64,000 bases of DNA, from contig CACZZZ010000005.1 of assembly GCA_902785825.1 (NCBI GenBank), positions 62,001-126,000 on the forward strand, written 5' to 3'. Made by a program: the position numbers and the translations under genes. Origin of the DNA: an uncultured Bacteroidia bacterium (lineage in GTDB: Bacteria > Bacteroidota > Bacteroidia > Bacteroidales > UBA932). This document shows, piece by piece, positions 1 through 64,000 of the stretch; the stretch's first letter is position 1, and every line of letters starts with the position of its first letter. The notes under the pieces were generated by a model. It did not search any database. It saw only the letters and a list, made by a program, of their open reading frames with translations, and was not told the DNA's origin.

Positions 1-1
1 A

Positions 2-988
2 AGGGCCGGCGACCACATCATCGCGGCCGACAACCTCTACGGAGGCTCATTCAACCTCATCACCCACACCCTCTCCACCCAGGGAATCAGCAACACCATC
101 CTCAAAGTCAACGACTTGGAGGCTCTTGAGAAAGCCATACAGCCCAATACCAAAGCCATCTACGCCGAGACTTTCGGGAACCCCAACTCGGATGTGACTG
201 ACCTGGAGGCCATCTCAAAAGTGGCCCACGCCCATGGGATAGCCGTGATTGTGGACAACACTTTCGCCCCTCTGATATTCAGGCCTCTTGAGCATGGAGC
301 GGACATAGTAGTCCATTCCGCCACCAAATTTATCGGTGGCCACGGGACCACCCTCGGAGGAGTCATAGTGGACGGCGGGAAATTCGACTGGAAAAAGAAC
401 GCCGACAGGTATCCTTCCATCGCGAAGCCTGATCCAAGTTATCATGGGGCGGTATTCGCGGATGTCGCCGGACCGGCAGCTTTCGTCACGAGGATACGGG
501 CTGTCATTCTGAGGGACACAGGAGCCTGCGTCAGCCCTATCTCGGCTTGGATCCTGCTGCAGGGCGTAGAGTCTCTCCCCTTGCGGATCGAGCGCCATGT
601 CCAAAACGCCCTCAAGGTCGTAAAGTACCTGGAAGCCCACCCGAAGGTTGCCAGAGTCAACCATCCCTCGCTGCCGAGTCACCCGGACAACGCCCTGTAC
701 AAGAAGTACTTCCCGGAGGGAGGTGGATCGATATTCACCTTCGAGATAAAAGGCGGCAAGGAAGACGCATGGAAATTCATAGACAACCTGAAGATCTTCT
801 CCCTGCTCGCCAATGTGGCCGACGTCAAGAGCCTGGTGATCCATCCGGCTTCGACGACACACTCTCAAATGACACCGGAAGAACTTGAGCAGCAACATAT
901 TACACCGACAACAATCCGCCTCTCAATCGGAGTGGAGCACATCGATGACATAATCGCCGATCTCGACCAGGCTTTTAATTCAATCTGA
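2..988 (+). CDS. metY: O-acetylhomoserine sulfhydrylase (MetY-type), 5' end off window
   Basis: PLP enzyme of the Cys/Met-metabolism family; expected to condense O-acetylhomoserine with sulfide to homocysteine in the cytosol. The frame is open from base 2, so the N-terminus lies left of the window; 328 residues are visible of about 430 usual for MetY. The frame upstream of the first TTG (116) encodes family sequence (DNLYGGSFNL), so 116 is not the start. The Schiff-base lysine lies in SATKFIGGHG. The C-terminal block with SLVIHPASTTHSQ and IRLSIGVEHIDDI is typical of the family. It is followed after 29 bp by metF and then metH, which together complete homocysteine synthesis and methylation. 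Cystathionine gamma-synthase or MetZ are the alternatives; the metF-metH context and the long insert around the GGSIFTFEIKGG block favour MetY. Confidence 0.85.
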   Translation, partial: RAGDHIIAADNLYGGSFNLITHTLSTQGISNTILKVNDLEALEKAIQPNTKAIYAETFGNPNSDVTDLEAISKVAHAHGIAVIVDNTFAPLIFRPLEHGADIVVHSATKFIGGHGTTLGGVIVDGGKFDWKKNADRYPSIAKPDPSYHGAVFADVAGPAAFVTRIRAVILRDTGACVSPISAWILLQGVESLPLRIERHVQNALKVVKYLEAHPKVARVNHPSLPSHPDNALYKKYFPEGGGSIFTFEIKGGKEDAWKFIDNLKIFSLLANVADVKSLVIHPASTTHSQMTPEELEQQHITPTTIRLSIGVEHIDDIIADLDQAFNSI

Positions 989-1017
989 AATTCATTATAT
1001 TTGGAAAAAGAACGGAT

Positions 1018-1932
1018 TTGACAAAGAATTCAAAACCATACGTTTCCCTGGAGATAGTACCACCTCTGAAGGGAATGAGCAAATCTGAACTGCTGGATGA
1101 GATCCGGCAGTTCATGGAGTTTAATCCCAGGTACATAAATGTGACCTGCCACCGGGACGAGGTAGTGTTCGAGGAACGTCCGGACGGGAGTTTCGTCAAG
1201 CGGCTTGTGCGCAAGCGCGTGAGTGAGAGCGCTGTCTGCGGCGCCATCCAGTCGGAGTTCAAGGTAGATGTCGTGCCGCATATCATCTGCGGAGGATCGA
1301 CCTCGGAAGAGATTGAGTTCCAGCTCCAGGATTTCAAGTTCATGGAAATATCCAATGTGCTGGCCCTGAGAGGCGACTGCCTGACGGGGGAGAAACGCTT
1401 CTCGCCCACCCCTGGAGGATATTCCCATGCCAACGAGCTCGTGGAGGCTATCCGGAGGTTCGAGAGGGAGAACGGCTGCGAGGGATTCTTCAACATCGGA
1501 GTGGGCTGCTACCCTGAGAAGCATTTCGAGGCTGCGAATCTTGAGGACGACATCGCCAACATGAGGCGCAAGGTGGACGCAGGGGCCAACTACATGGTCA
1601 CCCAGATGTTCTTCGACAACGAAGTGTACTATGAATATGTCGCCCGCTGCCGGGAGGCCGGGATCACGGTTCCGATCATCCCCGGGCTCAAGCCGCTATC
1701 CACCTACAAGCAGGTGAAAACCATCCCCGAGGCTTTCTCGATAGACATCCCGTCTGTCCTGACTAAGGAGATCGAGGCGCATAAGGACGACAATAGAGCC
1801 ATTTACGAGATCGGACAACGGTGGTGTGAGGCCCAGTGCAGGGACCTTCTGGCCCATGGGGTTCCAGCAGTTCACTTCTACACCATGGGCAAAGCCGCGA
1901 ATGTGGCCGAAGTCCTGAGGAATTGTTTCTAG
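1018..1932 (+). CDS. metF: methylenetetrahydrofolate reductase
   Basis: Cytosolic flavoprotein that reduces 5,10-methylene-THF to 5-methyl-THF, the methyl donor for MetH. It is 304 residues, a normal length for bacterial MetF. The TIM-barrel start SLEIVPPLKG carries the catalytic Glu at residue 12, and LALRGD carries Asp120, equivalent to Asp120 of the E. coli enzyme. TQMFFDN and PIIPGLKPL are further family motifs. The start is a TTG at 1018: the first in-frame ATG (1075) would remove the catalytic Glu, so the non-ATG start is required. The gene is 29 bp after metY and abuts metH (stop codon at 1930-1932, metH ATG at 1936), which indicates co-transcription. Confidence 0.93.
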   Translation: MTKNSKPYVSLEIVPPLKGMSKSELLDEIRQFMEFNPRYINVTCHRDEVVFEERPDGSFVKRLVRKRVSESAVCGAIQSEFKVDVVPHIICGGSTSEEIEFQLQDFKFMEISNVLALRGDCLTGEKRFSPTPGGYSHANELVEAIRRFERENGCEGFFNIGVGCYPEKHFEAANLEDDIANMRRKVDAGANYMVTQMFFDNEVYYEYVARCREAGITVPIIPGLKPLSTYKQVKTIPEAFSIDIPSVLTKEIEAHKDDNRAIYEIGQRWCEAQCRDLLAHGVPAVHFYTMGKAANVAEVLRNCF

Positions 1933-1935
1933 GTG

Positions 1936-4900
1936 ATGGAGGACATTCGGCAAGCTTTAAGGGAGAGGATCCTAATCCTGGATGGCGCCATGGGCACTGT
2001 CCTTCAGGGGCGCGGTCTCCAAGGCAACAGTGATCTTTTCAATCTCACAAATCCCGAAACCATTGCGGAGATCCATTCTGAATATATTAAAGCCGGAGCT
2101 GAAATAATAACAACTAACTCATTCGGAGCCAATAGGATATCACAAGCGGAACTTGGCTTGGCAGACAGAGCCGCGGACATGGCTGAGGCCGCCGCGAGGC
2201 TGGCTCGGAAGGCCGCTGACAAGGCGGAACGGAAGATCTGGGTGGCAGGCAGCATTGGACCGACAGGAAAGTCCCTGACGCTGCCGCAGAACATCGGCGA
2301 TCCGGTTTTCCGGCCATATTCATTCGATGAGATGGCCTCCGCGTACGAGGAGCAGATAAGGGCTCTCATCGCCGGAGGCATGGATTTGCTGCTGCTTGAG
2401 ACATGTTTCGATGCCCTTAACGCTAAGGCTGCGATTTACGCGGCGTCGCATATTGATAATATCCCTGAGATCATGGTCTCCTTGTCGCTCGGGGACAAGT
2501 CGGGAAGATCTTTGACCGGACAGACCCCGGAGGCATTCTACCGCTCGATCCAGCACTGCTCGCCCCTCTCGTTCGGGCTTAATTGCTCGCTGGGATCAAG
2601 GGATATGATTCCTCTGATCGCTGAAGTGGCCCGATTCGTGGATGGCGCTGTCAGTTGCTACCCCAACGCCGGCCTTCCGGACGCCATGGGTGCCTATGAC
2701 GAGACTCCAGAGGTCATGGCAGAGGCCGTCAGGGAGATGGCTTTGCGTGGATCTGTCAATATCGTGGGTGGCTGCTGCGGCACAACCCCCGCCCAAATCG
2801 CCGCCATCGCCGCCGCCGTCCAGGAACTGCCACCAAGAATCCTCCGCTCCGGGGAGGCTATTGGTGGTCCGTGGAAGCCGTTGTATGTGAGTGGATTGGA
2901 GAGTGTGGAGATTGACAGGAGCAGGAATTTCACGAATGTCGGAGAGAGGACAAACGTGGCGGGCTCAAGGAAGTTCGCGCGCCTGATCGCCTCAGGAGAC
3001 TACGAGGAAGCCTTGCGGATAGCCGCCGGGCAGATCGCGAACGGCGCCTCTATCATCGACATCAACATGGACGACGCCATGCTCGACTCCGCCAAGGAGA
3101 TGGAGACATTCCTACGTCATATTGCCGGAGAACCGGAGGTGGCGAAGGCCGCGATCATGATCGACTCTTCCCATTGGGAGACCATTCTAACCGGCCTGAA
3201 GAACGCCCAGGGCAAATGCGTCGTAAACTCGATATCACTTAAAGAAGGAGAAGAAGTATTCTTATCTAAAGCTCGTGAGATAAAGGCTTTAGGAGCAGCC
3301 TTAATTGTCATAGCATTCGACGAGGAGGGCCAGGCCACGACCTATGACAGGAAAATCGCGATCTGCCAAAGGGCATATTCACTCTTGACGGAAAAGGCGG
3401 GATATTCCCCAACAGACATAATATTCGATGTGAATGTCCTTCCGGTCGGAACTGGTATTCCCGAGCACTCCCGCTACGCCGCCGATTTCATTGAGGCGGT
3501 CAGATGGATCAAGAAAAACCTGCCTGGCTGCCGGACATCGGGAGGCATATCGAACCTGTCCTTCGCGTTCAGGGGCAACAATGCTGTCCGGGAGGCTATG
3601 CACACGGTTTTCCTTTACCACGCCATCAATGCCGGGCTGGACATGGGGATCGTGAACCCTGGGATGCTCAAGGTCTATGACGAGATCGAGCCGGAGCTTC
3701 TGCGGCGCGTGGAGGATGTTATCCTGGATTCGGATCCTGATGCCACTGAGCGGCTGATCGAATATGCCCAGGAGTTGCAATCTGCCGAAGGGAGTATTGG
3801 TGGTCCAACCGCCTCGCTCCGCTCGGCCCCACCGCTCGCTTCGCAAAGCGAAGCTCCGGTCCCCCCTCTTACAGTGCCGAGGGTGGCATGGGTTGGACTC
3901 ACCAATACTCCCTCCGGCGAAATGCCGTCCAACGACACATCTTCCTCCAATGCCTGCGAAGGCGGCCTTTCCTCCGTCGAGGAGCGGATAAAGAGGGCGC
4001 TGGTGAAGGGCGACGCTTCGGGATTGGAGGCGGATCTTCTGAAGTGCCTTGGGCAATATGACGGAGAGGCTTTCAAGGTCATCGACGGCCCCCTGATGGA
4101 TGGCATGGCCCGTGTCGGCGAGCTATTCGGGGCCGGAAAGATGTTCCTGCCTCAGGTCGTCAAATCCGCCAGGACCATGAAAACCGCTGTCGATCTGCTG
4201 CAGCCCCATTTGAAAGGAAACGCGGCCGAGACATCCGAGCGGCCCAAGGTCCTGCTGGCCACCGTGAAAGGAGATGTCCACGACATAGGGAAGAATATTA
4301 CCGGAATAGTATTCACATGCAACGGTTTCGAGGTCACGGACCTCGGAGTCATGGTCCCGAAAGAAACCATTCTCGAGGAAGCCGTCAGGATTGGGGCGGA
4401 CATTATCGGTGTAAGCGGACTGATCACCCCATCGCTTTACCAGATGGAGCTTCTTTGCAAAGACATGGAAGAGTCGGGGATGGACACTCCCCTTCTCGTG
4501 GGTGGCGCGGCGGCTTCCGCGGTTCATACCGCCGTCAAGCTGGCTCCGCTTTACAAGCATGTCTTTTATGGCGCTGACGCTTCCGCATCGGCTGTGCTGG
4601 CAAGCAAACTGGTCTCCGACCGGGAAGCTACGGAAGCCGCTGAGCATGAGCGGCAGAGGGCGCTTCGGGAAGCGTACATGACTTCCAGTCATGGCCAACC
4701 TGAACGGAGCCGAAGAACGGGCATATTCCCGGAAAGCAGCTATATCCACGGCAACCCGTTCAAAAACATTTCCTCGCGACGGCTCCAGGTCGGGGAGGTC
4801 GAAAGGTTCTTTGACTGGAGGATGTTCGCCACGATCCTCGGAGCGAGGAAAGACAAGAACCGTTTGGAATTCATGAGGTTACGGGCCGAAGGAGAGAAGA

Positions 4901-5529
4901 TTCTTTCCAGGCTTCGCTCCAGTGACGAGTGCCGGATAACCATCTCGGCCAGATTTGACTTGGCCCATAGTGAGGGCAACGACATTGTCTCCAAAGACTT
5001 CCGCCTGCCCATGTTCAGGCAACCCTCCTCCGATAACGAGGCGAGCCGCGGCCGCTCCCTGGCCGATTTCGTGGCTCCTTCCGAATATGGATTCGACTCC
5101 CCTATGGGAATGTTCGCGATAAGCGTTCATTCAGGCAGTGCCGCCGAATCCGGGCTGGACGACAGCGGGATGGTTCGACGGGCCGTGATCCTGACCTTGG
5201 CGGAGGCGGCTTCTGGATGGCTTGATGAATATGTGAAAGCCACCTGCGACGCCCAGTTCAAGGTAATCAAGCCTGCGGCGGGATATTCAAGTTGCCCGGA
5301 TCACACCCTGAAAAGGGATATTCTCCGACTGCTGGACGATGTGGGCATAACCCTCCTGGACAGCTGCGCCATGATTCCAGAAGCTTCAATCTGCGGACTT
5401 ATATTCGTCCACCCGGAAGCCAGTTACCCGGAAATACGCCGCCTTTCCTCTGCCGAAATCGACGAATATGCCGACCGGCGAGGCATGTCAGAGGCCGAAA
5501 AAGCCCGCTTCCTCGGCCATCTGCTATGA
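1936..5529 (+). CDS. metH: cobalamin-dependent methionine synthase with in-frame repeat insertion
   Basis: Transfers a methyl group from 5-methyl-THF through cobalamin to homocysteine. Full-length architecture in 1197 residues: homocysteine-binding barrel (1-290) with zinc ligands in GLNCSLG (about 218) and GGCCGTTP (about 281-282); pterin-binding barrel (about 320-600); cap helices and B12-binding domain with DVHDIGKN (cobalt-ligating His near 783); AdoMet reactivation domain (about 920-1197) with KPAAGY and CPDHT. ATG at 1936 is preferred to the adjacent GTG at 1933. Oddity: between the pterin and cap domains, residues about 618-662 are encoded by a palindromic repeat (3784-3918) rich in P, S, A and G that is not part of any MetH domain; the frame is kept across it. 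A weak second repeat-like stretch lies at 4697-4718. Nothing else suggests loss of function. Confidence 0.95.
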   Translation: MEDIRQALRERILILDGAMGTVLQGRGLQGNSDLFNLTNPETIAEIHSEYIKAGAEIITTNSFGANRISQAELGLADRAADMAEAAARLARKAADKAERKIWVAGSIGPTGKSLTLPQNIGDPVFRPYSFDEMASAYEEQIRALIAGGMDLLLLETCFDALNAKAAIYAASHIDNIPEIMVSLSLGDKSGRSLTGQTPEAFYRSIQHCSPLSFGLNCSLGSRDMIPLIAEVARFVDGAVSCYPNAGLPDAMGAYDETPEVMAEAVREMALRGSVNIVGGCCGTTPAQIAAIAAAVQELPPRILRSGEAIGGPWKPLYVSGLESVEIDRSRNFTNVGERTNVAGSRKFARLIASGDYEEALRIAAGQIANGASIIDINMDDAMLDSAKEMETFLRHIAGEPEVAKAAIMIDSSHWETILTGLKNAQGKCVVNSISLKEGEEVFLSKAREIKALGAALIVIAFDEEGQATTYDRKIAICQRAYSLLTEKAGYSPTDIIFDVNVLPVGTGIPEHSRYAADFIEAVRWIKKNLPGCRTSGGISNLSFAFRGNNAVREAMHTVFLYHAINAGLDMGIVNPGMLKVYDEIEPELLRRVEDVILDSDPDATERLIEYAQELQSAEGSIGGPTASLRSAPPLASQSEAPVPPLTVPRVAWVGLTNTPSGEMPSNDTSSSNACEGGLSSVEERIKRALVKGDASGLEADLLKCLGQYDGEAFKVIDGPLMDGMARVGELFGAGKMFLPQVVKSARTMKTAVDLLQPHLKGNAAETSERPKVLLATVKGDVHDIGKNITGIVFTCNGFEVTDLGVMVPKETILEEAVRIGADIIGVSGLITPSLYQMELLCKDMEESGMDTPLLVGGAAASAVHTAVKLAPLYKHVFYGADASASAVLASKLVSDREATEAAEHERQRALREAYMTSSHGQPERSRRTGIFPESSYIHGNPFKNISSRRLQVGEVERFFDWRMFATILGARKDKNRLEFMRLRAEGEKILSRLRSSDECRITISARFDLAHSEGNDIVSKDFRLPMFRQPSSDNEASRGRSLADFVAPSEYGFDSPMGMFAISVHSGSAAESGLDDSGMVRRAVILTLAEAASGWLDEYVKATCDAQFKVIKPAAGYSSCPDHTLKRDILRLLDDVGITLLDSCAMIPEASICGLIFVHPEASYPEIRRLSSAEIDEYADRRGMSEAEKARFLGHLL
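3784..3918. repeat. palindromic element copy 1, inside metH
   Basis: Arms at 3784-3810 and 3891-3918 are inverted repeats of 27-28 bp with one mismatch and one extra base. Inside are boxes shared with the copies at 11435 and 33323: CCTCGCTCCGCTCGGCCCC (3812-3830), CCCTCTTAC (3864-3872) and GCCGAGGGTGGC (3877-3888), plus a small hairpin GCTTCGC-AAA-GCGAAGC near 3837-3853. CTCGGC of the first box and GCCGAG of the last can pair as an inner stem. The span is 135 bp, exactly 45 codons, and the metH frame stays open. Shared boxes with different arms show this is a dispersed element, not native MetH sequence. Confidence 0.85.
4697..4718. repeat. possible degenerate SERSEES-type repeat in metH
   Basis: CCTGAACGGAGCCGAAGAAC resembles the short repeat core CTGAGCGGAGCGAAGAATC seen elsewhere in the window, with one inserted C and two substitutions. 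It lies in the linker between the B12 domain and the reactivation domain of MetH and reads as QPERSRRTG. The match is short and could be chance. Confidence 0.3.
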
Positions 5530-5530
5530 C

Positions 5531-6301
5531 CTACTGATCGTCCGGACGTCCAGTCCAGTCGTGGTTGATGTCGTAACCGTGATCCCTGACCGAGCGGCCT
5601 GATCCCACATACTCATTCTCAGCGGCTGCCTTCAGGATCCTGGCTCTTGTGTTCTTGAAAAGCCAGAAGCAGAACGCGATAAGCGCGAATGTGATAAGCA
5701 GCGACAGCGCCTCGTTGAGCTCGCTGAAGAAGCATAAGGTGTCGTAGATCCCGTGGAGAATCACAGGATAAAGCCACATCTTGATTTTGGCCCCTTCGTA
5801 TTCCTTGCCCCTGAAATGGTATTGAGAGTAGTAATATCCCATCGTCACAGCAAAGGCGAAATGACCGGGAACCGCGAAGAGAGCCCTTGTGAAGGCCACA
5901 TCGACCCAGTTCGCTCCCGCGCTGATGACGTAGATTATATTCTCGAAAGCGGCGAATCCAAGTCCGACCGTCGTGGCATATACAATCCCGTCATAGCGCT
6001 CGTCAAATTCCGGGCAGTTGCGGAGCAACAACCAGAGCATCAACAGCTTGGCTGTTTCTTCCGGAATCGCCGCCCCGAAAAAGGATATCCTCACGGCCTC
6101 TCCCAGGGTGGTGGGTTCAGTCGTGTAGAACCCCATGTTGAGTAGAGGTCCAGAGATCAGGGTTGAGGCCAGCGCTGCCAAGCCGCCAAAACAGAAGCCT
6201 TTGAATATGAGATTCCGTGGCTCCGGCTCGGTGTCCTTATGGTAAACATACCAAAGCAGAATCAGCGCCGGAGCTATGGCGGCTATAGTCAGCATTAACA
6301 T
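5531..6301 (-). CDS. PrsW family intramembrane metalloprotease
   Basis: Predicted polytopic inner-membrane protease of 256 residues with about seven to eight hydrophobic segments. The three PrsW motifs are visible: EETAK (Glu81-Glu82), FAAFEN (Glu120) and an HFAF/HGIYD pair of histidine motifs in later helices. PrsW homologues cleave anti-sigma factors within the membrane; no anti-sigma substrate is encoded nearby, so the target is unknown. The ATG at 6301 is 1 bp after the nfnB stop, so it is probably the last gene of the nfnAB transcript. It converges on metH with a 1 bp gap and no terminator hairpin between them. Confidence 0.8.
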   Translation of the reverse strand: MLMLTIAAIAPALILLWYVYHKDTEPEPRNLIFKGFCFGGLAALASTLISGPLLNMGFYTTEPTTLGEAVRISFFGAAIPEETAKLLMLWLLLRNCPEFDERYDGIVYATTVGLGFAAFENIIYVISAGANWVDVAFTRALFAVPGHFAFAVTMGYYYSQYHFRGKEYEGAKIKMWLYPVILHGIYDTLCFFSELNEALSLLITFALIAFCFWLFKNTRARILKAAAENEYVGSGRSVRDHGYDINHDWTGRPDDQ

Positions 6302-6302
6302 A

Positions 6303-7694
6303 TCACTTGGTCTTTAAATACTCATCAATGGCTTTCGCGGCTTTTCTGCCTGCACCCATCGCGAGTATGACAGTGGCGGCACCGGTCACAGCATCTCCAC
6401 CGGCGAATATTCCAGGACGGGTGGTTCGCCCCTCGTCATCAGCCACGAGACCACCTCTTCGAGTCGCCTCAAGTCCCTTTGTGGTGTTGACTATGAGCGG
6501 GTTAGGAGCGGTTCCAAGGGCCATGATGACCGTTTCTGTAGGGATCTCGAACTCCGAGCCAGGGATCGGGACAGGTGAGCGGCGTCCGCTCTCGTCCGGT
6601 TCTCCGAGTTCCATCCGGATGCATTTCAGGGCCTTAACCCAGCCATTCTCATCGCCGATAATCTCAACGGGATTGGTAAGCATCTGGAAATCAACTCCTT
6701 CCTCCTTGGCATGATGGACTTCCTCCTTGCGGGCAGGGAGCTCAACCTCGGTTCTTCTGTAGATGATGGATGTGTCGGCTCCGAGTCTCAAGGCTGTCCT
6801 GGCGGCATCCATAGCGACATTACCTCCTCCCACTACGCAGCATTTCTTGCCGGCATGGATCGGAGTGAGATAATCCTCGCGGAATGCCTTCATAAGGTTG
6901 TTCCTGGTGAGGAACTCGTTGGCGGAGAAAACTCCGTTGAGGTTCTCTCCGGGGATGCCCATGAACTTCGGGAGTCCGGCTCCCGTACCGACGAACACGG
7001 CTTCGAAGCCTTCCTCGTCCATGAGGCTGTCAATAGTGACAGTGCGACCGATAATTACATCGGTTTCTATCTTGACTCCTAATGCTTTAACCTCGTTTAT
7101 CTCACGTTTTAGTACAGCATCTTTCGGAAGTCTGAACTCAGGTATACCATATTCAAGAACACCACCAGCTTTGTGGAGAGCCTCGAAGATCGTGACGTCG
7201 TAACCCCACTTGGCGAGGTCGGAAGCGCAAGCCAGCCCGGCAGGACCGGAACCGATCACGGCGACTTTTTTAGCGTCGGGGTTCACGGCCGCTTTCGGTC
7301 TTGAAGTCTCATCGCTCTCGGCGGAGTGGTCGGCGACAAAACGCTCGAGCTTGCCGATAGCGACACTTTCACCCTTGACTCCGAGCACGCAGCTGCCCTC
7401 GCACTGTGTCTCCTGTGGGCAGACTCGGCCGCAGACGGCGGGCAGCGAGGAGTCCTCGCCGATAATGGCGGCGGCTCCGGCGATATCTCCCTCCTTGACC
7501 TTCGCGATAAACTCGGGGATCTTGATACTGACCGGGCATGCGGTCACACAACGCGGATTCTTGCAGTGGAGGCACCTTGAAGCCTCTGTCATCGCCTCCT
7601 CGAGGTTGTATCCGTAGCAAACTTCCTCAAAATTATGAGCGCGTACCTTGGGATCCTGCTCCCTGACCGGTACTCTTGGAATCCTCTCTGCCAT
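6303..7694 (-). CDS. nfnB: NfnB-type NADPH-binding transhydrogenase subunit (GltD-like)
   Basis: 463-residue FAD/NAD(P)-binding iron-sulfur protein. N-terminal [4Fe-4S] motifs CLHCKNPRCVTACP (Cys41, 44, 49, 53) and CGRVCPQETQCEGSC (Cys88, 92, 98, 102) are followed by an FAD-binding GSGPAG (148-153) and a second dinucleotide fold with GGGNVAMDAAR. This is the common GltD/NfnB fold. No glutamate synthase large subunit is present, but an NfnA-type gene lies immediately upstream with a 1 bp gap. The pair is therefore better read as NfnAB, the bifurcating NADH-dependent reduced ferredoxin:NADP+ oxidoreductase, than as glutamate synthase. That assignment rests on gene pairing; many databases would name it GltA or GltD. 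Confidence 0.82.
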   Translation of the reverse strand: MAERIPRVPVREQDPKVRAHNFEEVCYGYNLEEAMTEASRCLHCKNPRCVTACPVSIKIPEFIAKVKEGDIAGAAAIIGEDSSLPAVCGRVCPQETQCEGSCVLGVKGESVAIGKLERFVADHSAESDETSRPKAAVNPDAKKVAVIGSGPAGLACASDLAKWGYDVTIFEALHKAGGVLEYGIPEFRLPKDAVLKREINEVKALGVKIETDVIIGRTVTIDSLMDEEGFEAVFVGTGAGLPKFMGIPGENLNGVFSANEFLTRNNLMKAFREDYLTPIHAGKKCCVVGGGNVAMDAARTALRLGADTSIIYRRTEVELPARKEEVHHAKEEGVDFQMLTNPVEIIGDENGWVKALKCIRMELGEPDESGRRSPVPIPGSEFEIPTETVIMALGTAPNPLIVNTTKGLEATRRGGLVADDEGRTTRPGIFAGGDAVTGAATVILAMGAGRKAAKAIDEYLKTK

Positions 7695-7695
7695 A

Positions 7696-8541
7696 TCACT
7701 TGACGTATTTAGCTTTTACCTCAGCCTCTTCGGCCTTATACTGTCCGAGACGTCTCATCGCCTCATCGAAATCCACATCGTAGCCGTTGAATTCAGGTCC
7801 ATCCACGCAGGCGAACCTTGTCTTTCCGGCCACAGTGACCCTGCACGCTCCGCACATCCCCGTGCCGTCAACCATGAGCATGTTCAGGCTAACGTCGATG
7901 GGAATATTCAGCTTCTTACATGTCAAAGTCGCGAATTTCATCATGATCATAGGGCCGATAGCGACCGCCTGGGTATATTCCTTTCCCTGGTTGCCTACCA
8001 GATCCTCAAGGCAGGCAGTACCCACTCCGTGGAACCCGACGCTGCCGTCATCCGTGCAAAGGTAGAGGTTGTCGCACGCGCTTCCGAGCTCCTCGGTGTA
8101 GATCAGCAGGTCCTTGGTCCTGGCGCCGATGATCACATCGACCGCTACTCCCCTGTCGTGCAGCCACTTGGCCTGGGGATAAACGGGAGCCGTACCGAGG
8201 CCTCCCGCTATGAATATATATCGCTGTCCCTTAAGAGCCTCCTCGTCCATCTTGACGAAGGCCGAAGGGTTGCCGAGGGGGCCGACCACGTCGCGGAAGA
8301 ACTCTCCCTCCTCCTTGGCTATGATAGCCGCTGAAGAAGCGCCGATCAGCTGGGTGACAATCGTCACCGTGCCTTCCTCCCGGTCATAATCACTTATGGT
8401 TAAAGGAATACGCTCACCCTCCTCGTTAGCGAGGACGATAAGGAATTGTCCGGGAAGCGCCGACTTGGCTATCCTCGGAGCCGCCACCACCATCTTGCAA
8501 ATGTTCGGTGTCAGCATCTGACGTTTCAGAATCTTGAACAT
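7696..8541 (-). CDS. nfnA: NfnA-type ferredoxin-NADP reductase subunit
   Basis: 281-residue FAD/NAD-binding protein of the ferredoxin-NADP reductase/dihydroorotate dehydrogenase electron-transfer family. It has the FAD-binding half (RIPLTISDYD near 45-53), an NAD-binding half (IAGGLGTAPVYPQ near 111-123) and a C-terminal [2Fe-2S] site DGTGMCGACRV...FAC (Cys230, Cys233, Cys245). Only three cysteines are evident; in characterised NfnA the fourth ligand is an Asp, and Asp225 in MVDGTG is the candidate. It is the first gene of the nfnA-nfnB-prsW transcript, with a TAnnTTTG promoter element 42 bp upstream. Sulfide dehydrogenase subunit is the alternative name for the same family. Confidence 0.82.
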   Translation of the reverse strand: MFKILKRQMLTPNICKMVVAAPRIAKSALPGQFLIVLANEEGERIPLTISDYDREEGTVTIVTQLIGASSAAIIAKEEGEFFRDVVGPLGNPSAFVKMDEEALKGQRYIFIAGGLGTAPVYPQAKWLHDRGVAVDVIIGARTKDLLIYTEELGSACDNLYLCTDDGSVGFHGVGTACLEDLVGNQGKEYTQAVAIGPMIMMKFATLTCKKLNIPIDVSLNMLMVDGTGMCGACRVTVAGKTRFACVDGPEFNGYDVDFDEAMRRLGQYKAEEAEVKAKYVK

Positions 8542-8582
8542 GTCTTGACTGTTCTTTGGATATTGGTTATTAATTGCGGAGA

Positions 8583-8590
8583 CAAAGCTA
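8583..8590 (-). promoter_or_regulatory. candidate -7 element for nfnAB
   Basis: On the minus strand the octamer reads TAGCTTTG, a match to the Bacteroidota TAnnTTTG -7 box. It would start transcription about 35 bases before the nfnA ATG. No TTG is seen at the expected -33 spacing. Confidence 0.45.
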
Positions 8591-8638
8591 ACAAATTCCC
8601 GCCAATTATCCTACAGTAATTCTCCTGCCATTGTCCAA

Positions 8639-8667
8639 TGTCATTCTGAGCGCCAGCGAAGGATTTT
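8639..8667. repeat. short SERSEES-type repeat, intergenic
   Basis: TGTCATTCTGAGCGCCAGCG followed by AAGGATTTT is close to the short repeat found in coding genes at 16400 and 48950 (consensus TGTCATYCTGAGCGAAGCGA then AGRATCT). This copy sits in the otherwise gene-free 8542-8833 stretch, which also holds a promoter and a terminator. Confidence 0.6.
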
Positions 8668-8768
8668 CGGCTCTCCAACCCTGCTTTTCGCCGCCAAAAT
8701 CCCCTTTAACAAAAATGTTACACCAACAAACAAAGTTGTTTTAATATCAGGTATCCATGCGTTTACAA

Positions 8769-8799
8769 AAAAACGCATAGCTTATGGCTATGCGTTTTT
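8769..8799 (-). terminator. Rho-independent terminator of the resB-ccsA operon
   Basis: Stem AACGCATAGC / GCTATGCGTT with a 5-base loop, extended by A-T pairs to 13 bp (8769-8781 with 8787-8799). On the minus strand the stem ends in a run of T. It lies 35 bp downstream of ccsA. Confidence 0.85.
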
Positions 8800-8833
8800 G
8801 TGATGTGCTAATAATCAGACAGAATGACTGCCG

Positions 8834-9613
8834 CTAATAGACGTGGACTGATGTGGCGTGGGCTGAGGGCAGGTAGTTGATACCCCACCAGCAGATCTGC
8901 AGGCAGATAAACGCCAGAATAAGGATCCACATGGTGGTGGAGTGATCCTTAGGTCGGGCTATCCTGTAATGGACATACAGCAGGTAGGCCATCCATGTGA
9001 TAGCCGCCCAGGTCTCTTTGGGATCCCAAGCCCAGTACGTTCCCCAAGCATCCTGGGCCCAAAGCGCTCCGAAAAGCATTCCGAAAGTCAGGAAAGCGAG
9101 TCCTGTGACCACAAGATTGTCAGTTGTGGCCATATCCTCTTCAGTTTCCTTATCTTTCTTGAATATAAGCACGTACAACGCCATGATGGTGGCCGCTCCA
9201 AGCATTCCGTACGAGAACATGTACACGATCACATGAGGGGCGAACCAGGGGCTCTGCAGGGCAGGCATCAGGGCCTTGGAGTGGATCTCCGGCTTCAGGA
9301 GGTTGACGATGATGAACACAAGGGACATCACAGTGCTGAAACTCAGGATCCATTTATACTTCCAACGGCAATAAACGATCATTCCCGAGACCGCAAGGAA
9401 GAAGGAATACCAAAGCCGCGTCTCCCCAATCGTCCGGAGCGGCGGCCGCTCCAGGGAAATCCACATCGAGAGGATGAAAGAGAAGAACACCAATATTCCG
9501 AGACCATAATTGATTATGGCCGAAGAGCGCTTACCGGCCCAGGCCAAGGCGGCTCCTACCGCCCAGAGGATCACCGCTGCCGCGGCGAACCAAATGAAAG
9601 CATCCCAACTCAT
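8834..9613 (-). CDS. ccsA: cytochrome c assembly protein CcsA/ResC-like
   Basis: 259-residue inner-membrane protein with about eight hydrophobic segments. The haem-handling WWD signature is present as WGTYWAWDPKETWAAITW near residues 188-205, with flanking conserved histidines (HVIVYMFSYG and the C-terminal HYRIARPKDHS). In system II cytochrome c biogenesis CcsA works with ResB/Ccs1 to export haem and attach it to apocytochromes. It overlaps the upstream resB-like gene by 4 bp (9610-9613), so the two are translationally coupled. The nrfHA cytochromes often found beside this pair in Bacteroidota are not in the window. Confidence 0.85.
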   Translation of the reverse strand: MSWDAFIWFAAAAVILWAVGAALAWAGKRSSAIINYGLGILVFFSFILSMWISLERPPLRTIGETRLWYSFFLAVSGMIVYCRWKYKWILSFSTVMSLVFIIVNLLKPEIHSKALMPALQSPWFAPHVIVYMFSYGMLGAATIMALYVLIFKKDKETEEDMATTDNLVVTGLAFLTFGMLFGALWAQDAWGTYWAWDPKETWAAITWMAYLLYVHYRIARPKDHSTTMWILILAFICLQICWWGINYLPSAHATSVHVY

Positions 9614-10503
9614 CTCGATTCCTCCCTTTTAAAACCAGTGAACAACATAAGAAAGGCTCCGGCAAGCATCATGAATATTCCGGCATAAACCATGGGAAGC
9701 CATGGATCCCTGACCATCTGGAGAATACTCATCTTCCCTTCCGTTCCGGCTTCCTCATCGTACCCGTATTGATACATTTTCCAGCCGTCCACCTGGATGG
9801 GTTTGTTGACCTCAATGACGGCCGCGGTCTCTTTGCCGGACTTTCCTATTACCACCACATCAGAGGCGAATCGCTTCGGCATACCGCTGGGATAGACTTC
9901 CATCTCGAAATCATTGAGCTTTACGGAAACACCTGTGTCATAGACTTTTCCGTCTTCAGTCTCCGCTTTAGCGACAGTTTCTCCCTCATGAAGGGTCATC
10001 ATGAGTTCCCTCTTGTCCGCACTGCCCAGGGTAGCGCAAAGCAAGGTCACGAAGAAACCGAGATGAAGAAGAGAGGAGGATATAGCCCGCCAGTTCTTGC
10101 CAAGCCTGGACAAGCGGTCCATGGCCACAAGGCCCACGACCACTGTCAGCCAAACGTAGCATAAGACAAAGGGCCAGAATGTAGTCATGCTGCCGAGCCA
10201 TCCACGCTGGGGAACTTGGGCGGTCAACCCCATGACTATCGTCAGAATAAAAGCCCAAGCGATTGAAGGGACAGCGGCTTCCGATGATCCCAGCCATGCG
10301 AAAAAGCCTGAGCGCTTCCTTAGCAGGAAGGCGATGATCACTATCGCCACGCACAACAGCAGAAGGACAAGGTTGACAGGAGAGTTTATAAGCTCCCAGT
10401 CAACAGGTCCTGAGGCGATCTGGAGGATGAAGCCCATCAGGACCAGAATTCCTCCAAACAAGAATCCGTCAGTCAGATTCCAAGGTTTTTTGAATAACGC
10501 CAT
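9610..10503 (-). CDS. ResB-like cytochrome c biogenesis protein
   Basis: 297 residues: N-terminal membrane segments (about 14-34, 42-60, 78-96, 107-130), a helix near 143-160, a periplasmic domain (about 165-260) and a last helix (FMMLAGAFLMLFTGF) near 274-290. The pattern and the pairing with ccsA fit the shortened ResB/Ccs1 partner of system II biogenesis. The periplasmic part contains KLNDFEMEVYPSGMP and VIEVNKPIQVDGWKMYQYGYD, a block typical of ResB proteins, where an extension displaces the apoprotein. It is the first gene of the pair, with a good minus-strand promoter just upstream. Confidence 0.78.
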   Translation of the reverse strand: MALFKKPWNLTDGFLFGGILVLMGFILQIASGPVDWELINSPVNLVLLLLCVAIVIIAFLLRKRSGFFAWLGSSEAAVPSIAWAFILTIVMGLTAQVPQRGWLGSMTTFWPFVLCYVWLTVVVGLVAMDRLSRLGKNWRAISSSLLHLGFFVTLLCATLGSADKRELMMTLHEGETVAKAETEDGKVYDTGVSVKLNDFEMEVYPSGMPKRFASDVVVIGKSGKETAAVIEVNKPIQVDGWKMYQYGYDEEAGTEGKMSILQMVRDPWLPMVYAGIFMMLAGAFLMLFTGFKREESR

Positions 10504-10531
10504 GCTCGTTTTAAATACCTGAATATTGCCG

Positions 10532-10561
10532 CGAATTTATATAAAAAGTCATTCGGGTCAA
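10532..10561 (-). promoter_or_regulatory. promoter for resB-ccsA
   Basis: Minus strand: TTG at 10561-10559, 19 bp spacer, then TAAATTCG at 10539-10532 (one change from TAnnTTTG). Transcription would begin about 20-25 bases before the ATG at 10503. Confidence 0.6.
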
Positions 10562-10592
10562 ATAACAACTTGTTGGTAGAGGGAAGGCCGAG

Positions 10593-12764
10593 CTAAGCCG
10601 TAATCTGGTTTCCGGTGTATAGCTCGTAATACTTTCCTTTCTGCGCGAGGAGCTCGTCATGCCTTCCTCTCTCGATGATACGTCCCCGATCCATCACCAT
10701 GATGTAATTGGCGTTCTGAACTGTCGAGAGCCGGTGGGCTATCACGAAGGTAGTACGGCCTTTCATAAGGGAATCCATGCCCTTCTGGATGAGTTTCTCA
10801 GTGCGGGTGTCGATCGAGGAGGTAGCCTCGTCGAGAATCAGCACGGGCGGATTGGCCACGGCGGCCCTGGCGATGGCCAACAGCTGCCTCTCCCCTTGCG
10901 ACAGGTTACCGCCGTCAGCGGCGAGGATGGTGTCATAGCCTTGAGGTAAACGCCTGATGAATGAGTCGGCATAGACAAGACGGGCGGCCTCCCGGCATTC
11001 CTCGTCGGTAGCGTCCAGACGGCCGTAACGGATGTTGTCCAGCACAGAAGCGGAGAAGAGGCGCGTTTCCTGAAGGACAATTCCGAGGCTTCGCCTCAAG
11101 GAATCTTTGTCGATCCGACGAATGTCGAAGCCGTCGTAGGTTATGGTGCCTTCCTGGATCTCGTAGAAGCGGTTGATGAGGTTTGTGATCGTGGTTTTTC
11201 CAGCCCCGGTGCCTCCGACGAAGGCTATTTTCTGCCCCGGATATGCCGTCAGGCTGATGTCGAACAGCACCTGTTTCCCCTCCACATAGCTGAAATCCAC
11301 ATCCTCCAGACTCACCAAACCCCGCAGTGGTGTCAATATTGCCGGGCGGCCCTCCGGACACGGGCGCGTCCATCCTCGCTTCGCTGCGGCTGAGTACGCC
11401 CTTAGCCTGGAGGCCGCACCGGAGTCATCGGCGTCAGGTCTGGCAAGTCCAGACTCCTCGCTCCGCTCGGCCCCTCCCACTTGCTCCGCAAGCGGGCCCC
11501 TCCCTCTTACGAGCCGAGGGTGGCTACGGTCTGGACTTGCCAGACCTGCCTTTGCCTTCCAGGCCCAGGTGCCGGTGCGGACGGGAGATTCGACAAGAGA
11601 GCCGTCGGGAGCGACGGTGGTGTTGACAAGAGTGACCTTGCCCTCATCGACTTCCTGCGGCTCGTCCAAGAGGCTATAAACCCTGTCCGTGCCGGCGGAA
11701 GCCATCGCGATCGAATTAATCTCATTGGAAATGCTCGAGATCGGCCTCGTGAAGTTCTTCTGGAGAGACAGGAACGCCACCAGAGTACCAAGGGTCAGGG
11801 TAGCGCCACCAATCCCGGACATATACCAGGCCGTCAACCCGCCGATGGCGATAAGCGCTCCGACCACAGCCGTCAGGACATATCCCAGATTGCCGATATT
11901 CCCGTTGATAGGCATCACCATGCTGCCGATCTTGTTGGCGTTGTAGGCGCTGGAACGGAGCCGCTCGTTAAGGACGGAGAAATCCTCGACAGCCTTCTTC
12001 TCATGGCAATATACCTTCACCACACGCTGCCCTGAAACCATCTCCTCGATGAAGCCATTGACAGCGCCGAGAGCCTTCTGTCTTTCCACGAAATAAGCCC
12101 TGGAGATCTTTCCGAGGGCGGTTGTCACTCGCACGGTGAGAGCTGCCATCAGAATGGACACCAGAGTCAAGGGCATCGACAGGACCACCATGGAGACGAA
12201 TGTCGAGATGAGAGTGATCAGGGATTGGAAAAGGTTGGGAACTGTATTCCCTATCACCTGGCGGAGGGTGTCCACATCATTGGTATAGACCGACATGATG
12301 TCGCCGTGGGAGTGGGAGTCAAAATAACTCAAGGGTAGGTCTTCCATGTGGGAAAACAGGCTCTGGCGAAGCTTCAGCATGGTTCCCTGCCCCACGAAGA
12401 TCATTATCAGATGGTATGAATATGATGCCGCGACTCCGACCAGCAGGACAGCCGCCAGCTTGACGAGGGCAACTACCAGAGGTGAGAAGTCAGGAACCGC
12501 CTGCGAGAGCAGCGGAGTGATGTAGTCGTCGATCAGGGTCTTGGTGAACAGAGATGAGGCCAGAGTGGCCAACGCCGAGATCACGATGCAGACCAGCACG
12601 ACCCCGAAACGGAACTTGTAGTTCTTGAATATGAATCTGAAGAGTCTCCAGACAGTCGAACCTTTTCCGAGGCTCTTCTTCATATCCTCCCTGGACATGT
12701 GAGGCTCCCTCACTCCCCCTCTCATCCTGCCGCTTCCCTGCGGCATCTTGCCACTCGCGCTCAT
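10593..12764 (-). CDS. ABC exporter half, ATPase/permease, with repeat insertion in linker
   Basis: 723-residue type-IV ABC exporter subunit: six membrane helices (about 50-350), then an ATPase domain from LVSLEDVDFSY (about 485). Walker A GGTGAGKTT, signature NLSQGERQL, Walker B VLILDEATS with the catalytic Glu, and H-loop IAHRL are all present; the signature is non-canonical (LSQGE). With the next gene it forms a heterodimer in which this half carries the catalytic residues. Oddity: about 110 residues separate the permease and ATPase domains, against about 15 in its partner. The extra sequence (residues about 390-480) is low-complexity and repeat-derived: a palindromic element at 11435-11548 read in reverse orientation and a smaller inverted repeat at 11347-11417. 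Substrate unknown. Confidence 0.9.
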   Translation of the reverse strand: MSASGKMPQGSGRMRGGVREPHMSREDMKKSLGKGSTVWRLFRFIFKNYKFRFGVVLVCIVISALATLASSLFTKTLIDDYITPLLSQAVPDFSPLVVALVKLAAVLLVGVAASYSYHLIMIFVGQGTMLKLRQSLFSHMEDLPLSYFDSHSHGDIMSVYTNDVDTLRQVIGNTVPNLFQSLITLISTFVSMVVLSMPLTLVSILMAALTVRVTTALGKISRAYFVERQKALGAVNGFIEEMVSGQRVVKVYCHEKKAVEDFSVLNERLRSSAYNANKIGSMVMPINGNIGNLGYVLTAVVGALIAIGGLTAWYMSGIGGATLTLGTLVAFLSLQKNFTRPISSISNEINSIAMASAGTDRVYSLLDEPQEVDEGKVTLVNTTVAPDGSLVESPVRTGTWAWKAKAGLASPDRSHPRLVRGRGPLAEQVGGAERSEESGLARPDADDSGAASRLRAYSAAAKRGWTRPCPEGRPAILTPLRGLVSLEDVDFSYVEGKQVLFDISLTAYPGQKIAFVGGTGAGKTTITNLINRFYEIQEGTITYDGFDIRRIDKDSLRRSLGIVLQETRLFSASVLDNIRYGRLDATDEECREAARLVYADSFIRRLPQGYDTILAADGGNLSQGERQLLAIARAAVANPPVLILDEATSSIDTRTEKLIQKGMDSLMKGRTTFVIAHRLSTVQNANYIMVMDRGRIIERGRHDELLAQKGKYYELYTGNQITA
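11347..11417. repeat. small inverted repeat in the ABC linker
   Basis: GCGGCCCTCC (11347-11356) and GGAGGCCGC (11409-11417) are inverted with one extra base. Between them is TCCTCGCTTCGCTG, the same kind of GAGCGAAGC core seen in the other repeats. It adjoins the larger element at 11435 and together they make up the inserted linker. Confidence 0.45.
11435..11548. repeat. palindromic element copy 2, inside ABC exporter gene
   Basis: Perfect 20 bp inverted repeat arms CAGGTCTGGCAAGTCCAGAC (11435-11454) and its complement (11529-11548). Inside: CCTCGCTCCGCTCGGCCCC, hairpin CTTGC-TCC-GCAAG, GGGCCCCTCCCTCTTAC, GCCGAGGGTGGC; the same boxes in the same order as copy 1. The element is in the same plus-strand orientation as in metH, but the host gene is on the minus strand, so it is translated in the opposite sense here. 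Length 114 bp, exactly 38 codons. In the gene frame the two arms encode nearly the same peptide (GLASPD and GLARPD). The minus strand has four G-runs (GGGAGGGG twice). Confidence 0.88.
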
Positions 12765-14530
12765 GCCGCCACCTCCTTTCCTTCATCGAAGTCAGCCTCG
12801 CCACCGGAGGTCTGCATCTCGTGGATGTCTTTGTAGATCTCACACGTCTTCAACAGGTTCTCGTGGGTGTCAAATGCCACCACATGGCCATCATCCATCA
12901 CGATGATCCTGTCCGCATCCTTGATGCTCAATATTCTCTGGGAAATGATAATCTTGGTAAGACCCTCGATCTTCCCGGATATCGCCTTGCGGATATGGGA
13001 GTCGGTGGCGGTGTCCACCGCCGAGGTGGAATCGTCCAGAATCAGCACTTTAGGGCGCTTTAGGAGAGCCCTGGCTATGCAAAGACGCTGGCGCTGGCCT
13101 CCGGAGACATTCGTGCCGCCCTGCTCGATGTAGGTCTCGTATTTATCCGGCATCTGCTGGATAAACTCATCCGCACATGCCTGACGGCAAGCCTCCTCGC
13201 ACTCCTCCTGCGTAGCGTCCTCTCGGCCCCAGCGCAGGTTGTCAAGGATAGTTCCTGAGAACAGGGTGCTTTTCTGGAGAACGACAGCGACCTGATTCCT
13301 GAGGGCCTCCATCTCATATTCACGCACATCAACCCCGCCGACCTTGACGCTTCCTTCCGAGACATCATAGAGCCTGGAAATGAGGAAAACGAGACTGGAT
13401 TTCCCGCTGCCCGTTCCTCCGATCACGCCTATAGTCTCCCCGGCATCAATGTGAAAATCAATATCTTCCAAAGCATAATCTCCACCTTTAGTGTAGGCGA
13501 AATAGACGTGATTGAAGTCTATGCTTCCGTCATTTACCTCTTTGACCGGATCCTCCGGATCATACATGTCCGGTTCCTCGTTGATGACATCCGCTATCCT
13601 CTTTCCGCTCGCGGCACTCTGGGTCAGCTGGACGAAGATCATCGAAAGCATCATCAGCGACGTCATGAGAGTCATGATGTAGGCGAAAAGCGAGGTCAGC
13701 TGGCCGGTCGTGAGGGTACCACCCACGATATAATGCGCCCCAAACCACGAGAGCGCGATGATGCAGCCGTAAACCACCAGATTCATTACCGGATGGTTAA
13801 GGGCCATAAGGCTCTCGGCCTTCACATTGAGGTTGTAGAGAGAAAGCGCCGCCTTGTCGAACTTACTGAGCTCATGGTCTTCCCTAACGAAGGCTTTCAC
13901 GACACGGATCCCGGAGATGTTTTCCTGGATCACTCCGTTAAGACCGTCATATTTCTCGAATATCTTGACAAAGAGTTTCGAGGCCCGCCTGATCAGGATG
14001 AAAAGGCAGGTGCTCAGGATCACCATAGCTATGAGGAAGATTATGCTAAGTCTTCCGTTGATGAAAAAGCACATCAGAAGGCTGAAAACCATGTTCAAAG
14101 GAGCCCTGAAACTGATCCTGAGGAGCATCTGGAATGCTCCCTGGATGTTGCTCACATCTGTGGTCATCCTGGTTACAAGGCCGGCCGTGGAGTACTTGTC
14201 GATGTCCGAGAAAGAGAAACGCTGGATGTTCGTGTACATCGCCTCCCTGAGGTTAGCGGCCAGACCGGTTGATGAATATGCCGCGAAACGCGCGGCCAAT
14301 ATTCCGAAAAGGGTGCTGAAAAAGGCCATCAGGAGCATCAAGCCGCCATATTTGTAAACTCCGGGCATATTCCCGGCGCTTATTCCCTTGTCGATCAGGG
14401 AAGCCGTCACATAAGGGATCAGGACACCCATGATCACCTCGGCCGTAGTCCAGACCGGGGTCAGGATAGCGGCGGTCTTATACCGCCCTGCCCTTCCAAG
14501 AATCGTCTTCAGCATTCGTACGCGACGCAC
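12761..14530 (-). CDS. ABC exporter half with degenerate ATPase site
   Basis: 589-residue permease/ATPase fusion: helices in about 15-310, ATPase domain from about 345. Walker [10 protein letters not shown] and signature NVSGGQRQR are canonical, but Walker B ends LILDDSTS (Asp in place of the catalytic Glu) and the H-loop is ISQRIL (Gln in place of His). The partner gene has the Glu and His but an altered signature. This reciprocal pattern is that of the heterodimeric exporters TM287/288 and BmrCD, with this gene as the degenerate-site half. It overlaps its partner by 4 bp and the upstream ridA by 22 bp, so ridA and both halves are one transcript. Substrate is not predictable. Confidence 0.9.
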
Positions 14531-14886
14531 TCAATCTCGACAAGGGCGCCTTTCGGCAATGTCTTGACAGCGAAGGCGCAACGGGCGGGAAAAGGCTCGG
14601 AGAAGGACTCCGCGTAGACGCCGTTCATAGCGGCGAAATCGCCCATGTCAGCGAGCAGGACGGTGGTCTTCACCACCTTGTCCATTCCTGAGCCGGCCTT
14701 CTCGAGGATTGACTTTATGTTGGTTAGGGACTGCCTGGTCTGGGCCTCGACACCACCCTCGGGGAAAGCGCCAGTGGAGGGGTCAATGGGGAGCTGACCG
14801 GACACGAAAATCAAACCATTGTGGGCAATCGCCTGGCTGTACGGACCTATCGCCGCCGGAGCCTTATCAGTGCTTATCTGTTTCAT
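14509..14886 (-). CDS. ridA: RidA family enamine/imine deaminase
   Basis: 125-residue RidA/YjgF protein: [23 protein letters not shown] near 14-36, the internal [15 protein letters not shown] helix, and the C-terminal [23 protein letters not shown] with the carboxylate-binding Arg and the strand motif LVEIE. RidA hydrolyses reactive 2-aminoacrylate formed by PLP enzymes, acting as a cytosolic homotrimer. Its 3' end overlaps the ABC exporter start by 22 bp. A TAAATTCG box (minus strand, 14915-14908) lies just upstream, without a clear -33 element. Confidence 0.92.
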
Positions 14887-14926
14887 TATTCTTGAATTAT
14901 AATTACGCGAATTTAAACAATATATT

Positions 14927-14950
14927 TGGAATGCTGGCAGTTAAATAGCT
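14927..14950. repeat. left direct repeat flanking the RAYT gene
   Basis: TGGAATGCTGGCAGTTAAAT then AGCT; 23 of 24 bases match the copy at 16002-16025, in the same orientation. The two copies bracket the transposase gene. Confidence 0.8.
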
Positions 14951-14971
14951 GATTGATAGGTTTTAAGGCAG

Positions 14972-14999
14972 TTCTTAAGTGACTGGGTTCGGGACTTAG
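14972..14999. repeat. imperfect hairpin downstream of RAYT
   Basis: TTCTTAAGT and ACTTAGAA face each other across about 11 bases. It resembles a decayed version of the perfect TTAAGT-containing hairpin on the other side of the gene at 16046-16078. Confidence 0.4.
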
Positions 15000-15029
15000 A
15001 AACTACTTATCTAATTAATAATAAGCATT

Positions 15030-15971
15030 TTATCTACCAGCGATACTTATATGCAAAAATTTAGCGATATGCTTCGATGTAACTCCTGGCATTTGAATCA
15101 ACTTGTTTGCCAACTTGATCTTCTGATCCGGGGATAATGTAATGACTTTCTTCACATCCTCCAACCCATTAATCTTGGAGACCATTTCCGCCATCCTGAA
15201 AAACGGAGCGTCCGAAGACGTATCGTAACTCTCCTTAATGTCGAACTCACTACCCGTGTTTGAGTTAACCGCGAGAACCATCTTCTCATAGGATCCGAAA
15301 TAGCTTATTATCGAATCATAATCAAGACAGTTGTAACTGGCAATTATAAAGTCAGTCAACTGTTCCTTTTCTACCTTGCCGAGACTACCGTAAAGGGTCT
15401 CAAGAGTCTTATATCCCATCGGCTTATCTTGGGATCTCATGAACTTTACGAGTTTCAGGGCACGACGAAGAGCTCGAGAAGCATATTCCAGTTTGATCGG
15501 TTCGGAGAAAGGATGCTTCGAAACCGCGAAAGTCATGAAATTCCACCTCGTCAACTCGGCACTGGAGACTATCTTTTTCTCCACCTGGTTGTTGAACAGA
15601 TACGCCACACAGGTCCTGATCTTTTTATCAGTCAGTTTCGGGGCATGCCCCGGCGGAGTCTCAAACAACCGTCCAGTTCTTCCTATCGTTGTATTATATT
15701 CCATAGCGAAACACCTTTCCGTCTGAAAAAGAAATAGTTCCATCTTCCTTGGATTTCCGGATTTGGCAAAGACATGAACATGGTCTGGCATAATCGAGAG
15801 TTCCATCAACGTGATGCCATAGTGCCTTGCGATTGTCGTAATGAAAGTGAAAAATACAAGATAGTTCTCGGTCGTGTAAAAGATAACTCCCCTGTCAAAG
15901 GAGCGGACATAAATGTGGTGCGGAACACCAGGAAAGAATTCCTTAGAATACTTTGTTTTGAAGTTTTTCAT
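15030..15971 (-). CDS. REP-associated tyrosine transposase (RAYT, IS200-like)
   Basis: 313-residue Y1-type HUH transposase. The HUH motif is MPDHVHVF (His64, His66) and the candidate catalytic tyrosine is Tyr124 in CVAYLFNNQVEKKIV, the usual Y-x-x-N-N context of RAYTs. The central GRTGRLFE and the extended C-terminus, ending in a helix-turn-helix-like segment (LIQMPGVTSKHIAKFLHISI), fit RAYTs rather than the short TnpA of IS200/IS605. These enzymes bind and cleave single-stranded DNA beside REP hairpins. The gene and its flanks are clearly more A+T-rich than the neighbours, and a 24 bp direct repeat brackets it, with a strong hairpin on the 5' side. It appears intact. No accessory tnpB is present. 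Confidence 0.85.
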   Translation of the reverse strand: MKNFKTKYSKEFFPGVPHHIYVRSFDRGVIFYTTENYLVFFTFITTIARHYGITLMELSIMPDHVHVFAKSGNPRKMELFLFQTERCFAMEYNTTIGRTGRLFETPPGHAPKLTDKKIRTCVAYLFNNQVEKKIVSSAELTRWNFMTFAVSKHPFSEPIKLEYASRALRRALKLVKFMRSQDKPMGYKTLETLYGSLGKVEKEQLTDFIIASYNCLDYDSIISYFGSYEKMVLAVNSNTGSEFDIKESYDTSSDAPFFRMAEMVSKINGLEDVKKVITLSPDQKIKLANKLIQMPGVTSKHIAKFLHISIAGR

Positions 15972-16001
15972 GTGCCAAATTTAAGAATAAAGATCAGGAT
16001 A

Positions 16002-16025
16002 TGGAAGGCTGGCAGTTAAATAGCT
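16002..16025. repeat. right direct repeat flanking the RAYT gene
   Basis: TGGAAGGCTGGCAGTTAAAT then AGCT; one mismatch with 14927-14950. Its first part (16008-16021) is also inverted at 16103-16116 with one mismatch, so it forms the outer arm of a larger palindrome around the hairpin at 16046. Confidence 0.8.
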
Positions 16026-16045
16026 TTGTTTCAGATACTTATACG

Positions 16046-16078
16046 ATTATTAAGTGCTTGCACCAAGCACTTAATAAT
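16046..16078. repeat. perfect REP-like hairpin
   Basis: ATTATTAAGTGCTTG, loop CAC, CAAGCACTTAATAAT: a 15 bp perfect stem with a 3-base loop. It is nested inside weaker arms GCTGGCAGTTAAAT (16008-16021) and ATTTAAGTGCCAGC (16103-16116). It lies between the RAYT start and the next gene and lacks a following T run on either strand, so it is not a typical terminator. Position and shape fit a REP sequence recognised by the adjacent transposase. Confidence 0.75.
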
Positions 16079-16169
16079 AAGCTAAAGCATTGATTATCGG
16101 TGATTTAAGTGCCAGCCACCCCCCACCCGGAATCTGCTGAACTGCTGACACATGGGGCAAGGCGAAGGG

Positions 16170-18281
16170 TCAGCGGATGCGGAGGTAGTGTGTGACGCAG
16201 GTGTCGGCCTGATAGTCGGGGATAAAGGTCTTGCCGTCCAAGGAGAAACAGCCAGGGCTACCGGCTGAAGCAGGGGCAGCTTGCAGTGCAGGATGGCCAT
16301 CGGGGCCAAGATGCAGGACCGCCTCGTTCCAGCTCTTGATTCCCACAGCCGCCATCACAAGAGGTCCACGCATCAGGACGCCGAGCCGCTCAGGCGACGG
16401 ATCCTTCGCCGCGTTTAGATCCTTCGCTTCGCATAGATCCTTCGCTTCGCTCAGGATGACAACTTGGTCTGGGGCGTAGTCTATGTGCTCCACATAAGGC
16501 ATGATGATTTCGAGGGAGTCGCCGCGGGTCCAGCGCCGGCGAGGGATCTCGAAATAGCTGCAGGGAGTATATTCGGAAGCCAATGACTTGCCGTTGAGCC
16601 GGATATCAAACCCCTCTGTCGCCCAATAAGGGACCCTGAGCTTCATCGTGAAGCGTCTGCTACCCTTTTTCAGCCGTATCACGGACCGCTCCGCCGGCCA
16701 CTCGCACTCCTGTGAAAGGGTCACCCCGCGACGATCCCACCTCGCTTCAGATGGCAGGTACAGGCCCACCCACACGGTGTCCTTTGAGACAAAGTAAGCA
16801 GCCTCCTGGTATTTGACATGGTTCTCCGCCCCGGTACCCCCGCAACAAGATTCCTGGGGAGTCCTGTTGCCCCAGGGCTTGGAAGCGTCGAGCCCGACCG
16901 CATACTGGTAGGTCACCTTGTACTCAGAAGGATGGATCGATCCGACTATTTGGTTGTACAGAACCCTCTCATAATAATCCATGTAACGGGCATCATTCGG
17001 ATCAAAGCAGTTAAGGTCCTTGGTCAGTTTGGCGAGATTATAGGCGCAGCAGGTCTCATTCATCTCGGGAGTCTTACTAGCTATCATACTGGCCATCTGG
17101 GTATATGGTTCCCTGAACATCTCCGAATCCCCAACCCCACCGGTGGCGTAAAGGTACCTGTCCTGGACGAAGTTCCAGAAATTCAGGGCGATATCGTAAT
17201 ATTCCCTCGAACCGCCAGCCCGATAGTTCATCAAGGCGCCGATAACCATGGGGATATGCTGGTTGGCGTGACGGCCATGAATAGAGTCCTCGCCCCGGGC
17301 CAGAGGATCAAAGAACGCCGGGCTGTCGAAAAAACCGGCCGCTTCCAAAAGGCGTTCGCCGGAAGTCCTGTCCTCCACCATCATCGAGAGCCTGGAAAGG
17401 GACTCCTCCATCCCACCCACCTCACCGGCAATGTACATGTTCCACATCTCATAACGGTTGCCTGGGGTGGAACGACGAGTCTCAGAAGTCCCGGATGAAT
17501 CCAAGAATGTCCTGTATTTCAGTCGGTTCCACACCCACAACCCCATATCCTCCGCAATCTTCAGAGCCTTTTGCGATATGGCTTTGTCATCGACAAGGGA
17601 CGATATGTCAATCAGGCCGGCGAGCTGTTTGTGGACAACATAGTACGGAGCCCAGACCCAGTCTTTGTTATTGTAGGGACGATACATCTCGACAAGGACG
17701 CAATGGGCCGCCGGAATAGCGTTGAGATACCCGTAACCATATTCAGAGTAAGACTTTTTGTACTCGTCGAAAGCCTCCCAGGTGCCTTTCATCTCCCGGA
17801 GCTCAGCCTCCGGCGCATAGTCCCTGGCCTCCCGGTAACGCCCGAGATCCTCGTCATAGACAAAGGTCCTTTCCTGGCACTCCCGCAGGCAATCCACCAT
17901 AGTCCTCATCCTGGCCAGAAGGCTGTCTTTCAAGGCGTTGTCATCACACCCGGCATAAGCGAGCGCCAGGGCCGACATATAGTGACCAGACCCGTGGCCT
18001 TTCAGTTTGGTGTCAACAGAGTCCCAGCCTTCTGGCAGAGGGCAACCGGAGGTGTCGAGCCCATAGGTGTCGAGATAATTATACAGGAATTTCCGGACAT
18101 CCCATGAGAGGATCGCCCGGATGTCAAGATCCCGATTGGAAGTGAGTCGGTTCTCCCCTACCACACGTACTTTGGACAACGGAAGTGGTTCAGCCACAGG
18201 CCGATGCGAATCATGCGAACATCCTTCCGAGAATATACCTAGAAGGATGATCACTGGAGCCAGAAGTCTCTTTAAGATCAT
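16170..18281 (-). CDS. GH127 (beta-L-arabinofuranosidase family) lipoprotein with repeat insertion
   Basis: 703 residues, with a lipoprotein signal (LLGIFSEGC, Cys21). The (alpha/alpha)6-barrel has family blocks HANQHIPMVIG, YATGGVGDSEMF and METCC-type NETCCAYNLAKL, then ESCCGGTGAENH further on. GH127 enzymes such as HypBA1 use a zinc-bound cysteine and cleave beta-L-arabinofuranosides, for example on hydroxyproline-rich plant glycoproteins. Oddity: near the C-terminus, between YAPDQ and VLMRGPLVMAAV, about 25 extra residues are encoded by three 18 bp tandem repeats (16400-16453) read as SEAKDL, CEAKDL, NAAKDP. The reading frame continues. It is last in the minus-strand operon, overlapping the DUF362 gene by 4 bp. 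The exact substrate is uncertain. Confidence 0.85.
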   Translation of the reverse strand: MILKRLLAPVIILLGIFSEGCSHDSHRPVAEPLPLSKVRVVGENRLTSNRDLDIRAILSWDVRKFLYNYLDTYGLDTSGCPLPEGWDSVDTKLKGHGSGHYMSALALAYAGCDDNALKDSLLARMRTMVDCLRECQERTFVYDEDLGRYREARDYAPEAELREMKGTWEAFDEYKKSYSEYGYGYLNAIPAAHCVLVEMYRPYNNKDWVWAPYYVVHKQLAGLIDISSLVDDKAISQKALKIAEDMGLWVWNRLKYRTFLDSSGTSETRRSTPGNRYEMWNMYIAGEVGGMEESLSRLSMMVEDRTSGERLLEAAGFFDSPAFFDPLARGEDSIHGRHANQHIPMVIGALMNYRAGGSREYYDIALNFWNFVQDRYLYATGGVGDSEMFREPYTQMASMIASKTPEMNETCCAYNLAKLTKDLNCFDPNDARYMDYYERVLYNQIVGSIHPSEYKVTYQYAVGLDASKPWGNRTPQESCCGGTGAENHVKYQEAAYFVSKDTVWVGLYLPSEARWDRRGVTLSQECEWPAERSVIRLKKGSRRFTMKLRVPYWATEGFDIRLNGKSLASEYTPCSYFEIPRRRWTRGDSLEIIMPYVEHIDYAPDQVVILSEAKDLCEAKDLNAAKDPSPERLGVLMRGPLVMAAVGIKSWNEAVLHLGPDGHPALQAAPASAGSPGCFSLDGKTFIPDYQADTCVTHYLRIR
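16400..16460. repeat. triple 18 bp SEAKDL repeat inside GH127 gene
   Basis: Three consecutive 18 bp units beginning GATCCTTCGC (16400, 16418, 16436), followed by GGATGAC; on the minus strand the last unit reads GTCATCCTGAGCGAAGCGAA. This is the short dispersed repeat also seen at 8639 and 48950. The unit length is a multiple of three, so the frame is preserved. Confidence 0.85.
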
Positions 18282-19249
18282 TTGCCGCGAAGGACAAAAG
18301 GCTTAAGGCCTTTGACGGCCTCCTTGACGGTCATCCTCTTTCCACCATTATCCAAGTCTATGAGGATGTACCGGTCATTTCCCATCCCGAGTTCTTTCAT
18401 ATAAGAGAGCTGGCGAAGTCCGTGACGAGACTCGATCCTCTCGACGAGGTCATGATGCTGTCTCTCGGTCATGGCGTAAACGATGTCAACGCAAGCCTGG
18501 TCGATCGCGAGGATGTCAGTCGAGGACAGGATGCCGACATTGGGAGTCACAACAGGCTCTGCCTCAAGCCCTTCGCAGTCGCAGGAAACGGACATATTCC
18601 GCATCACATTGACATAGGTCACGTTCTTCCCGAAATGGTCGATCGTCGCCTTTGTGGACTCTGTCATCCTCTCCATGAACTCCTCCTTGGCGATGTCCCA
18701 CTGGTCCGGCTGGCCGGGAGTCGTGTGGATCCAGGCCTTCCCTATCCGGCCGTCGGCACAGCCGATACCGATGTTCTTATCGCTGCCGCCGAATCCTCCT
18801 TGCGTATGGCCTTTGAAATGGGTCAGCGCTACCATGGAGTCATAATTGGTAAGGTGACTTCCAACAGACATTTCCTTGAACCACTTGCCACCTATAACAG
18901 GAAGATTCACAACACCTTCCTCATCGATAATATCCACCGGGCAGAATGTCCATCCGTTGACCTTGAGGGTCTCGCGGTGGAGTTCGGTCGTATAACGGTC
19001 CCCCTCATAATACGTGTTGGTCTCGATGATGGAGGCTCCGGGGAGGTCTTTTTCGATGAGTTTCCTGACCCAGGATCTGGGGATGATGTTAGGGCCATGC
19101 TTTTCCCCGGTGTGAAGTTTGACCCCCACCTTGCCAGTAATGTTTCCGCAAACCCTCTCGTAAGCCTTTATCAAGCCTCTTGAAGTCAGGTCCCTGGTGA
19201 AATATACTATTGACTCGTTGCCGGTCCGCTGGTTGTAAGGAATAATCAT
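18278..19249 (-). CDS. DUF362 domain protein
   Basis: 323 residues recognisable as DUF362 from VGVKLHTGEKH, the NIIPRSWVRKLIE block, ALTHFKGHTQGGFGGSDKNIGIGC and ILSSTDILAIDQACVD. No function is established for this family. Many members carry a C-terminal ferredoxin-like domain, but no CxxCxxC cluster is visible here. No signal peptide is present, so it is probably cytosolic. It lies between a nucleoside kinase gene (24 bp upstream) and the GH127 lipoprotein (4 bp overlap), so it belongs to the same transcript; the context suggests a role alongside glycan breakdown but does not define it. Confidence 0.75.
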   Translation of the reverse strand: MIIPYNQRTGNESIVYFTRDLTSRGLIKAYERVCGNITGKVGVKLHTGEKHGPNIIPRSWVRKLIEKDLPGASIIETNTYYEGDRYTTELHRETLKVNGWTFCPVDIIDEEGVVNLPVIGGKWFKEMSVGSHLTNYDSMVALTHFKGHTQGGFGGSDKNIGIGCADGRIGKAWIHTTPGQPDQWDIAKEEFMERMTESTKATIDHFGKNVTYVNVMRNMSVSCDCEGLEAEPVVTPNVGILSSTDILAIDQACVDIVYAMTERQHHDLVERIESRHGLRQLSYMKELGMGNDRYILIDLDNGGKRMTVKEAVKGLKPFVLRGK

Positions 19250-19273
19250 ATCTATCTATTAATTAAATGAATA

Positions 19274-20941
19274 TCAAAAGCTTCCGCCGCCAATAAATCC
19301 TCTCATCAGGGAATTCAGCGGGATTTCCCTGTCAGAGACCGGGACAAAATAATGGAGGAACTTAAGGAGCCTGCTGGCCTCGCTATATTCCTTGCAATTC
19401 TTCGGGACCGTGGCGAGAATCCTCTCGGCGTGGGAGCGAAGGACGGCGAACTCAGCCAGGTAGGCGGAGTTGAAAAGCACGTCGGCCTCCTCCTGGAAGG
19501 GATATATCCACCGGACCTCGGAACGCCTGACATTCGGCCAGTTGGAGATGGTCTCACGGGCAGTGAAGGCGCCTTTCAGGAAGTCCCTGACAATACGCCG
19601 GAGCAGACGGTTGTCGCTCGTGGGGATGCAGTTGTGGGAGTCCAGGGAGATCGAGGTGATAGTGTTTATGAATATCCTGAACTTCTCCTTTTCAGGAACC
19701 TTATCCGTGAGTTTGGGATTAAGGGCGTGGATGCCCTCAACGAGCAACACAGATTGCTCGCCAAGCTTGAGCTTCTTGCCATTGAACTCCCTAAGACCGG
19801 TGACGAAGTTGAACTCTGGCACCTCAACCTCCTCTCCGGCAAGGAGTTTCAGCAGATCCTTCTGTAGATAGTCGTGGTCAACAGTGTCGAAATTGTCGAA
19901 ATCGAAGGATCCGTCAGGAAGCTTCGGGGTGTCGAGCCTGTTCACGAAATAGTCGTCCGTGGAAAATGACAGCGGATGCAGGCCGCAGGCTTTGAGCTGG
20001 ATGCTCAGGCGCTTGCAGAAAGTGGACTTTCCGCTGCTCGTGGGGCCGGTTATCAGCACAAGCCGGACGGGATTGTCCGGATCGCGGTGACGGCTGTCTA
20101 TCTCTTCGGCGATCTGGACTATCTTCTTCTCCTGCAGGGCCTCAGCGATCTGGATGAGGTCGGAAGCCTTGCCGCTCAGGATGGACTCGTTGACATCCCC
20201 GACGCTGCCCAGCCCCATGATCCCGTTCCAACGGTGAGACTCCTTGAACACCTCAAAGGTTTTCGGCTGCTCAAAGAAAGGAGCCAGATCCTCTGGATGG
20301 TGCCTGTCCGGAACCCTCAGCAGGATGCCATCCCTGTAAAGGTTGACACTCCAAGTCTTGAGGTAGCCAACGCTCGGGACAAGCTCGTCGTAATAATAAT
20401 CCGCCGTACCGTCGAGAGTGTAATAGGTTACGTAAACGTCCCCGCAGGTCTCAAGCAGTTTGACCTTGTCCATCGCGCCGAGGGCGGTGAAAGTCTTGAT
20501 GGCGTCCTCGACCCTGGCCTCATGGCGGCGGAAAGGCACGTCCTGATCCACAATGGCGGTCATCCGAGCGCGAATAGCGTCCACATCAGCCTCGCCCAGA
20601 GGAGTCCCGTCACCTTTCTCCACGACGCAGTAATATCCTTTGGAAATAGGCCGGCGGATAGTCAGGCGGCTCCCCGGGAAAAGGTCTTTGACGCTTTTAT
20701 AGAGCAGGAAGCAGAGCGAGCGGCAATAGAAATTCCGCCCGGTGTAGGTACGGTAGTCGAGAAACTCAACATCAAGGTTGTGATAGACCCTAAACCTTAA
20801 CCCCTGGGCGACATTATTCACCTTGGCAGCCAGGATGTCATAGGGCTTGTCAAACTCGAACTCCCTGGCGATCTCCCCGAGAGCGGTTCCTTCAGCGAAT
20901 TCTTTCGATGAATCCGTGTTCTTGCAGAATATCTTAATCAT
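19274..20941 (-). CDS. nucleoside kinase with N-terminal TGS-like domain
   Basis: 555 residues. The N-terminal part (about 1-250) resembles the TGS/editing region of threonyl-tRNA synthetase, and the C-terminal part (about 270-555) is a uridine kinase/phosphoribulokinase P-loop domain with ITGPTSSGKST and FSTDDYFVNR. This fused form is common in Bacteroidota and is generally annotated as nucleoside kinase; its substrate is not settled. The ATG at 20941 (MIKIFCKN) is chosen: a longer frame back to 21004 would overlap the preceding gene and adds no conserved sequence. It lies 10 bp after a GH127-type gene and upstream of DUF362, an odd place for a housekeeping kinase. Confidence 0.82.
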   Translation of the reverse strand: MIKIFCKNTDSSKEFAEGTALGEIAREFEFDKPYDILAAKVNNVAQGLRFRVYHNLDVEFLDYRTYTGRNFYCRSLCFLLYKSVKDLFPGSRLTIRRPISKGYYCVVEKGDGTPLGEADVDAIRARMTAIVDQDVPFRRHEARVEDAIKTFTALGAMDKVKLLETCGDVYVTYYTLDGTADYYYDELVPSVGYLKTWSVNLYRDGILLRVPDRHHPEDLAPFFEQPKTFEVFKESHRWNGIMGLGSVGDVNESILSGKASDLIQIAEALQEKKIVQIAEEIDSRHRDPDNPVRLVLITGPTSSGKSTFCKRLSIQLKACGLHPLSFSTDDYFVNRLDTPKLPDGSFDFDNFDTVDHDYLQKDLLKLLAGEEVEVPEFNFVTGLREFNGKKLKLGEQSVLLVEGIHALNPKLTDKVPEKEKFRIFINTITSISLDSHNCIPTSDNRLLRRIVRDFLKGAFTARETISNWPNVRRSEVRWIYPFQEEADVLFNSAYLAEFAVLRSHAERILATVPKNCKEYSEASRLLKFLHYFVPVSDREIPLNSLMRGFIGGGSF

Positions 20942-20951
20942 AGTCAAACAA

Positions 20952-22817
20952 TTATCTTGGCAATGGAAGCCAGGTCTGGATGTGGCTTCCCTCCCAGCAA
21001 TCAACGGAGGAATAATCGACCATCTTGATCGGGCCGGTCATTGTGGGGACAATGAATTGCATCCTGGTACCGGGACGCTCCGGGGCAACGACTTTGACAT
21101 CGACAAAGCCTTCAGGATCAGCTACTATCTTAACCGGCTTGTCATAATCAGGGTCTATATTCTCATCCCTGGCCAGCACAAGCGGGCCCCACTGGACGGC
21201 CTGGAAATATTTACCCTCCGGATTCTTTCCCTCGGGAGCCTGGATCAGCCTCGCTTTCATGTCGAAACTAACCTTGACCTCATCACCGGCTTTCCAGTCA
21301 CGCCTGATTGGAAGATAGGTCCCGGGACGAACGTCCCGGATGGGCTTTCCATTCACGGAAACAGTTGTGGATGAGCTCCATGAAGGAATATACAACTTGA
21401 TCTCAAACTTGCCGCTCCCGGAAGGGAAAACCGCTATCTTGACTTCCCCGCTCCTCGGGAAGTCAGTGTCAATCCCCATGGAAACATACCTTCCGTCAGG
21501 AGACTCAGTCTTGAATACTCCCCTATTGTAAAGATTAATGACAGGTCCCTCCGATGAGCGCATTACGGCAACATAAGGAATATATGCCAGGCCGGTAGGG
21601 CCACTGAGGTTGCAGCAAGTCACCGGAAGTCCATCTATATTCATGCCCCAGCCATGGTTGGTGACCTTGGAGCCGTTAAGGAGATTGACATAGCTGAATC
21701 CCTTACCGTCTGGTCTCATGGCTCCCAAAAGGCCGTTATACACGTATCTCTCTATGCAATCCACGGCCGCCGGATCACCGGTCAAGCGGAGGTACTGGGA
21801 GCAGAACTTCATCCAAGTAACGCCCACACAGGTCTCCATCATCCTCTTGATGTCAGGATTGGTCTGCTCAGCGGCGGTGTTGCCCCAGCCTTCCCCGTTG
21901 AGTTTCGGCCAATAGACATCGGTGCCGGCGTTTCCGATGATCGTGATTTCCTGGTCCTTGACCTCATTGAAAAAGTTGGTGATGCACTTCAGGATACGAG
22001 GATCACCAGTCGCGCGGTAATATTCAACGAGTCCTTCCATTACTGAAGTCATCTCGTAGGCTTTCGGATATGGCTTGCCTACCTCCCTCATTGGGGTTCC
22101 GGCCTCAAGTAGGGCGAAGATATCACTTCCGGAGTTGCCTCCGGACTCAACGATGTAGGTGGCGAAATCCAGATATTCCTTCTTCCCAGTGATGAAATAC
22201 AGCCTCATGAAAGGCTCAAGGATTGAAGATGATTCTATATTCGTGGAACTCCACCCGAGTTCGGTAATGCTCTTCTTCGGAGCCGGGCCAACCTGGTCCA
22301 TCACCGAGCGGGCCTCTTTCTCCATCGCCTCAAGCACGACCGGATCCTTTTCCACATCCAGATAGTACTGGCTGAGGCCGAGGAGGACATATTTCCGCTC
22401 CCAAATGTCGCCGTCGCGATCGCCTGGCTGCTGATCCACCGGAGTGCAGCTGATCGAGCCGTTCTCCTTGACTGTCGCCAGCAACGAATAGACCACATCC
22501 TTCGTCAAGGCCTTGAGCTGGGGATCCCTGCTGTAGCGCCACAACAAGGAGTTGGTCCGGATGCTTTTCCCGGGCATCTCGCCAAGGGCGAACTGCTTCC
22601 TGCCGGTACGGAAGAACTCGACGACCTTGTCGTACGGCATCACCCCCTTGGCCCAGTTCTCCTGGCTGCGGAGGATGTCATCTTCCAAATAGCCCTCCAT
22701 CTTGGCCTTCCCTCCGGGGAGAGGAGAAAGCGCGTCATCAACTTTATACAAGCCCTCCTGGGCATATGACGAAACCGCCAGCGAAAGTGCGAGGAAAAAA
22801 ATGGTTATCCGTTTCAT
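20952..22817 (-). CDS. secreted GH127-like (DUF1680) glycosidase
   Basis: 621 residues with a signal peptide (MKRITIFFLALSLAVSSYAQ). It has the DUF1680 barrel: WERKYVLLGLSQYY, NIESSSILEPFMRLY, then METCVGVTWMKF and VTCCNLSGPTGLAYIP carrying the paired cysteines of the GH127 metal/nucleophile site, followed by a beta-sandwich region. It shares the fold but little close identity with the GH127 gene at 16170, so the two probably differ in linkage or position of action. The gene follows a terminator and has its own TATATTTG promoter box, so it starts a second transcript (this gene, kinase, DUF362, GH127) within the locus. GH146 or another DUF1680 subgroup is possible. Confidence 0.8.
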   Translation of the reverse strand: MKRITIFFLALSLAVSSYAQEGLYKVDDALSPLPGGKAKMEGYLEDDILRSQENWAKGVMPYDKVVEFFRTGRKQFALGEMPGKSIRTNSLLWRYSRDPQLKALTKDVVYSLLATVKENGSISCTPVDQQPGDRDGDIWERKYVLLGLSQYYLDVEKDPVVLEAMEKEARSVMDQVGPAPKKSITELGWSSTNIESSSILEPFMRLYFITGKKEYLDFATYIVESGGNSGSDIFALLEAGTPMREVGKPYPKAYEMTSVMEGLVEYYRATGDPRILKCITNFFNEVKDQEITIIGNAGTDVYWPKLNGEGWGNTAAEQTNPDIKRMMETCVGVTWMKFCSQYLRLTGDPAAVDCIERYVYNGLLGAMRPDGKGFSYVNLLNGSKVTNHGWGMNIDGLPVTCCNLSGPTGLAYIPYVAVMRSSEGPVINLYNRGVFKTESPDGRYVSMGIDTDFPRSGEVKIAVFPSGSGKFEIKLYIPSWSSSTTVSVNGKPIRDVRPGTYLPIRRDWKAGDEVKVSFDMKARLIQAPEGKNPEGKYFQAVQWGPLVLARDENIDPDYDKPVKIVADPEGFVDVKVVAPERPGTRMQFIVPTMTGPIKMVDYSSVDCWEGSHIQTWLPLPR

Positions 22818-22836
22818 TAATTAAGGTTATGATATA

Positions 22837-22844
22837 CAAATATA
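22837..22844 (-). promoter_or_regulatory. -7 promoter box for the GH127-kinase-DUF362-GH127 transcript
   Basis: Minus strand reads TATATTTG, an exact TAnnTTTG match, 20 bp before the ATG at 22817 and just past the upstream terminator. A -33 TTG is not evident. Confidence 0.55.
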
Positions 22845-22846
22845 AC

Positions 22847-22881
22847 AAAAAAAAAGGAGCGGCCTACACATAAGCCGCTCC
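22847..22881 (-). terminator. terminator of the susCD transcript
   Basis: GGAGCGGC (22856-22863) and GCCGCTCC (22874-22881) form an 8 bp G+C stem; on the minus strand a run of nine or more T follows. It is 21 bp after the lipoprotein stop. Confidence 0.9.
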
Positions 22882-22901
22882 TCGCATAGAGTATTACCTT
22901 A

Positions 22902-23786
22902 TTAGTTCAGTTTGAACACATCCGGAGTGCCGGCTGTTCCATAAGTGACCTTGCCGGTCTTGGGATCGCAAGCGGCGGAGTCGGAGAGGTAGAACGACTT
23001 CGTGGCGGGATCGTAGTGAGGCTGCTCGAAGGAAGCGGTCTTATAGACACCGTCGATGTACTCTCTCCAGACGCGGAGACCGTCACCGTAGCCGGGGCCG
23101 CCGAACTTGCAGGCGATGGAACCCTGGTCACCGATGCACCAATCCTCGCAGCCCATGAACTGGAACGGGATATAAAGCTTGTTGGTCTTAGTGTCCCAGA
23201 AGAAGACATAGTCCTGGACCGGATAACCGGCACCGGAGTCATGTCCCCAGCACTCAGGGAGGTAGCACTGGTAGATGCCGCCACCGCAGTCGCGGTAGAA
23301 CATCTCCTTGTCCTCCTGCTCACCCCACCAGCCTTCCGTGATCGTACCGGTGCCATAGGAGGCATAAGGCAGATCGGCGGGCATAGGGTTCTCGATCTGG
23401 AGCTTCGCGTTGCCGTAGCCGTAGATCGATGAGAAACCGTTGATAGAGAGATTGATATCATAGCTCTCCATGTAGGCGAGGTTCGAAGGGTTGAAGGTGA
23501 TTTCGGCACTTCCGATCCTGTCCCCGTCAGCGATGCTGACTGATGAAGGAACAGAGAACTCGGAAGGTCCTGTAGAGGTGATGTTGACCGTGATGTCACC
23601 ACTTGTGCCAAGACGCACCACAGGCACCGAGATGCTGGACTGGCCGGAAAGGCTGTAGATGAGAGTCTCCTGAGAGAAGAATCCCTGTCCGCTCAAATCC
23701 GCGCCGGTATCGTCATTGTCCTTGCACGCTACGAAAAGCAATGCGCAGGAGGCGATCAGCAAGAATGATAATCTATTGGTTTTCAT
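22902..23786 (-). CDS. SusE/F-position surface lipoprotein
   Basis: 294 residues with a lipoprotein signal (ASCALLFVAC, then KDNDD, a charged run after Cys as in surface-exposed lipoproteins). An N-terminal beta-sandwich of Calx-beta type is suggested by SISVPVVRLGTSGDITVNI and DRIGSAEITFNPSNLAY. The C-terminal half (GYGTGTITEGWW onward) is rich in Trp, Tyr and Cys and resembles the C-terminal modules that follow Calx-beta in PUL lipoproteins. No catalytic motif was recognised. Position directly after susD points to a glycan-binding role. ATG at 23786 is preferred to the GTG at 23795. Confidence 0.65.
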   Translation of the reverse strand: MKTNRLSFLLIASCALLFVACKDNDDTGADLSGQGFFSQETLIYSLSGQSSISVPVVRLGTSGDITVNITSTGPSEFSVPSSVSIADGDRIGSAEITFNPSNLAYMESYDINLSINGFSSIYGYGNAKLQIENPMPADLPYASYGTGTITEGWWGEQEDKEMFYRDCGGGIYQCYLPECWGHDSGAGYPVQDYVFFWDTKTNKLYIPFQFMGCEDWCIGDQGSIACKFGGPGYGDGLRVWREYIDGVYKTASFEQPHYDPATKSFYLSDSAACDPKTGKVTYGTAGTPDVFKLN

Positions 23787-23805
23787 ATTTTTCACTCATT
23801 TTTAA

Positions 23806-25698
23806 TTAGAACGGGAGGTTGTCCAGATCAAGAGGCTCGCCATAGTGTTCCTTCACCTCGTTGAGGTCGGTCCAGAACTGGTAGTTGGCGTAGGCGTTGA
23901 GCGGAGTGTTGTAGTCAGTGATGGCCTTATTGGCGTTCATCTCTGTCTGGGAGAACATAGGAGTCCAGCCGGGGAACACGCCGGAGCAGTTGATGAGCTG
24001 CTGGACGCGGGTCACGGAAGATCCATGATATGCCCTGTAGAGACCTCTCTCCAGACGCTTGTCGTCGAAGTAGTTGACACCCTCACCCCAAAACTCGATA
24101 TCCTTCTGGAAGATAATCTCCTCAAGGACATCCTCAGCGCTGGTCTTGTCACAAGTGTAGGAGCTGTTCCTTGTCTTGACAATCTCCTCGAGGGCTGCCT
24201 TGGCGGCACCCACACCGGAGGTGTGGAGGGCGGCCTCAGCCTTGATGAAGTACATCTCCTCAACCCTCATCATCGGGAAGTCGATAGCTCCACCGGTGTT
24301 GATGTCGAGAGCGGCGCCGTTGTGGGGACGGAACTTGAGGTTAAGATACAGCCAAGGCCATCCGAGGAATCCGTTGGCGATGCTGGCCTGCTTGCGGACC
24401 CAGGAAGCGGAGGTGTTAAGAGGATACTTGTAACCATCGTTCAGACGGCCCGAGTATTCGTCTGACCAGTTAGCCTGATCATTGGAGGTGTTGTCCACGG
24501 AATTCCACTTGTTGTTGATGAAATTGCCGTTTCCATCCCTCTCGACGAGGTAGGGCTCACCGGGCTTCTGGTTGGTGGACTCGTAGAAGAAGTTAGGGGC
24601 GAGCCAGGACTTCTTACGCCAGTCGTTGTCAGACAGCCTCTCATACCAGTGACGCGCGAGACCGCGGCCGACCCTCCATCCATAGACGATGTAGTTGGTC
24701 TCGGTTCCCATGGTGTTGGCAGGGTTCCAGTCAGTTGTGCAGGCGGTCGAGTTGCTCTCGGAAGTGGTGTAGGCCAACATCCAGGAGTTCTGGGAATTAC
24801 GGTTGTTGAAGCCATTGATGGGATCAAGCCACTGGTCCTCTGTCAGAGGGGTGCAGCCGGAGGTCTCGATGGCCTTCTGGGCATACTGGTAAGCCTTGTT
24901 CCAAAGGTCAGCCTCATCGGTGTACTTGGCGGCGGTCTTCTTGGCCCTGGAGGCGAGGAAGAGGTAAGCCCTGGCATAAAGTCCATAGACAACGCCGAGG
25001 TTGGGCTGGATCTTGTCAGTACGGTTGAAATCAGCGAGATACTTCTCGGCCTCAGCGAGGTCGGAGAGAACAAGGTCAAAGTTCTCGTCAACGGTCACCC
25101 TGGGGTTGTTGGAAGCCACGTCACTCGTGGTTTTCTCAGTCACGATCGGCACACCAAGATTGGTAAGATCGTTGAGAGGCTTGTTGAGCTTGGGAGTGAT
25201 CACCGGATCAGTGGGCTGCTTCCACTCCATGATCTGGGTAATCTCAAGATAGAAGAGGGCCCTGAAAGCGTAGCACTGGCCAAGGTAGCCCTTCTGGGCC
25301 TCAGTGACCTCGGTTCCCTCGGGGAAGAGGGCGATGATGTCGTTGACACCCTTGATGTAGGTATAGTACAGTCCGACGGGCCAACGGGAGCGGTTGGAAT
25401 AGCTGAAGTTGCCGTAGGAATACTGCAGCATGGTGTTGTAGCCATTGTAACCGGGGTTCAACAAGGAGCTTGTCCCGTGATCGAGCATGATCTTCATGGC
25501 ACCGTAGTGCATGTTGCCGTCATTGATGGGGTTCGTGGAAGCGAACGTCGAATAGACCGCGTTCATCATACCGTTCAGAGCGGACTCTGACTGGGCGATC
25601 TGGGTGTCAAGGACGTAATCAGTCGGATAGGTCTCCTCGATACAACTGGTGAAGGCGAGGGCGAAAGCCGCGAGCGCTGTCCAAATATATCTTTTCAT
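23806..25698 (-). CDS. SusD/RagB family outer-membrane lipoprotein
   Basis: 630 residues from the ATG at 25698, giving a clean lipoprotein signal (MKRYIWTALAAFALAFTSC); an upstream ATG at 25710 adds only four residues. SusD hallmarks: QIAQSESALNGMMNAVYS after the signal, FYLEITQIM and AYLFLASRAKK TPR-like helices, MRVEEMYFIKAEA (usual RxAE-type motif) and WGEGVNYFDDKRL near the C-terminus. SusD caps the SusC transporter and captures oligosaccharide. It follows susC by 15 bp. Confidence 0.93.
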   Translation of the reverse strand: MKRYIWTALAAFALAFTSCIEETYPTDYVLDTQIAQSESALNGMMNAVYSTFASTNPINDGNMHYGAMKIMLDHGTSSLLNPGYNGYNTMLQYSYGNFSYSNRSRWPVGLYYTYIKGVNDIIALFPEGTEVTEAQKGYLGQCYAFRALFYLEITQIMEWKQPTDPVITPKLNKPLNDLTNLGVPIVTEKTTSDVASNNPRVTVDENFDLVLSDLAEAEKYLADFNRTDKIQPNLGVVYGLYARAYLFLASRAKKTAAKYTDEADLWNKAYQYAQKAIETSGCTPLTEDQWLDPINGFNNRNSQNSWMLAYTTSESNSTACTTDWNPANTMGTETNYIVYGWRVGRGLARHWYERLSDNDWRKKSWLAPNFFYESTNQKPGEPYLVERDGNGNFINNKWNSVDNTSNDQANWSDEYSGRLNDGYKYPLNTSASWVRKQASIANGFLGWPWLYLNLKFRPHNGAALDINTGGAIDFPMMRVEEMYFIKAEAALHTSGVGAAKAALEEIVKTRNSSYTCDKTSAEDVLEEIIFQKDIEFWGEGVNYFDDKRLERGLYRAYHGSSVTRVQQLINCSGVFPGWTPMFSQTEMNANKAITDYNTPLNAYANYQFWTDLNEVKEHYGEPLDLDNLPF

Positions 25699-25713
25699 AA
25701 TCTTATCCATAAT

Positions 25714-28700
25714 TTAGAATGTGAGAGTTATACCGCCGGAGATCGTGCGGATCGGGTTGTGGGCCGACATGTTGTTGTAGCCGGCGAGCGAGTAACGAGG
25801 GTCGAAGCCCCTGCGCGCGGAGATGTAGAACAGGTTATCAGCCGAGCAGTAAAGCCTGACGGAATCGATCTTCGCGAGACGGGTCAGCTTGGACGGCAGA
25901 GTGTAACCGAAATTGACATTCTGGAAGTTAAGGTAGCTGGCGCTCACGAGGAAGCGGTCAGAACGGGAGCTTGTATAGACATCAGACTGGTTCAGACGAG
26001 GGACATTGGTGTCGGTGTTCGAAGGAGTCCAGGCATTGAGGATGTCGGTGTGCCAGGTCGTTCCGATCTGGTTGCCACTACCGTTGTGCATGATGATCTG
26101 GTAAGCGTAGTCGTAAGCGGTGCCGCCCAGCTGGTAAGTCAGGTTGAATGAGAAGTCGAACCCGTAAAGCTGGAAGGTCATGCCGAGACCTCCGTAGAGA
26201 TCAGGCATCGCGTTACCGTTGAGACGATAGGTAGCCTCATCGGCGTTGAAAGTGGTCGTAGGCTCGCCGACAACGTTGCCGTTGTCATCAACCTCATACT
26301 TGTTGTAGAGAGCCTGGCCGGTGGCCTTGTCAACCCCGGCATACTCCCTGAGGTACCAGCTGTAGAGAGGAAGGCCCTCGCCGATGTAGTAGCGGTACTT
26401 GGAGATGAAGGAAGTGTCCTCATTGATGAAACCGGCATGGCCGTCAACGACATTGGACTTGAGGTCATCCGGGAGACGGAGGATCTTGTCGCGCACATGG
26501 GAGACATTGAAGTCCACAAGCCACTTGAAGTTCTTGTGGTCAATGGGTGTCCAGTGGAGATCAAGCTCGAGTCCGGCATTGCGCATGTCACCGATATTGG
26601 CCCAGTAGCTGCTGTAGCCGATGGTCGGAGGTGTGCTGAGCTGGAACAGCATGTCGGAAGTCTTGCGGTAGAAGTAGTCGATGCTACCGGTAAGGCGGCC
26701 CTTCCAAAGGTCAAACTCAAATCCGGTGTTGAAGTTGGTGTTGGTCTCCCAGGTAATGTCCTCGGTACCCTTCTGGCGCCACTGGTAAGCGACCTGATTG
26801 TTGTTGTTCATCATGTAATATGATGTCGCGTACAGGTAGTTACCGATGTTGTCGTTACCCTGGCTTCCGAGTGAGGCCTTGAACTTGAGGTTGTCCACCC
26901 ACGGAACATCGAAGAAATTCTCCTTTGAGATGATCCAGGCGGCTCCCACTGACCAGAAGTTACCCCAACGGTGAGCCTTGGCGAAGTGCGAGGAAGCGTC
27001 ACGACGATAGGATGCGGAAGCGTAGTACTTCCCGTCATAGTTGTACATGCCGCGGAAGAAATATCCCTCGACATTGTACACGGAGGCTGATGAGGACGGA
27101 TCCGGATTGACGTTCAGGACGCCACCGAGCTCAGTGACACCGTCGATACCGAAGTTCTTTCCGGAAGCGGCGATATCCTCGTACTTGTAGTTGTAGTACT
27201 CGTGTCCGAGCATAGCGCTGATCTCGTGCTTGCCCACAGTCTTATTGTAGTTGAGGAGCTGCTGGGTGTTGTAAGTGTAGGTCCTGGCGGCCGACTTGGA
27301 GAGGTATCCGTTGTCTGAACTGTTGGTGTAGATGTCCACGAACGGGCTGTCGATGTAGGTGCCCTTGCGCTCGTAGTCATAAGCGCTGGCATTGACCGTG
27401 AAGGTCAGGTCCTTGTAGATCTTGATATCAGCGAAACCGTTCAGGGTGATGGAGTTACCGTCAGTCAGGTTAGAGGTGTACTTGTTTCCGAAGATAGAGT
27501 TTCCACCAGTACCTCCAGCCCTGTTGAGGCCGTAGCTCTGTGCGAAATCGTACATCTGCTCACCCCACTTGTCAATCATGATCTTGCCGTTGCCGTCCCT
27601 GAGGTAAACAGGATAGACAGGGGCCTGGGTCTTGATGGTCTGCCAGATGTAACCGGCATTGAGGACTCCCTCACCGGTGTTGTGGTAGCGATATTTCGTG
27701 TAGTTAAAGTTACCTCCGACCTTCAGCCAAGGCTTGGCCTGATAGTCGGCGGACAGACGGGCGGTGAGACGGTCCTGATCGGAACCGACCTGGATGCCCT
27801 GCTGGTCGAGGTAACCAAGGGAAGCGAAGTAGTTGATCTTCCCTCCGACAAAGCCTGAGAGGGAGACGTTGTACTCCTGACGGAAACCGTCCCTCAAGCC
27901 TTCCTTCTCCCAGCTGTCGGGCTGGAGCCAGAAGGTCTGGCCGTTGTAGGTGTGGAAAGCGCCGAGCTGGGCGTCAGGATTCATCTTGCCACCCTCGAGG
28001 ATAAAGTCCTGTCCGGTAGGTACCGTGTAAACCATGTAACCAGGACCCGTGCTGGAACCCTGCACATAGCTGTTGGCCTTCTTATGGGCGTCGGAAGCGG
28101 AGGCTCCGTCAAGAATCGCCTGGTTGTAGATGGTCTGGTAGTAAGTCTCGTAGAACTGGGCCGTGTTGGTGGTCTTGTAAAGCTGCAGGGCGTTGGTGTT
28201 GACTCCCCACTTGGCGTCGAAGGTAACCTTGGCCTCGCCTGTGTTGCCGCGCTTGGTGGTGATCATGATGACACCGTTGGCTCCACGGGCTCCGTACAGG
28301 GCGTTCGAGGCAGCGTCCTTGAGGACGGTCATGGACTCGATATCGCTGGAGTTGAGGAGGTTGAGGTCGCCGTCATAAGGCATGCCGTCCACAACGATAA
28401 GCGGCTGGGTGTCAGAATAAATGGAACCGATACCGCGGATGGTGATGGACGGGGAGCTTGTGAGCTGGCCTGAGGTGTTGTTGATCTGGAGTCCGGGGAT
28501 ACGTCCGGCAAGTGCCTGGGTGGCGTTGGTGCTCTGGGCTTTGGTAAGCTCGTCGGCTTTGATGGTGGCGGCGGAGCCGGTGAAGGCCTCGCGCTTCATC
28601 TTACCGAAAGCGACGACCACGACATCGTCGAGCATCTGAGTGTCCTCTTCCAGGACAATGGTGAGATTAGACTGAGCGGACTCGACGGTGACCCTCTTGG

Positions 28701-28929
28701 TCACATATCCGACACAGGAGATCTCCAGTACGGAACGCACTGGCACACTGATTGAGAAGGCTCCGTCCAAATTGGTCATCACGCCGTTGGTGGCTGATCC
28801 GACCTGGACGACTCCCGCTCCGACAATCGGCTGCCCGGAAGAATCCTGGACAACACCACTGACTGCCGTCTGTCCCCAAATGGCCGTTGTGGCCAGCAGG
28901 GATAGGAGCAAAAGACAGAATCTTTTCAT
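25714..28929 (-). CDS. SusC/RagA family TonB-dependent transporter
   Basis: 1071 residues: signal peptide (to about 19), carboxypeptidase-regulatory-like domain (VSGVVQDSSGQPIVGAGV), TonB box region DDVVVVAFG, plug domain with SPSITIRGIGS and LKDAASNALYGARGANGVIMITTK, and a long beta-barrel ending in an aromatic residue (TISGGITLTF). It imports oligosaccharides across the outer membrane with SusD. It lies second in the transcript, 38 bp after the isomerase. No anti-sigma/ECF pair or hybrid two-component regulator for it is present in the window. Confidence 0.95.
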   Translation of the reverse strand: MKRFCLLLLSLLATTAIWGQTAVSGVVQDSSGQPIVGAGVVQVGSATNGVMTNLDGAFSISVPVRSVLEISCVGYVTKRVTVESAQSNLTIVLEEDTQMLDDVVVVAFGKMKREAFTGSAATIKADELTKAQSTNATQALAGRIPGLQINNTSGQLTSSPSITIRGIGSIYSDTQPLIVVDGMPYDGDLNLLNSSDIESMTVLKDAASNALYGARGANGVIMITTKRGNTGEAKVTFDAKWGVNTNALQLYKTTNTAQFYETYYQTIYNQAILDGASASDAHKKANSYVQGSSTGPGYMVYTVPTGQDFILEGGKMNPDAQLGAFHTYNGQTFWLQPDSWEKEGLRDGFRQEYNVSLSGFVGGKINYFASLGYLDQQGIQVGSDQDRLTARLSADYQAKPWLKVGGNFNYTKYRYHNTGEGVLNAGYIWQTIKTQAPVYPVYLRDGNGKIMIDKWGEQMYDFAQSYGLNRAGGTGGNSIFGNKYTSNLTDGNSITLNGFADIKIYKDLTFTVNASAYDYERKGTYIDSPFVDIYTNSSDNGYLSKSAARTYTYNTQQLLNYNKTVGKHEISAMLGHEYYNYKYEDIAASGKNFGIDGVTELGGVLNVNPDPSSSASVYNVEGYFFRGMYNYDGKYYASASYRRDASSHFAKAHRWGNFWSVGAAWIISKENFFDVPWVDNLKFKASLGSQGNDNIGNYLYATSYYMMNNNNQVAYQWRQKGTEDITWETNTNFNTGFEFDLWKGRLTGSIDYFYRKTSDMLFQLSTPPTIGYSSYWANIGDMRNAGLELDLHWTPIDHKNFKWLVDFNVSHVRDKILRLPDDLKSNVVDGHAGFINEDTSFISKYRYYIGEGLPLYSWYLREYAGVDKATGQALYNKYEVDDNGNVVGEPTTTFNADEATYRLNGNAMPDLYGGLGMTFQLYGFDFSFNLTYQLGGTAYDYAYQIIMHNGSGNQIGTTWHTDILNAWTPSNTDTNVPRLNQSDVYTSSRSDRFLVSASYLNFQNVNFGYTLPSKLTRLAKIDSVRLYCSADNLFYISARRGFDPRYSLAGYNNMSAHNPIRTISGGITLTF

Positions 28930-28967
28930 AAATGGTGGGTGTTAAAAATATTGAATGGTAATAAGTA

Positions 28968-29795
28968 TCACTTGGTTCCGTCGAGGATGCCGCGGAGATA
29001 GCCGACTGACTCGGCCACGCCGGGATGGGGGTTATCCCCGTTCTTCTCGAACTCGATGGAAAGGACGCCCTTGTAGCCGACCTTGCGGAGAGCCTTGACG
29101 ATGGGGCGGAAGTCTATGACTCCCCTGCCCATCTCCCAGGTCTGTCCGGCTTTTGAGGGAGCGGTCTCGTCCTTGATGTGGACATCATAGATCCACTTGT
29201 GGTATTTCTTGACAATCTTGGCGATGTCTTCCCCGCTACGCACCGAGTGGCCCATGTCCAGGCAGCAGCCGACGCCAAGGGAAGGATCCTTGACAAGCTC
29301 CATGATCTTGTAGATGCTCGGGAAAGCGGCCCCGTCCGGTCCGTGGGTGTGGATGGCGACCTTGATGCCGGTCTCGGCGACTTTGGCGATCACATAATCG
29401 ATCAGCTCATAATCTGGCACTCCGATGAACATCTTTATCCCGTAGCGCTCCGTGTAGGCGAAAGCGCGGTCAACCTCTTCCTTAGATCCCATATAAATAG
29501 GTCCGAGGATATATCCATCAACCCCGTAAGAGGCGCATTTGGCCTTGAAATCGTCCATCTGCTCTTTGGTTGAGTCAAGAGGAAGCCACCAGTCCTTGAT
29601 CGACAAGTATTTGACATCCATGCTCTGAAGCATGGCGAGGGTCTCGTCAATGGAGAAGTTGCGGTAGCTGAAGCCAGCGACACCGATTTTCATATCGGCG
29701 GAGCCGTGAGGGCCTTCGATGATCTGGGCGCCCGAGGGCACGAGAAAAAGCAGCGACATGACAAATGCCGCCAAACTTGATAGAATATGCTTCAT
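28968..29795 (-). CDS. secreted sugar isomerase/epimerase (AP-endonuclease-2-like TIM barrel)
   Basis: 275 residues with a signal peptide (LAAFVMSLLFLVPSGAQ). The barrel shows metal-site motifs of the xylose isomerase-like family: HTHGPDG, CCLDMGHSVRSG, YDVHIKDE and VLSIEFEKNG. Export is typical for PUL-linked members of this family, whose substrates are mostly unknown. It is the first gene before susC, so it is likely induced with the transporter. Confidence 0.78.
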   Translation of the reverse strand: MKHILSSLAAFVMSLLFLVPSGAQIIEGPHGSADMKIGVAGFSYRNFSIDETLAMLQSMDVKYLSIKDWWLPLDSTKEQMDDFKAKCASYGVDGYILGPIYMGSKEEVDRAFAYTERYGIKMFIGVPDYELIDYVIAKVAETGIKVAIHTHGPDGAAFPSIYKIMELVKDPSLGVGCCLDMGHSVRSGEDIAKIVKKYHKWIYDVHIKDETAPSKAGQTWEMGRGVIDFRPIVKALRKVGYKGVLSIEFEKNGDNPHPGVAESVGYLRGILDGTK

Positions 29796-29864
29796 TCTAA
29801 TAATGTTATGTGGTTGACTTATTCAAATTCGCCACAAGATAGGATAAATTTCTGAATATTTCGT

Positions 29865-29872
29865 TAAATTTG
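29865..29872 (+). promoter_or_regulatory. -7 promoter box for ettA
   Basis: TAAATTTG, exact TAnnTTTG match, 37 bp before the ATG at 29909. No clear -33 TTG. Confidence 0.5.
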
Positions 29873-29908
29873 TGAGGATACCAAACATTAACCCACAGAC
29901 ACGGCACT

Positions 29909-31585
29909 ATGGCTGACGAGACCATAATATTCTCAATGTGCGGGGTCGGAAAGACCCTCCCGAACAATAATAAAGTCATTCTCAAGGACATATACCTCTC
30001 CTTTTTCTATGGAGCCAAGATCGGCATCATCGGTCTGAACGGTTCCGGAAAATCTACCCTGCTGAAGATTATAGCGGGGGTTGAGAAATCCTACAAGGGC
30101 GAGGTCGTCTGGGCTCCTGGATATTCAGTGGGCTATCTGGAGCAGGAACCTCAGATGGATCCTTCCAAAACCGTCCTTGAGGTAGTCCAGGAAGGGGTTC
30201 AGGAGGTTATTGACGCTCTCAACGAGTACAATGAGATCTCCATGAAGTTCATGGAGCCGATGGATGACGACCAGATGAACAAGCTGATCGAGCGTCAGGG
30301 TGAGCTTTCCGAGACTATCGACCATCTCGGCGGATGGGAGATCGATGCCAAACTCGAGAGAGCCATGGATGCCCTGAACTGTCCTCCCCCTGAGGCTCTG
30401 GTGTCCACGCTGTCAGGTGGAGAGCGCAGAAGGGTGGCCCTTTGCCGCCTCCTTCTCCAGCAGCCCGACGTGCTTCTGCTGGACGAGCCCACAAACCACT
30501 TGGACGCTGAGAGCATCCAGTGGCTGGAGGCTCACCTGAGGCAGTACAAAGGCACAGTCATCGCCGTGACGCACGACCGTTATTTCCTGGACAATGTCGC
30601 CGGATGGATCCTCGAGTTGGACAGGGGCGAGGGCATCCCGTGGAAGGGGAACTACAGCTCATGGCTGGACCAGAAGACAAAGAGACTCGCTCTCGAGGAG
30701 AAACAGGAGAGCCGCCGCCGGAAGACCCTGGAGCACGAGTTGGAATGGGTCAGGATGGCTCCCAAGGCCCGTCAGGCCAAGCAGAAAGCCAGGCTCGGGG
30801 CGTACGAGAAGCTGGCAGCCGCCGACACCAAGGAGAAGGAACAGAATCTGGAAATATATATTCCGAACGGTCCCAGGCTCGGGAATAAAGTCATCGTATT
30901 CAATGATGTGACAAAGTCTTTCGGGGACAAGGTACTGTTCGAGCATCTGAGCTTTGCGCTCCCCCCTGCCGGGATCGTGGGTGTCATAGGTCCCAACGGA
31001 GCGGGTAAGACAACTCTGTTCAGGCTCATCATGGGCATCGAGCAACCGGACGCCGGCTCCATAGATATCGGCGAGACGGTCAAGATATCCTACGTCGATC
31101 AGCAGCACAAGAGCATCGACCCGGACAAGACGGTCTATGAGACGATCGCCGGGAATTCCGAGTGGGTACGCCTGGGCGGCAGGGACATCAACGCCAGGGC
31201 CTGGGTCTCGCGGTTCAATTTCACCGGGGCTGACCAGGAGAAACTTTGCGGGGTACTGTCCGGCGGCGAGAGAAACCGGCTGCATCTCGCTTTGACGTTA
31301 AAGGATGAAGGTAATGTCCTGCTGCTTGACGAGCCGACCAATGACGTGGATGTCAATACGATACGGGCGCTTGAAGATGGCCTTGAGAATTTCGCCGGCT
31401 GCGCCGTGGTCGTTAGCCATGACCGTTGGTTTCTGGATAGGATCGCCACGCACATCCTCGCTTTCGAGGGAGACGGGAAGGTTGTGTTCTTCGACGGGAA
31501 CTACTCCGAGTACGAGGAGAACAAGAAGGCCAGGCTCGGCAACACTGAGCCGAAGCGATTCAAGTACAAGAAGTTGATGGATTAA
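29909..31585 (+). CDS. ettA: energy-dependent translational throttle protein EttA (ABC-F)
   Basis: 558 residues, matching the 555 of E. coli EttA. Two ABC domains without membrane segments: first Walker A GLNGSGKST, signature LSGGERRRVAL, Walker B VLLLDEPTNHLD; second GPNGAGKTT, LSGGERNRLHLAL, VLLLDEPTNDVD. Between them is the charged linker that binds the ribosomal E site. EttA gates the first elongation steps according to ATP/ADP ratio. A GNAT gene follows after 4 bp. Confidence 0.93.
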   Translation: MADETIIFSMCGVGKTLPNNNKVILKDIYLSFFYGAKIGIIGLNGSGKSTLLKIIAGVEKSYKGEVVWAPGYSVGYLEQEPQMDPSKTVLEVVQEGVQEVIDALNEYNEISMKFMEPMDDDQMNKLIERQGELSETIDHLGGWEIDAKLERAMDALNCPPPEALVSTLSGGERRRVALCRLLLQQPDVLLLDEPTNHLDAESIQWLEAHLRQYKGTVIAVTHDRYFLDNVAGWILELDRGEGIPWKGNYSSWLDQKTKRLALEEKQESRRRKTLEHELEWVRMAPKARQAKQKARLGAYEKLAAADTKEKEQNLEIYIPNGPRLGNKVIVFNDVTKSFGDKVLFEHLSFALPPAGIVGVIGPNGAGKTTLFRLIMGIEQPDAGSIDIGETVKISYVDQQHKSIDPDKTVYETIAGNSEWVRLGGRDINARAWVSRFNFTGADQEKLCGVLSGGERNRLHLALTLKDEGNVLLLDEPTNDVDVNTIRALEDGLENFAGCAVVVSHDRWFLDRIATHILAFEGDGKVVFFDGNYSEYEENKKARLGNTEPKRFKYKKLMD

Positions 31586-31589
31586 AGAT

Positions 31590-32669
31590 ATGGAACAGAT
31601 CATCGAGCCGGTGGATCTCGCCTTGATCAAGGCGGAACTTACCCCAGACAAAAAAATTGGTGACACCAACAAAGGTGGCAACGAGCTGTATGTCGTGACG
31701 GGGAAGGACTCCCCCAACACCCTCATGGAGATAGGCCGACTGCGGGAGGTGTCCTACAGGGAGGCCGGGGCAAGCTCCGGCAAATCAGCCGACCTGGACG
31801 AGTATGACACCATGGAAGTACCTTACAGCCAGCTGATTGTGTGGGATCCGGACGCACAGGCCATCATTGGCGGCTACCGTTATATTCTCGGCACGGATGT
31901 CTCCCTCAAGGAAGACGGCCAGCCGAACATCACCTCTTCGCACCTGTATCGTTTCTCCGACACCTTCATCAAGGATTACCTGCCGCATGTGATGGAGCTC
32001 GGCCGTTCCTTCGTGGCTCCTGATTATCAGAGTTCCAAGGCCGGGGCGAAGTCGGTGTTCACAATGGACAACCTCTGGGACGGGATAGCCTCGGTGATTC
32101 TCAACCACCCCGGAACCTTATACTTCCTCGGGAAGATGACCATCTACCCCTCCTACGACAGGACAGCCAGAAACCTTATAATACATTTCCTGAAAAAGCA
32201 TTTCAGGGATCCGGAAGGCCTTGTGCGTCCGAAGAAGGAGATCAAGGTGACGGACAATCCCAAGCTGATGGACCTTATCCTTTCCGAGAATGATGTCAGG
32301 AAGGATTACAGGCTGCTTAAAGACGCGGTACGGAAGCTCGGCACGAATATCCCCCCGCTGGTCAACTCGTACATCAACACTTCCTCAAGCATGAAGATGC
32401 TGGGGTCCTGCGTCAACGACGAGCTCGGGGACGCGATCGAGACGGGGATCATGATCGGATTCGACGACATGTATGCCGACAAGAAGGAGCGCCACATCGA
32501 GACGTTCGTCATCAACCAGCTTAAGACCCTGCGCAAGCGTTTCCCGAACGCCTCGCAGTCGGCGGAGGCGAAGTTCAGGGCACACATCGAAAAGAACCGC
32601 CTCAAGTCGCTCTCGAAGTTCCAGAAGAAGATCTCCAAGGAACAGTCTCCTGATGTTGAATTCTTATAA
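31590..32669 (+). CDS. GNAT-fold N-acyltransferase (OlsB/hemolysin-like)
   Basis: 359 residues, no signal peptide or membrane helices. The block GRLREVSYREAG...DEYD and YSQLIVWDPDAQAIIGGYRYILG is characteristic of the OlsB-like acyltransferases often annotated as hemolysin in Bacteroidota. Related proteins make N-acyl amino acid lipids (ornithine or glycine lipids). The usual O-acyltransferase partner is not next to it, so the product is uncertain. It is 4 bp after ettA and 22 bp before upp. Confidence 0.65.
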   Translation: MEQIIEPVDLALIKAELTPDKKIGDTNKGGNELYVVTGKDSPNTLMEIGRLREVSYREAGASSGKSADLDEYDTMEVPYSQLIVWDPDAQAIIGGYRYILGTDVSLKEDGQPNITSSHLYRFSDTFIKDYLPHVMELGRSFVAPDYQSSKAGAKSVFTMDNLWDGIASVILNHPGTLYFLGKMTIYPSYDRTARNLIIHFLKKHFRDPEGLVRPKKEIKVTDNPKLMDLILSENDVRKDYRLLKDAVRKLGTNIPPLVNSYINTSSSMKMLGSCVNDELGDAIETGIMIGFDDMYADKKERHIETFVINQLKTLRKRFPNASQSAEAKFRAHIEKNRLKSLSKFQKKISKEQSPDVEFL

Positions 32670-32691
32670 TCAATTAATAATCACTTAAATC

Positions 32692-33321
32692 ATGAGCTTA
32701 CTGCATGTAATCAACCACCCGATGGTCCAGCACAAGCTGACCATCATGAGAGACAAGAAAACCGGTCCAAAGGACTTCAGGGAACTTCTGAACGAGATCT
32801 CCTTGCTTATGGGTTACGAGGTCACAAGGGACATTCCGCTGGAGGATGTGGAGATCGAGACTCCTATCTGCAAGATGACGGCGAAGGAGGTCTCCGGTCG
32901 CAAACTGGCGATTGTGCCGATCCTGAGGGCAGGCCTCGGCATGGTCGAGGGGCTGCAGTCTTTGGTCCCGGTGGCCAAGGTGGGGCATATCGGCCTGTAC
33001 CGCGACGAGACCACGCACACTCCTGTGGTGTATTACTGCAAGCTTCCTGAGGACATCCAGGATCGTCTTGTGATTGTCACTGACCCGATGCTCGCGACCG
33101 GAGGCAGCGCCTGCGACGCGATCTCCATGCTCAAGGAAAGAGGTTGCACGAATATCCGTCTCATGTGCCTTGTGAGTGTGCCGGAGGGTATCAAGAAAGT
33201 TCAGAGCGAGCATCCTGACGTGGACATCTACACCGCGGCGGTGGACGACTGTCTCAACGACAACGCCTACATCGTCCCCGGCCTCGGTGACGCCGGTGAC
33301 CGCATCTTCGGCACGAAGTAA
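32692..33321 (+). CDS. upp: uracil phosphoribosyltransferase
   Basis: 209 residues, the standard Upp length. PRPP-binding loop [25 protein letters not shown] near 85-97 and C-terminal [11 protein letters not shown]. It converts uracil and PRPP to UMP in the cytosol. A palindromic element starts 1 bp after its stop codon. Confidence 0.95.
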
Positions 33322-33322
33322 T

Positions 33323-33486
33323 GTGACGAGGTGTCATCCCCTGTCGGAACTCCGTTCGCTTCGCTCACTCCGGCCCCTCCCAACGCCATCAGCGTCCTCG
33401 CTTCGCTCAGACTTGCTGTCGTCGGGCCCCTCCCCCTGCCCCTGTCCGGGGGTGGACAGGTCCTCCAGAGGATGACACCTCGTCAC
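33323..33486. repeat. palindromic element copy 3, after upp
   Basis: Perfect 17 bp arms GTGACGAGGTGTCATCC (33323-33339) and complement (33470-33486), with a second stem CCTGTC / GACAGG inside. It contains two GGCCCCTCCC-type boxes (33372-33381, 33424-33433), two TTCGCTTCGCTC cores and CCGGGGGTGG in the position of GCCGAGGGTGG in copies 1 and 2. At 164 bp it is not a multiple of three, as expected for a non-coding copy. It could also act as a terminator structure for upp. Confidence 0.75.
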
Positions 33487-33500
33487 TGAACCCAATCGGT

Positions 33501-33669
33501 CGATGGCGTCCCCGAAGGGGGCCTAGGAGAATGGACGTAGCGAGCGAAGGTCAGGCCGGCCAGAGGCGAGCGTCTGTCTGAGGGCCGTCAGGCCCGAGTT
33601 AGCGAGCGGCCGAGCATGGCCGATGCGAGTAGTCTAGTCGACGTGGTACCCCGGAGGGGAGCGCCATCG
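33501..33669. repeat. second palindromic element upstream of GH2 gene
   Basis: CGATGGCGTCCCCGAAGGGG (33501-33520) and CCCCGGAGGGGAGCGCCATC (33649-33668) are imperfect inverted repeats bracketing about 130 bases that contain two TAGCGAGCG motifs (33538, 33600). The interior does not match the copy 1-3 boxes. With the preceding element it fills the 33322-33703 gene-free stretch; nothing else was recognised there. Confidence 0.5.
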
Positions 33670-33703
33670 GACGAGAAACGAACAGTATAAGAAAGTGTTG
33701 AAT

Positions 33704-36361
33704 ATGATGAAGAGGGTTATAATAGCGGTCATCGCATTGGGGGCAAGCGTCATCTCTTGGGGACAGACTCTGGATTCGAGGCTGGGCCATGGCGGGGAAT
33801 ATTCCTGGAAGATGGCCAGGGCTGCGGAAACCGGGGCGACCGCCAGGGAGATGTCCGCCGCCGGGTTTGACGACTCGAAGTGGATGGAGGCCATAGTGCC
33901 TGGGACCGTGCTGACCTCCCTGGTGGAAAACGGGGTGTATCCGGAGCCATATTACGGAACCAACAACAAGATCTCCGAGCACAAGATCCCCGACATCATA
34001 GACACCGGCCGTGAATTCTGGACATATTGGTTCAGAACAGAGTTCGACACTCCGGAAGTAGCTGAAGGCGAAAGGCTTTGGCTCCATCCGCAAGGCATCA
34101 ACTACCGGGCGGAATTCTGGCTTAACGGCCATTTGGTCAGCGAGATGGCCGGAATGTTCAATGACGACCTCATCGACATCACAGACTTCGCGGTCAAAGG
34201 TGGACGCAACGCGCTGGCCGTCCTGGTGAAGCCCGTGGATATTCCCGGAACCACTATGCCCAAACCCTGGGGAGCACCCGGCGAGAACCGCAACGGCGGC
34301 GACGGCGACATCGGCTGGAACACCACTCAACTGATGACGGTCGGCTGGGACTTCTCCTACGACGACGGCATCCGGGACCGCAACACCGGCATCTGGAAAT
34401 CTGTCGAGGTCTTTAAGACCGGCCCGGTACGGCTGGACTCCCCTTTCATAAGGAGTTCTTTCAAAGGTTCTGATCTGACTGAGGCCGCCCAGACCATCTC
34501 CGTCGGCCTAGTCAACCCGGCCAGCGGCTTCCAAAACAACCAGCCGGTCAAATGCGTGGTCGAAGGAGAGATCGAAGGGACCGGAATAAAGTTCTCAAAG
34601 GAAGTCTCCCTCATCCGGGGCGAGGAACCTGTTATCACCTTCAAGCCTGAGGAATATCCCCAACTCATCATCAAAAACCCTCGCCTCTGGTGGCCCAAGA
34701 ACAAAGGGGCGCAGGAGCTTTATAAGCTCAATATTACTGTCAAGGTGGACGGGAAAGTCTCCGACTCCAAAGAGGTCACCTTCGGCATCAGGGACGTGAA
34801 GGTCACCACCGACACTCCCGACGGATCGAAAGTGTTCATAGTCAACGGGAAACGCATGTTCATCCGAGGCAGCAACTGGATTCCTGAAGCGATGCTCCGG
34901 ACCGACGATGAGCGCATGCGGACCGAGATGGCCTACACCGACCAGTCCGGGATCAATTTCCTGCGGCTGTGGGGAGGAGGAATCGCCGAGAGCGACCTTT
35001 TCTACCAGCTTTGCGACGAGTACGGGATCATGGTCTGGCAGGAGTTCTGGATGACTGGCGACACCCGCCACCCTCACGATAAGTCGATATATTTCAATAA
35101 CGTGGCCTCGACCGTCAAGAGGATCCGGAACCATCCCTCGATCATCTTCTACGTAGCCTCCAACGAGAGCACAGAGACAAGCGGTACCCCTGAGTTGCTG
35201 GAATATCTCGACGGGACCCGCCCTTACCAGATGCAGTCAGAGTGCGACGGCATCCACGACGGGAGCCCCTACAAGCAAGTCAATCCGATGCGCCACTACA
35301 CCAACACAGCTTCCGACCGCGGCAGCCGGGTGGATGGTTTCAACCCTGAATATGGCGCCCCTACCCTGCCGGTCATTGAGTCGCTTCGGAAAATGATGCC
35401 TTCGGACAAACTCTGGCCAATTGATAAACCCACTTGGAACTACCTGGACGGCAACGGGTTCCACCTCATGACGACCCTTTATGACGACATGGTCCGCTGT
35501 TACGGGGAGCCTACCGGGATAGAAGACTACGCGCGGAAGGGGCAACTCGTCGGGGCAATGAACTCGAAGAGCATCTGGGAGGTCTGGAACTACAACCGCC
35601 TGGACGATGGGGACCGTTTCTGCTCAGGTCTGCTGTTCTGGTACCACAACTGTCCCAATGTGCAGGTCTGCGCCAGGATGTGGGACTACTACCTTGAGCC
35701 AACCGCATCACTCTACCACACGATGCATTCCCTGGAGCCGCTTCACGTCCAGTTTGATTATCTGAAGAACACTGTCAGCGTGATCAACGACTCGCTGGAA
35801 CCGGCCTCCGGACTCAAGTTGAAAGCCAGGTTATACGACCTTTCCAGCAAGCTGGTTAAGACCTGGGAGGCCTCGATAGACATTCCCGCCGAGAAGGCCA
35901 TGGACGATGTCTTGACGCTTGACTTCCCCACTTCGATCTCAAAGGTCCATTTCATTGATCTACAACTCTCCGACAAGTCCGGAAAAGTGGTCTCAGAGAA
36001 TCTTTACTGGCGTTCCACGGATTCCTATGATGGGCCGCAGACCGTCACGGGCCCGTGCACTTCTGGTTTTGAATCGTTGCAGGATATGCCCAAGGCTTCC
36101 GTCAAAGTCATCAGGCGTAATCTCCCGGACGGAAGCGTCGAAGTCACTCTGCGAAACACCTCGTCCAAGATAGCGTTCTTCAACAGGTTGCAACTCCGCG
36201 ATTCTTCCGGCGAACCTGTCCACGGCACCATGTATTCAGACAACTTCGTGAGCCTTCTCCCTAAGACCTCCAAGACGATCTTGATCAAGCCCGCGGCCAG
36301 CCACCATGGCGACCTCCAGGTTTTCTTCGAAGGATGGAACTCATCCCCAAAATCTTTCTAA
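33704..36361 (+). CDS. GH2 exo-beta-mannosidase/glucosaminidase-like enzyme
   Basis: 885 residues from the ATG at 33704, with a signal peptide (MMKRVIIAVIALGASVISWG). GH2 layout: N-terminal jelly roll, Ig-like domain, TIM barrel with GSNWIPEAMLRTDDERM, LRLWGGGIAESDLFYQLCDEYGI, acid/base Glu in VASNES and nucleophile Glu in NPEYGAP, then Ig-like C-terminal domains. The barrel motifs are those of beta-mannosidase and exo-beta-glucosaminidase (CsxA-like) subfamilies rather than beta-galactosidase. An FAD oxidoreductase with a Tat signal follows after 25 bp. Confidence 0.82.
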   Translation: MMKRVIIAVIALGASVISWGQTLDSRLGHGGEYSWKMARAAETGATAREMSAAGFDDSKWMEAIVPGTVLTSLVENGVYPEPYYGTNNKISEHKIPDIIDTGREFWTYWFRTEFDTPEVAEGERLWLHPQGINYRAEFWLNGHLVSEMAGMFNDDLIDITDFAVKGGRNALAVLVKPVDIPGTTMPKPWGAPGENRNGGDGDIGWNTTQLMTVGWDFSYDDGIRDRNTGIWKSVEVFKTGPVRLDSPFIRSSFKGSDLTEAAQTISVGLVNPASGFQNNQPVKCVVEGEIEGTGIKFSKEVSLIRGEEPVITFKPEEYPQLIIKNPRLWWPKNKGAQELYKLNITVKVDGKVSDSKEVTFGIRDVKVTTDTPDGSKVFIVNGKRMFIRGSNWIPEAMLRTDDERMRTEMAYTDQSGINFLRLWGGGIAESDLFYQLCDEYGIMVWQEFWMTGDTRHPHDKSIYFNNVASTVKRIRNHPSIIFYVASNESTETSGTPELLEYLDGTRPYQMQSECDGIHDGSPYKQVNPMRHYTNTASDRGSRVDGFNPEYGAPTLPVIESLRKMMPSDKLWPIDKPTWNYLDGNGFHLMTTLYDDMVRCYGEPTGIEDYARKGQLVGAMNSKSIWEVWNYNRLDDGDRFCSGLLFWYHNCPNVQVCARMWDYYLEPTASLYHTMHSLEPLHVQFDYLKNTVSVINDSLEPASGLKLKARLYDLSSKLVKTWEASIDIPAEKAMDDVLTLDFPTSISKVHFIDLQLSDKSGKVVSENLYWRSTDSYDGPQTVTGPCTSGFESLQDMPKASVKVIRRNLPDGSVEVTLRNTSSKIAFFNRLQLRDSSGEPVHGTMYSDNFVSLLPKTSKTILIKPAASHHGDLQVFFEGWNSSPKSF

Positions 36362-36386
36362 TTTTATTAACCAATTATTCATTCAA

Positions 36387-37688
36387 ATGAAAAGAAGGGA
36401 TTTCCTGAAGATTGGGTCGGCCGCGACGGGAGCGGCGCTTGTCGGTGGGGCTATTCCCGCCGCCGGAGCGGAGAAAACTAAGCTGTCAACAGACAATATC
36501 GCTGTCGAGGGTTACGTCAAGGAACCCGCGCGGAAGATTCCTGTGATAGCTTCATGCGACATCCTGGTCGCTGGAGCCGGTCCCGCCGGATTCGCTGCAG
36601 CGCTTGCCGCGGCAAGGGAAGGCGCAAGTGTCATATTACTGGAAATGAACAGTTTCCTTGGCGGCTTATGGACCGGAGGATCTGTTCTGCCCCTCAACTG
36701 CATGGAGGCTAAAACCGCCTCAGGTTGGAAGCAGGTGGTCTATGGGATCGCTGACGAGCTTGCGGTAGAGCTCAAGGAGATGGGAATGTCCTTCCAGCCC
36801 GGACGCTCCCCTGTCGTTGACCCGGAGGCCACGAAACACGCGATGCGACTGATGGTCAACGCGGCCGGGGTGAAAGTACTTTATTTCGCCCATGCTGTGA
36901 ATATTGTAAAGTCCGGCGACCGGATCGACAGCGTGATCATTGAGAGCAAGAGCGGTCGGAGCGCCATAAAAGCCAAATATTTCGTGGATACCACCGGCGA
37001 CGGTGACCTCTTCTACTGGGCCGGCGAGAGCTACCGCTTTGTCAAGCACCATATCGGTGCCATGTGGCGGGTCGGGAACCTCAAGGAGGACAATGCCCAC
37101 GGCAGCATGACCCCGATAAAGGGCGTGGGTCTAATGCACACCAACGGGGAATATGACCAGGATGGACTGGACATATTCAACATGTCTCGCTTGAATGATT
37201 CTTTGCGGCAATATATGTGGGACAAGACCCAGGAGCTAAGGTCCAAGAGGGGCTGCGAGGACGCCTTCCTGATGGAGACTCCACCTCTTCTCGGAGTCAG
37301 GGTCACAAGGGTGCTGGACAGCCTCCGCAATGTCTCGATGGCCGACGCTATCGGCAAAACGACCTATGAGGATGTCGTAGGAATCGCAGGGGTCGATATT
37401 GACGGAAATCTTGACGGGAAGAAATACAGTGTTTGGGAAAGGCCTGCCTGGCAGATTCCCCTGCGCTCTCTCCTTCCGAGAAAGACCCCGAACCTGGTCG
37501 TGGCCGGACGCTGCTTCGGTTACGAGGCAGACATCACTTATGATGCCCGTGAGATAGCTACCTGCCTCGTCACAGGTCAGGCTGCCGGTACGGCGGCTGC
37601 AAAAGCATTGAAAGACAGGGCTTCAGTCCAGAGCGTGGATCCCTCGGAAGTCCAATCCACCCTCCGGAAAGCAGGCGTCAGAATCTGA
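36387..37688 (+). CDS. Tat-exported FAD-dependent oxidoreductase
   Basis: 433 residues from the ATG at 36387, chosen because it gives a twin-arginine signal (KRRDFLKIG, then a hydrophobic stretch). The FAD-binding fold starts at DILVAGAGPAGFAAALAAAREGASVILLE. The C-terminal LVVAGRCFGYEADITYDAREIATCLVTGQAAGTAAA is typical of the PF12831-type FAD oxidoreductases found in polysaccharide loci. Substrate unknown; probably an exported sugar or glycoside oxidoreductase acting with the GH2 upstream. Confidence 0.8.
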   Translation: MKRRDFLKIGSAATGAALVGGAIPAAGAEKTKLSTDNIAVEGYVKEPARKIPVIASCDILVAGAGPAGFAAALAAAREGASVILLEMNSFLGGLWTGGSVLPLNCMEAKTASGWKQVVYGIADELAVELKEMGMSFQPGRSPVVDPEATKHAMRLMVNAAGVKVLYFAHAVNIVKSGDRIDSVIIESKSGRSAIKAKYFVDTTGDGDLFYWAGESYRFVKHHIGAMWRVGNLKEDNAHGSMTPIKGVGLMHTNGEYDQDGLDIFNMSRLNDSLRQYMWDKTQELRSKRGCEDAFLMETPPLLGVRVTRVLDSLRNVSMADAIGKTTYEDVVGIAGVDIDGNLDGKKYSVWERPAWQIPLRSLLPRKTPNLVVAGRCFGYEADITYDAREIATCLVTGQAAGTAAAKALKDRASVQSVDPSEVQSTLRKAGVRI

Positions 37689-37695
37689 TCAGTCG

Positions 37696-39084
37696 TTATT
37701 GTTTCTCGTAATCCTTCAAGGCGGCGAAGGCCTTGGGGGCCAGTATTATGATCGCGATGACGTTCACCCACGCCATCAGGCCGACCCCGATGTCACCGAG
37801 GGTCCAGACTGTGTTCGCCTCCTTGACAGCACCGAAAACGACCGAAGCGAGGATAACGACCTGAAGAAGCCTTATCAGAAGATTCTCAGTCTTTCTGGAG
37901 AAGTTCTCCTTGAGGCTGCAAAGGTACATTATGCTGGACTCTGAATAGAAATAATAGGCCATAACTGTGGTGAACACGAAGAAGGCAAGGGCAACGCTCA
38001 CGAAAATGCTCCCGAAACCGCCGATCACCGAATCGACGGCCGCCTGGGTATATCCAACATAATTGGCTCCGAGTCCGGGATCGTTCGCCACAAGCATTTC
38101 CCCGGTCTTAGCGTCGAGAATATTGAAAGTTCCTGCGGAGAGGATCATCAGAGCCGTGGCGGTACAGACCAGAAGGGTATCCACATAGACGGAGAAAGCC
38201 TGAACCAAGCCCTGCTCGGCAGGGTGCTTGACATCAGCGGACGCCGAAGGAATAGCTCCAGTTCCCTGCCCTGCCTCGTTGGAGAATAGTCCACGCTTGA
38301 CCCCCATCATGATTGTCGAGCCAAGTATTCCACCGCACAAAGGATTGATCCCGAACGCGTTCCCTACAATCATAGAGAGCAGGCCGGGAATCGCTTTCCA
38401 ATTGAGGGCGAGGATCACAAGAGAGATCAGGACATATACCACAGCCATGATCGGTGTGACCACGGAGGCGGCCTTCGCTATCCTCTGTACTCCTCCGACG
38501 ATCACCAGACCGAGGATGAAAGCCAGGACCAGGCCAGAGATCAGAGGATTGATCCCGAACGAGTTCATAGCCGCAGCTGAGAGGCCGTTGGACTGGACAG
38601 TCGGAAGGAGCAAGCCTGTGGCCAAGATTGTCACAACGGCGAAGAGTATGGCCATCCAGCGAGCCTTGAGGCCTTTCTCAATGTAGGTCGCTGGACCTCC
38701 CCTGTAACCTGTCGGATGTGAGAACTTGAATAACTGCGCGAGAGTGGATTCGACATAAGCGGTAGAGGCTCCGAAGAAAGCTATGATCCACATCCAGAAA
38801 ACCGCCCCAGGTCCTCCGAGAGCTATGGCGGTAGCGACTCCGACGATATTACCAGTCCCCACCCTGCCGGAAAGAGCTATGCAAAAAGCCTCAAAAGATG
38901 ACACTCCTTTGCTAGCGGACTCCTTGTCTTTTTTGCGGAAAAGCAAACGGGTCATCAGGCCGAAACGCCTGAGCTGGACAAAGCGGGTGCGCAGGGAGAA
39001 ATAAAGGCCAGCCCCAACCAGCAGGATAACCAGCGCCGGACTCCAGATGACGTTGTTAATCGAGGATACTATCTTGTCGAACAT
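37696..39084 (-). CDS. alanine/glycine:cation symporter (AGCS family)
   Basis: 462-residue inner-membrane transporter with about ten to eleven helices. Family motifs: FEAFCIALSGRVGTGNIVGVATAIALGGPGAVFWMW near 62-98 and FSNEAGQGTGAIPSASADVKHP near 265-285. It takes up alanine or glycine with Na+. It converges on the FAD oxidoreductase gene with a 7 bp gap. Confidence 0.92.
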   Translation of the reverse strand: MFDKIVSSINNVIWSPALVILLVGAGLYFSLRTRFVQLRRFGLMTRLLFRKKDKESASKGVSSFEAFCIALSGRVGTGNIVGVATAIALGGPGAVFWMWIIAFFGASTAYVESTLAQLFKFSHPTGYRGGPATYIEKGLKARWMAILFAVVTILATGLLLPTVQSNGLSAAAMNSFGINPLISGLVLAFILGLVIVGGVQRIAKAASVVTPIMAVVYVLISLVILALNWKAIPGLLSMIVGNAFGINPLCGGILGSTIMMGVKRGLFSNEAGQGTGAIPSASADVKHPAEQGLVQAFSVYVDTLLVCTATALMILSAGTFNILDAKTGEMLVANDPGLGANYVGYTQAAVDSVIGGFGSIFVSVALAFFVFTTVMAYYFYSESSIMYLCSLKENFSRKTENLLIRLLQVVILASVVFGAVKEANTVWTLGDIGVGLMAWVNVIAIIILAPKAFAALKDYEKQ

Positions 39085-39127
39085 AGCCTAAAAATAAGAA
39101 AATATCCCTGATTATCAAAATAATAAC

Positions 39128-39154
39128 AAAAAAAAGGCCGGCAGATAGCCGGCC
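39128..39154 (-). terminator. terminator of aquaporin gene
   Basis: GGCCGGC (39136-39142), loop AGATA, GCCGGCC (39148-39154); on the minus strand a run of eight T follows. It is 20 bp past the aquaporin stop. Confidence 0.9.
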
Positions 39155-39173
39155 TAAAACGTCGCGATCGGAA

Positions 39174-39869
39174 CTATTTTTCCTCCTTGGGTGTAAGGGC
39201 GCACCAGACAATGGCGCTAAGGGCACCACCGATGAGCGGGGCGACGATGAACACCCAGAGATCCTTCAGGGCCTGACCGCCAGCGAAGAGGGCGGGACCG
39301 ATTGAACGGGCGGGGTTGACGGAGGTTCCGGTGAGGTTGATGCACACGAGGTGGATCAGCACGAGGCTGAGACCGATGGCGAGACCGGCGAAGTTGCCAG
39401 CTCCGACCTTGCTGTCGGTGGTTCCGAGAACCACGAGGACGAACAGGAAGGTGGCTACGACCTCAACGAGGAAAGCTCCACCGACTCCACCGGCTCCGGC
39501 GACACCGTTAGTGCCAAGTCCGGCAGGGTTGGCACCCGCGAAAGCGGCACCAGGCTGGGCCATGGTCTTCGCGAAAAGAAGAAGGCATGCTCCGGCGATG
39601 ATGGCACCGACGATCTGTCCGCACCAGTAGCCGCAGGCATCCTTCCAGCTCATGCGGCCAGAAAGGGCCACGCCGAGGGTGATGGCAGGATTGATGTGGC
39701 AACCGGAGATTCCGCCGATGGTGTAAGCCATGGCGATGACCGAAAGACCGAAGGCCGCGGCGGTCGCGAACAGGCCGGCGGGAGTGCCGCAACCCACGAA
39801 CATTGCCGTGGCGCAGCCGAGGAAAGTCAGGACGAATGTCCCGATACATTCAGCGATGTACTTTCTCAT
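39174..39869 (-). CDS. aqpZ: aquaporin (AqpZ-like MIP channel)
   Basis: 231 residues, six helices with the two re-entrant NPA motifs HINPAITLG and SVNPARSIGPA. The selectivity-filter Arg follows the second NPA (NPAR), and the filter His is in LIHLVC. This favours a water channel over a glycerol facilitator. It stands alone, with its own terminator. Confidence 0.92.
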   Translation of the reverse strand: MRKYIAECIGTFVLTFLGCATAMFVGCGTPAGLFATAAAFGLSVIAMAYTIGGISGCHINPAITLGVALSGRMSWKDACGYWCGQIVGAIIAGACLLLFAKTMAQPGAAFAGANPAGLGTNGVAGAGGVGGAFLVEVVATFLFVLVVLGTTDSKVGAGNFAGLAIGLSLVLIHLVCINLTGTSVNPARSIGPALFAGGQALKDLWVFIVAPLIGGALSAIVWCALTPKEEK

Positions 39870-39996
39870 AATGTTTTGTTATTAAGTGATATTAACAATG
39901 GTTGTTATACCTTTTACCATGCCAATTTACAAAATTTTCCGTTTTAATCCATCATTTTTTCTAAATTTACGAACCGAACAATAACCAAGAACGATC

Positions 39997-41082
39997 ATGG
40001 ACACGCATGTTGTGATTATGGCCGGAGGAGTCGGAAGCCGCCTGTGGCCTGTTAGCCTCCCGGAGAAGCCGAAACAATTCATAGACCTTTTAGGGATAGG
40101 CAAGACTTTGATACAAATGACAGTTGACAGATTCCGTCCTGTCTGCGATCTGGGGAATTTCTGGGTCGTGACCTCCGAGGCGTATGTCGATATAGTCAGG
40201 GAACAACTTCCGGATATTCCTAAAGAACAGATACTCGCGGAGCCTGTCCCCCGCAACACGGCTCCCTGCATAGCGTACGCCTGCTGGAAGATTTCCGCTA
40301 AGCACCCGGACGCCAACATCATCGTGACACCGGCGGATGCCCTGGTGATAAATGTCCAGAAGTTCGCCGCAGCGATCCGCAAAGCCCTCAATTTCACTGA
40401 CGGCAGCGGAAAGATAGTCACTGTCGGCATAGAGCCCACAAGGCCGGAGACAGGCTACGGGTATATCCAGGCAGCGGAGAGAAAACCCGATGAGATTGTC
40501 AAGGTCCTGGAGTTCAAGGAAAAGCCAGATCTTCAGACCGCCAAGTACTACATCGCCGCAGGCAATTATTTCTGGAATGCCGGAATATTCGTATGGAGCT
40601 GCAAGACAATTATTTCCGAGCTAAGAACCCATGCCCCGCAGATTGCCGGGGTGATGGATCGGATCGCGGCGTCGTTCGGGACATGGAAAGAGAAAGAGAC
40701 TTTGGACGAGCTGTTCCCGACTTGCGAGAAGATATCGATCGACTACGCCGTCATGGAGAAGTCTAAGGACATCTACGTCATAGCCAGCGACCTCGGCTGG
40801 TCAGACCTCGGCAGCTTCTCTTCTATCAAAGAGCATATTCCCATGCCGGAAGAGGATCCCGTCCCGGACGGAGGATCGGCTAAGGCTGTCGAAGGCGACA
40901 ACAAGGTGATAGGTAAGGACATAAGGTTGTTCGGCTGCGAAGGGTGCATCGTTCACGCCGAAGGTTCTGAAAAAGTCGTGGTGTCCGGCCTGAAGGACTA
41001 TATAGTCGCTGTCAAGGACGGCGATGTGCTGGTCTGCCCCATCAGTGAGGAGCAGATGATCAAGGATTATTCCGCCCAATAG
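39997..41082 (+). CDS. manC: mannose-1-phosphate guanylyltransferase
   Basis: 361 residues with the nucleotidyltransferase signature MAGGVGSRLWPVSLPEKPKQF near the N-terminus, FKEKPD near 170 and the left-handed helix-like C-terminus. It lacks the fused isomerase domain of long ManC/AlgA proteins. It makes GDP-mannose from mannose-1-phosphate and GTP for surface polysaccharides. It is 2 bp from the LpxH-like gene. A TAAATTTA sequence at 39962-39969 is a possible -7 box. Confidence 0.92.
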   Translation: MDTHVVIMAGGVGSRLWPVSLPEKPKQFIDLLGIGKTLIQMTVDRFRPVCDLGNFWVVTSEAYVDIVREQLPDIPKEQILAEPVPRNTAPCIAYACWKISAKHPDANIIVTPADALVINVQKFAAAIRKALNFTDGSGKIVTVGIEPTRPETGYGYIQAAERKPDEIVKVLEFKEKPDLQTAKYYIAAGNYFWNAGIFVWSCKTIISELRTHAPQIAGVMDRIAASFGTWKEKETLDELFPTCEKISIDYAVMEKSKDIYVIASDLGWSDLGSFSSIKEHIPMPEEDPVPDGGSAKAVEGDNKVIGKDIRLFGCEGCIVHAEGSEKVVVSGLKDYIVAVKDGDVLVCPISEEQMIKDYSAQ

Positions 41083-41084
41083 CC

Positions 41085-41855
41085 ATGGAAAGGAAGTATT
41101 TTAAGACCGTCGTGGTCTCCGACCTCCATTTGGGTTCGCTCTACTCCAAGGTAGTGGAACTCACCCGTTTCCTTGAGAGCCTGACCTGCGACACGCTGAT
41201 CTTGGCCGGAGACATCATCGACGGTTGGCAACTCAAGAAGATTGAGGATAAGTGGACCGTCAGGGAGTCAGCTTTCATCAAGTCAGTGATGGAGCTGATG
41301 GAAGTCTTCCATACCGAGGTCATATATGTGACCGGCAACCACGACGACTTCCTCGACCACATAACTCCCTGCCAGCTTTTCAACATCAACATCGTCAACG
41401 AATACATGATCGACGATGAGGGCGGGCGCTTTGTGGTGATCCACGGGCATGCCTTCGACAGCATCACCAGCCATTTCAAGTGGCTGTCCAACTTCGGGGA
41501 CACAGCCTACAATTTCCTGCTGAGGTTCAATAACCTTAAGAACAGGGCCAGGGATAAGCAAGGAAAAGAGAAATACTCCTTCTCGAAGGCCTTGAAACAC
41601 GGGGTCAAGAAAGCCGTGAACCTGATCTCGGGCTTCGAGTCGGACATAGCGGAGTTCGCCAAGTCCAAGAAATGTGACGGGATCATCTGCGGGCATATCC
41701 ACCATCCGGAGGACAAAATCCTGAAAAACGGGATCCGTTACCTCAACAGTGGAGACTGGGTGGAGAGCCTCACAGCCCTGGGCGAGGATGAGGACTGCAA
41801 ATGGAAGGTGTTGAAATACGGAGACTTGGTGACGGAAGGTGTTTCGACTGATTAA
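41085..41855 (+). CDS. LpxH-like metallophosphoesterase
   Basis: 256 residues with the calcineurin-like metal motifs SDLHLGS, GDIIDG, GNHDD, IHGHAFD and GHIHHPE. The arrangement matches the UDP-2,3-diacylglucosamine diphosphatase LpxH group, which cuts UDP-diacylglucosamine in lipid A synthesis. Bacteroidota often have more than one homologue, so the precise substrate is not certain. The extended insert GFESDIAEFAKSKKCDGIIC is typical of the group. Confidence 0.8.
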   Translation: MERKYFKTVVVSDLHLGSLYSKVVELTRFLESLTCDTLILAGDIIDGWQLKKIEDKWTVRESAFIKSVMELMEVFHTEVIYVTGNHDDFLDHITPCQLFNINIVNEYMIDDEGGRFVVIHGHAFDSITSHFKWLSNFGDTAYNFLLRFNNLKNRARDKQGKEKYSFSKALKHGVKKAVNLISGFESDIAEFAKSKKCDGIICGHIHHPEDKILKNGIRYLNSGDWVESLTALGEDEDCKWKVLKYGDLVTEGVSTD

Positions 41856-41881
41856 AAAAGTTTAAAAAAAGTCCAAAAAAT

Positions 41882-41912
41882 TTGGTTTTTTCCCACGAAC
41901 AGTATAAATTTG
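41882..41912 (+). promoter_or_regulatory. promoter for the tRNA-Lys pair
   Basis: TTG (41882-41884), 20 bp spacer, TAAATTTG (41905-41912): an exact Bacteroidota sigma promoter, about 37 bp before the first tRNA. Confidence 0.75.
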
Positions 41913-41949
41913 CAGTCCCGATTCGGAAATAATCCGAACCGACTGGAAA

Positions 41950-42022
41950 GAATCGTTAGCTCAGTTGGTAGAGCACAACACTTTTAATGTTGGGGTCTCG
42001 GGTTCGAGCCCCGAACGGTTCA
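41950..42022 (+). tRNA. tRNA-Lys (anticodon TTT)
   Basis: 73 nt. Acceptor GAATCGT / ACGGTTC (one G-T pair), D stem GCTC/GAGC, anticodon stem CAACA/TGTTG with loop CTTTTAA, T loop TTCGAGC, discriminator A. No encoded CCA. Confidence 0.96.
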
Positions 42023-42048
42023 CTAAGGAGCCACGTTCTTTAAAAAAT

Positions 42049-42121
42049 GCTTTGTTAGCTCAGTTGGTAGAGCAACTGACTCTTAATCAGTGGGTCTAGG
42101 GTTCGAGTCCCTAACAGAGCA
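42049..42121 (+). tRNA. tRNA-Lys (anticodon CTT)
   Basis: 73 nt. Acceptor GCTTTGT / ACAGAGC, D stem GCTC/GAGC, anticodon stem ACTGA/TCAGT with loop CTCTTAA, T loop TTCGAGT, discriminator A. It follows the TTT gene by 26 bp, giving both lysine codons their own tRNA from one transcript. Confidence 0.96.
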
Positions 42122-42125
42122 CGTT

Positions 42126-42168
42126 AATCCCCTTGTAGCCAAAAGGTTATGAGGGGATTTTTTTGTGA
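42126..42168 (+). terminator. terminator after tRNA-Lys genes
   Basis: AATCCCCT and AGGGGATT form the main stem, with GCC/GGT pairing inside, followed by a run of T. Confidence 0.85.
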
Positions 42169-42170
42169 TT

Positions 42171-42205
42171 TTGCACTGACAGTTATTTGTCGTATATTAG
42201 CGGAA
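42171..42205 (+). promoter_or_regulatory. promoter of the sulfatase gene
   Basis: TTG at 42171-42173, 19 bp spacer, TATATTAG at 42193-42200 (one change from TAnnTTTG), about 25 bp before the ATG at 42226. The 16-mer TCGTATATTAGCGGAA (42190-42205) is identical to 46765-46780 upstream of the TlpA gene. Confidence 0.6.
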
Positions 42206-42225
42206 CTGCTTTATACTCACGGAAC

Positions 42226-43821
42226 ATGAGACAAAACCAATTGGCGATATCGGGGGCGCTGTTGCTTGCCTCCATTCCCGGAGCGATGGTTCCGGAAGAA
42301 GCCCAGGCTCAGGACAAGGACAGAGCCAATAGGCTGAATATCATCCACATAATGACTGACGACCATTCTTATCAGGCAATCAGCGCCTACGGTCATCCGC
42401 TAAGCCGGCAGGCTCCGACACCCAATCTTGACCGGCTTGCCAACGAGGGAATACGCTTCGACAGGGCATACGTGGAGAATTCTCTTTCCACTCCCAGCCG
42501 CGCTTGCCTGATGACCGGCCTGTACAGCCACCAGAGTGGCCAGAGGACCTTGGAGGGACTGATCGACACGACTGTAACCTTCGTCCCGGAGTTGCTCCGG
42601 AAAGCCGGCTACCAGACTGCCCTGATGGGTAAATGGCACATGCTGTGCGAGCCGAGAGGCTTCGACCAGTACTATATCCTGAACGGCCAGGGAGAGTACT
42701 ACACTCCGGTTTTCAAGAGCGACCACTCCAACGGGGAGTATATTCCCGAAGAAGGTTATGTCACCGACCTTATCACCGACCACGCAATCAAGTTCCTTGA
42801 GGAGAGGGACAAGGACAAGCCGTTCTGTCTTTACGTTCACCACAAGGCGCCCCACCGCAACTGGATCCCGGACGTCAAATATGTCGATTTGTACGAGGAT
42901 GTGGTGTTTCCTCTTCCCGAGACCTTCCATGACGATTATGCGGGTAAGGGCGAGGCTGAAAGGGTGCAAAGGATGCGCATCGACGAGGACATGAGCATGA
43001 TCTACGACCTGAAAGTCAGTGAGTTGGACGAGGAGCCGTCCAGATCGAAACACACTTTCGGAATGCTTGAGATGGGGCTTTCGAGGATGGATTCGACGAC
43101 ACGGGCCAAATGGGAAGCCGCCTACGGGCCCCGAAATGAGGCGTTTCTCAGGAGCGATCTCAAGGGTGAGGAACTCCTGGAATGGAAGTACCAGCGCTAC
43201 ATCAGGGACTATCTCCGCTGCATCCGCTCAGTGGACGACTCGGTGGGAGAGATTCTGGAATATCTTGATTCCCACGGGCTTGCGGACAACACTATAGTTG
43301 TCTATACGTCTGACCAAGGATTCTACATGGGCGAGCACGGCTGGTTTGACAAGAGGTTCATGTACGAGGAGTCGTACAGGACTCCCCTCATCATCCGTTA
43401 TCCAGGAGGCAAAGCCGGTAAGGTCTCAGAGGCTCTTGTACAGAATCTGGACTTCGCCCCTACTTATCTCGATATCGCTGGCGTTCAAGCGCTTCCGCAG
43501 ATGTCTGGGCGTTCCCTGCTTCCTGTGATAAAGAAAGGCGGCAAGGAGCCTTGCAGGTGGAGGAAATACCTGTATTATCATTACTACGACATTCCCTCAG
43601 AGCACAATGTCCTCAAGCACGACGGAGTCTCTGACAAGCGTTACAAGCTAATACATTTCTATGGAGGCGAGGAGGGAGACTATTCCGAATTCTACGACAT
43701 CAAGAAGGATCCCAACGAGCTGAGCAATCTCTACGGAGACAAACGTTACCGCAGGAAGATCGCCCGCCTTCAGAAACAGCTGAACAAGTTCCGTACTGAG
43801 CTGGCTATCGACGAGTATTAG
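42226..43821 (+). CDS. Ser-type sulfatase (family S1)
   Basis: 531 residues from the ATG at 42226, giving a signal peptide (LAISGALLLASIPGAMVPEEAQA). Sulfatase motifs: metal-binding TDDHSYQ, the maturation motif S-T-P-S-R-A in place of C-x-P-S-R, GKWHM, HHKAPH and SDQGFYMGEHGWFDKR. Ser at the first motif position means the formylglycine is made by an anaerobic radical-SAM maturase, not encoded here. It probably desulfates a host or algal glycan or glycosaminoglycan in the periplasm. The longer frame from TTG 42187 runs through the promoter and is rejected. Confidence 0.9.
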   Translation: MRQNQLAISGALLLASIPGAMVPEEAQAQDKDRANRLNIIHIMTDDHSYQAISAYGHPLSRQAPTPNLDRLANEGIRFDRAYVENSLSTPSRACLMTGLYSHQSGQRTLEGLIDTTVTFVPELLRKAGYQTALMGKWHMLCEPRGFDQYYILNGQGEYYTPVFKSDHSNGEYIPEEGYVTDLITDHAIKFLEERDKDKPFCLYVHHKAPHRNWIPDVKYVDLYEDVVFPLPETFHDDYAGKGEAERVQRMRIDEDMSMIYDLKVSELDEEPSRSKHTFGMLEMGLSRMDSTTRAKWEAAYGPRNEAFLRSDLKGEELLEWKYQRYIRDYLRCIRSVDDSVGEILEYLDSHGLADNTIVVYTSDQGFYMGEHGWFDKRFMYEESYRTPLIIRYPGGKAGKVSEALVQNLDFAPTYLDIAGVQALPQMSGRSLLPVIKKGGKEPCRWRKYLYYHYYDIPSEHNVLKHDGVSDKRYKLIHFYGGEEGDYSEFYDIKKDPNELSNLYGDKRYRRKIARLQKQLNKFRTELAIDEY

Positions 43822-43828
43822 CGGAAGA

Positions 43829-45763
43829 TTATCCTATCCTGAGGCAGAGCATGGCGAGGTCGTCGCTGGGCTCTGCTTTTTTGACATGTCCGGCGACAGC
43901 TTTGGACATTTCCTTGACCATGGACTCCGCGTCAAGCGAAGGATTGCTCTTGATGACCGAGAGCAGCCTGTCATCGCCGAACTGCTCGAAAGCCTCGTTT
44001 TCGGCCTCATTCAAGCCATCCGTGTAAAGGAACAAGGTTGTCCCACGCACGTCATCTATGATTTCCTCCTCGAACCAGAACTCCGGTTGCACACCTAACG
44101 GAGTGTTCGGAAGGCTCTCAAGGAAAGCCACTTCCCCGCTCCGGGAAACTGTCACGGGAGGATTATGGCCACAATTACAGAAGTCCATCAAACCAGTCTC
44201 GAGGTTGATCCTGCCGATAAACATAGTGACGAACATCATCTGGTCGTTACCCTGGCAGAGGATCTCGTTCAGATGCCCGGCGATCTCATCAGGCAGAAGT
44301 CCCTGCTGACCCATGACCCTGAAAAGGTTCCTGGTCACAGCCATGATAAGGCTGGCCGGAACTCCCTTACCACTCACGTCGCCTATGCAGAAATATAGGC
44401 TGCCCTTCTCGATGAAGAAGTCGTAGAGGTCTCCTCCGACCTCTTTCGCAGAGGTCATGGAGGCATACAGATCGACGTCCTTCCGGTCAGGGAACGGAGG
44501 GAATATGCTGGGAAGCATTCCTTTCTGGATACCCCTCGCGATCTGGAGCTCACCCTCGATTCTCGTGTTGGCGGCAGTCGTACGGGTCAACTCGTCAATA
44601 TAGGAGACAAGCGAGGAGCGCATATTCTCAAAAGAATTAGATAGGACTCCTATCTCGTCCTGGCGGTCGCTTTTCGGGAGGACCACCTTGAAATTACCCT
44701 CCGCTATGTTCCGAGCCTGGCCTGCCAGAGCGCTTAATGGCCTCATAGTCTTGCTCACTACCCTGAAACAGGTCAGGAACATGAGCAGGAGGCCGAGAGC
44801 GGAGATCAACAAAGCCATTTTTAGAAGACGGTTGAAGCCGCCGAATATCTCTTTTTCCGGGCAAACGATAGCGGCGCTCCACCCTGTGCTCTTTATGGGC
44901 TTATAGAAAACGAGGCATCGCTCTCCTTCTATCTCTAGTACCTTTGAGCCCTCATTCCACTCCAGCATCGAATGGCCCAGTTCTTCCAATTCCGGATCAT
45001 CACCTTCCAAAGCCTCAGTGAAGACAGTGTGGTAGAAAAGCTTGTCCGGGTCGGGATGGACAAGGTAGGTACCGCCCCGGCTGATCAGGACACTGTACGA
45101 TCTCTTATAAGGCTTGACCGGGGCGATCTGGCTGGTAAGCCATTCAAGGGAGATGTCCAGGGAGATAGATCCCAGGAAGTTGCCGTCCTTGTCAGTCAGA
45201 GGCTTGCAGTAGGAGATGGTCCGCTCGGTGTCCATGCTGAGGGAATCATCAGACTCCCAGTCGTTGTATGGCTCAGTCCAGCAAGGCTGCCGCAGGAGTT
45301 TCGGCAGGAGGTACCAGTCCATGTAGAAATACTGGTAGTCGTCAGCGCCCTCCTGGACAGAGACGACCGTCGCACCGTTATTGTATGAATATGCCGAGAA
45401 ATATTTCTCCCCCTTGAAGAAAAAAGGCTCCAGGGAGACTGAGCACCCGAGCAGGAAAGAGTTGCCTTGGACGGTGCTCCGGGAATATTCCATGAGCCTC
45501 TGGGGAGAGTCGAGGTTGCGGTACACCAGCCATTCCAGGTTGTCGGCGGCGATCTCCACATCCTCGATGATGTTGTTCAGGCGCAGGGTCGTGTTCTCCA
45601 TGACCTGCGATGCGCCCTTGACAGCCTCAGCCCGGACCAGACGGCGCGCCACAACGGAGACATATATCTGGGCGGCCAGGAAAACCATGGCGGCGAACAG
45701 GACCACCCACAGGCTCAGGCGCACGGAGAAGGACTGGCGGATGAAGTTAAGCAATCGTCTCAT
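43829..45763 (-). CDS. membrane sensor phosphatase (Cache-like, HAMP, SpoIIE/PP2C)
   Basis: 644 residues: N-terminal helix (about 17-37), periplasmic sensor region (40-300) of Cache type, second helix (LLISALGLLLMFLTCF, about 309-324), HAMP segment (VSKTMRPLSALAGQARNIAEGNF) and a PP2C-type phosphatase domain (about 400-640) with metal-binding EVGGDLYDFF and GDVSGKGVPASLIMAVTR. RsbU-like proteins of this type dephosphorylate anti-anti-sigma factors. It overlaps the upstream binding-protein gene by 4 bp, so ligand binding in the periplasm is probably the input. No STAS or anti-sigma partner is present in the window. Confidence 0.88.
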   Translation of the reverse strand: MRRLLNFIRQSFSVRLSLWVVLFAAMVFLAAQIYVSVVARRLVRAEAVKGASQVMENTTLRLNNIIEDVEIAADNLEWLVYRNLDSPQRLMEYSRSTVQGNSFLLGCSVSLEPFFFKGEKYFSAYSYNNGATVVSVQEGADDYQYFYMDWYLLPKLLRQPCWTEPYNDWESDDSLSMDTERTISYCKPLTDKDGNFLGSISLDISLEWLTSQIAPVKPYKRSYSVLISRGGTYLVHPDPDKLFYHTVFTEALEGDDPELEELGHSMLEWNEGSKVLEIEGERCLVFYKPIKSTGWSAAIVCPEKEIFGGFNRLLKMALLISALGLLLMFLTCFRVVSKTMRPLSALAGQARNIAEGNFKVVLPKSDRQDEIGVLSNSFENMRSSLVSYIDELTRTTAANTRIEGELQIARGIQKGMLPSIFPPFPDRKDVDLYASMTSAKEVGGDLYDFFIEKGSLYFCIGDVSGKGVPASLIMAVTRNLFRVMGQQGLLPDEIAGHLNEILCQGNDQMMFVTMFIGRINLETGLMDFCNCGHNPPVTVSRSGEVAFLESLPNTPLGVQPEFWFEEEIIDDVRGTTLFLYTDGLNEAENEAFEQFGDDRLLSVIKSNPSLDAESMVKEMSKAVAGHVKKAEPSDDLAMLCLRIG

Positions 45764-46731
45764 GGCAGCAATTCCTCCGCTTTGACCTTCCTTTTAATCG
45801 CCTCGGAACCCATGAGGATCTCCCCGGCCTTATCGACCATATCCGTCCTGAGCCGGAACTCGCGGCTGCCGGACTCCGGATCCAGCTGGAGCGACAGAAC
45901 CTCTTGCAGCATAAGCTTTTGGATGGTGCGATTAGTCGCTATCCTGTACTTTTTCACATAACTCATGACTATGTCCAGTGCCTCATCGGGATTATCGGCG
46001 ACCCATTCCCAACCCTTACGGCTGGCCCTCGCGAAGCGATCCGCCCGGTCCTTATTCTTGAGGTAATAGGAGCGGGACATGTACACCCCCTCCTCCTGGA
46101 TATTATAGCCATTGTCCTTGAAACGGTAGATCGATTCGGGAGTCGGATCGAATCCGGCCTGTCGGATCATGAGAAGCTCATTATAGGTCATGGCGACCGC
46201 GGCGTCCACCGCCCCGGCGACAAAGAGATTGACCGGGTAAACGGCCTCTATCCACTGGAAACCAAGTCCACGGCCGGAGGCAACGCTTCTCGCGAGCTGG
46301 TCGAATCCCGACCTCCAGGTAGCCACTTTAGCCTTTTTCAGGGACCGGGGATCCTGACCTTTGCGGGAGACTATGACCATGGCGCTGTTCATCGAGGTCT
46401 GGAGAATATTGACAAGGGGAAATCCTCCGGCGACCATCGCCATGGCCTCAGTTAGCGGCAGGGTGGAGGCATCCGCCTCGACAGAGGAGAAACGTTCTTT
46501 CAGGTCCTGGGTGGCGAATGGGTGGACAATCTCGACCTTCAGGCCTTCCTCCTGATAAAAACCCTTCTCAAGCGCGGCGTAATAGCCGGCGAACTGGGCC
46601 TGGGCCATCCACTGGGGAGCGAAGACAAATGGCCTGTTGCTCTCCTGCGCACCCGTGGCCGAAGGGATGGCGAATACCAGGAGGAGTGTCAGTATCCAGT
46701 TACAGGAAAGACGCATCCGATTAAAAAACAT
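45760..46731 (-). CDS. NMT1/ThiY-like periplasmic binding protein
   Basis: 323 residues with a signal peptide (WILTLLLVFAIPSATGAQ). The NMT1/THI5 fold is clear from FAPQWMAQAQFAGYYAALEKGFYQEEGLKVEIV and the PLTEAMAMVAGG segment; the C-terminus has ASRKGWEWVADNPDEALDIV. Relatives deliver thiamine pyrimidine precursors or similar small molecules to ABC importers. Here no permease or ATPase gene is nearby; instead it overlaps a sensor phosphatase by 4 bp, which suggests a dedicated signalling role. The ligand is unknown. Confidence 0.82.
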   Translation of the reverse strand: MFFNRMRLSCNWILTLLLVFAIPSATGAQESNRPFVFAPQWMAQAQFAGYYAALEKGFYQEEGLKVEIVHPFATQDLKERFSSVEADASTLPLTEAMAMVAGGFPLVNILQTSMNSAMVIVSRKGQDPRSLKKAKVATWRSGFDQLARSVASGRGLGFQWIEAVYPVNLFVAGAVDAAVAMTYNELLMIRQAGFDPTPESIYRFKDNGYNIQEEGVYMSRSYYLKNKDRADRFARASRKGWEWVADNPDEALDIVMSYVKKYRIATNRTIQKLMLQEVLSLQLDPESGSREFRLRTDMVDKAGEILMGSEAIKRKVKAEELLP

Positions 46732-46764
46732 GGTTTCAAATATACCTTTTTTTCTTGAGTTTTA

Positions 46765-46780
46765 TCGTATATTAGCGGAA
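46765..46780 (+). promoter_or_regulatory. conserved 16-mer upstream of TlpA gene
   Basis: TCGTATATTAGCGGAA, identical to 42190-42205. It contains a TATATTAG -7-like box (46768-46775) only 10 bp before the first ATG and 22 bp before the second, implying a very short leader. Confidence 0.5.
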
Positions 46781-46785
46781 ACTAA

Positions 46786-47388
46786 ATGACGGACAATATG
46801 AATAATACCTCTTTCCCCATTCTTAAGGCCGCTTCTTGCGCCATGCTGGCTATAGCTATTCTGCTCGCTCCCTCATGCAAAAGAGGCTCAAAGAAGGCCG
46901 CTGAGGAGCCTGTGGCCACAGAGCAGGCCGCTGAGGATCTCGACGCCCAATACGCCAAGGATCTTCTTGCCAAAGGGACTCCAGCGCCCGGCTTCACCCT
47001 CCGGACCCCAGACGATAAAGAAGTGTCGCTGAGCGACTTCCTCGGAAAGTATGTTGTCCTTGATTTCTGGGCGTCATGGTGCCCGGACTGCAGGGAGGAC
47101 GCTCCTGAGGTCAAAGCGCTTTGGGAGAAATATGGCGACAAAGTCGCTTTTGTGGGTGTCTCATTCGACACCGACAAGGACAAGTGGTTGGATTATGTAA
47201 AGGAGAACGGCCTGGGGTGGACCCATGTCAGCCCGCTCGCTAAATGGAAAGAGACCCAGGTTTCACAAGACTATAAAGTGAACTGGATCCCTTCCATGTA
47301 TCTTATCGATCCGGACGGCAAGGTCGTCTTCGGAACCGTTATGATTGACAAACTGGCCAAGGAACTGGCCTCAGTTGCCGGGAAATAA
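46786..47388 (+). CDS. TlpA-like thioredoxin-fold lipoprotein
   Basis: 200 residues. Lipoprotein signal with Cys at ILLAPSC, an acidic linker (KKAAEEPVATEQAAEDLD), then a TlpA/ResA thioredoxin domain with active site FWASWCPDCRED and PAPGFTLRTPDDKEVSLSDF. It probably acts in the periplasm as a disulfide reductase. The ATG at 46798 (MNNTSF) is an alternative start. Confidence 0.88.
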   Translation: MTDNMNNTSFPILKAASCAMLAIAILLAPSCKRGSKKAAEEPVATEQAAEDLDAQYAKDLLAKGTPAPGFTLRTPDDKEVSLSDFLGKYVVLDFWASWCPDCREDAPEVKALWEKYGDKVAFVGVSFDTDKDKWLDYVKENGLGWTHVSPLAKWKETQVSQDYKVNWIPSMYLIDPDGKVVFGTVMIDKLAKELASVAGK

Positions 47389-47394
47389 GCTTCG

Positions 47395-48798
47395 TCAAGC
47401 CTCTCCCCTCTTCTTCTTCAGCTCCGCCTGGACCTCGTTCATCTTACTTGTGGTAAGAGGATAGAACGAGAGAGCCAGGATTGAGAGCGCCGCTCCGATA
47501 GCGGGAACGAAACTCATCATCGCCTTGATAGCATCAAGCGTTCTGGGAGCCTGGAGCGCCAGATCCTTGTTATAACCGAAGGCCCCAAGGAGAGCGAGCA
47601 GGAGGAAGCCGCCGATGGCTCCGCCGAACTTCTGCGCCATAGATGAGGACGAGAATATAAGACCGGTTGAGTTAGAGCCATTCTTGAGCTCTGAATAGTC
47701 CGCCACATCTGCGAACATGCTCCAGGTCAGAGGAGCAGCCACACCGATCGCCAGGCTCACAAGGACCTGAAGGATGATCAGCCACCAGATTCCGGCTGCG
47801 GTTCCGGTCGGGATGAACCATATAGCCGAACTGAAAAGCACGACGGCGGCCATAGCGGCCATGAAGGTGTTCCTCTTCCCTATCTTCTCTGAGAGGGGAA
47901 CAGCGAATGCCACACCGGCCATCTGGCCGATCTCTCCTATCGTGAGATACACGGCACATGTCAGGAATATATTGGCACCCAGGATATTGGCGAAATAGTA
48001 TGCCGCCGCTCCACCTCTTATCGAGCCGCAAAGGAGCTGGCCGATGGCGGCGCCAAGCATCAGCCACCAAGGGCCGTTGGTCACAAGGGCCTTAAGGTCG
48101 TCTTTAATTGAGGATCCGCCGTCTTCCTGAGGTTTTCTCTCTATCTTGACATGCTCCTTGGTCATCAGGAAGCAGAGGACAAAGAGAATGGCGCAGATAA
48201 CGGCGACCACGGCGACAATCGAGGTCCACTGCATGGGATCGGCGTCGCCGACACCTTTGATCACCTTACCGGCGGAGTTTGTGGAGCCGATGATGGATTT
48301 CTCAAAGAGCCAGAATATTCCCATGGCGATGAAACTTCCGATGTAGGCGAAAAACATCCTGAAGGAGGAGAACACGCTCTTCTCCTTAGAGTCGGCTGTA
48401 ACTACCCCCAACATGGCCCCATAAGGGACGTTCACGGCAGTGTAGGCGGTCATCATAAGGATGTAAGCCACGTAAGCGTAAAGATGCTTGACTCCATAGG
48501 AAGCGTCAGGGACATAGAAGGCCATGATGCCGATCAGAGCGAAAGGAATCGCCAGCCAGAGAAGATACGGGCGATATTTACCCCACCTGGTCTGGGTGCG
48601 GTCGGCGATAATGCCCATCACGGGGTCCGAAACGGCGTCGTAGAGGCGCGTGATTCCCAACAAGGTAGCCGCATGGACAGGCTTCAAGCCGAACACGTCC
48701 GAATAAAAAATCGGAAGGTAATACGAGAATATCTTCCAGAACATCGAGGACGACATGTCCCCTAATCCATAACCAATTTTCTCTGATAACTTTGCCAT
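47395..48798 (-). CDS. GPH family sugar:cation symporter (MelB-like)
   Basis: 467 residues with about twelve helices. MelB-type motif GITRLYDAVSDPVMGIIADRTQTRWGKYRPYLLW in the first loop. Position next to an epimerase and GH130 matches the Bacteroides fragilis mannobiose operon, where the symporter brings mannobiose into the cytosol. The ATG at 48798 (MAKLSEKIGYG) is preferred to 48807. It is last in the hemicellulose transcript and converges on the TlpA gene with a 6 bp gap. Confidence 0.88.
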   Translation of the reverse strand: MAKLSEKIGYGLGDMSSSMFWKIFSYYLPIFYSDVFGLKPVHAATLLGITRLYDAVSDPVMGIIADRTQTRWGKYRPYLLWLAIPFALIGIMAFYVPDASYGVKHLYAYVAYILMMTAYTAVNVPYGAMLGVVTADSKEKSVFSSFRMFFAYIGSFIAMGIFWLFEKSIIGSTNSAGKVIKGVGDADPMQWTSIVAVVAVICAILFVLCFLMTKEHVKIERKPQEDGGSSIKDDLKALVTNGPWWLMLGAAIGQLLCGSIRGGAAAYYFANILGANIFLTCAVYLTIGEIGQMAGVAFAVPLSEKIGKRNTFMAAMAAVVLFSSAIWFIPTGTAAGIWWLIILQVLVSLAIGVAAPLTWSMFADVADYSELKNGSNSTGLIFSSSSMAQKFGGAIGGFLLLALLGAFGYNKDLALQAPRTLDAIKAMMSFVPAIGAALSILALSFYPLTTSKMNEVQAELKKKRGEA

Positions 48799-48817
48799 AA
48801 TGCGCAAATGTAAGAAA

Positions 48818-50026
48818 TCAAGCTAAGATTTTCAAGGCTTCGAGGCACATGCGGGTGTTGTGATAGGGGCATTTCCAGAAGCCGGCTTTGGGAGAGGCCA
48901 GATCCGGAGTGACTCCGTCCGCCAAAGTGCCCCAATACCATTCGCCGGTGAGAGATTCTTCGCTTTGCTCAGAATGACATGAGGGGGCAAGGAGGTGGGA
49001 CTTTATCCATCTCCAGCAGTGAAAGGCTCGTGGAAGTCCTTCAGGATCAGAGTGATGTTTCCAGAGCCACAGATTGCCGACGACAGTCTCAGCCTGGACC
49101 CACCACTGACGGGAAGTGTCGGAGGATCCGTTACTGAACAGCTCATAGATCATGGATCCGTCCGGGAGAAGGCCCTCATTGCCAGCGGCTCCAAGAGCCT
49201 TGCAGAAAGGTTTGACATATTCCTCCAGCTGCGGATCACCCAGAGCCTGGGCGCATTCCAGAAGAAGCCAGGATGTCTCAATGTCATGACCGTAAGATAT
49301 GGCCCCGGGAATCACCGTCCAGTCATCCTTGAAATACAGGTGGAGATGACCGGAGGGAGCCATTATCTTCTGGCAGGTGATTCTCACAAGCTCCAGGAGA
49401 GCTTCCCGAAGGAAAGGATCGGGCCAAACCTTATACAAATTGGCATACGCCTCCATCAGGTGGAGGTGCGAATTCATCGTCTTGTCCGCGTTGATGTCAT
49501 GGGCTGAGAGCGACATGTCCTCAAGCGAAGAGAAGTCTCTCGAAAGGGCCTCCGTGTAACCGCCAGAAGCGAAATCCCGGAACTTGCGCTCGACAATCGC
49601 GAAAAGCCCAGTGGCGACATCCAGATCCACCTTGTCCGAGGTGACCTTGTACAGCTCGCTGAAGGCGTATATGGCGAAAGCCTGGGCATAGAGCTGCTTC
49701 TTCGTGTCCAAGGGCGAGCCCTCAGAGGAAGCGCTCCAATAGACTCCCCCATTGTCCTTATCCACAAGATAAGAGACGAACCAATCTCTGGCGTGGAGGG
49801 CGGCCTTTAAGTATTCATCCTTTCCAAGAAAGGCGTATGCGGCTGCGAATGACCAGATTATCCTGGCGTTAAGTATCTCACCCCTGGGGGCTTCTTCGCT
49901 GATCTTACCATCAGACGTCACCTCCCCGTAGAAACCTCCTGAAGGATCCTCAAGGGCAAGCCAGAAGGGCAGGATATTCCCTTCCAGCTCAGACAGGATC
50001 TCTTTTGGGAAAAGGCTGGTGTCCAT
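48818..50026 (-). CDS. N-acylglucosamine/cellobiose 2-epimerase family (likely mannobiose 2-epimerase) with repeat insertion
   Basis: 402 residues of the AGE (alpha/alpha)6-barrel family: MNSHLHLMEAYANLYKVW, SYGHDIETSWLLLECA, GEWYWGTLADG and FWKCPYHNTRMCLE carry the catalytic histidines and substrate-binding residues of cellobiose/mannobiose 2-epimerases. Next to GH130 and a GPH symporter it should convert mannobiose to mannosylglucose. Oddity: between RWIKSHL and GEWYWG the protein reads LAPSCHSEQSEESLT, encoded by a dispersed repeat (48950-48983); homologues have only a few residues at this turn before GEW(F/Y)W. Frame is intact. Confidence 0.87.
   Translation of the reverse strand: MDTSLFPKEILSELEGNILPFWLALEDPSGGFYGEVTSDGKISEEAPRGEILNARIIWSFAAAYAFLGKDEYLKAALHARDWFVSYLVDKDNGGVYWSASSEGSPLDTKKQLYAQAFAIYAFSELYKVTSDKVDLDVATGLFAIVERKFRDFASGGYTEALSRDFSSLEDMSLSAHDINADKTMNSHLHLMEAYANLYKVWPDPFLREALLELVRITCQKIMAPSGHLHLYFKDDWTVIPGAISYGHDIETSWLLLECAQALGDPQLEEYVKPFCKALGAAGNEGLLPDGSMIYELFSNGSSDTSRQWWVQAETVVGNLWLWKHHSDPEGLPRAFHCWRWIKSHLLAPSCHSEQSEESLTGEWYWGTLADGVTPDLASPKAGFWKCPYHNTRMCLEALKILA
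48950..48983. repeat. short SERSEES-type repeat inside epimerase gene
   Basis: Minus strand reads TGTCATTCTGAGCAAAGCGA then AGAATCTCTC, giving peptide CHSEQSEESL. Same repeat as at 8639 and 16436 with one change in the core. The insertion is in frame. Confidence 0.8.
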
Positions 50027-50029
50027 GGC

Positions 50030-52372
50030 CTAGATGTTGGGCGTTTCCCAAACCTTGGTCTCAAGGCATTTGACCATAGCCGCCTGGCCTCCACAAGAGA
50101 TTCGGAAGTCACCCTTCTCAAGACGCCATTTCCCGTCGGCTCCCACAAAGGCAAGTTCCTTGGCGGGAAGCTCAAACTCAACGACTTTTGACTCGCCGGG
50201 CTCAAGGGATATTTTCTCGAAGCCGCGGAGCCTCTTCACGTCCGGGATAAGGGAGGCGACGAGGTCGGAGCTGTAGAGGAGAACGGCCTCCTTGCCGGCG
50301 CGGGATCCGGTGTTGGTGACCTTGACGGAGACTTTGAGGACGTCACCGGCGGAGAAGGCGGCGGGATCTCCGGTCGAGCCGGGAATAACGACTTGGAGGT
50401 CGGAATAGCCGAAGGTGGTGTAGCTCAGGCCGTGACCGAAAGGCCACTGGACATCCATGATAGCGTCATAGTTGTACGATCCAGCCATTGTCTCATTACG
50501 CTCAGAGACTTTGTAGTCGTAGGTGTGAAGGGAATTAATGTGCTTTGAATATGTGAACGGAAGCTTACCTGAGAAGTTCTCGTCTCCGGAAATGAGGGCG
50601 GCCAGGGCGTCACCTCCATAATTGGAAGGAAGCATCACATCCACAACGGCTTTCACCAGAGGCTCGATGTCACCTATGATCCTCGGGCGTCCTTCATTCA
50701 GTACAAGGATGATCGGCTTACCGGTGGCCGCGAGAGCCTTCACGAGGTCTTTCTGGTTGGAGGACAGATTGAGGTCGTCCATATTGCCGGGAGTCTCGCA
50801 ATAGGTGTTCTCGCCGACGCAAGCTATAACCACATCGCAGGTCCTGGCCGCGGCGACAGCCTCGTTGATGCCGGTCACATATTCCTTCTGCCACGCGCCC
50901 CATTCCTGGTCATATTCAATCGCGGGGACATACTTGACATTGGGGAAACGGTTCCGGATAGCCTCGAGGATGGTGTTATGATCCGAGGCGAATTTGTCGG
51001 CGTCTCCCTGCCAGGTGTAGCTCCAGCCGCCATTCAGGGTCCTCATCGAGTTGGCGTTGGGACCAGTCACGAGGATTCGCTCCGTGCCCTTAAGGGGAAG
51101 GATACCATCCTCATTCTTAAGCAGAACCTCCGACTCGAGAGCGGCGGCATAAGACTCCTTGGCGAAACGCTCGCAGCCGAAGTCCTTATACTCGTGATTC
51201 CATGAAGGGTTGTCGAAGAGGCCGAGACGGACCTTGAGCCTCAGGATCCTGCGGACGGCGTCGTCGATCCTCGACATCGGGATCTCACCGGACTCAGCAA
51301 GATCGACTATTATGTTAACGCACTCAGGATCATAAGGTTCCATGATCATATCAATACCAGCGTTGATTCCCATGGCAACCGCCTCACGTTTGTCAGCGGC
51401 TACATGGTCCCTGGTGTAGAGATTGTTGACGTCAGCCCAATCCGTCACAATAAGACCGTCCCAATTGAGTTCCTCCTTGACCCAACCGGTCAGCAGTTCC
51501 TTGTTGGCATGGGTAGGAATACCATTGATGGAGGCGGAGTTGATCATGGTGGTAAGAGCTCCGGCCTGGAAGCACTCCTTGAATGGACGGAAATATTTCT
51601 CCCTCAAATCATTAAGAGCGATATATGCCGGTGTGCGGTCTTTGCCGGTATGAGGTACCCCATAGCCTATGAAGTGCTTGATACTGACAGCGGCGTGCTC
51701 AAGGTCGATATGGTTCGGATCATCTCCCTGGATCGCCATGACCTCGGTGCGGGCCATCTCGGCCTGGAGATAGGGATCCTCCCCCCAGCTCTCCCAATGC
51801 CTTGGCCAGCGGGGATCACGACCGAGATCCATGACCGGGGAGAAAACCCAACCAACCTGAGCAGCCCTGGTCTCGTAAGCGAGAGCCTCACCCATCATTC
51901 TGGGATATTCCCTGTTGAAAGTGGCTCCCAGATTGATTTCCTGCGGGTAAAGGGATCCGTCTGTGAGATAAGATGCCCCGTGGATCATGTCCAGGCCATA
52001 GATGCAAGGGATTCCGATCAACTCCATGGACTTGTCCTGGATCTGCTTGACAAAGGCGGCTGTCCCCTCCCTGGAAAGCGACACGTCCTTGAGGAGGTTC
52101 AGAATAGATCCTACCTTGTACTCCCCTATGATCTTCTCCAACTTCGCTGGATCGATCTCCGGAATAGTGTCATTCGTGATAGTGTCAATGGAGAGCTGAA
52201 CCATCTGTCCGGCTTTCTCCTTGAGGGACATTTTCTTGAGGACGGACTCAACCTTCGCCTCAACTTCCGGATCCGAAGGGATGGTGGGATTTACCTTCCC
52301 TTCATTTGAGCATGAAGTCATAACCGCACTTGCCATCGCAACAACCGTTAATGATTTTTTCAAGTTATTCAT
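50030..52372 (-). CDS. GH3 beta-glucosidase-like lipoprotein
   Basis: 780 residues with a lipoprotein signal (AMASAVMTSC). GH3 layout: N-terminal barrel with HGASYLTDGSLYPQEI and the nucleophile Asp in VTDWADVNNL, C-terminal alpha/beta sandwich (LVTGPNANSMRTLNGGWSYTW) and a fibronectin-III-like end (VKVTNTGSRAGKEAVLLY). Probably an exo-beta-glucosidase acting on cello- or xyloglucan oligosaccharides. The ATG at 52372 is used rather than a TTG at 52378. It is 3 bp upstream of the epimerase gene. Confidence 0.92.
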   Translation of the reverse strand: MNNLKKSLTVVAMASAVMTSCSNEGKVNPTIPSDPEVEAKVESVLKKMSLKEKAGQMVQLSIDTITNDTIPEIDPAKLEKIIGEYKVGSILNLLKDVSLSREGTAAFVKQIQDKSMELIGIPCIYGLDMIHGASYLTDGSLYPQEINLGATFNREYPRMMGEALAYETRAAQVGWVFSPVMDLGRDPRWPRHWESWGEDPYLQAEMARTEVMAIQGDDPNHIDLEHAAVSIKHFIGYGVPHTGKDRTPAYIALNDLREKYFRPFKECFQAGALTTMINSASINGIPTHANKELLTGWVKEELNWDGLIVTDWADVNNLYTRDHVAADKREAVAMGINAGIDMIMEPYDPECVNIIVDLAESGEIPMSRIDDAVRRILRLKVRLGLFDNPSWNHEYKDFGCERFAKESYAAALESEVLLKNEDGILPLKGTERILVTGPNANSMRTLNGGWSYTWQGDADKFASDHNTILEAIRNRFPNVKYVPAIEYDQEWGAWQKEYVTGINEAVAAARTCDVVIACVGENTYCETPGNMDDLNLSSNQKDLVKALAATGKPIILVLNEGRPRIIGDIEPLVKAVVDVMLPSNYGGDALAALISGDENFSGKLPFTYSKHINSLHTYDYKVSERNETMAGSYNYDAIMDVQWPFGHGLSYTTFGYSDLQVVIPGSTGDPAAFSAGDVLKVSVKVTNTGSRAGKEAVLLYSSDLVASLIPDVKRLRGFEKISLEPGESKVVEFELPAKELAFVGADGKWRLEKGDFRISCGGQAAMVKCLETKVWETPNI

Positions 52373-52383
52373 AATCAAAAATA

Positions 52384-54495
52384 TTACTTATCATCAAGTT
52401 TGATTTGGATCTCTGCCGGGGTTATCTCTCCGACCGAAGTCAAGGTCACAGAGGCCTCTCCGGCACCGCAGGAACTTTGCACCATAAATTGAGCCAAACC
52501 ATTGAATGTTTCAATCGTGAAAGAACGGGCGGAAGGATCTTCAGGGCGCTCTTTGGAGCGGAATGCCGGGTCACCGTTGCCGGCTCCGAGAATCCTGACA
52601 GGGCCACTGACCGTGATGGTGACCGGCACACATGCAGTGGGAACAAAGGTCCCGCGAGTGTCCAGGACAGAGACATTGACCACTGAAAGGTCTCTCCCAT
52701 CACCGGAAATAGCTGTCCTGTCGGCGTTTATCTTCAGAGAGGCAGGCGCTCCCGCTGTCCTGACGACTTCCTCGGCGACCTTTTTCCCGTTCTTGTAACC
52801 CACAGCCTTGATGACACCCGGCTTGTAGATGGCCTTCCACTCCAGGTGGCCCAGATGCGGCATCTTCTTCCTGCCAAGGTTCTTTCCGTTGACCGTCAGT
52901 GTAACCTCATCGCAGTTGCTATAGACCCAGACCGGAATCTCTTCACCCTCATGGCCTTCGAGGTTCCAATGGGGAAGGATGTGAAGAACCGGCTCATCCG
53001 TCCACCAGGATTTCAGGTAGAAAGCCTCGTCCTTAGGGAAGCCGCAATAGTCAAGGATTCCGAACTCGGAACCGGTCGCAGGGTATGAGAGCGGATTTGG
53101 CTCACCCCGGTAGTCAAAGCCTGTCCAATAGAAAAGCCCCGCGAGCCAAGGACGTTCGCCATAGAACTTCAATCCCCTCTCTATGCAGTTGTACAGGCTG
53201 TCCGGCCCCTGTGGAGCGCGGTTGATGGCAGCCATCCGGCCATTCTCGATATCGTCAAAATAGACTCCTCTGGTGCCACAGCCGGATGTCTCTTCCGTTC
53301 CGACAGCGACCCTTGAGGGGAAAGCCACCCTATGCTCGTCAATAGGATTCTGGATAATGTAGTTGTAGCCGGCCACGTCAGTACCCTTTATAACCTCGGG
53401 GCCGCTGCTGGTAGCCACGACAACCGGCCTGGTGGGATCGATCTCATGGCAGAACTCCGTCATAATCCGGGCGATGTCCTCTCCCTTGCTCTTCCACTCG
53501 ATCCCCCATTCCTCGTTGCCAATGCCCCACATGATTATGCAGGGATGATGCTTGTCCCTCTCTATCATCTTCTTAAGAGGCTCGAGCTGAGCGTCATTGA
53601 TCCCCATCAGTCTCGTCTCTTCAATAACATACATCCCGAGAGAGTCGCAGATGTCCAGCAAGGCCGGAGAAGCGGGATTGTGGGATGTCCTGATCGCGTT
53701 GAACCCGTATTTCTTGAGTTCCCGGACGCGATATTCATAAAGGGCGTCAGGGATTGCCGCTCCGACTCCGGCATGGTCCTGATGGAGGTTGCAGCCCCGG
53801 AGTTTGATGGGGACACCATCAATCAGGATCCCTTTGTCAGGATCGGTCTCAATCTTCGGAAGTCTCAAAGCAGGCTTCGCTGAAGGCTCTCCAATCGTAA
53901 GCCACACATGGCGGTATATTCCGGCACCCTCATAGAACCATCCTTCCTCAAAGGTGGCGTCAGCGCGGACTGCAATGATGTTCTCCCCGCCGTATTCAAG
54001 ATAAGGAGCGATGTCGTAAGTGGCTGACGTGTAGCCGCTTTTCTCTCCCCCAAGCCAGAACCCGTTGACCCAGATGTCGGAGTCACGGAATATCCCGTCG
54101 AAACGGATGGAAACGGGCTTTCCTTTAGCCTCCGAAGGAATGGTGAAAGTCTTCCTGTACCAGCCTACGCTGGTCTGGGGATATGCCCAACCGACGGTCT
54201 TGTACCCATGGCTGTGGCTGGCCTTTGGATCGAACGGAAGATCCACGACCCAGTCATGAGGAAGGTTCACTTCCTTCCAGGCGGAGTCATCAAACTTTGG
54301 TGAATATGGGCCCTCGTTATGTATCGAGGCGGCTTTTGTGAAATAGTTGAAATACTCGGTTCCCCGCCCGAAGTCCTTCGCAGGGGATGACGCGTCTCCA
54401 AAAGCGAACTTCCATCCGTTGTCAAAAAGAGTCTCCTGCGCCTGGACGTGAAGTCCCAGGGAAAGGCAGAGGAGCAGGATAGGGAGTCTTTTCAT
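52384..54495 (-). CDS. GH2 beta-galactosidase-like enzyme lacking the central Ig-like domain
   Basis: 703 residues with a signal peptide (ILLLCLSLGLHVQA). Jelly-roll domain (about 21-200, with NLPHDW and GIFRDSDIWVNG), then the TIM barrel (GVPIKLRGCNLHQDH from about 227) with acid/base GIGNEEWG (Glu328) and a candidate nucleophile in VGTEETSG (Glu401), then a DUF4982-like and an Ig-like C-terminal domain. Oddity: GIYRHVWLTIGEPSAKPALR runs straight into PKIETDPDKGILIDG; the Ig-like sandwich of about 90-100 residues that sits between these blocks in GH2 enzymes is missing. The frame is continuous, so this is a clean internal deletion or a variant. Activity may be impaired. Confidence 0.87.
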   Translation of the reverse strand: MKRLPILLLCLSLGLHVQAQETLFDNGWKFAFGDASSPAKDFGRGTEYFNYFTKAASIHNEGPYSPKFDDSAWKEVNLPHDWVVDLPFDPKASHSHGYKTVGWAYPQTSVGWYRKTFTIPSEAKGKPVSIRFDGIFRDSDIWVNGFWLGGEKSGYTSATYDIAPYLEYGGENIIAVRADATFEEGWFYEGAGIYRHVWLTIGEPSAKPALRLPKIETDPDKGILIDGVPIKLRGCNLHQDHAGVGAAIPDALYEYRVRELKKYGFNAIRTSHNPASPALLDICDSLGMYVIEETRLMGINDAQLEPLKKMIERDKHHPCIIMWGIGNEEWGIEWKSKGEDIARIMTEFCHEIDPTRPVVVATSSGPEVIKGTDVAGYNYIIQNPIDEHRVAFPSRVAVGTEETSGCGTRGVYFDDIENGRMAAINRAPQGPDSLYNCIERGLKFYGERPWLAGLFYWTGFDYRGEPNPLSYPATGSEFGILDYCGFPKDEAFYLKSWWTDEPVLHILPHWNLEGHEGEEIPVWVYSNCDEVTLTVNGKNLGRKKMPHLGHLEWKAIYKPGVIKAVGYKNGKKVAEEVVRTAGAPASLKINADRTAISGDGRDLSVVNVSVLDTRGTFVPTACVPVTITVSGPVRILGAGNGDPAFRSKERPEDPSARSFTIETFNGLAQFMVQSSCGAGEASVTLTSVGEITPAEIQIKLDDK

Positions 54496-54503
54496 ACCAG
54501 ACC

Positions 54504-57296
54504 TTAAAAATTCAATGTCACTTCGTTGCCATCATACTCAACCGTGGTTCCGGCAACGTCGGGATCATAAGGCTGAGGGTGCTCCGGATCCACAATCACC
54601 ACCGTGAAACGGCGCTTCTCGGGCATTCCCTTGAATGAGCCGCCACGAGTACTGATCGTCAGGGTCCTGGAGGCATCATTCCAGAGGATCGGGATCGTGG
54701 CAAACGCGCCTTTCTCGTAGCCGTAGGTAAGGCCGTCATCCTCATAAAGGGTGAAGGTGGCGTCAGCTCCGGCATAGACGTACAGGCGGATGTCGGTGGC
54801 GGATTTCTCGTCCGACCACTCAATCTCCGGTCCGAATGGAACAATCGATCCGGCACGCACATAGAGCGGCATCCGCTCGTAAGGAGCTGCCACAGTAAGG
54901 GTTTGGTTTCCAGGGATATAACTTCCGGAATAGAAATCATACCATCCGCCCTCCGGGAAATAAACCTCACGGCTTCTGGCTTTATATTCAGAGACTGGAC
55001 AGGGCATGAAGGCCGGTCCGAACATCCACTGGTCGGACATGTCCCTAACGGCTGGATCGTCCGGGAAGTCCATCGGAAGTCCACGCATCAGGGTGTAGTC
55101 CTCGAAATGGATGGCTCCGGCAAGCGAGTAAAGATAAGGCATCAACCTGTAACGCAGCCTCATGTACCAAAGGATGCTCTCATAGGCCTTGGAGCCCTCC
55201 GGAGCTATATTCCAAAGCTCCCTGCGAGGCCACTGGCCATGGGTTCTGAAAAGAGGCACGAAGGTGCCGAACTGGTGCCAGCGGGTCTGGAGTTCCCGCC
55301 ATTCCTCGGCGTTGGCCTCATCGTAGAACTTGCCCATCACCGAGAAGCCGCCGATGTCCATGCCCCAGAACGGAATCCCGCTCATGGAATAATTGAGCCC
55401 GGCGGGCATCTGCATCCTCATGTCGTCCCACGAGGTTCCGATGTCTCCGCTCCAGGTGGCGGTGGAATATCTCTGGAGCCCCGCAAAACCGTTACGGGTG
55501 AGCAGGAAGACTCTCTTGTCGGGATCCACGCCACGCTGGCCGTTATAGATGGCGTCCGCATTGACGAGTGCGTAGGCGTTGAGATATTCGGTCGAAGAAC
55601 CTAAAGCGTTAGGGGTCAGGAGCCATTTGAAATAATCCATCGGGAGGCAGTCCCTAAGGTTCGGCTCGCTGGCGTCCATCCACCAGGCGTCGATCTTCTT
55701 GCCGTATTTTGAATACAGGTTCTCGTCCATCTGCCGCCAGAACATCTTCCGGCCGCCCTCGGAATAGGCGTCGTAGAAGGTCTGATAGTGACCGAGCCAG
55801 TCTTTCAGGCTATCCTCCTCGGCATGGGTGTAGGCATACCCGGCGGCTTTCAGCTCTTTGTAATTGTCCGTGTTGGTGTAGAACTTAGGCCACACGCTGA
55901 TCATAAACCGGGCGTTCATCCCGTGGACATCGTCGAGCATCTTTTCCGGATCCGGATATCGCTCAGGATCAAACTGATGGCTCCCCCACTGGTCTTCTTT
56001 CCAATACTGCCAGTCCTGGACTATATTATCTACGGGAATATGCCTGCGGCGCATCTCGGCGAGGGTCTGGACGAGATCCTCCTGGGTGGAGTAGCGCTCC
56101 CTGCTCTGCCAGAAGCCGAGAGCCCATTTGGGCATCACCTGGGCCTTGCCCGTCAACGCGCGGTAGCCCCTGATGACTCCGTCGTAGTTACCTCCCGCTA
56201 TGAAATAGAAATCCACTCCCGGCTCGAACTCCGACCAGAATGTCAGCGAGTTCTCCTCCTGAGGAGTCTGCAAGGCCGCGACCCGAAGTCCCATGTAGGA
56301 GACATCTCCGTCAGGATCCCATTCAACTCTTATCGGAGTCTTCTTCCCTTTTTCCAATCGGACCGAAAATTTCTTGCTGTTGGGGTTCCAGGCCGGACGC
56401 CAGAGACGCGGCATGACCTTTTCCTCCCCAATGACAGTTTCCTGGAATCCGGCGTAATACTGGATGAAATGATATTCAGCGGTCTCGGGTGCCTGAATAA
56501 ATCCTTCGTAAAGCACTTTGGAGCCACTGAGGGGCACCTCGGGCAAGTTCTTTATAGCGAACTCGTTCTCAAAATAGAGGGAGTCCTCACGCCTTACCAG
56601 GGTCTTTCCATCCTTGGTTTTGTAGGTGCCGGTCAAAGCTCCCTCGACACCTTCTTTGTCATATAGCTTGAACATCCCGCCAAGCTGCCTGTAGGGCTCG
56701 GGATTCCCCCAGCGGGACAGGGAGTAAGCGTCGAAAAGGACACCGTAACCCTTCGTGGAGACCACAAAAGGCACACTTACTTTAGTGTTGTACTGGTAGA
56801 GCTCCTCGCTCCTTCCCTTATGGTCAAACTCCCCGGCCTGGTGCTGGCCAAGGCCATAGAAAGACTCCTCCTCGGAAGCGGGGAACCGGGTAAGCACGGA
56901 AAAACCTTTCTTTCCCTCAACCTCGACCGGTTTGAAAGTCATGTTTCCGTCTCCGGCAAGTTGTTTCCCGTCGGAATCCACGAATCCGACATTGCCTTGA
57001 GGATCCACATAAGCGGTAAGTTCCGAGGTCGAGACAAAGACCGTGTCTCCGCTTGTATTTACCTTAAAATCAACTGTTTCCTCTTTAGGTAAAACGACCA
57101 GGCTCTTCCTGTCGGAAAAGGTTGAGCCAACCGGTACGGCCGAGACCCTGATTATCTCTGGAGAGACGACTTGCAGCCGGACGGTAGTTTGAGAGCGACT
57201 GATCTCAACCCTATCACCCTTGACTTTGAAATCCTTATTACCGCAGGCCGTGAATATGAGAACAGCCGTGAAGAGCGCCGGGACAATCCTTCTCAT
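54504..57296 (-). CDS. GH31 alpha-xylosidase-like lipoprotein with PA14 insert
   Basis: 930 residues with a lipoprotein signal (LFTAVLIFTAC). N-terminal GH31 sandwich interrupted by a PA14-like module (YEGFIQAPETAEYHFIQYYAG, about 265-340), then the barrel with PKWALGFWQSRERY, nucleophile Asp in AWWMDASEPN, and acid/base Asp in TWSGDIGTSWDDMR, then DUF5110-like sheets. The PA14 insertion is known from xyloglucan alpha-xylosidases such as CjXyl31A. The barrel motif around the nucleophile supports alpha-xylosidase over alpha-glucosidase. ATG 57296 is preferred to GTG 57305. Confidence 0.9.
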   Translation of the reverse strand: MRRIVPALFTAVLIFTACGNKDFKVKGDRVEISRSQTTVRLQVVSPEIIRVSAVPVGSTFSDRKSLVVLPKEETVDFKVNTSGDTVFVSTSELTAYVDPQGNVGFVDSDGKQLAGDGNMTFKPVEVEGKKGFSVLTRFPASEEESFYGLGQHQAGEFDHKGRSEELYQYNTKVSVPFVVSTKGYGVLFDAYSLSRWGNPEPYRQLGGMFKLYDKEGVEGALTGTYKTKDGKTLVRREDSLYFENEFAIKNLPEVPLSGSKVLYEGFIQAPETAEYHFIQYYAGFQETVIGEEKVMPRLWRPAWNPNSKKFSVRLEKGKKTPIRVEWDPDGDVSYMGLRVAALQTPQEENSLTFWSEFEPGVDFYFIAGGNYDGVIRGYRALTGKAQVMPKWALGFWQSRERYSTQEDLVQTLAEMRRRHIPVDNIVQDWQYWKEDQWGSHQFDPERYPDPEKMLDDVHGMNARFMISVWPKFYTNTDNYKELKAAGYAYTHAEEDSLKDWLGHYQTFYDAYSEGGRKMFWRQMDENLYSKYGKKIDAWWMDASEPNLRDCLPMDYFKWLLTPNALGSSTEYLNAYALVNADAIYNGQRGVDPDKRVFLLTRNGFAGLQRYSTATWSGDIGTSWDDMRMQMPAGLNYSMSGIPFWGMDIGGFSVMGKFYDEANAEEWRELQTRWHQFGTFVPLFRTHGQWPRRELWNIAPEGSKAYESILWYMRLRYRLMPYLYSLAGAIHFEDYTLMRGLPMDFPDDPAVRDMSDQWMFGPAFMPCPVSEYKARSREVYFPEGGWYDFYSGSYIPGNQTLTVAAPYERMPLYVRAGSIVPFGPEIEWSDEKSATDIRLYVYAGADATFTLYEDDGLTYGYEKGAFATIPILWNDASRTLTISTRGGSFKGMPEKRRFTVVIVDPEHPQPYDPDVAGTTVEYDGNEVTLNF

Positions 57297-57301
57297 GTTA
57301 T

Positions 57302-58465
57302 TCACAGGACAATATCCTTGTTCCGGTCAATCAATTTATTGAGAGTCTCCACAGAGGCTCCTGTCCCGAGGCCGTCCGGAGAGGTATTGAGACAGTAGTC
57401 CACAAGCCTGTCAACAGTCGATGTCGCCACATGCATCCTTGTGTCCGAGGAGGCATAGTAGATGAACACTTTCCCGTCAGGATCGCAGATCCAGCCGTTG
57501 GTGAAAAGGACATTCATCACGTCCCCGATATATTCACAACCTTCCGGCGCCATCAGGAAGCCTGCCGGCTCGGCGATCACTTCAGAGGGATCCTCAAGAG
57601 AAGTCATGTACATGTAAAGCACATAGCGGAGACCTGAGGCGCAGCCCCTGACTCCGTGAGCGAGATGGAGCCAGCCTTTAGGGGTCTTGATAGGATGGGG
57701 GCCCTCACCGTTCTTGCATTCCATGATAGTATGGTAGCGCCTGCGGCTCAAGACCTTCTCATCGCCGATGACGGCGCTCTCCATGCTGTCCACAAGCGCC
57801 CAGCCTATTCCGGGACCGTTTCCGGCATCGATAAAACCGTCTTGGGGACGGGTGTAAAGGGCATATTTCCCATCCACGAACTCCGGATGAAGCACGACAT
57901 TACGCTGCTGGTGGGATGATATGATATCAGGAAGCCTCTCCCAATTGACAAGGTCCTTGGTCCTGGCGACTCCGGCGCAGGCTACCGCGGCGGAGAGGTC
58001 ATCAGGACGGCTGTGGTCCTTTCTCTCCACACAGAAGATGCCGTAGATCCAGCCATCCTCATGGGCGGTAAGCCTCATATCATAGACATTCGTAGCGGGC
58101 TCTCCAAACTCCGGCATAGTCACCGGCCGGGGCCAGAAACGGAAATTATCTATCCCATTGGGGCTTTCGGCCACGGCGAAGAAGGACTTGCGATCGGCTC
58201 CCTCGACCCTGGCCACAAGGATGTATTTCCCATCGTATTTAATCGCCCCAGAGTTCATTACCGCATGGATTCCAAACCTTTCCATAAGGTAGGGATTGGT
58301 CTCCTTGTGGAGATCGTACCTCCACTCAATGGGAGCGTGAGCGGCGGTCAAAACCGGGTTCTCATATCTGACGAATATACCATTCCCTTCAATCTGGACA
58401 TTTTTCTTGCCGAGAAGCTCCTTATGCGTCTCCTTCAGCCACTTCAATCTCTCTTCGTATGTCAT
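57302..58465 (-). CDS. GH130 mannoside phosphorylase
   Basis: 387 residues, cytosolic. Five-bladed propeller family with HAVMNSGAIKYDGKYILVARVEGADRKSFFAVAES and the catalytic Asp in NVYDMRLTAHEDG (Asp129, next to Asp131 of the B. fragilis enzyme). The set with an AGE epimerase and GPH symporter points to 4-O-beta-mannosyl-glucose phosphorylase, giving mannose-1-phosphate and glucose. It overlaps the GH26 gene upstream by 4 bp. Confidence 0.9.
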   Translation of the reverse strand: MTYEERLKWLKETHKELLGKKNVQIEGNGIFVRYENPVLTAAHAPIEWRYDLHKETNPYLMERFGIHAVMNSGAIKYDGKYILVARVEGADRKSFFAVAESPNGIDNFRFWPRPVTMPEFGEPATNVYDMRLTAHEDGWIYGIFCVERKDHSRPDDLSAAVACAGVARTKDLVNWERLPDIISSHQQRNVVLHPEFVDGKYALYTRPQDGFIDAGNGPGIGWALVDSMESAVIGDEKVLSRRRYHTIMECKNGEGPHPIKTPKGWLHLAHGVRGCASGLRYVLYMYMTSLEDPSEVIAEPAGFLMAPEGCEYIGDVMNVLFTNGWICDPDGKVFIYYASSDTRMHVATSTVDRLVDYCLNTSPDGLGTGASVETLNKLIDRNKDIVL

Positions 58466-59556
58466 ATCAACACAATTTCTTCCTTTTCGCTGAATGCTTT
58501 GAAATCACCCTCATTCTCAAATCCTTTCCAAGGGCCATAGAAATGGCCGGGCTTGTCGTGGGCGTTGCGCCAGGTCAGCACATAGGTGACCGGGAAACCT
58601 TTTATCGCCGGATAGAGCCTCTCTGTCCACCAAGTGGGATCGACAAGTCCCTCAAGTCCTGTCTCAGACAGGCACATGAGCTTTCCATGCTCCCCGGAGA
58701 TAGTCTCAAGAGTGGAAAGCATCTCGCGGACCTGGGAGACATAACGGTCTCCAGCCGCCTCAAGCCCGTCTTGTCCGACATATTCATAGATGTCAGTGCC
58801 CAAGATGTCCACGATGTCATCGCCAGGATACCTTGACATGTAATCCTCGGCGCTCAACGGGCCGTTCGGAGAATAGCACCACAGCAGGTTCTTGACTTCC
58901 TTTTCGGCCATCCTGTCATAAGTGAGACGGAAGAGTGCCTTGTACTGCTCGGATGAGCAGAGCTTTCCACCCCACCAGAACCAGCTGCCGATGTTCTCAT
59001 GCCAGGGGCGGAATATTACCGGAGCCCCACCAAGGCTTTTAAGGAATTCGGCCAGACGATCCAGCCAGGAGATGAATTCCTCATGTTTCTCCCCTCCTTC
59101 CAACACGGAAGCGACAACCTGATCGGAAGAGATGTCCCAAGAATCCCCACCGGTCAAAGGATTGCGCAGGTGCCACGAGAACGTGACGACTCCTCCCCTC
59201 TCGCGGTGCTTCAGGGTGGCTTTCCTGATCAAGTCGAAGGGAACCCCGTCCAGATTCTCCTTGTTCCCCAGCTCTATGCCCCCGAGGTCGAAACCGATGA
59301 CGGCCGGATACTTACCGGACACTTCCTTAATGTCGGAACGCTCCAGATCGTCATCCTTCCAGTCCTCAACTTTCCAGGAGTGACCATAGGAGAGGTCATC
59401 CTGGTGACCGTACATCACCTTACCGGCATTGGCCGAAGCAGCCAACTCACTAGCCAGCAATCGGTTCCCTGGAATCTCATCATCCACGGGCCGGGGTCTT
59501 CTCCCACACCCGGCAAACAATAGGGGGATCATAATCAGAGTAATCAGTTTTCTCAT
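58462..59556 (-). CDS. GH26 endo-beta-mannanase lipoprotein
   Basis: 364 residues with a lipoprotein signal (LIMIPLLFAGC). GH26 motifs: YGHQDDLSYGHSW, WHLRNPLTGGDSW, acid/base Glu in RPWHENIGSWFWWGG, and nucleophile Glu in CLSETGLEGL. Single-domain form, similar to ManA-type mannanases that release mannobiose. It lies between GH130 (4 bp overlap) and the GH5 gene (6 bp gap). Confidence 0.92.
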   Translation of the reverse strand: MRKLITLIMIPLLFAGCGRRPRPVDDEIPGNRLLASELAASANAGKVMYGHQDDLSYGHSWKVEDWKDDDLERSDIKEVSGKYPAVIGFDLGGIELGNKENLDGVPFDLIRKATLKHRERGGVVTFSWHLRNPLTGGDSWDISSDQVVASVLEGGEKHEEFISWLDRLAEFLKSLGGAPVIFRPWHENIGSWFWWGGKLCSSEQYKALFRLTYDRMAEKEVKNLLWCYSPNGPLSAEDYMSRYPGDDIVDILGTDIYEYVGQDGLEAAGDRYVSQVREMLSTLETISGEHGKLMCLSETGLEGLVDPTWWTERLYPAIKGFPVTYVLTWRNAHDKPGHFYGPWKGFENEGDFKAFSEKEEIVLI

Positions 59557-59562
59557 GACTTA

Positions 59563-61152
59563 TCAGAATTTTGGGGCTGAATCATAAACGTGTTGGAGAG
59601 TGTAGCCGTCGCTCTCCGTGAACCAGGCTTTCTTGAGGACGTTCACGACCTCCTTGCTGTTGCCGATGTAACCACCTGTGCCGTGGTTGATGTAACCGTG
59701 CTGCTCCTTGCCTGTGTCCGTGGCTCCATTATCCCACAGGAAACAAGGCAGGCCGTATGTCTTCGCGGCCTTGACGATATACTCCATGTAATAGAGATAG
59801 AACTTCCAGGCCCGGGTGTCGGATTTGGCTCTCATAGAGCATCCGAACTCACCTATGTAGCATGGAATATTCTTGGAGACATATTCAGTGTTCAGTTTAC
59901 CGAAAACATCCTTTACATGCGTCTCATCACCTCCATTGGCCTTCTTGTCCACCGCCCCTGTGTGGCCCCAATCAGAATACTGGGCGTCTCCGATAGTATA
60001 ATCGTAGGGATCATAGAAATGCACGGAGACCATCACCTTACCAGCTTTGTCGGATGGAATCTTCAAGTACTTGGTGAACTCCGGATTGGCGGCATAAGTC
60101 GGAACACCGAGCCAACGGGTGGCATTCTCCCCACCTGCCGCTCTGACAGCGTCAACAAAGACTTGGTTCCACTCGTTAAGGATATCGCACTGAGCCGCGG
60201 GGTTGGCCCTGAATTCTTCGCTCCAGCCCCAACCGCCGTCATTCAGCTCATTGAAACTCTCCATGATGAGCCAGTCTCCGCAATCGGCAAATCTTTCAGC
60301 TATCTGGGTCCAGACCGCCTTGATCTCAGCCTTAATGGACTCGTTGAGGGCCTTATCCTTGGCCGCATTCTTTATGTCCAGCCACTGATAACCGTTGCTG
60401 ACGCCGTGATTCTCGTCATGATGCGTGTTGATGATGACATGAAGTCCGGCCGCATGAGCCATTCCAGCGACCTCGTACACCCTGTCCATCCAAGTTTTGT
60501 CGATAGTGTAAGAAGGTTCGGGCCCAATCATCTTAAGCCATGAGATGGGGATACGTACACTGGTGAAACCTGCCTCTTTCACACCATTGAAAGTGGTCTG
60601 GGTCGCTTTGTTCGGCTGCCATGCGGTCTCGTCAGGATAGCCCTCCTTCTCTCCGGCCCATGAACCATTGTAGAAAGCGTCGAAATGATTGCCCATATTC
60701 CAGCCCAAACCTAGTGTCTTGGCCAAATCCCAAGCTTCGTTATCGCCTGAAGGAGGGGTCGGAGGATCGACAGGTTTCTCCTTAGCGGCCTGCGAGACGG
60801 TGAAGGTTACTGAGGAGGCTCCAGAAGAGGCTACCGTAACAGTCGCTGTCCTGGCATCGTAAGTGTCATTGGCGGCCACTGTCAGTCCAACAGTAATGGA
60901 ATAAGCGTTGAATGTCCCATCGACATAAGTTATCCAAGAAGGCAGCCCTGTGAGTGTTGGACGGGCGGGCGCCTTGATGGTCAACGACAATTTCTCACCA
61001 GGCTGCGCTACCTGGAAAGAGTTGGAACTCAGCGTTATGGATGAAGGTGCCGGATCCGGCTGCGGCGTAGGGTCCGGTTGTTCCTTGCCACAAGAGACTA
61101 GGAAGGCCAAGAGCATGACCGTCAAGGCCAGATGTCTGAATACATTTACCAT
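59563..61152 (-). CDS. BACON-GH5 endo-glycanase (GH5_4-like) lipoprotein
   Basis: 529 residues from the ATG at 61152; the longer frame to 61170 overlaps the previous gene and adds nothing. Lipoprotein signal ending AFLVSC, a BACON-type domain (about 35-125, SSITLSSNSFQVAQPGEKLSL), then a GH5 catalytic domain from LGLGWNMGNHFDAFYNG, with RIPISW, acid/base ESFNELND and nucleophile YIGEFGCS. The LGWN(L/M)GN start is characteristic of subfamily GH5_4 (xyloglucanase, glucanase, some glucomannanase). Surface location is likely. Confidence 0.9.
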   Translation of the reverse strand: MVNVFRHLALTVMLLAFLVSCGKEQPDPTPQPDPAPSSITLSSNSFQVAQPGEKLSLTIKAPARPTLTGLPSWITYVDGTFNAYSITVGLTVAANDTYDARTATVTVASSGASSVTFTVSQAAKEKPVDPPTPPSGDNEAWDLAKTLGLGWNMGNHFDAFYNGSWAGEKEGYPDETAWQPNKATQTTFNGVKEAGFTSVRIPISWLKMIGPEPSYTIDKTWMDRVYEVAGMAHAAGLHVIINTHHDENHGVSNGYQWLDIKNAAKDKALNESIKAEIKAVWTQIAERFADCGDWLIMESFNELNDGGWGWSEEFRANPAAQCDILNEWNQVFVDAVRAAGGENATRWLGVPTYAANPEFTKYLKIPSDKAGKVMVSVHFYDPYDYTIGDAQYSDWGHTGAVDKKANGGDETHVKDVFGKLNTEYVSKNIPCYIGEFGCSMRAKSDTRAWKFYLYYMEYIVKAAKTYGLPCFLWDNGATDTGKEQHGYINHGTGGYIGNSKEVVNVLKKAWFTESDGYTLQHVYDSAPKF

Positions 61153-61156
61153 ACTA

Positions 61157-62596
61157 TCAATACTTGACATCAGAACGAGTTATCACATTAGAGTTTGACA
61201 AAGCCGCGCTCCACCACGAAGTGTCAGGCATATTCGATCCATACCATGGCATGAACCATGACCACTTCGCTCCAGCGGACCAGACCGACGGGATTGTGGC
61301 AAAAGCCTTTGGAGGATTGGCCCCGGAATCTGTCCCACACTCGCCCAAGGTCACCATCTTGGTCGGATAGGTTGCCTGGATCTCCTTGAATTCCGTGGCA
61401 TTAGCGGAAGCAGTGCTGCCATAAAGGTCCCTGGCAACTATATCCACGTAGGCATCGCCGGGATACCATGCCTTGTCCTGGTTATATTTGGAGGAGTCAC
61501 CGTTGTAGTTCTGTGTGGTCCAGACCCAAATAAGGTTGCGGATACCCTTAGACGCGAAGTAGTCGAACATCGCGACCCAAAGATTCTTATAGACATCGGC
61601 GCCATCATAGCCCCACCAGAACCATGATTTGGTCCAAGAGGCTTGCTGTTTGTATGTGGAGTTTCCGGCAGCTTCGTGGAACGGGCGCCATATTGCCGCT
61701 ATTCCCTTTTCCTGCAATCCTAAGATCACAGCCGCCACCTTGTCCATCTGGTCGTAAAACCACTTGTTCTCCCAGCTGTCTTTCGTGAATACATTCTGGG
61801 CCTTGAATGTGGTCTCACTTGGGGTACAAGTGACTCCACTGCCATCAGTGCCTGGAGAGACGGAAGCACTCTTGGGCACGTTGAAATGCCACATCAGCGA
61901 GACGATCCCTCCTGCCTCCGCCCACTCGGTGACGGGCTTCAGATCAGAATAATTAATCCAGTTATTCTCAGGAACATAGATATGGATGAAGTCGTAGCAG
62001 TTCATCGCCGGGTACTTTCCTGTGGCAGAATTGACTTTGTCCGCCTCTCGATGGTTCCAGTTGACATCCGCCATGATCGAAGAGATGATCTTCTTTCCAT
62101 ATTGGCTGAGAAGGTACCCGTAAAGAGCATTGGCCTCATTAGTGGCGTTCTCTGTCACCAGAGTCTTGGATATATCAATTTCCTGAGGTTTATCATCTGG
62201 CTTTTCTTCCGGTTCCTCCGGCTTCTGAGCCGCGTCCTGAGACACATTGAACGTCTTTGTCAAGTTCCCCGCAGAAATAGTCAAGGACGCGGTCCTGGGA
62301 TCATAGGACGTGTTCTCAGCGACTTTCAGGGTGTATGTAATGCTATAATGATTGTAAGTACCATCCATGACCGTAACCCAAGATGGTGCCCCGGTAACGG
62401 ACGGCCTGGAAGGAGCAGTCACGGTCAGCGTCAATTCCGAGCCCTGAACACCAAAGCTCGCGGATTCCTGGCTCAACGTGAGCGTAGTAGGTGCCGGATC
62501 CTCTTGCGGGGCGATAGGATCATCACCACCGCAAGAAACCAACATAGCCAAGACTGACACCAATAGCAGGCAAGACAGTACTTTCCTCATTTTCAT
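61157..62596 (-). CDS. BACON-GH26 beta-mannanase lipoprotein
   Basis: 479 residues. Lipoprotein signal ending AMLVSC, a BACON-type domain (about 32-130) clearly related to the one in the next gene (TLTLSQESASFGVQGSELTL, PSWVTVMDGTYNHYSI), a proline/glutamate linker (QKPEEPEEKPDDKPQE), then a GH26 domain with acid/base RPFHEAAGNST, WFWWGYDGAD and nucleophile TLGECGTDS. Probably a surface mannanase acting first on polymer, with the shorter GH26 at 58462 acting on released oligosaccharides. Confidence 0.9.
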   Translation of the reverse strand: MKMRKVLSCLLLVSVLAMLVSCGGDDPIAPQEDPAPTTLTLSQESASFGVQGSELTLTVTAPSRPSVTGAPSWVTVMDGTYNHYSITYTLKVAENTSYDPRTASLTISAGNLTKTFNVSQDAAQKPEEPEEKPDDKPQEIDISKTLVTENATNEANALYGYLLSQYGKKIISSIMADVNWNHREADKVNSATGKYPAMNCYDFIHIYVPENNWINYSDLKPVTEWAEAGGIVSLMWHFNVPKSASVSPGTDGSGVTCTPSETTFKAQNVFTKDSWENKWFYDQMDKVAAVILGLQEKGIAAIWRPFHEAAGNSTYKQQASWTKSWFWWGYDGADVYKNLWVAMFDYFASKGIRNLIWVWTTQNYNGDSSKYNQDKAWYPGDAYVDIVARDLYGSTASANATEFKEIQATYPTKMVTLGECGTDSGANPPKAFATIPSVWSAGAKWSWFMPWYGSNMPDTSWWSAALSNSNVITRSDVKY

Positions 62597-62644
62597 TTAT
62601 TTAATTGGATCCCGGAGGGAGGGTCAGCCCCCTCCGGAATAATG

Positions 62645-63376
62645 TTATTTGAGAATGACAGCCGTCAGGGTATATCCCTGCCCGGTGATCACAAGACCAC
62701 CATTAGCGATCATCTCATCAAGGATAGCTTGGGTTAGCTCAATCTCGAGTGAGCTTTCTCCATAGAGCTTGTAAGGATCCTGGGTGCCAGGATGAGCAGC
62801 CCATGAGCCGTTGGAGAAACGGATCTGAACCTCGTCAGCCGTAGGTGTGAACTCCAATACGATGGTAGTTCCGGCTTCAACTGTGCTCCAGTCATAGCCA
62901 CCCCAGGAGAGAGCTGTCATAGCCTTATGGTCGTCACCAAGGCCGCCGGACCAGTCAACCTCGAAAGAACCTTCCCAAATAGGGGTGCCAACAGGAGCCA
63001 TCTCTCCAGTAGTGACAAGGTAAACTCCAGTAAGGGTATAGCCCTGGCCGGTGATAACGAGACCGCCGGTAGCGACCATGTTGTCCAGAATCTCCTTGGT
63101 CAACTCTATCTCGAGTTTGCTCTCTCCATAGAGCTTATAAGGATCAGGAGTGCCCGGATGAGCGGCCCAGGAGCCATTGGAGAAACGGATCTGAACCTCA
63201 TCAGCCGTAGGAGTGAACTCAAGGACGATCTTCGTTCCAGTCTCAACGGTGCTCCAGTCATAGCCGCCCCATGAGAGAGCGGTCATGGCCTTGTTGTCTT
63301 CGCCTGCTCCACCACTCCAATCAACGACCTGGGAGCCCTCCCAGATGGCGGTCTTCTCCTCGACAGCACCGAACTG
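62645..63376 (-). repeat. 366 bp tandem duplication in glycan-binding gene
   Basis: Two adjacent units of 366 bp (122 codons), about 62645-63010 and 63011-63376, align without gaps at GGTATA..CC and GGAGAAACGGATCTGAACCT. A third, diverged unit lies upstream at about 63377-63740. Confidence 0.8.
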
Positions 63377-64000
63377 GATGAGTGAGATACGGGTGATCTC
63401 AATATTACCGTCTCCATTGATGATAAAGGCATTGCCCCAGGTATCAATCTTGGTCAGCTGGGCCAGGATCTCGGGCGTAACCGCGAAGGAAAACATCTGG
63501 CTTCCGCTAGGATAGAAATCACTCTTGATCTCATTACCACCATCAAGCTCGGGGACAGAGAGGTTGGACCAGTGTCCATCCACAAGCTGGATGTCCCACC
63601 AGTTACCTTCAGGAGCGTTGAAGTATATACGTACGACATCGCTCTCCTTGATTCCGGCATTGATGAAAGCGTCCTGCTCAGCAAAGCCCTTTCCACTCCA
63701 ACCAGTCACGATTTCACTGCCTTCCCAGATGGTCTTCTCGGTGAAAGGAGCGGTGATCTCGAACGGGACAGGCCATGTCAGTTCAGTACCGTCGATAAGA
63801 ACCATCGCCAGACGATAAACGCCAGGGCCTATTCCTTCAGGTATATCGAATGACATATTATCGTCACCGCGGACAGCATAGGAAACAACCTTCTTGCCCT
63901 TGATGGACAACTGCTCCACATTCAGGAGATTCTTTCCGGTTATAGCTATCTTCTTTCCGAGAGCGAATGAAGGCTGTGCGAAGGTCACGGAAACCGCCTC
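62645..64000 (-). CDS. surface glycan-binding protein with tandem CBM-like repeats, 5' end off window
   Basis: The frame is open to the right edge; 451 residues are visible. An N-terminal IPT/TIG-like segment (FALGKKIAITGKNLLNVEQLSIKG) precedes three beta-sandwich units, each starting IWEGS. The last two are near-identical (DEVQIRFSNGSWAAHPGT, DPYKLYGES, GLVITGQGYTL). The position upstream of the mannan/xyloglucan enzymes and the IPT-plus-binding-module layout fit a SusE/SGBP-type cell-surface glycan-binding lipoprotein. No catalytic motif was seen. The upstream susC/susD would lie beyond 64000. Confidence 0.75.
   Translation of the reverse strand, partial: EAVSVTFAQPSFALGKKIAITGKNLLNVEQLSIKGKKVVSYAVRGDDNMSFDIPEGIGPGVYRLAMVLIDGTELTWPVPFEITAPFTEKTIWEGSEIVTGWSGKGFAEQDAFINAGIKESDVVRIYFNAPEGNWWDIQLVDGHWSNLSVPELDGGNEIKSDFYPSGSQMFSFAVTPEILAQLTKIDTWGNAFIINGDGNIEITRISLIQFGAVEEKTAIWEGSQVVDWSGGAGEDNKAMTALSWGGYDWSTVETGTKIVLEFTPTADEVQIRFSNGSWAAHPGTPDPYKLYGESKLEIELTKEILDNMVATGGLVITGQGYTLTGVYLVTTGEMAPVGTPIWEGSFEVDWSGGLGDDHKAMTALSWGGYDWSTVEAGTTIVLEFTPTADEVQIRFSNGSWAAHPGTQDPYKLYGESSLEIELTQAILDEMIANGGLVITGQGYTLTAVILK

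Follow-up and report, generated by a model that had tools for sequence, protein, structure and literature searches.

A peptide insertion in an epimerase of an uncultured Bacteroidales bacterium is an in-frame copy of a dispersed, probably mobile, 27-bp DNA hairpin

The peptide CHSEQSEES, found within a predicted epimerase of an uncultured bacterium of the Bacteroidales, is one in-frame copy of a dispersed DNA hairpin of 27 bp, or nine codons, with the consensus TGTC-AT[TC]CT-GA-GC-GNA-GC-GA-AG[AG]AT-CT. This element is a discrete unit with a covarying hairpin stem; it occurs in bursts in some species, and its in-frame copies in essential genes have empty counterparts in orthologues. We consider it quite likely that the peptide is the translation of a non-autonomous, REP-like mobile hairpin. 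Due to the nine-codon length and four stop-free frames of such an element, its insertion into a gene would usually add a short peptide and leave the reading frame intact. Selection would then remove copies from conserved protein cores, and copies in variable loops, in linkers and just past stop codons would survive, possibly being trimmed or expanded later in multiples of three. The element would be mobilised in trans as a single-stranded hairpin, probably by an HUH-type nuclease whose gene does not adjoin the repeat.

The open reading frame of the epimerase reads ...KSHLLAPS-CHSEQSEES-LTGEWYW..., and the relatives examined lack the segment; this bears out an earlier proposal, made from the DNA alone (the sequence-only reading), that CHSEQSEESL is an insertion ahead of GEWYW. 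The host matches the Pfam family GlcNAc_2-epim (2e-36), scores 274 bits with the NCBIfam model EpiA, below its 800-bit cut-off, and yields an AlphaFold model (mean pLDDT 91.8) that resembles cellobiose 2-epimerase structures with a TM score of about 0.9 (Foldseek). Cellobiose 2-epimerases such as 3wkf and 9l8i share the fold and 42-43% identity with the host over nearly the full length but, unlike it, have no insert between the helix and GEW; indeed, the segment is missing from every aligned cellobiose 2-epimerase with a solved structure. The catalytic centre of AGE and cellobiose 2-epimerases consists of three histidines (PMC5726027), which align to H247, H389 and one residue of the H187-H189 segment. 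H189, H247 and H389 are invariant in our alignment, and the protein thus possesses both the fold and the active-site histidines of the AGE family. GEW is invariant as well. However, since PMC5726027 names the three histidines and not GEW as catalytic, a location of the insert next to a catalytic loop is not established, and the sequence-only reading overstated the role of GEWYW, a conserved segment. The model shows the insert as a loop of low confidence behind the preceding helix, with pLDDT values below 50 at residues 351-355, and accordingly predicts it to be disordered. Among the species examined it occurs in this one only, the nearest relative (76% identity) being without it. Most likely, we infer, the insert is a tolerated passenger and not a regulatory device.

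The window, i.e., the whole stretch of 64,000 nucleotides that was analysed, holds two matches to the element, where shuffled sequences predict 0.00 (pattern search; Table 1). The sequence-only reading had counted two in-frame insertions of such a repeat, and this is correct for the DNA; the frames differ, however, and the resulting peptides are CHSEQSEES in the epimerase and VILSEAKDL in the GH127-like protein. Its tally of two insertions was too low, as two in-frame copies of a GC-rich repeat that shares the GAGCGGAGCGA core of the element are present besides. The GC-rich copies in the MetH and ABC transporter genes lie in interdomain linkers, the latter in frame and separating the membrane domain from the ATPase domain; this dispersed repeat also occurs at 33356-33408, and its peptide, SLRSAPPLAS...APVPPLTVPRVAW, recurs near the fmt gene as well as in many locations of related genomes. 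A gene for a Y1 transposase directly adjoins the element-bearing GH127 gene. The only known RNA families detected in the window were two tRNAs.

Table 1. Positions of the hairpin element, its host genes and other repeats or transposase genes in the window
Feature	Position	Strand	Basis or remark
27-bp hairpin element (TGTCATTCTGAGCAAAGCGAAGAATCT), CHSEQSEES frame, loop variant GCAAAGC	48953..48979	minus	pattern search
Host: AGE-superfamily / cellobiose 2-epimerase-like protein, 402 aa	48818..50026	minus	Pfam, NCBIfam, AlphaFold
Second 27-bp element, CC/GG stem type, VILSEAKDL frame	16435..16461	minus	pattern search
Degenerate tandem repeats (two) of the 3' half of the element (CEAKDLNAAKDP), 18-nt period	16399..16434	minus	
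Host: GH127-like beta-L-arabinofuranosidase family protein, 703 aa	16170..18281	minus	Pfam 4e-60
Related GC-rich repeat, GAGCGGAGCGA core, in frame between the pterin-binding and B12-binding domains of MetH	3803..3833	plus	
Second GC-rich repeat copy, GAGCGGAGCGA core, in minus-strand ABC transporter gene	11447..11477	plus	
Y1/IS200-like transposase, 313 aa	15030-15971	minus	own 17-nt repeats at 14933-14949 and 16008-16024

A pattern search of the 2.69-Mb genome retrieved 107 copies of the element (59 + 48), and none (0 + 0) from the reversed control. In an alignment of 96 distinct genome copies, the set used for the placement counts below as well, the edges are sharp at exactly 27 bp and the flanks are nearly random. 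One loop base is free, with A, T, C and G all occurring, and positions 6 and 22 change jointly (T-A in 54 copies, C-G in 42, no mismatches). Further stem variants are found across the phylum: among 38 distinct variants from those searches, 96.6% of the stem cells are paired and 47 double changes are observed, compared with 9.9 in shuffles, and every measure of covariation collapses when the pairing partner is slid along the sequence. When the search was relaxed so that only TGTCAT, CGNAG and ATCT were fixed and 6 + 6 inner bases were free, GA/GA was kept at the same two places in 57 of the 67 distinct matches listed, and all three outer pairs were Watson-Crick in 48 of them, where about one would be expected. 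What is conserved, then, is a hairpin that combines a GNA loop with two GA steps opposite each other. Folded as one strand, the element has a 5' TGTC tag (present in 95 of the 96 copies), a 5-bp stem, two opposed GA steps forming tandem G.A mismatches, a 2-bp stem, the GNA loop and a CT tail. The GCGNAGC core has the sequence of a DNA mini-hairpin well known for its high stability. The computed folding energy of the single strand is weak (-1.9 kcal/mol) and does not improve on that of shuffles, under a model that may not credit tandem G.A pairs or GNA loops, so that the stability of the hairpin itself is not demonstrated. No inverted pairs of copies within 200 bp occur among the listed genome positions. 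At 10 loci, the element is followed by extra copies of its 3' half, spaced by 15, 18 or 21 nt (once 17), which always lie on the 3' side and have the same stem type as the complete element.

A home-made codon-usage gene caller, which assigns 95% of the window as coding, places 45 of the 96 copies inside genes and 41 between genes. The suggestion of the sequence-only reading that such repeats have spread through the proteins of this genome is thereby well founded. The intergenic copies have a median distance of 4.5 nt from the 3' end of a gene, and at ten copies the end of the gene reaches two bases into the element, which would be expected if the element supplied the AG of a TAG stop codon. 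Copies inside genes are enriched in the CC/GG stem type and copies elsewhere in the TT/AA type (28:17 versus 14:37, p = 9e-4), possibly reflecting two waves of spread. Four of the six frames of the element are free of stops, and internal copies use these, none of them being read in the TGA-containing sense frame. There are 34 internal copies in sense and 11 in antisense orientation (p = 8e-4). Hosts backed by Pfam or ortholog alignment comprise dapF, ksgA, murE, relA/spoT, ugd, priA, rmlB, lplA, citrate lyase ligase, a U32 peptidase, an ABC-F-like ATPase, a beta-galactosidase and a copy-rich dehydroquinase/EPSP synthase gene.

The clustering of intergenic copies a few bases past stop codons, often between co-directional genes, together with the maintenance of the stems by compensatory change, would also suit a domesticated hairpin that serves its host, for instance by ending transcription, stabilising mRNA or binding the nucleoid, the intragenic copies being by-products. 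Yet the element is present in only 51 of 101 congeneric genomes, at 1 to 110 copies each, and its absence from half of the congeners and its patchy numbers sit poorly with a needed function, as do copies deep within essential coding regions. We therefore regard domestication as improbable.

The internal copies themselves carry a signature at the codon level. In the antisense ILR-AQND frame, the free loop base determines whether the codon is TTC (Phe), TAC (Tyr), TGC (Cys) or TCC (Ser), and the Ser-coding G is found in 9 of the 11 antisense internal copies versus 0 of the 85 others (p = 4e-11). The same bias recurs in an independent cross-phylum set (10 of 24 versus 27 of 286, p = 1e-4). It fits selection on the encoded residue, the simplest reading being that an exposed aromatic residue or Cys in the translated insert is selected against; judged from the DNA, the inserts are very probably both translated and under selection. 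In another species, a subfamily whose loop base is G lies between genes, so that a ready-made G type may have inserted first, with selection following. Could the peptide instead have spread for its usefulness in proteins, as a regulatory or localisation tag? The strength of the bias and the retention of the relA/spoT and dapF insertions across several species point that way. However, the element yields four different peptides from its four frames, on both strands and in unrelated proteins, the avoidance of Phe, Tyr or Cys in the loop explains the bias, and about half of the copies lie outside genes; we hold an adaptive peptide to be very improbable.

In related species, the orthologous sites are empty, shared, expanded or nested. 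Of the species compared, this one alone has the rmlB insert; in dapF, relA/spoT, lplA, ugd, murE, the U32 peptidase gene, citC and the beta-galactosidase gene, the element sits at the same place in some close species, and these insertions are therefore probably old. One relative has the 3' half of the element in triplicate, in frame, in its dapF gene (EAKNLEAKNLEAKNL); another has a duplicated stretch of 39 nt, element included, in its ksgA gene. In several close species, the KsgA loop ahead of AIEID/VEID holds unrelated inserts that differ greatly in length, and it resembles a hotspot. Gapped blastn and flank-by-flank comparison gave no clean 27-bp pairs of empty and filled sites: relative to empty orthologues, the net differences in variable loops are +33, +30, +27, +18, +15 or +3, divisible by three wherever coding sequences were aligned and seldom 27, as these loops vary in length anyway. 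Five orthologues from three relatives, in the lplA, murE, ugd and U32 peptidase genes, carry another hairpin, 24 nt long (family CCTGAGCNTGTCGAAGG), nested within the element. Its insertion point in the GNA loop is identical each time, just before the middle base, which places it at the tip of the 27-bp hairpin; either this tip was targeted repeatedly, or the two hairpins spread as one composite unit.

The element reaches far beyond this genus. A search for the 27-mer with a free loop base found it in at least about 14 phylum-level groups among the matches listed, as assigned from record titles and not from a phylogeny. These groups include Nitrospirae, Nitrospinae, Acidobacteria, members of the Bacteroidota, Fibrobacter, Chloroflexi, Lachnospiraceae/Clostridia, Ignavibacteria/Chlorobi, Deltaproteobacteria, Planctomycetes, Verrucomicrobia, Poribacteria, Omnitrophota and Cyanobacteria; the 27-mer was also found in viral contigs and was absent from the E. 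coli genome collection searched. The sequence-only reading, which placed similar peptides in many predicted proteins of Bacteroidota, was too narrow: the unit is a DNA hairpin and not a peptide, and its hosts extend beyond that phylum. Most of the genomes used are fragmented and metagenome-derived, and this might raise the suspicion of an assembly or binning artefact. We give it next to no credence, as copies lie within long contigs and intact reading frames, and single-contig and cultured-strain genomes possess the element as well (e.g., AP021856 and NZ_LMUO01000011).

With regard to what moves the hairpin, Y1 transposases (RAYT/TnpA-REP) come to mind, given that a tag followed by a hairpin is a REP-like architecture (PMC3733652; PMC6006769). 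Y1_Tnp genes are present in 82 of the 101 congeners, and their number correlates with that of the element (Spearman 0.41, p 2e-5, phylogeny being ignored). Against this stands that the Y1 gene in the window is flanked by 17-nt repeats of its own, that eight other Y1 loci have no element of the searched form within 1.5 kb, being flanked by different palindromes, and that five element-bearing genomes, one of them a single contig, have no Y1_Tnp match. Clustering of the ORFs neighbouring copies in many phyla revealed no recurrent transposase; phage structural genes from viral contigs dominate. A mobile hairpin moved specifically by Y1 enzymes is consequently doubtful in our view, and RAYT was set aside as the mobiliser, with no adjacency to copies and a correlation in copy number only.

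The kind of element described here is already known, from in-frame palindromes in Rickettsia and from intragenic REPs. Its closest counterparts are the CGTC-tagged REPs, a superfamily for which TGTC and CCTC have been reported as tag variants (Di Nocera et al., 2013; PMC3733652). Those REPs possess an 8-9 bp stem whose first two positions are complementary A-T residues, a loop of 4-5 nt and a CCA-like tail, mostly form head-to-head dimers and have no known dedicated transposase; over the question of what moves them, Di Nocera et al. arrived at the same impasse. Both are short, dispersed palindromes with an unpaired terminal tag, an AT/AT start of the stem, some copies in ORFs and no dedicated transposase next to the copies. 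In contrast, the stem of the 27-bp element consists of 5 bp, two G.A steps and 2 bp, its GNA loop has 3 nt, its tail is CT, its copies are singletons and not dimers, and it is near-identical across about 14 phylum-level groups among the matches listed. GTAG REPs with RAYT transposases (PMC2817692; PMC6006769) likewise combine a tag with a hairpin, occur in many copies and lie near gene 3' ends, whereas the present element is tagged TGTC and is not adjacent to Y1 genes. The Rickettsia palindromic elements (RPE; Ogata et al., cited in PMC3733652) lie in frame within functional protein genes, and both families are in-frame palindromic repeats in genes for unrelated proteins. They differ in their hosts and in the 27-bp unit of the present family, the comparison being by description. 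Our element may belong with such protein-coding palindromes of expressed genes: its in-frame copies sit in essential genes and show a codon-level bias. Distinctive of the 27-bp family are its apical structure, its tail, the lack of dimers and the extreme conservation across phyla; among the main texts searched, none gave the sequence of the element or its peptides. More tentatively, and with somewhat less than even confidence, we propose a trans-phylum family of protein-compatible selfish DNA, a single-stranded hairpin of 27 nt (nine codons) with GA/GA steps and a GNA loop as its invariant features, that would rely on novel machinery, invade essential genes in frame and offer, at the tip of its loop, a landing site for the 24-nt hairpin.

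If our main interpretation is correct, the peptides CHSERSEES, VILSEAKNL and ILRSAQND found in databases would be footprints of a single mobile hairpin, and annotators should be warned that such segments are not domain signatures. The insertions would constitute a natural experiment on how far protein loops tolerate added sequence. What moves CGTC-type REPs would become a testable question, as the substrate is defined to the base, with its invariant and free positions. A mobile hairpin would then supply proteins, essential enzymes included, with new segments.
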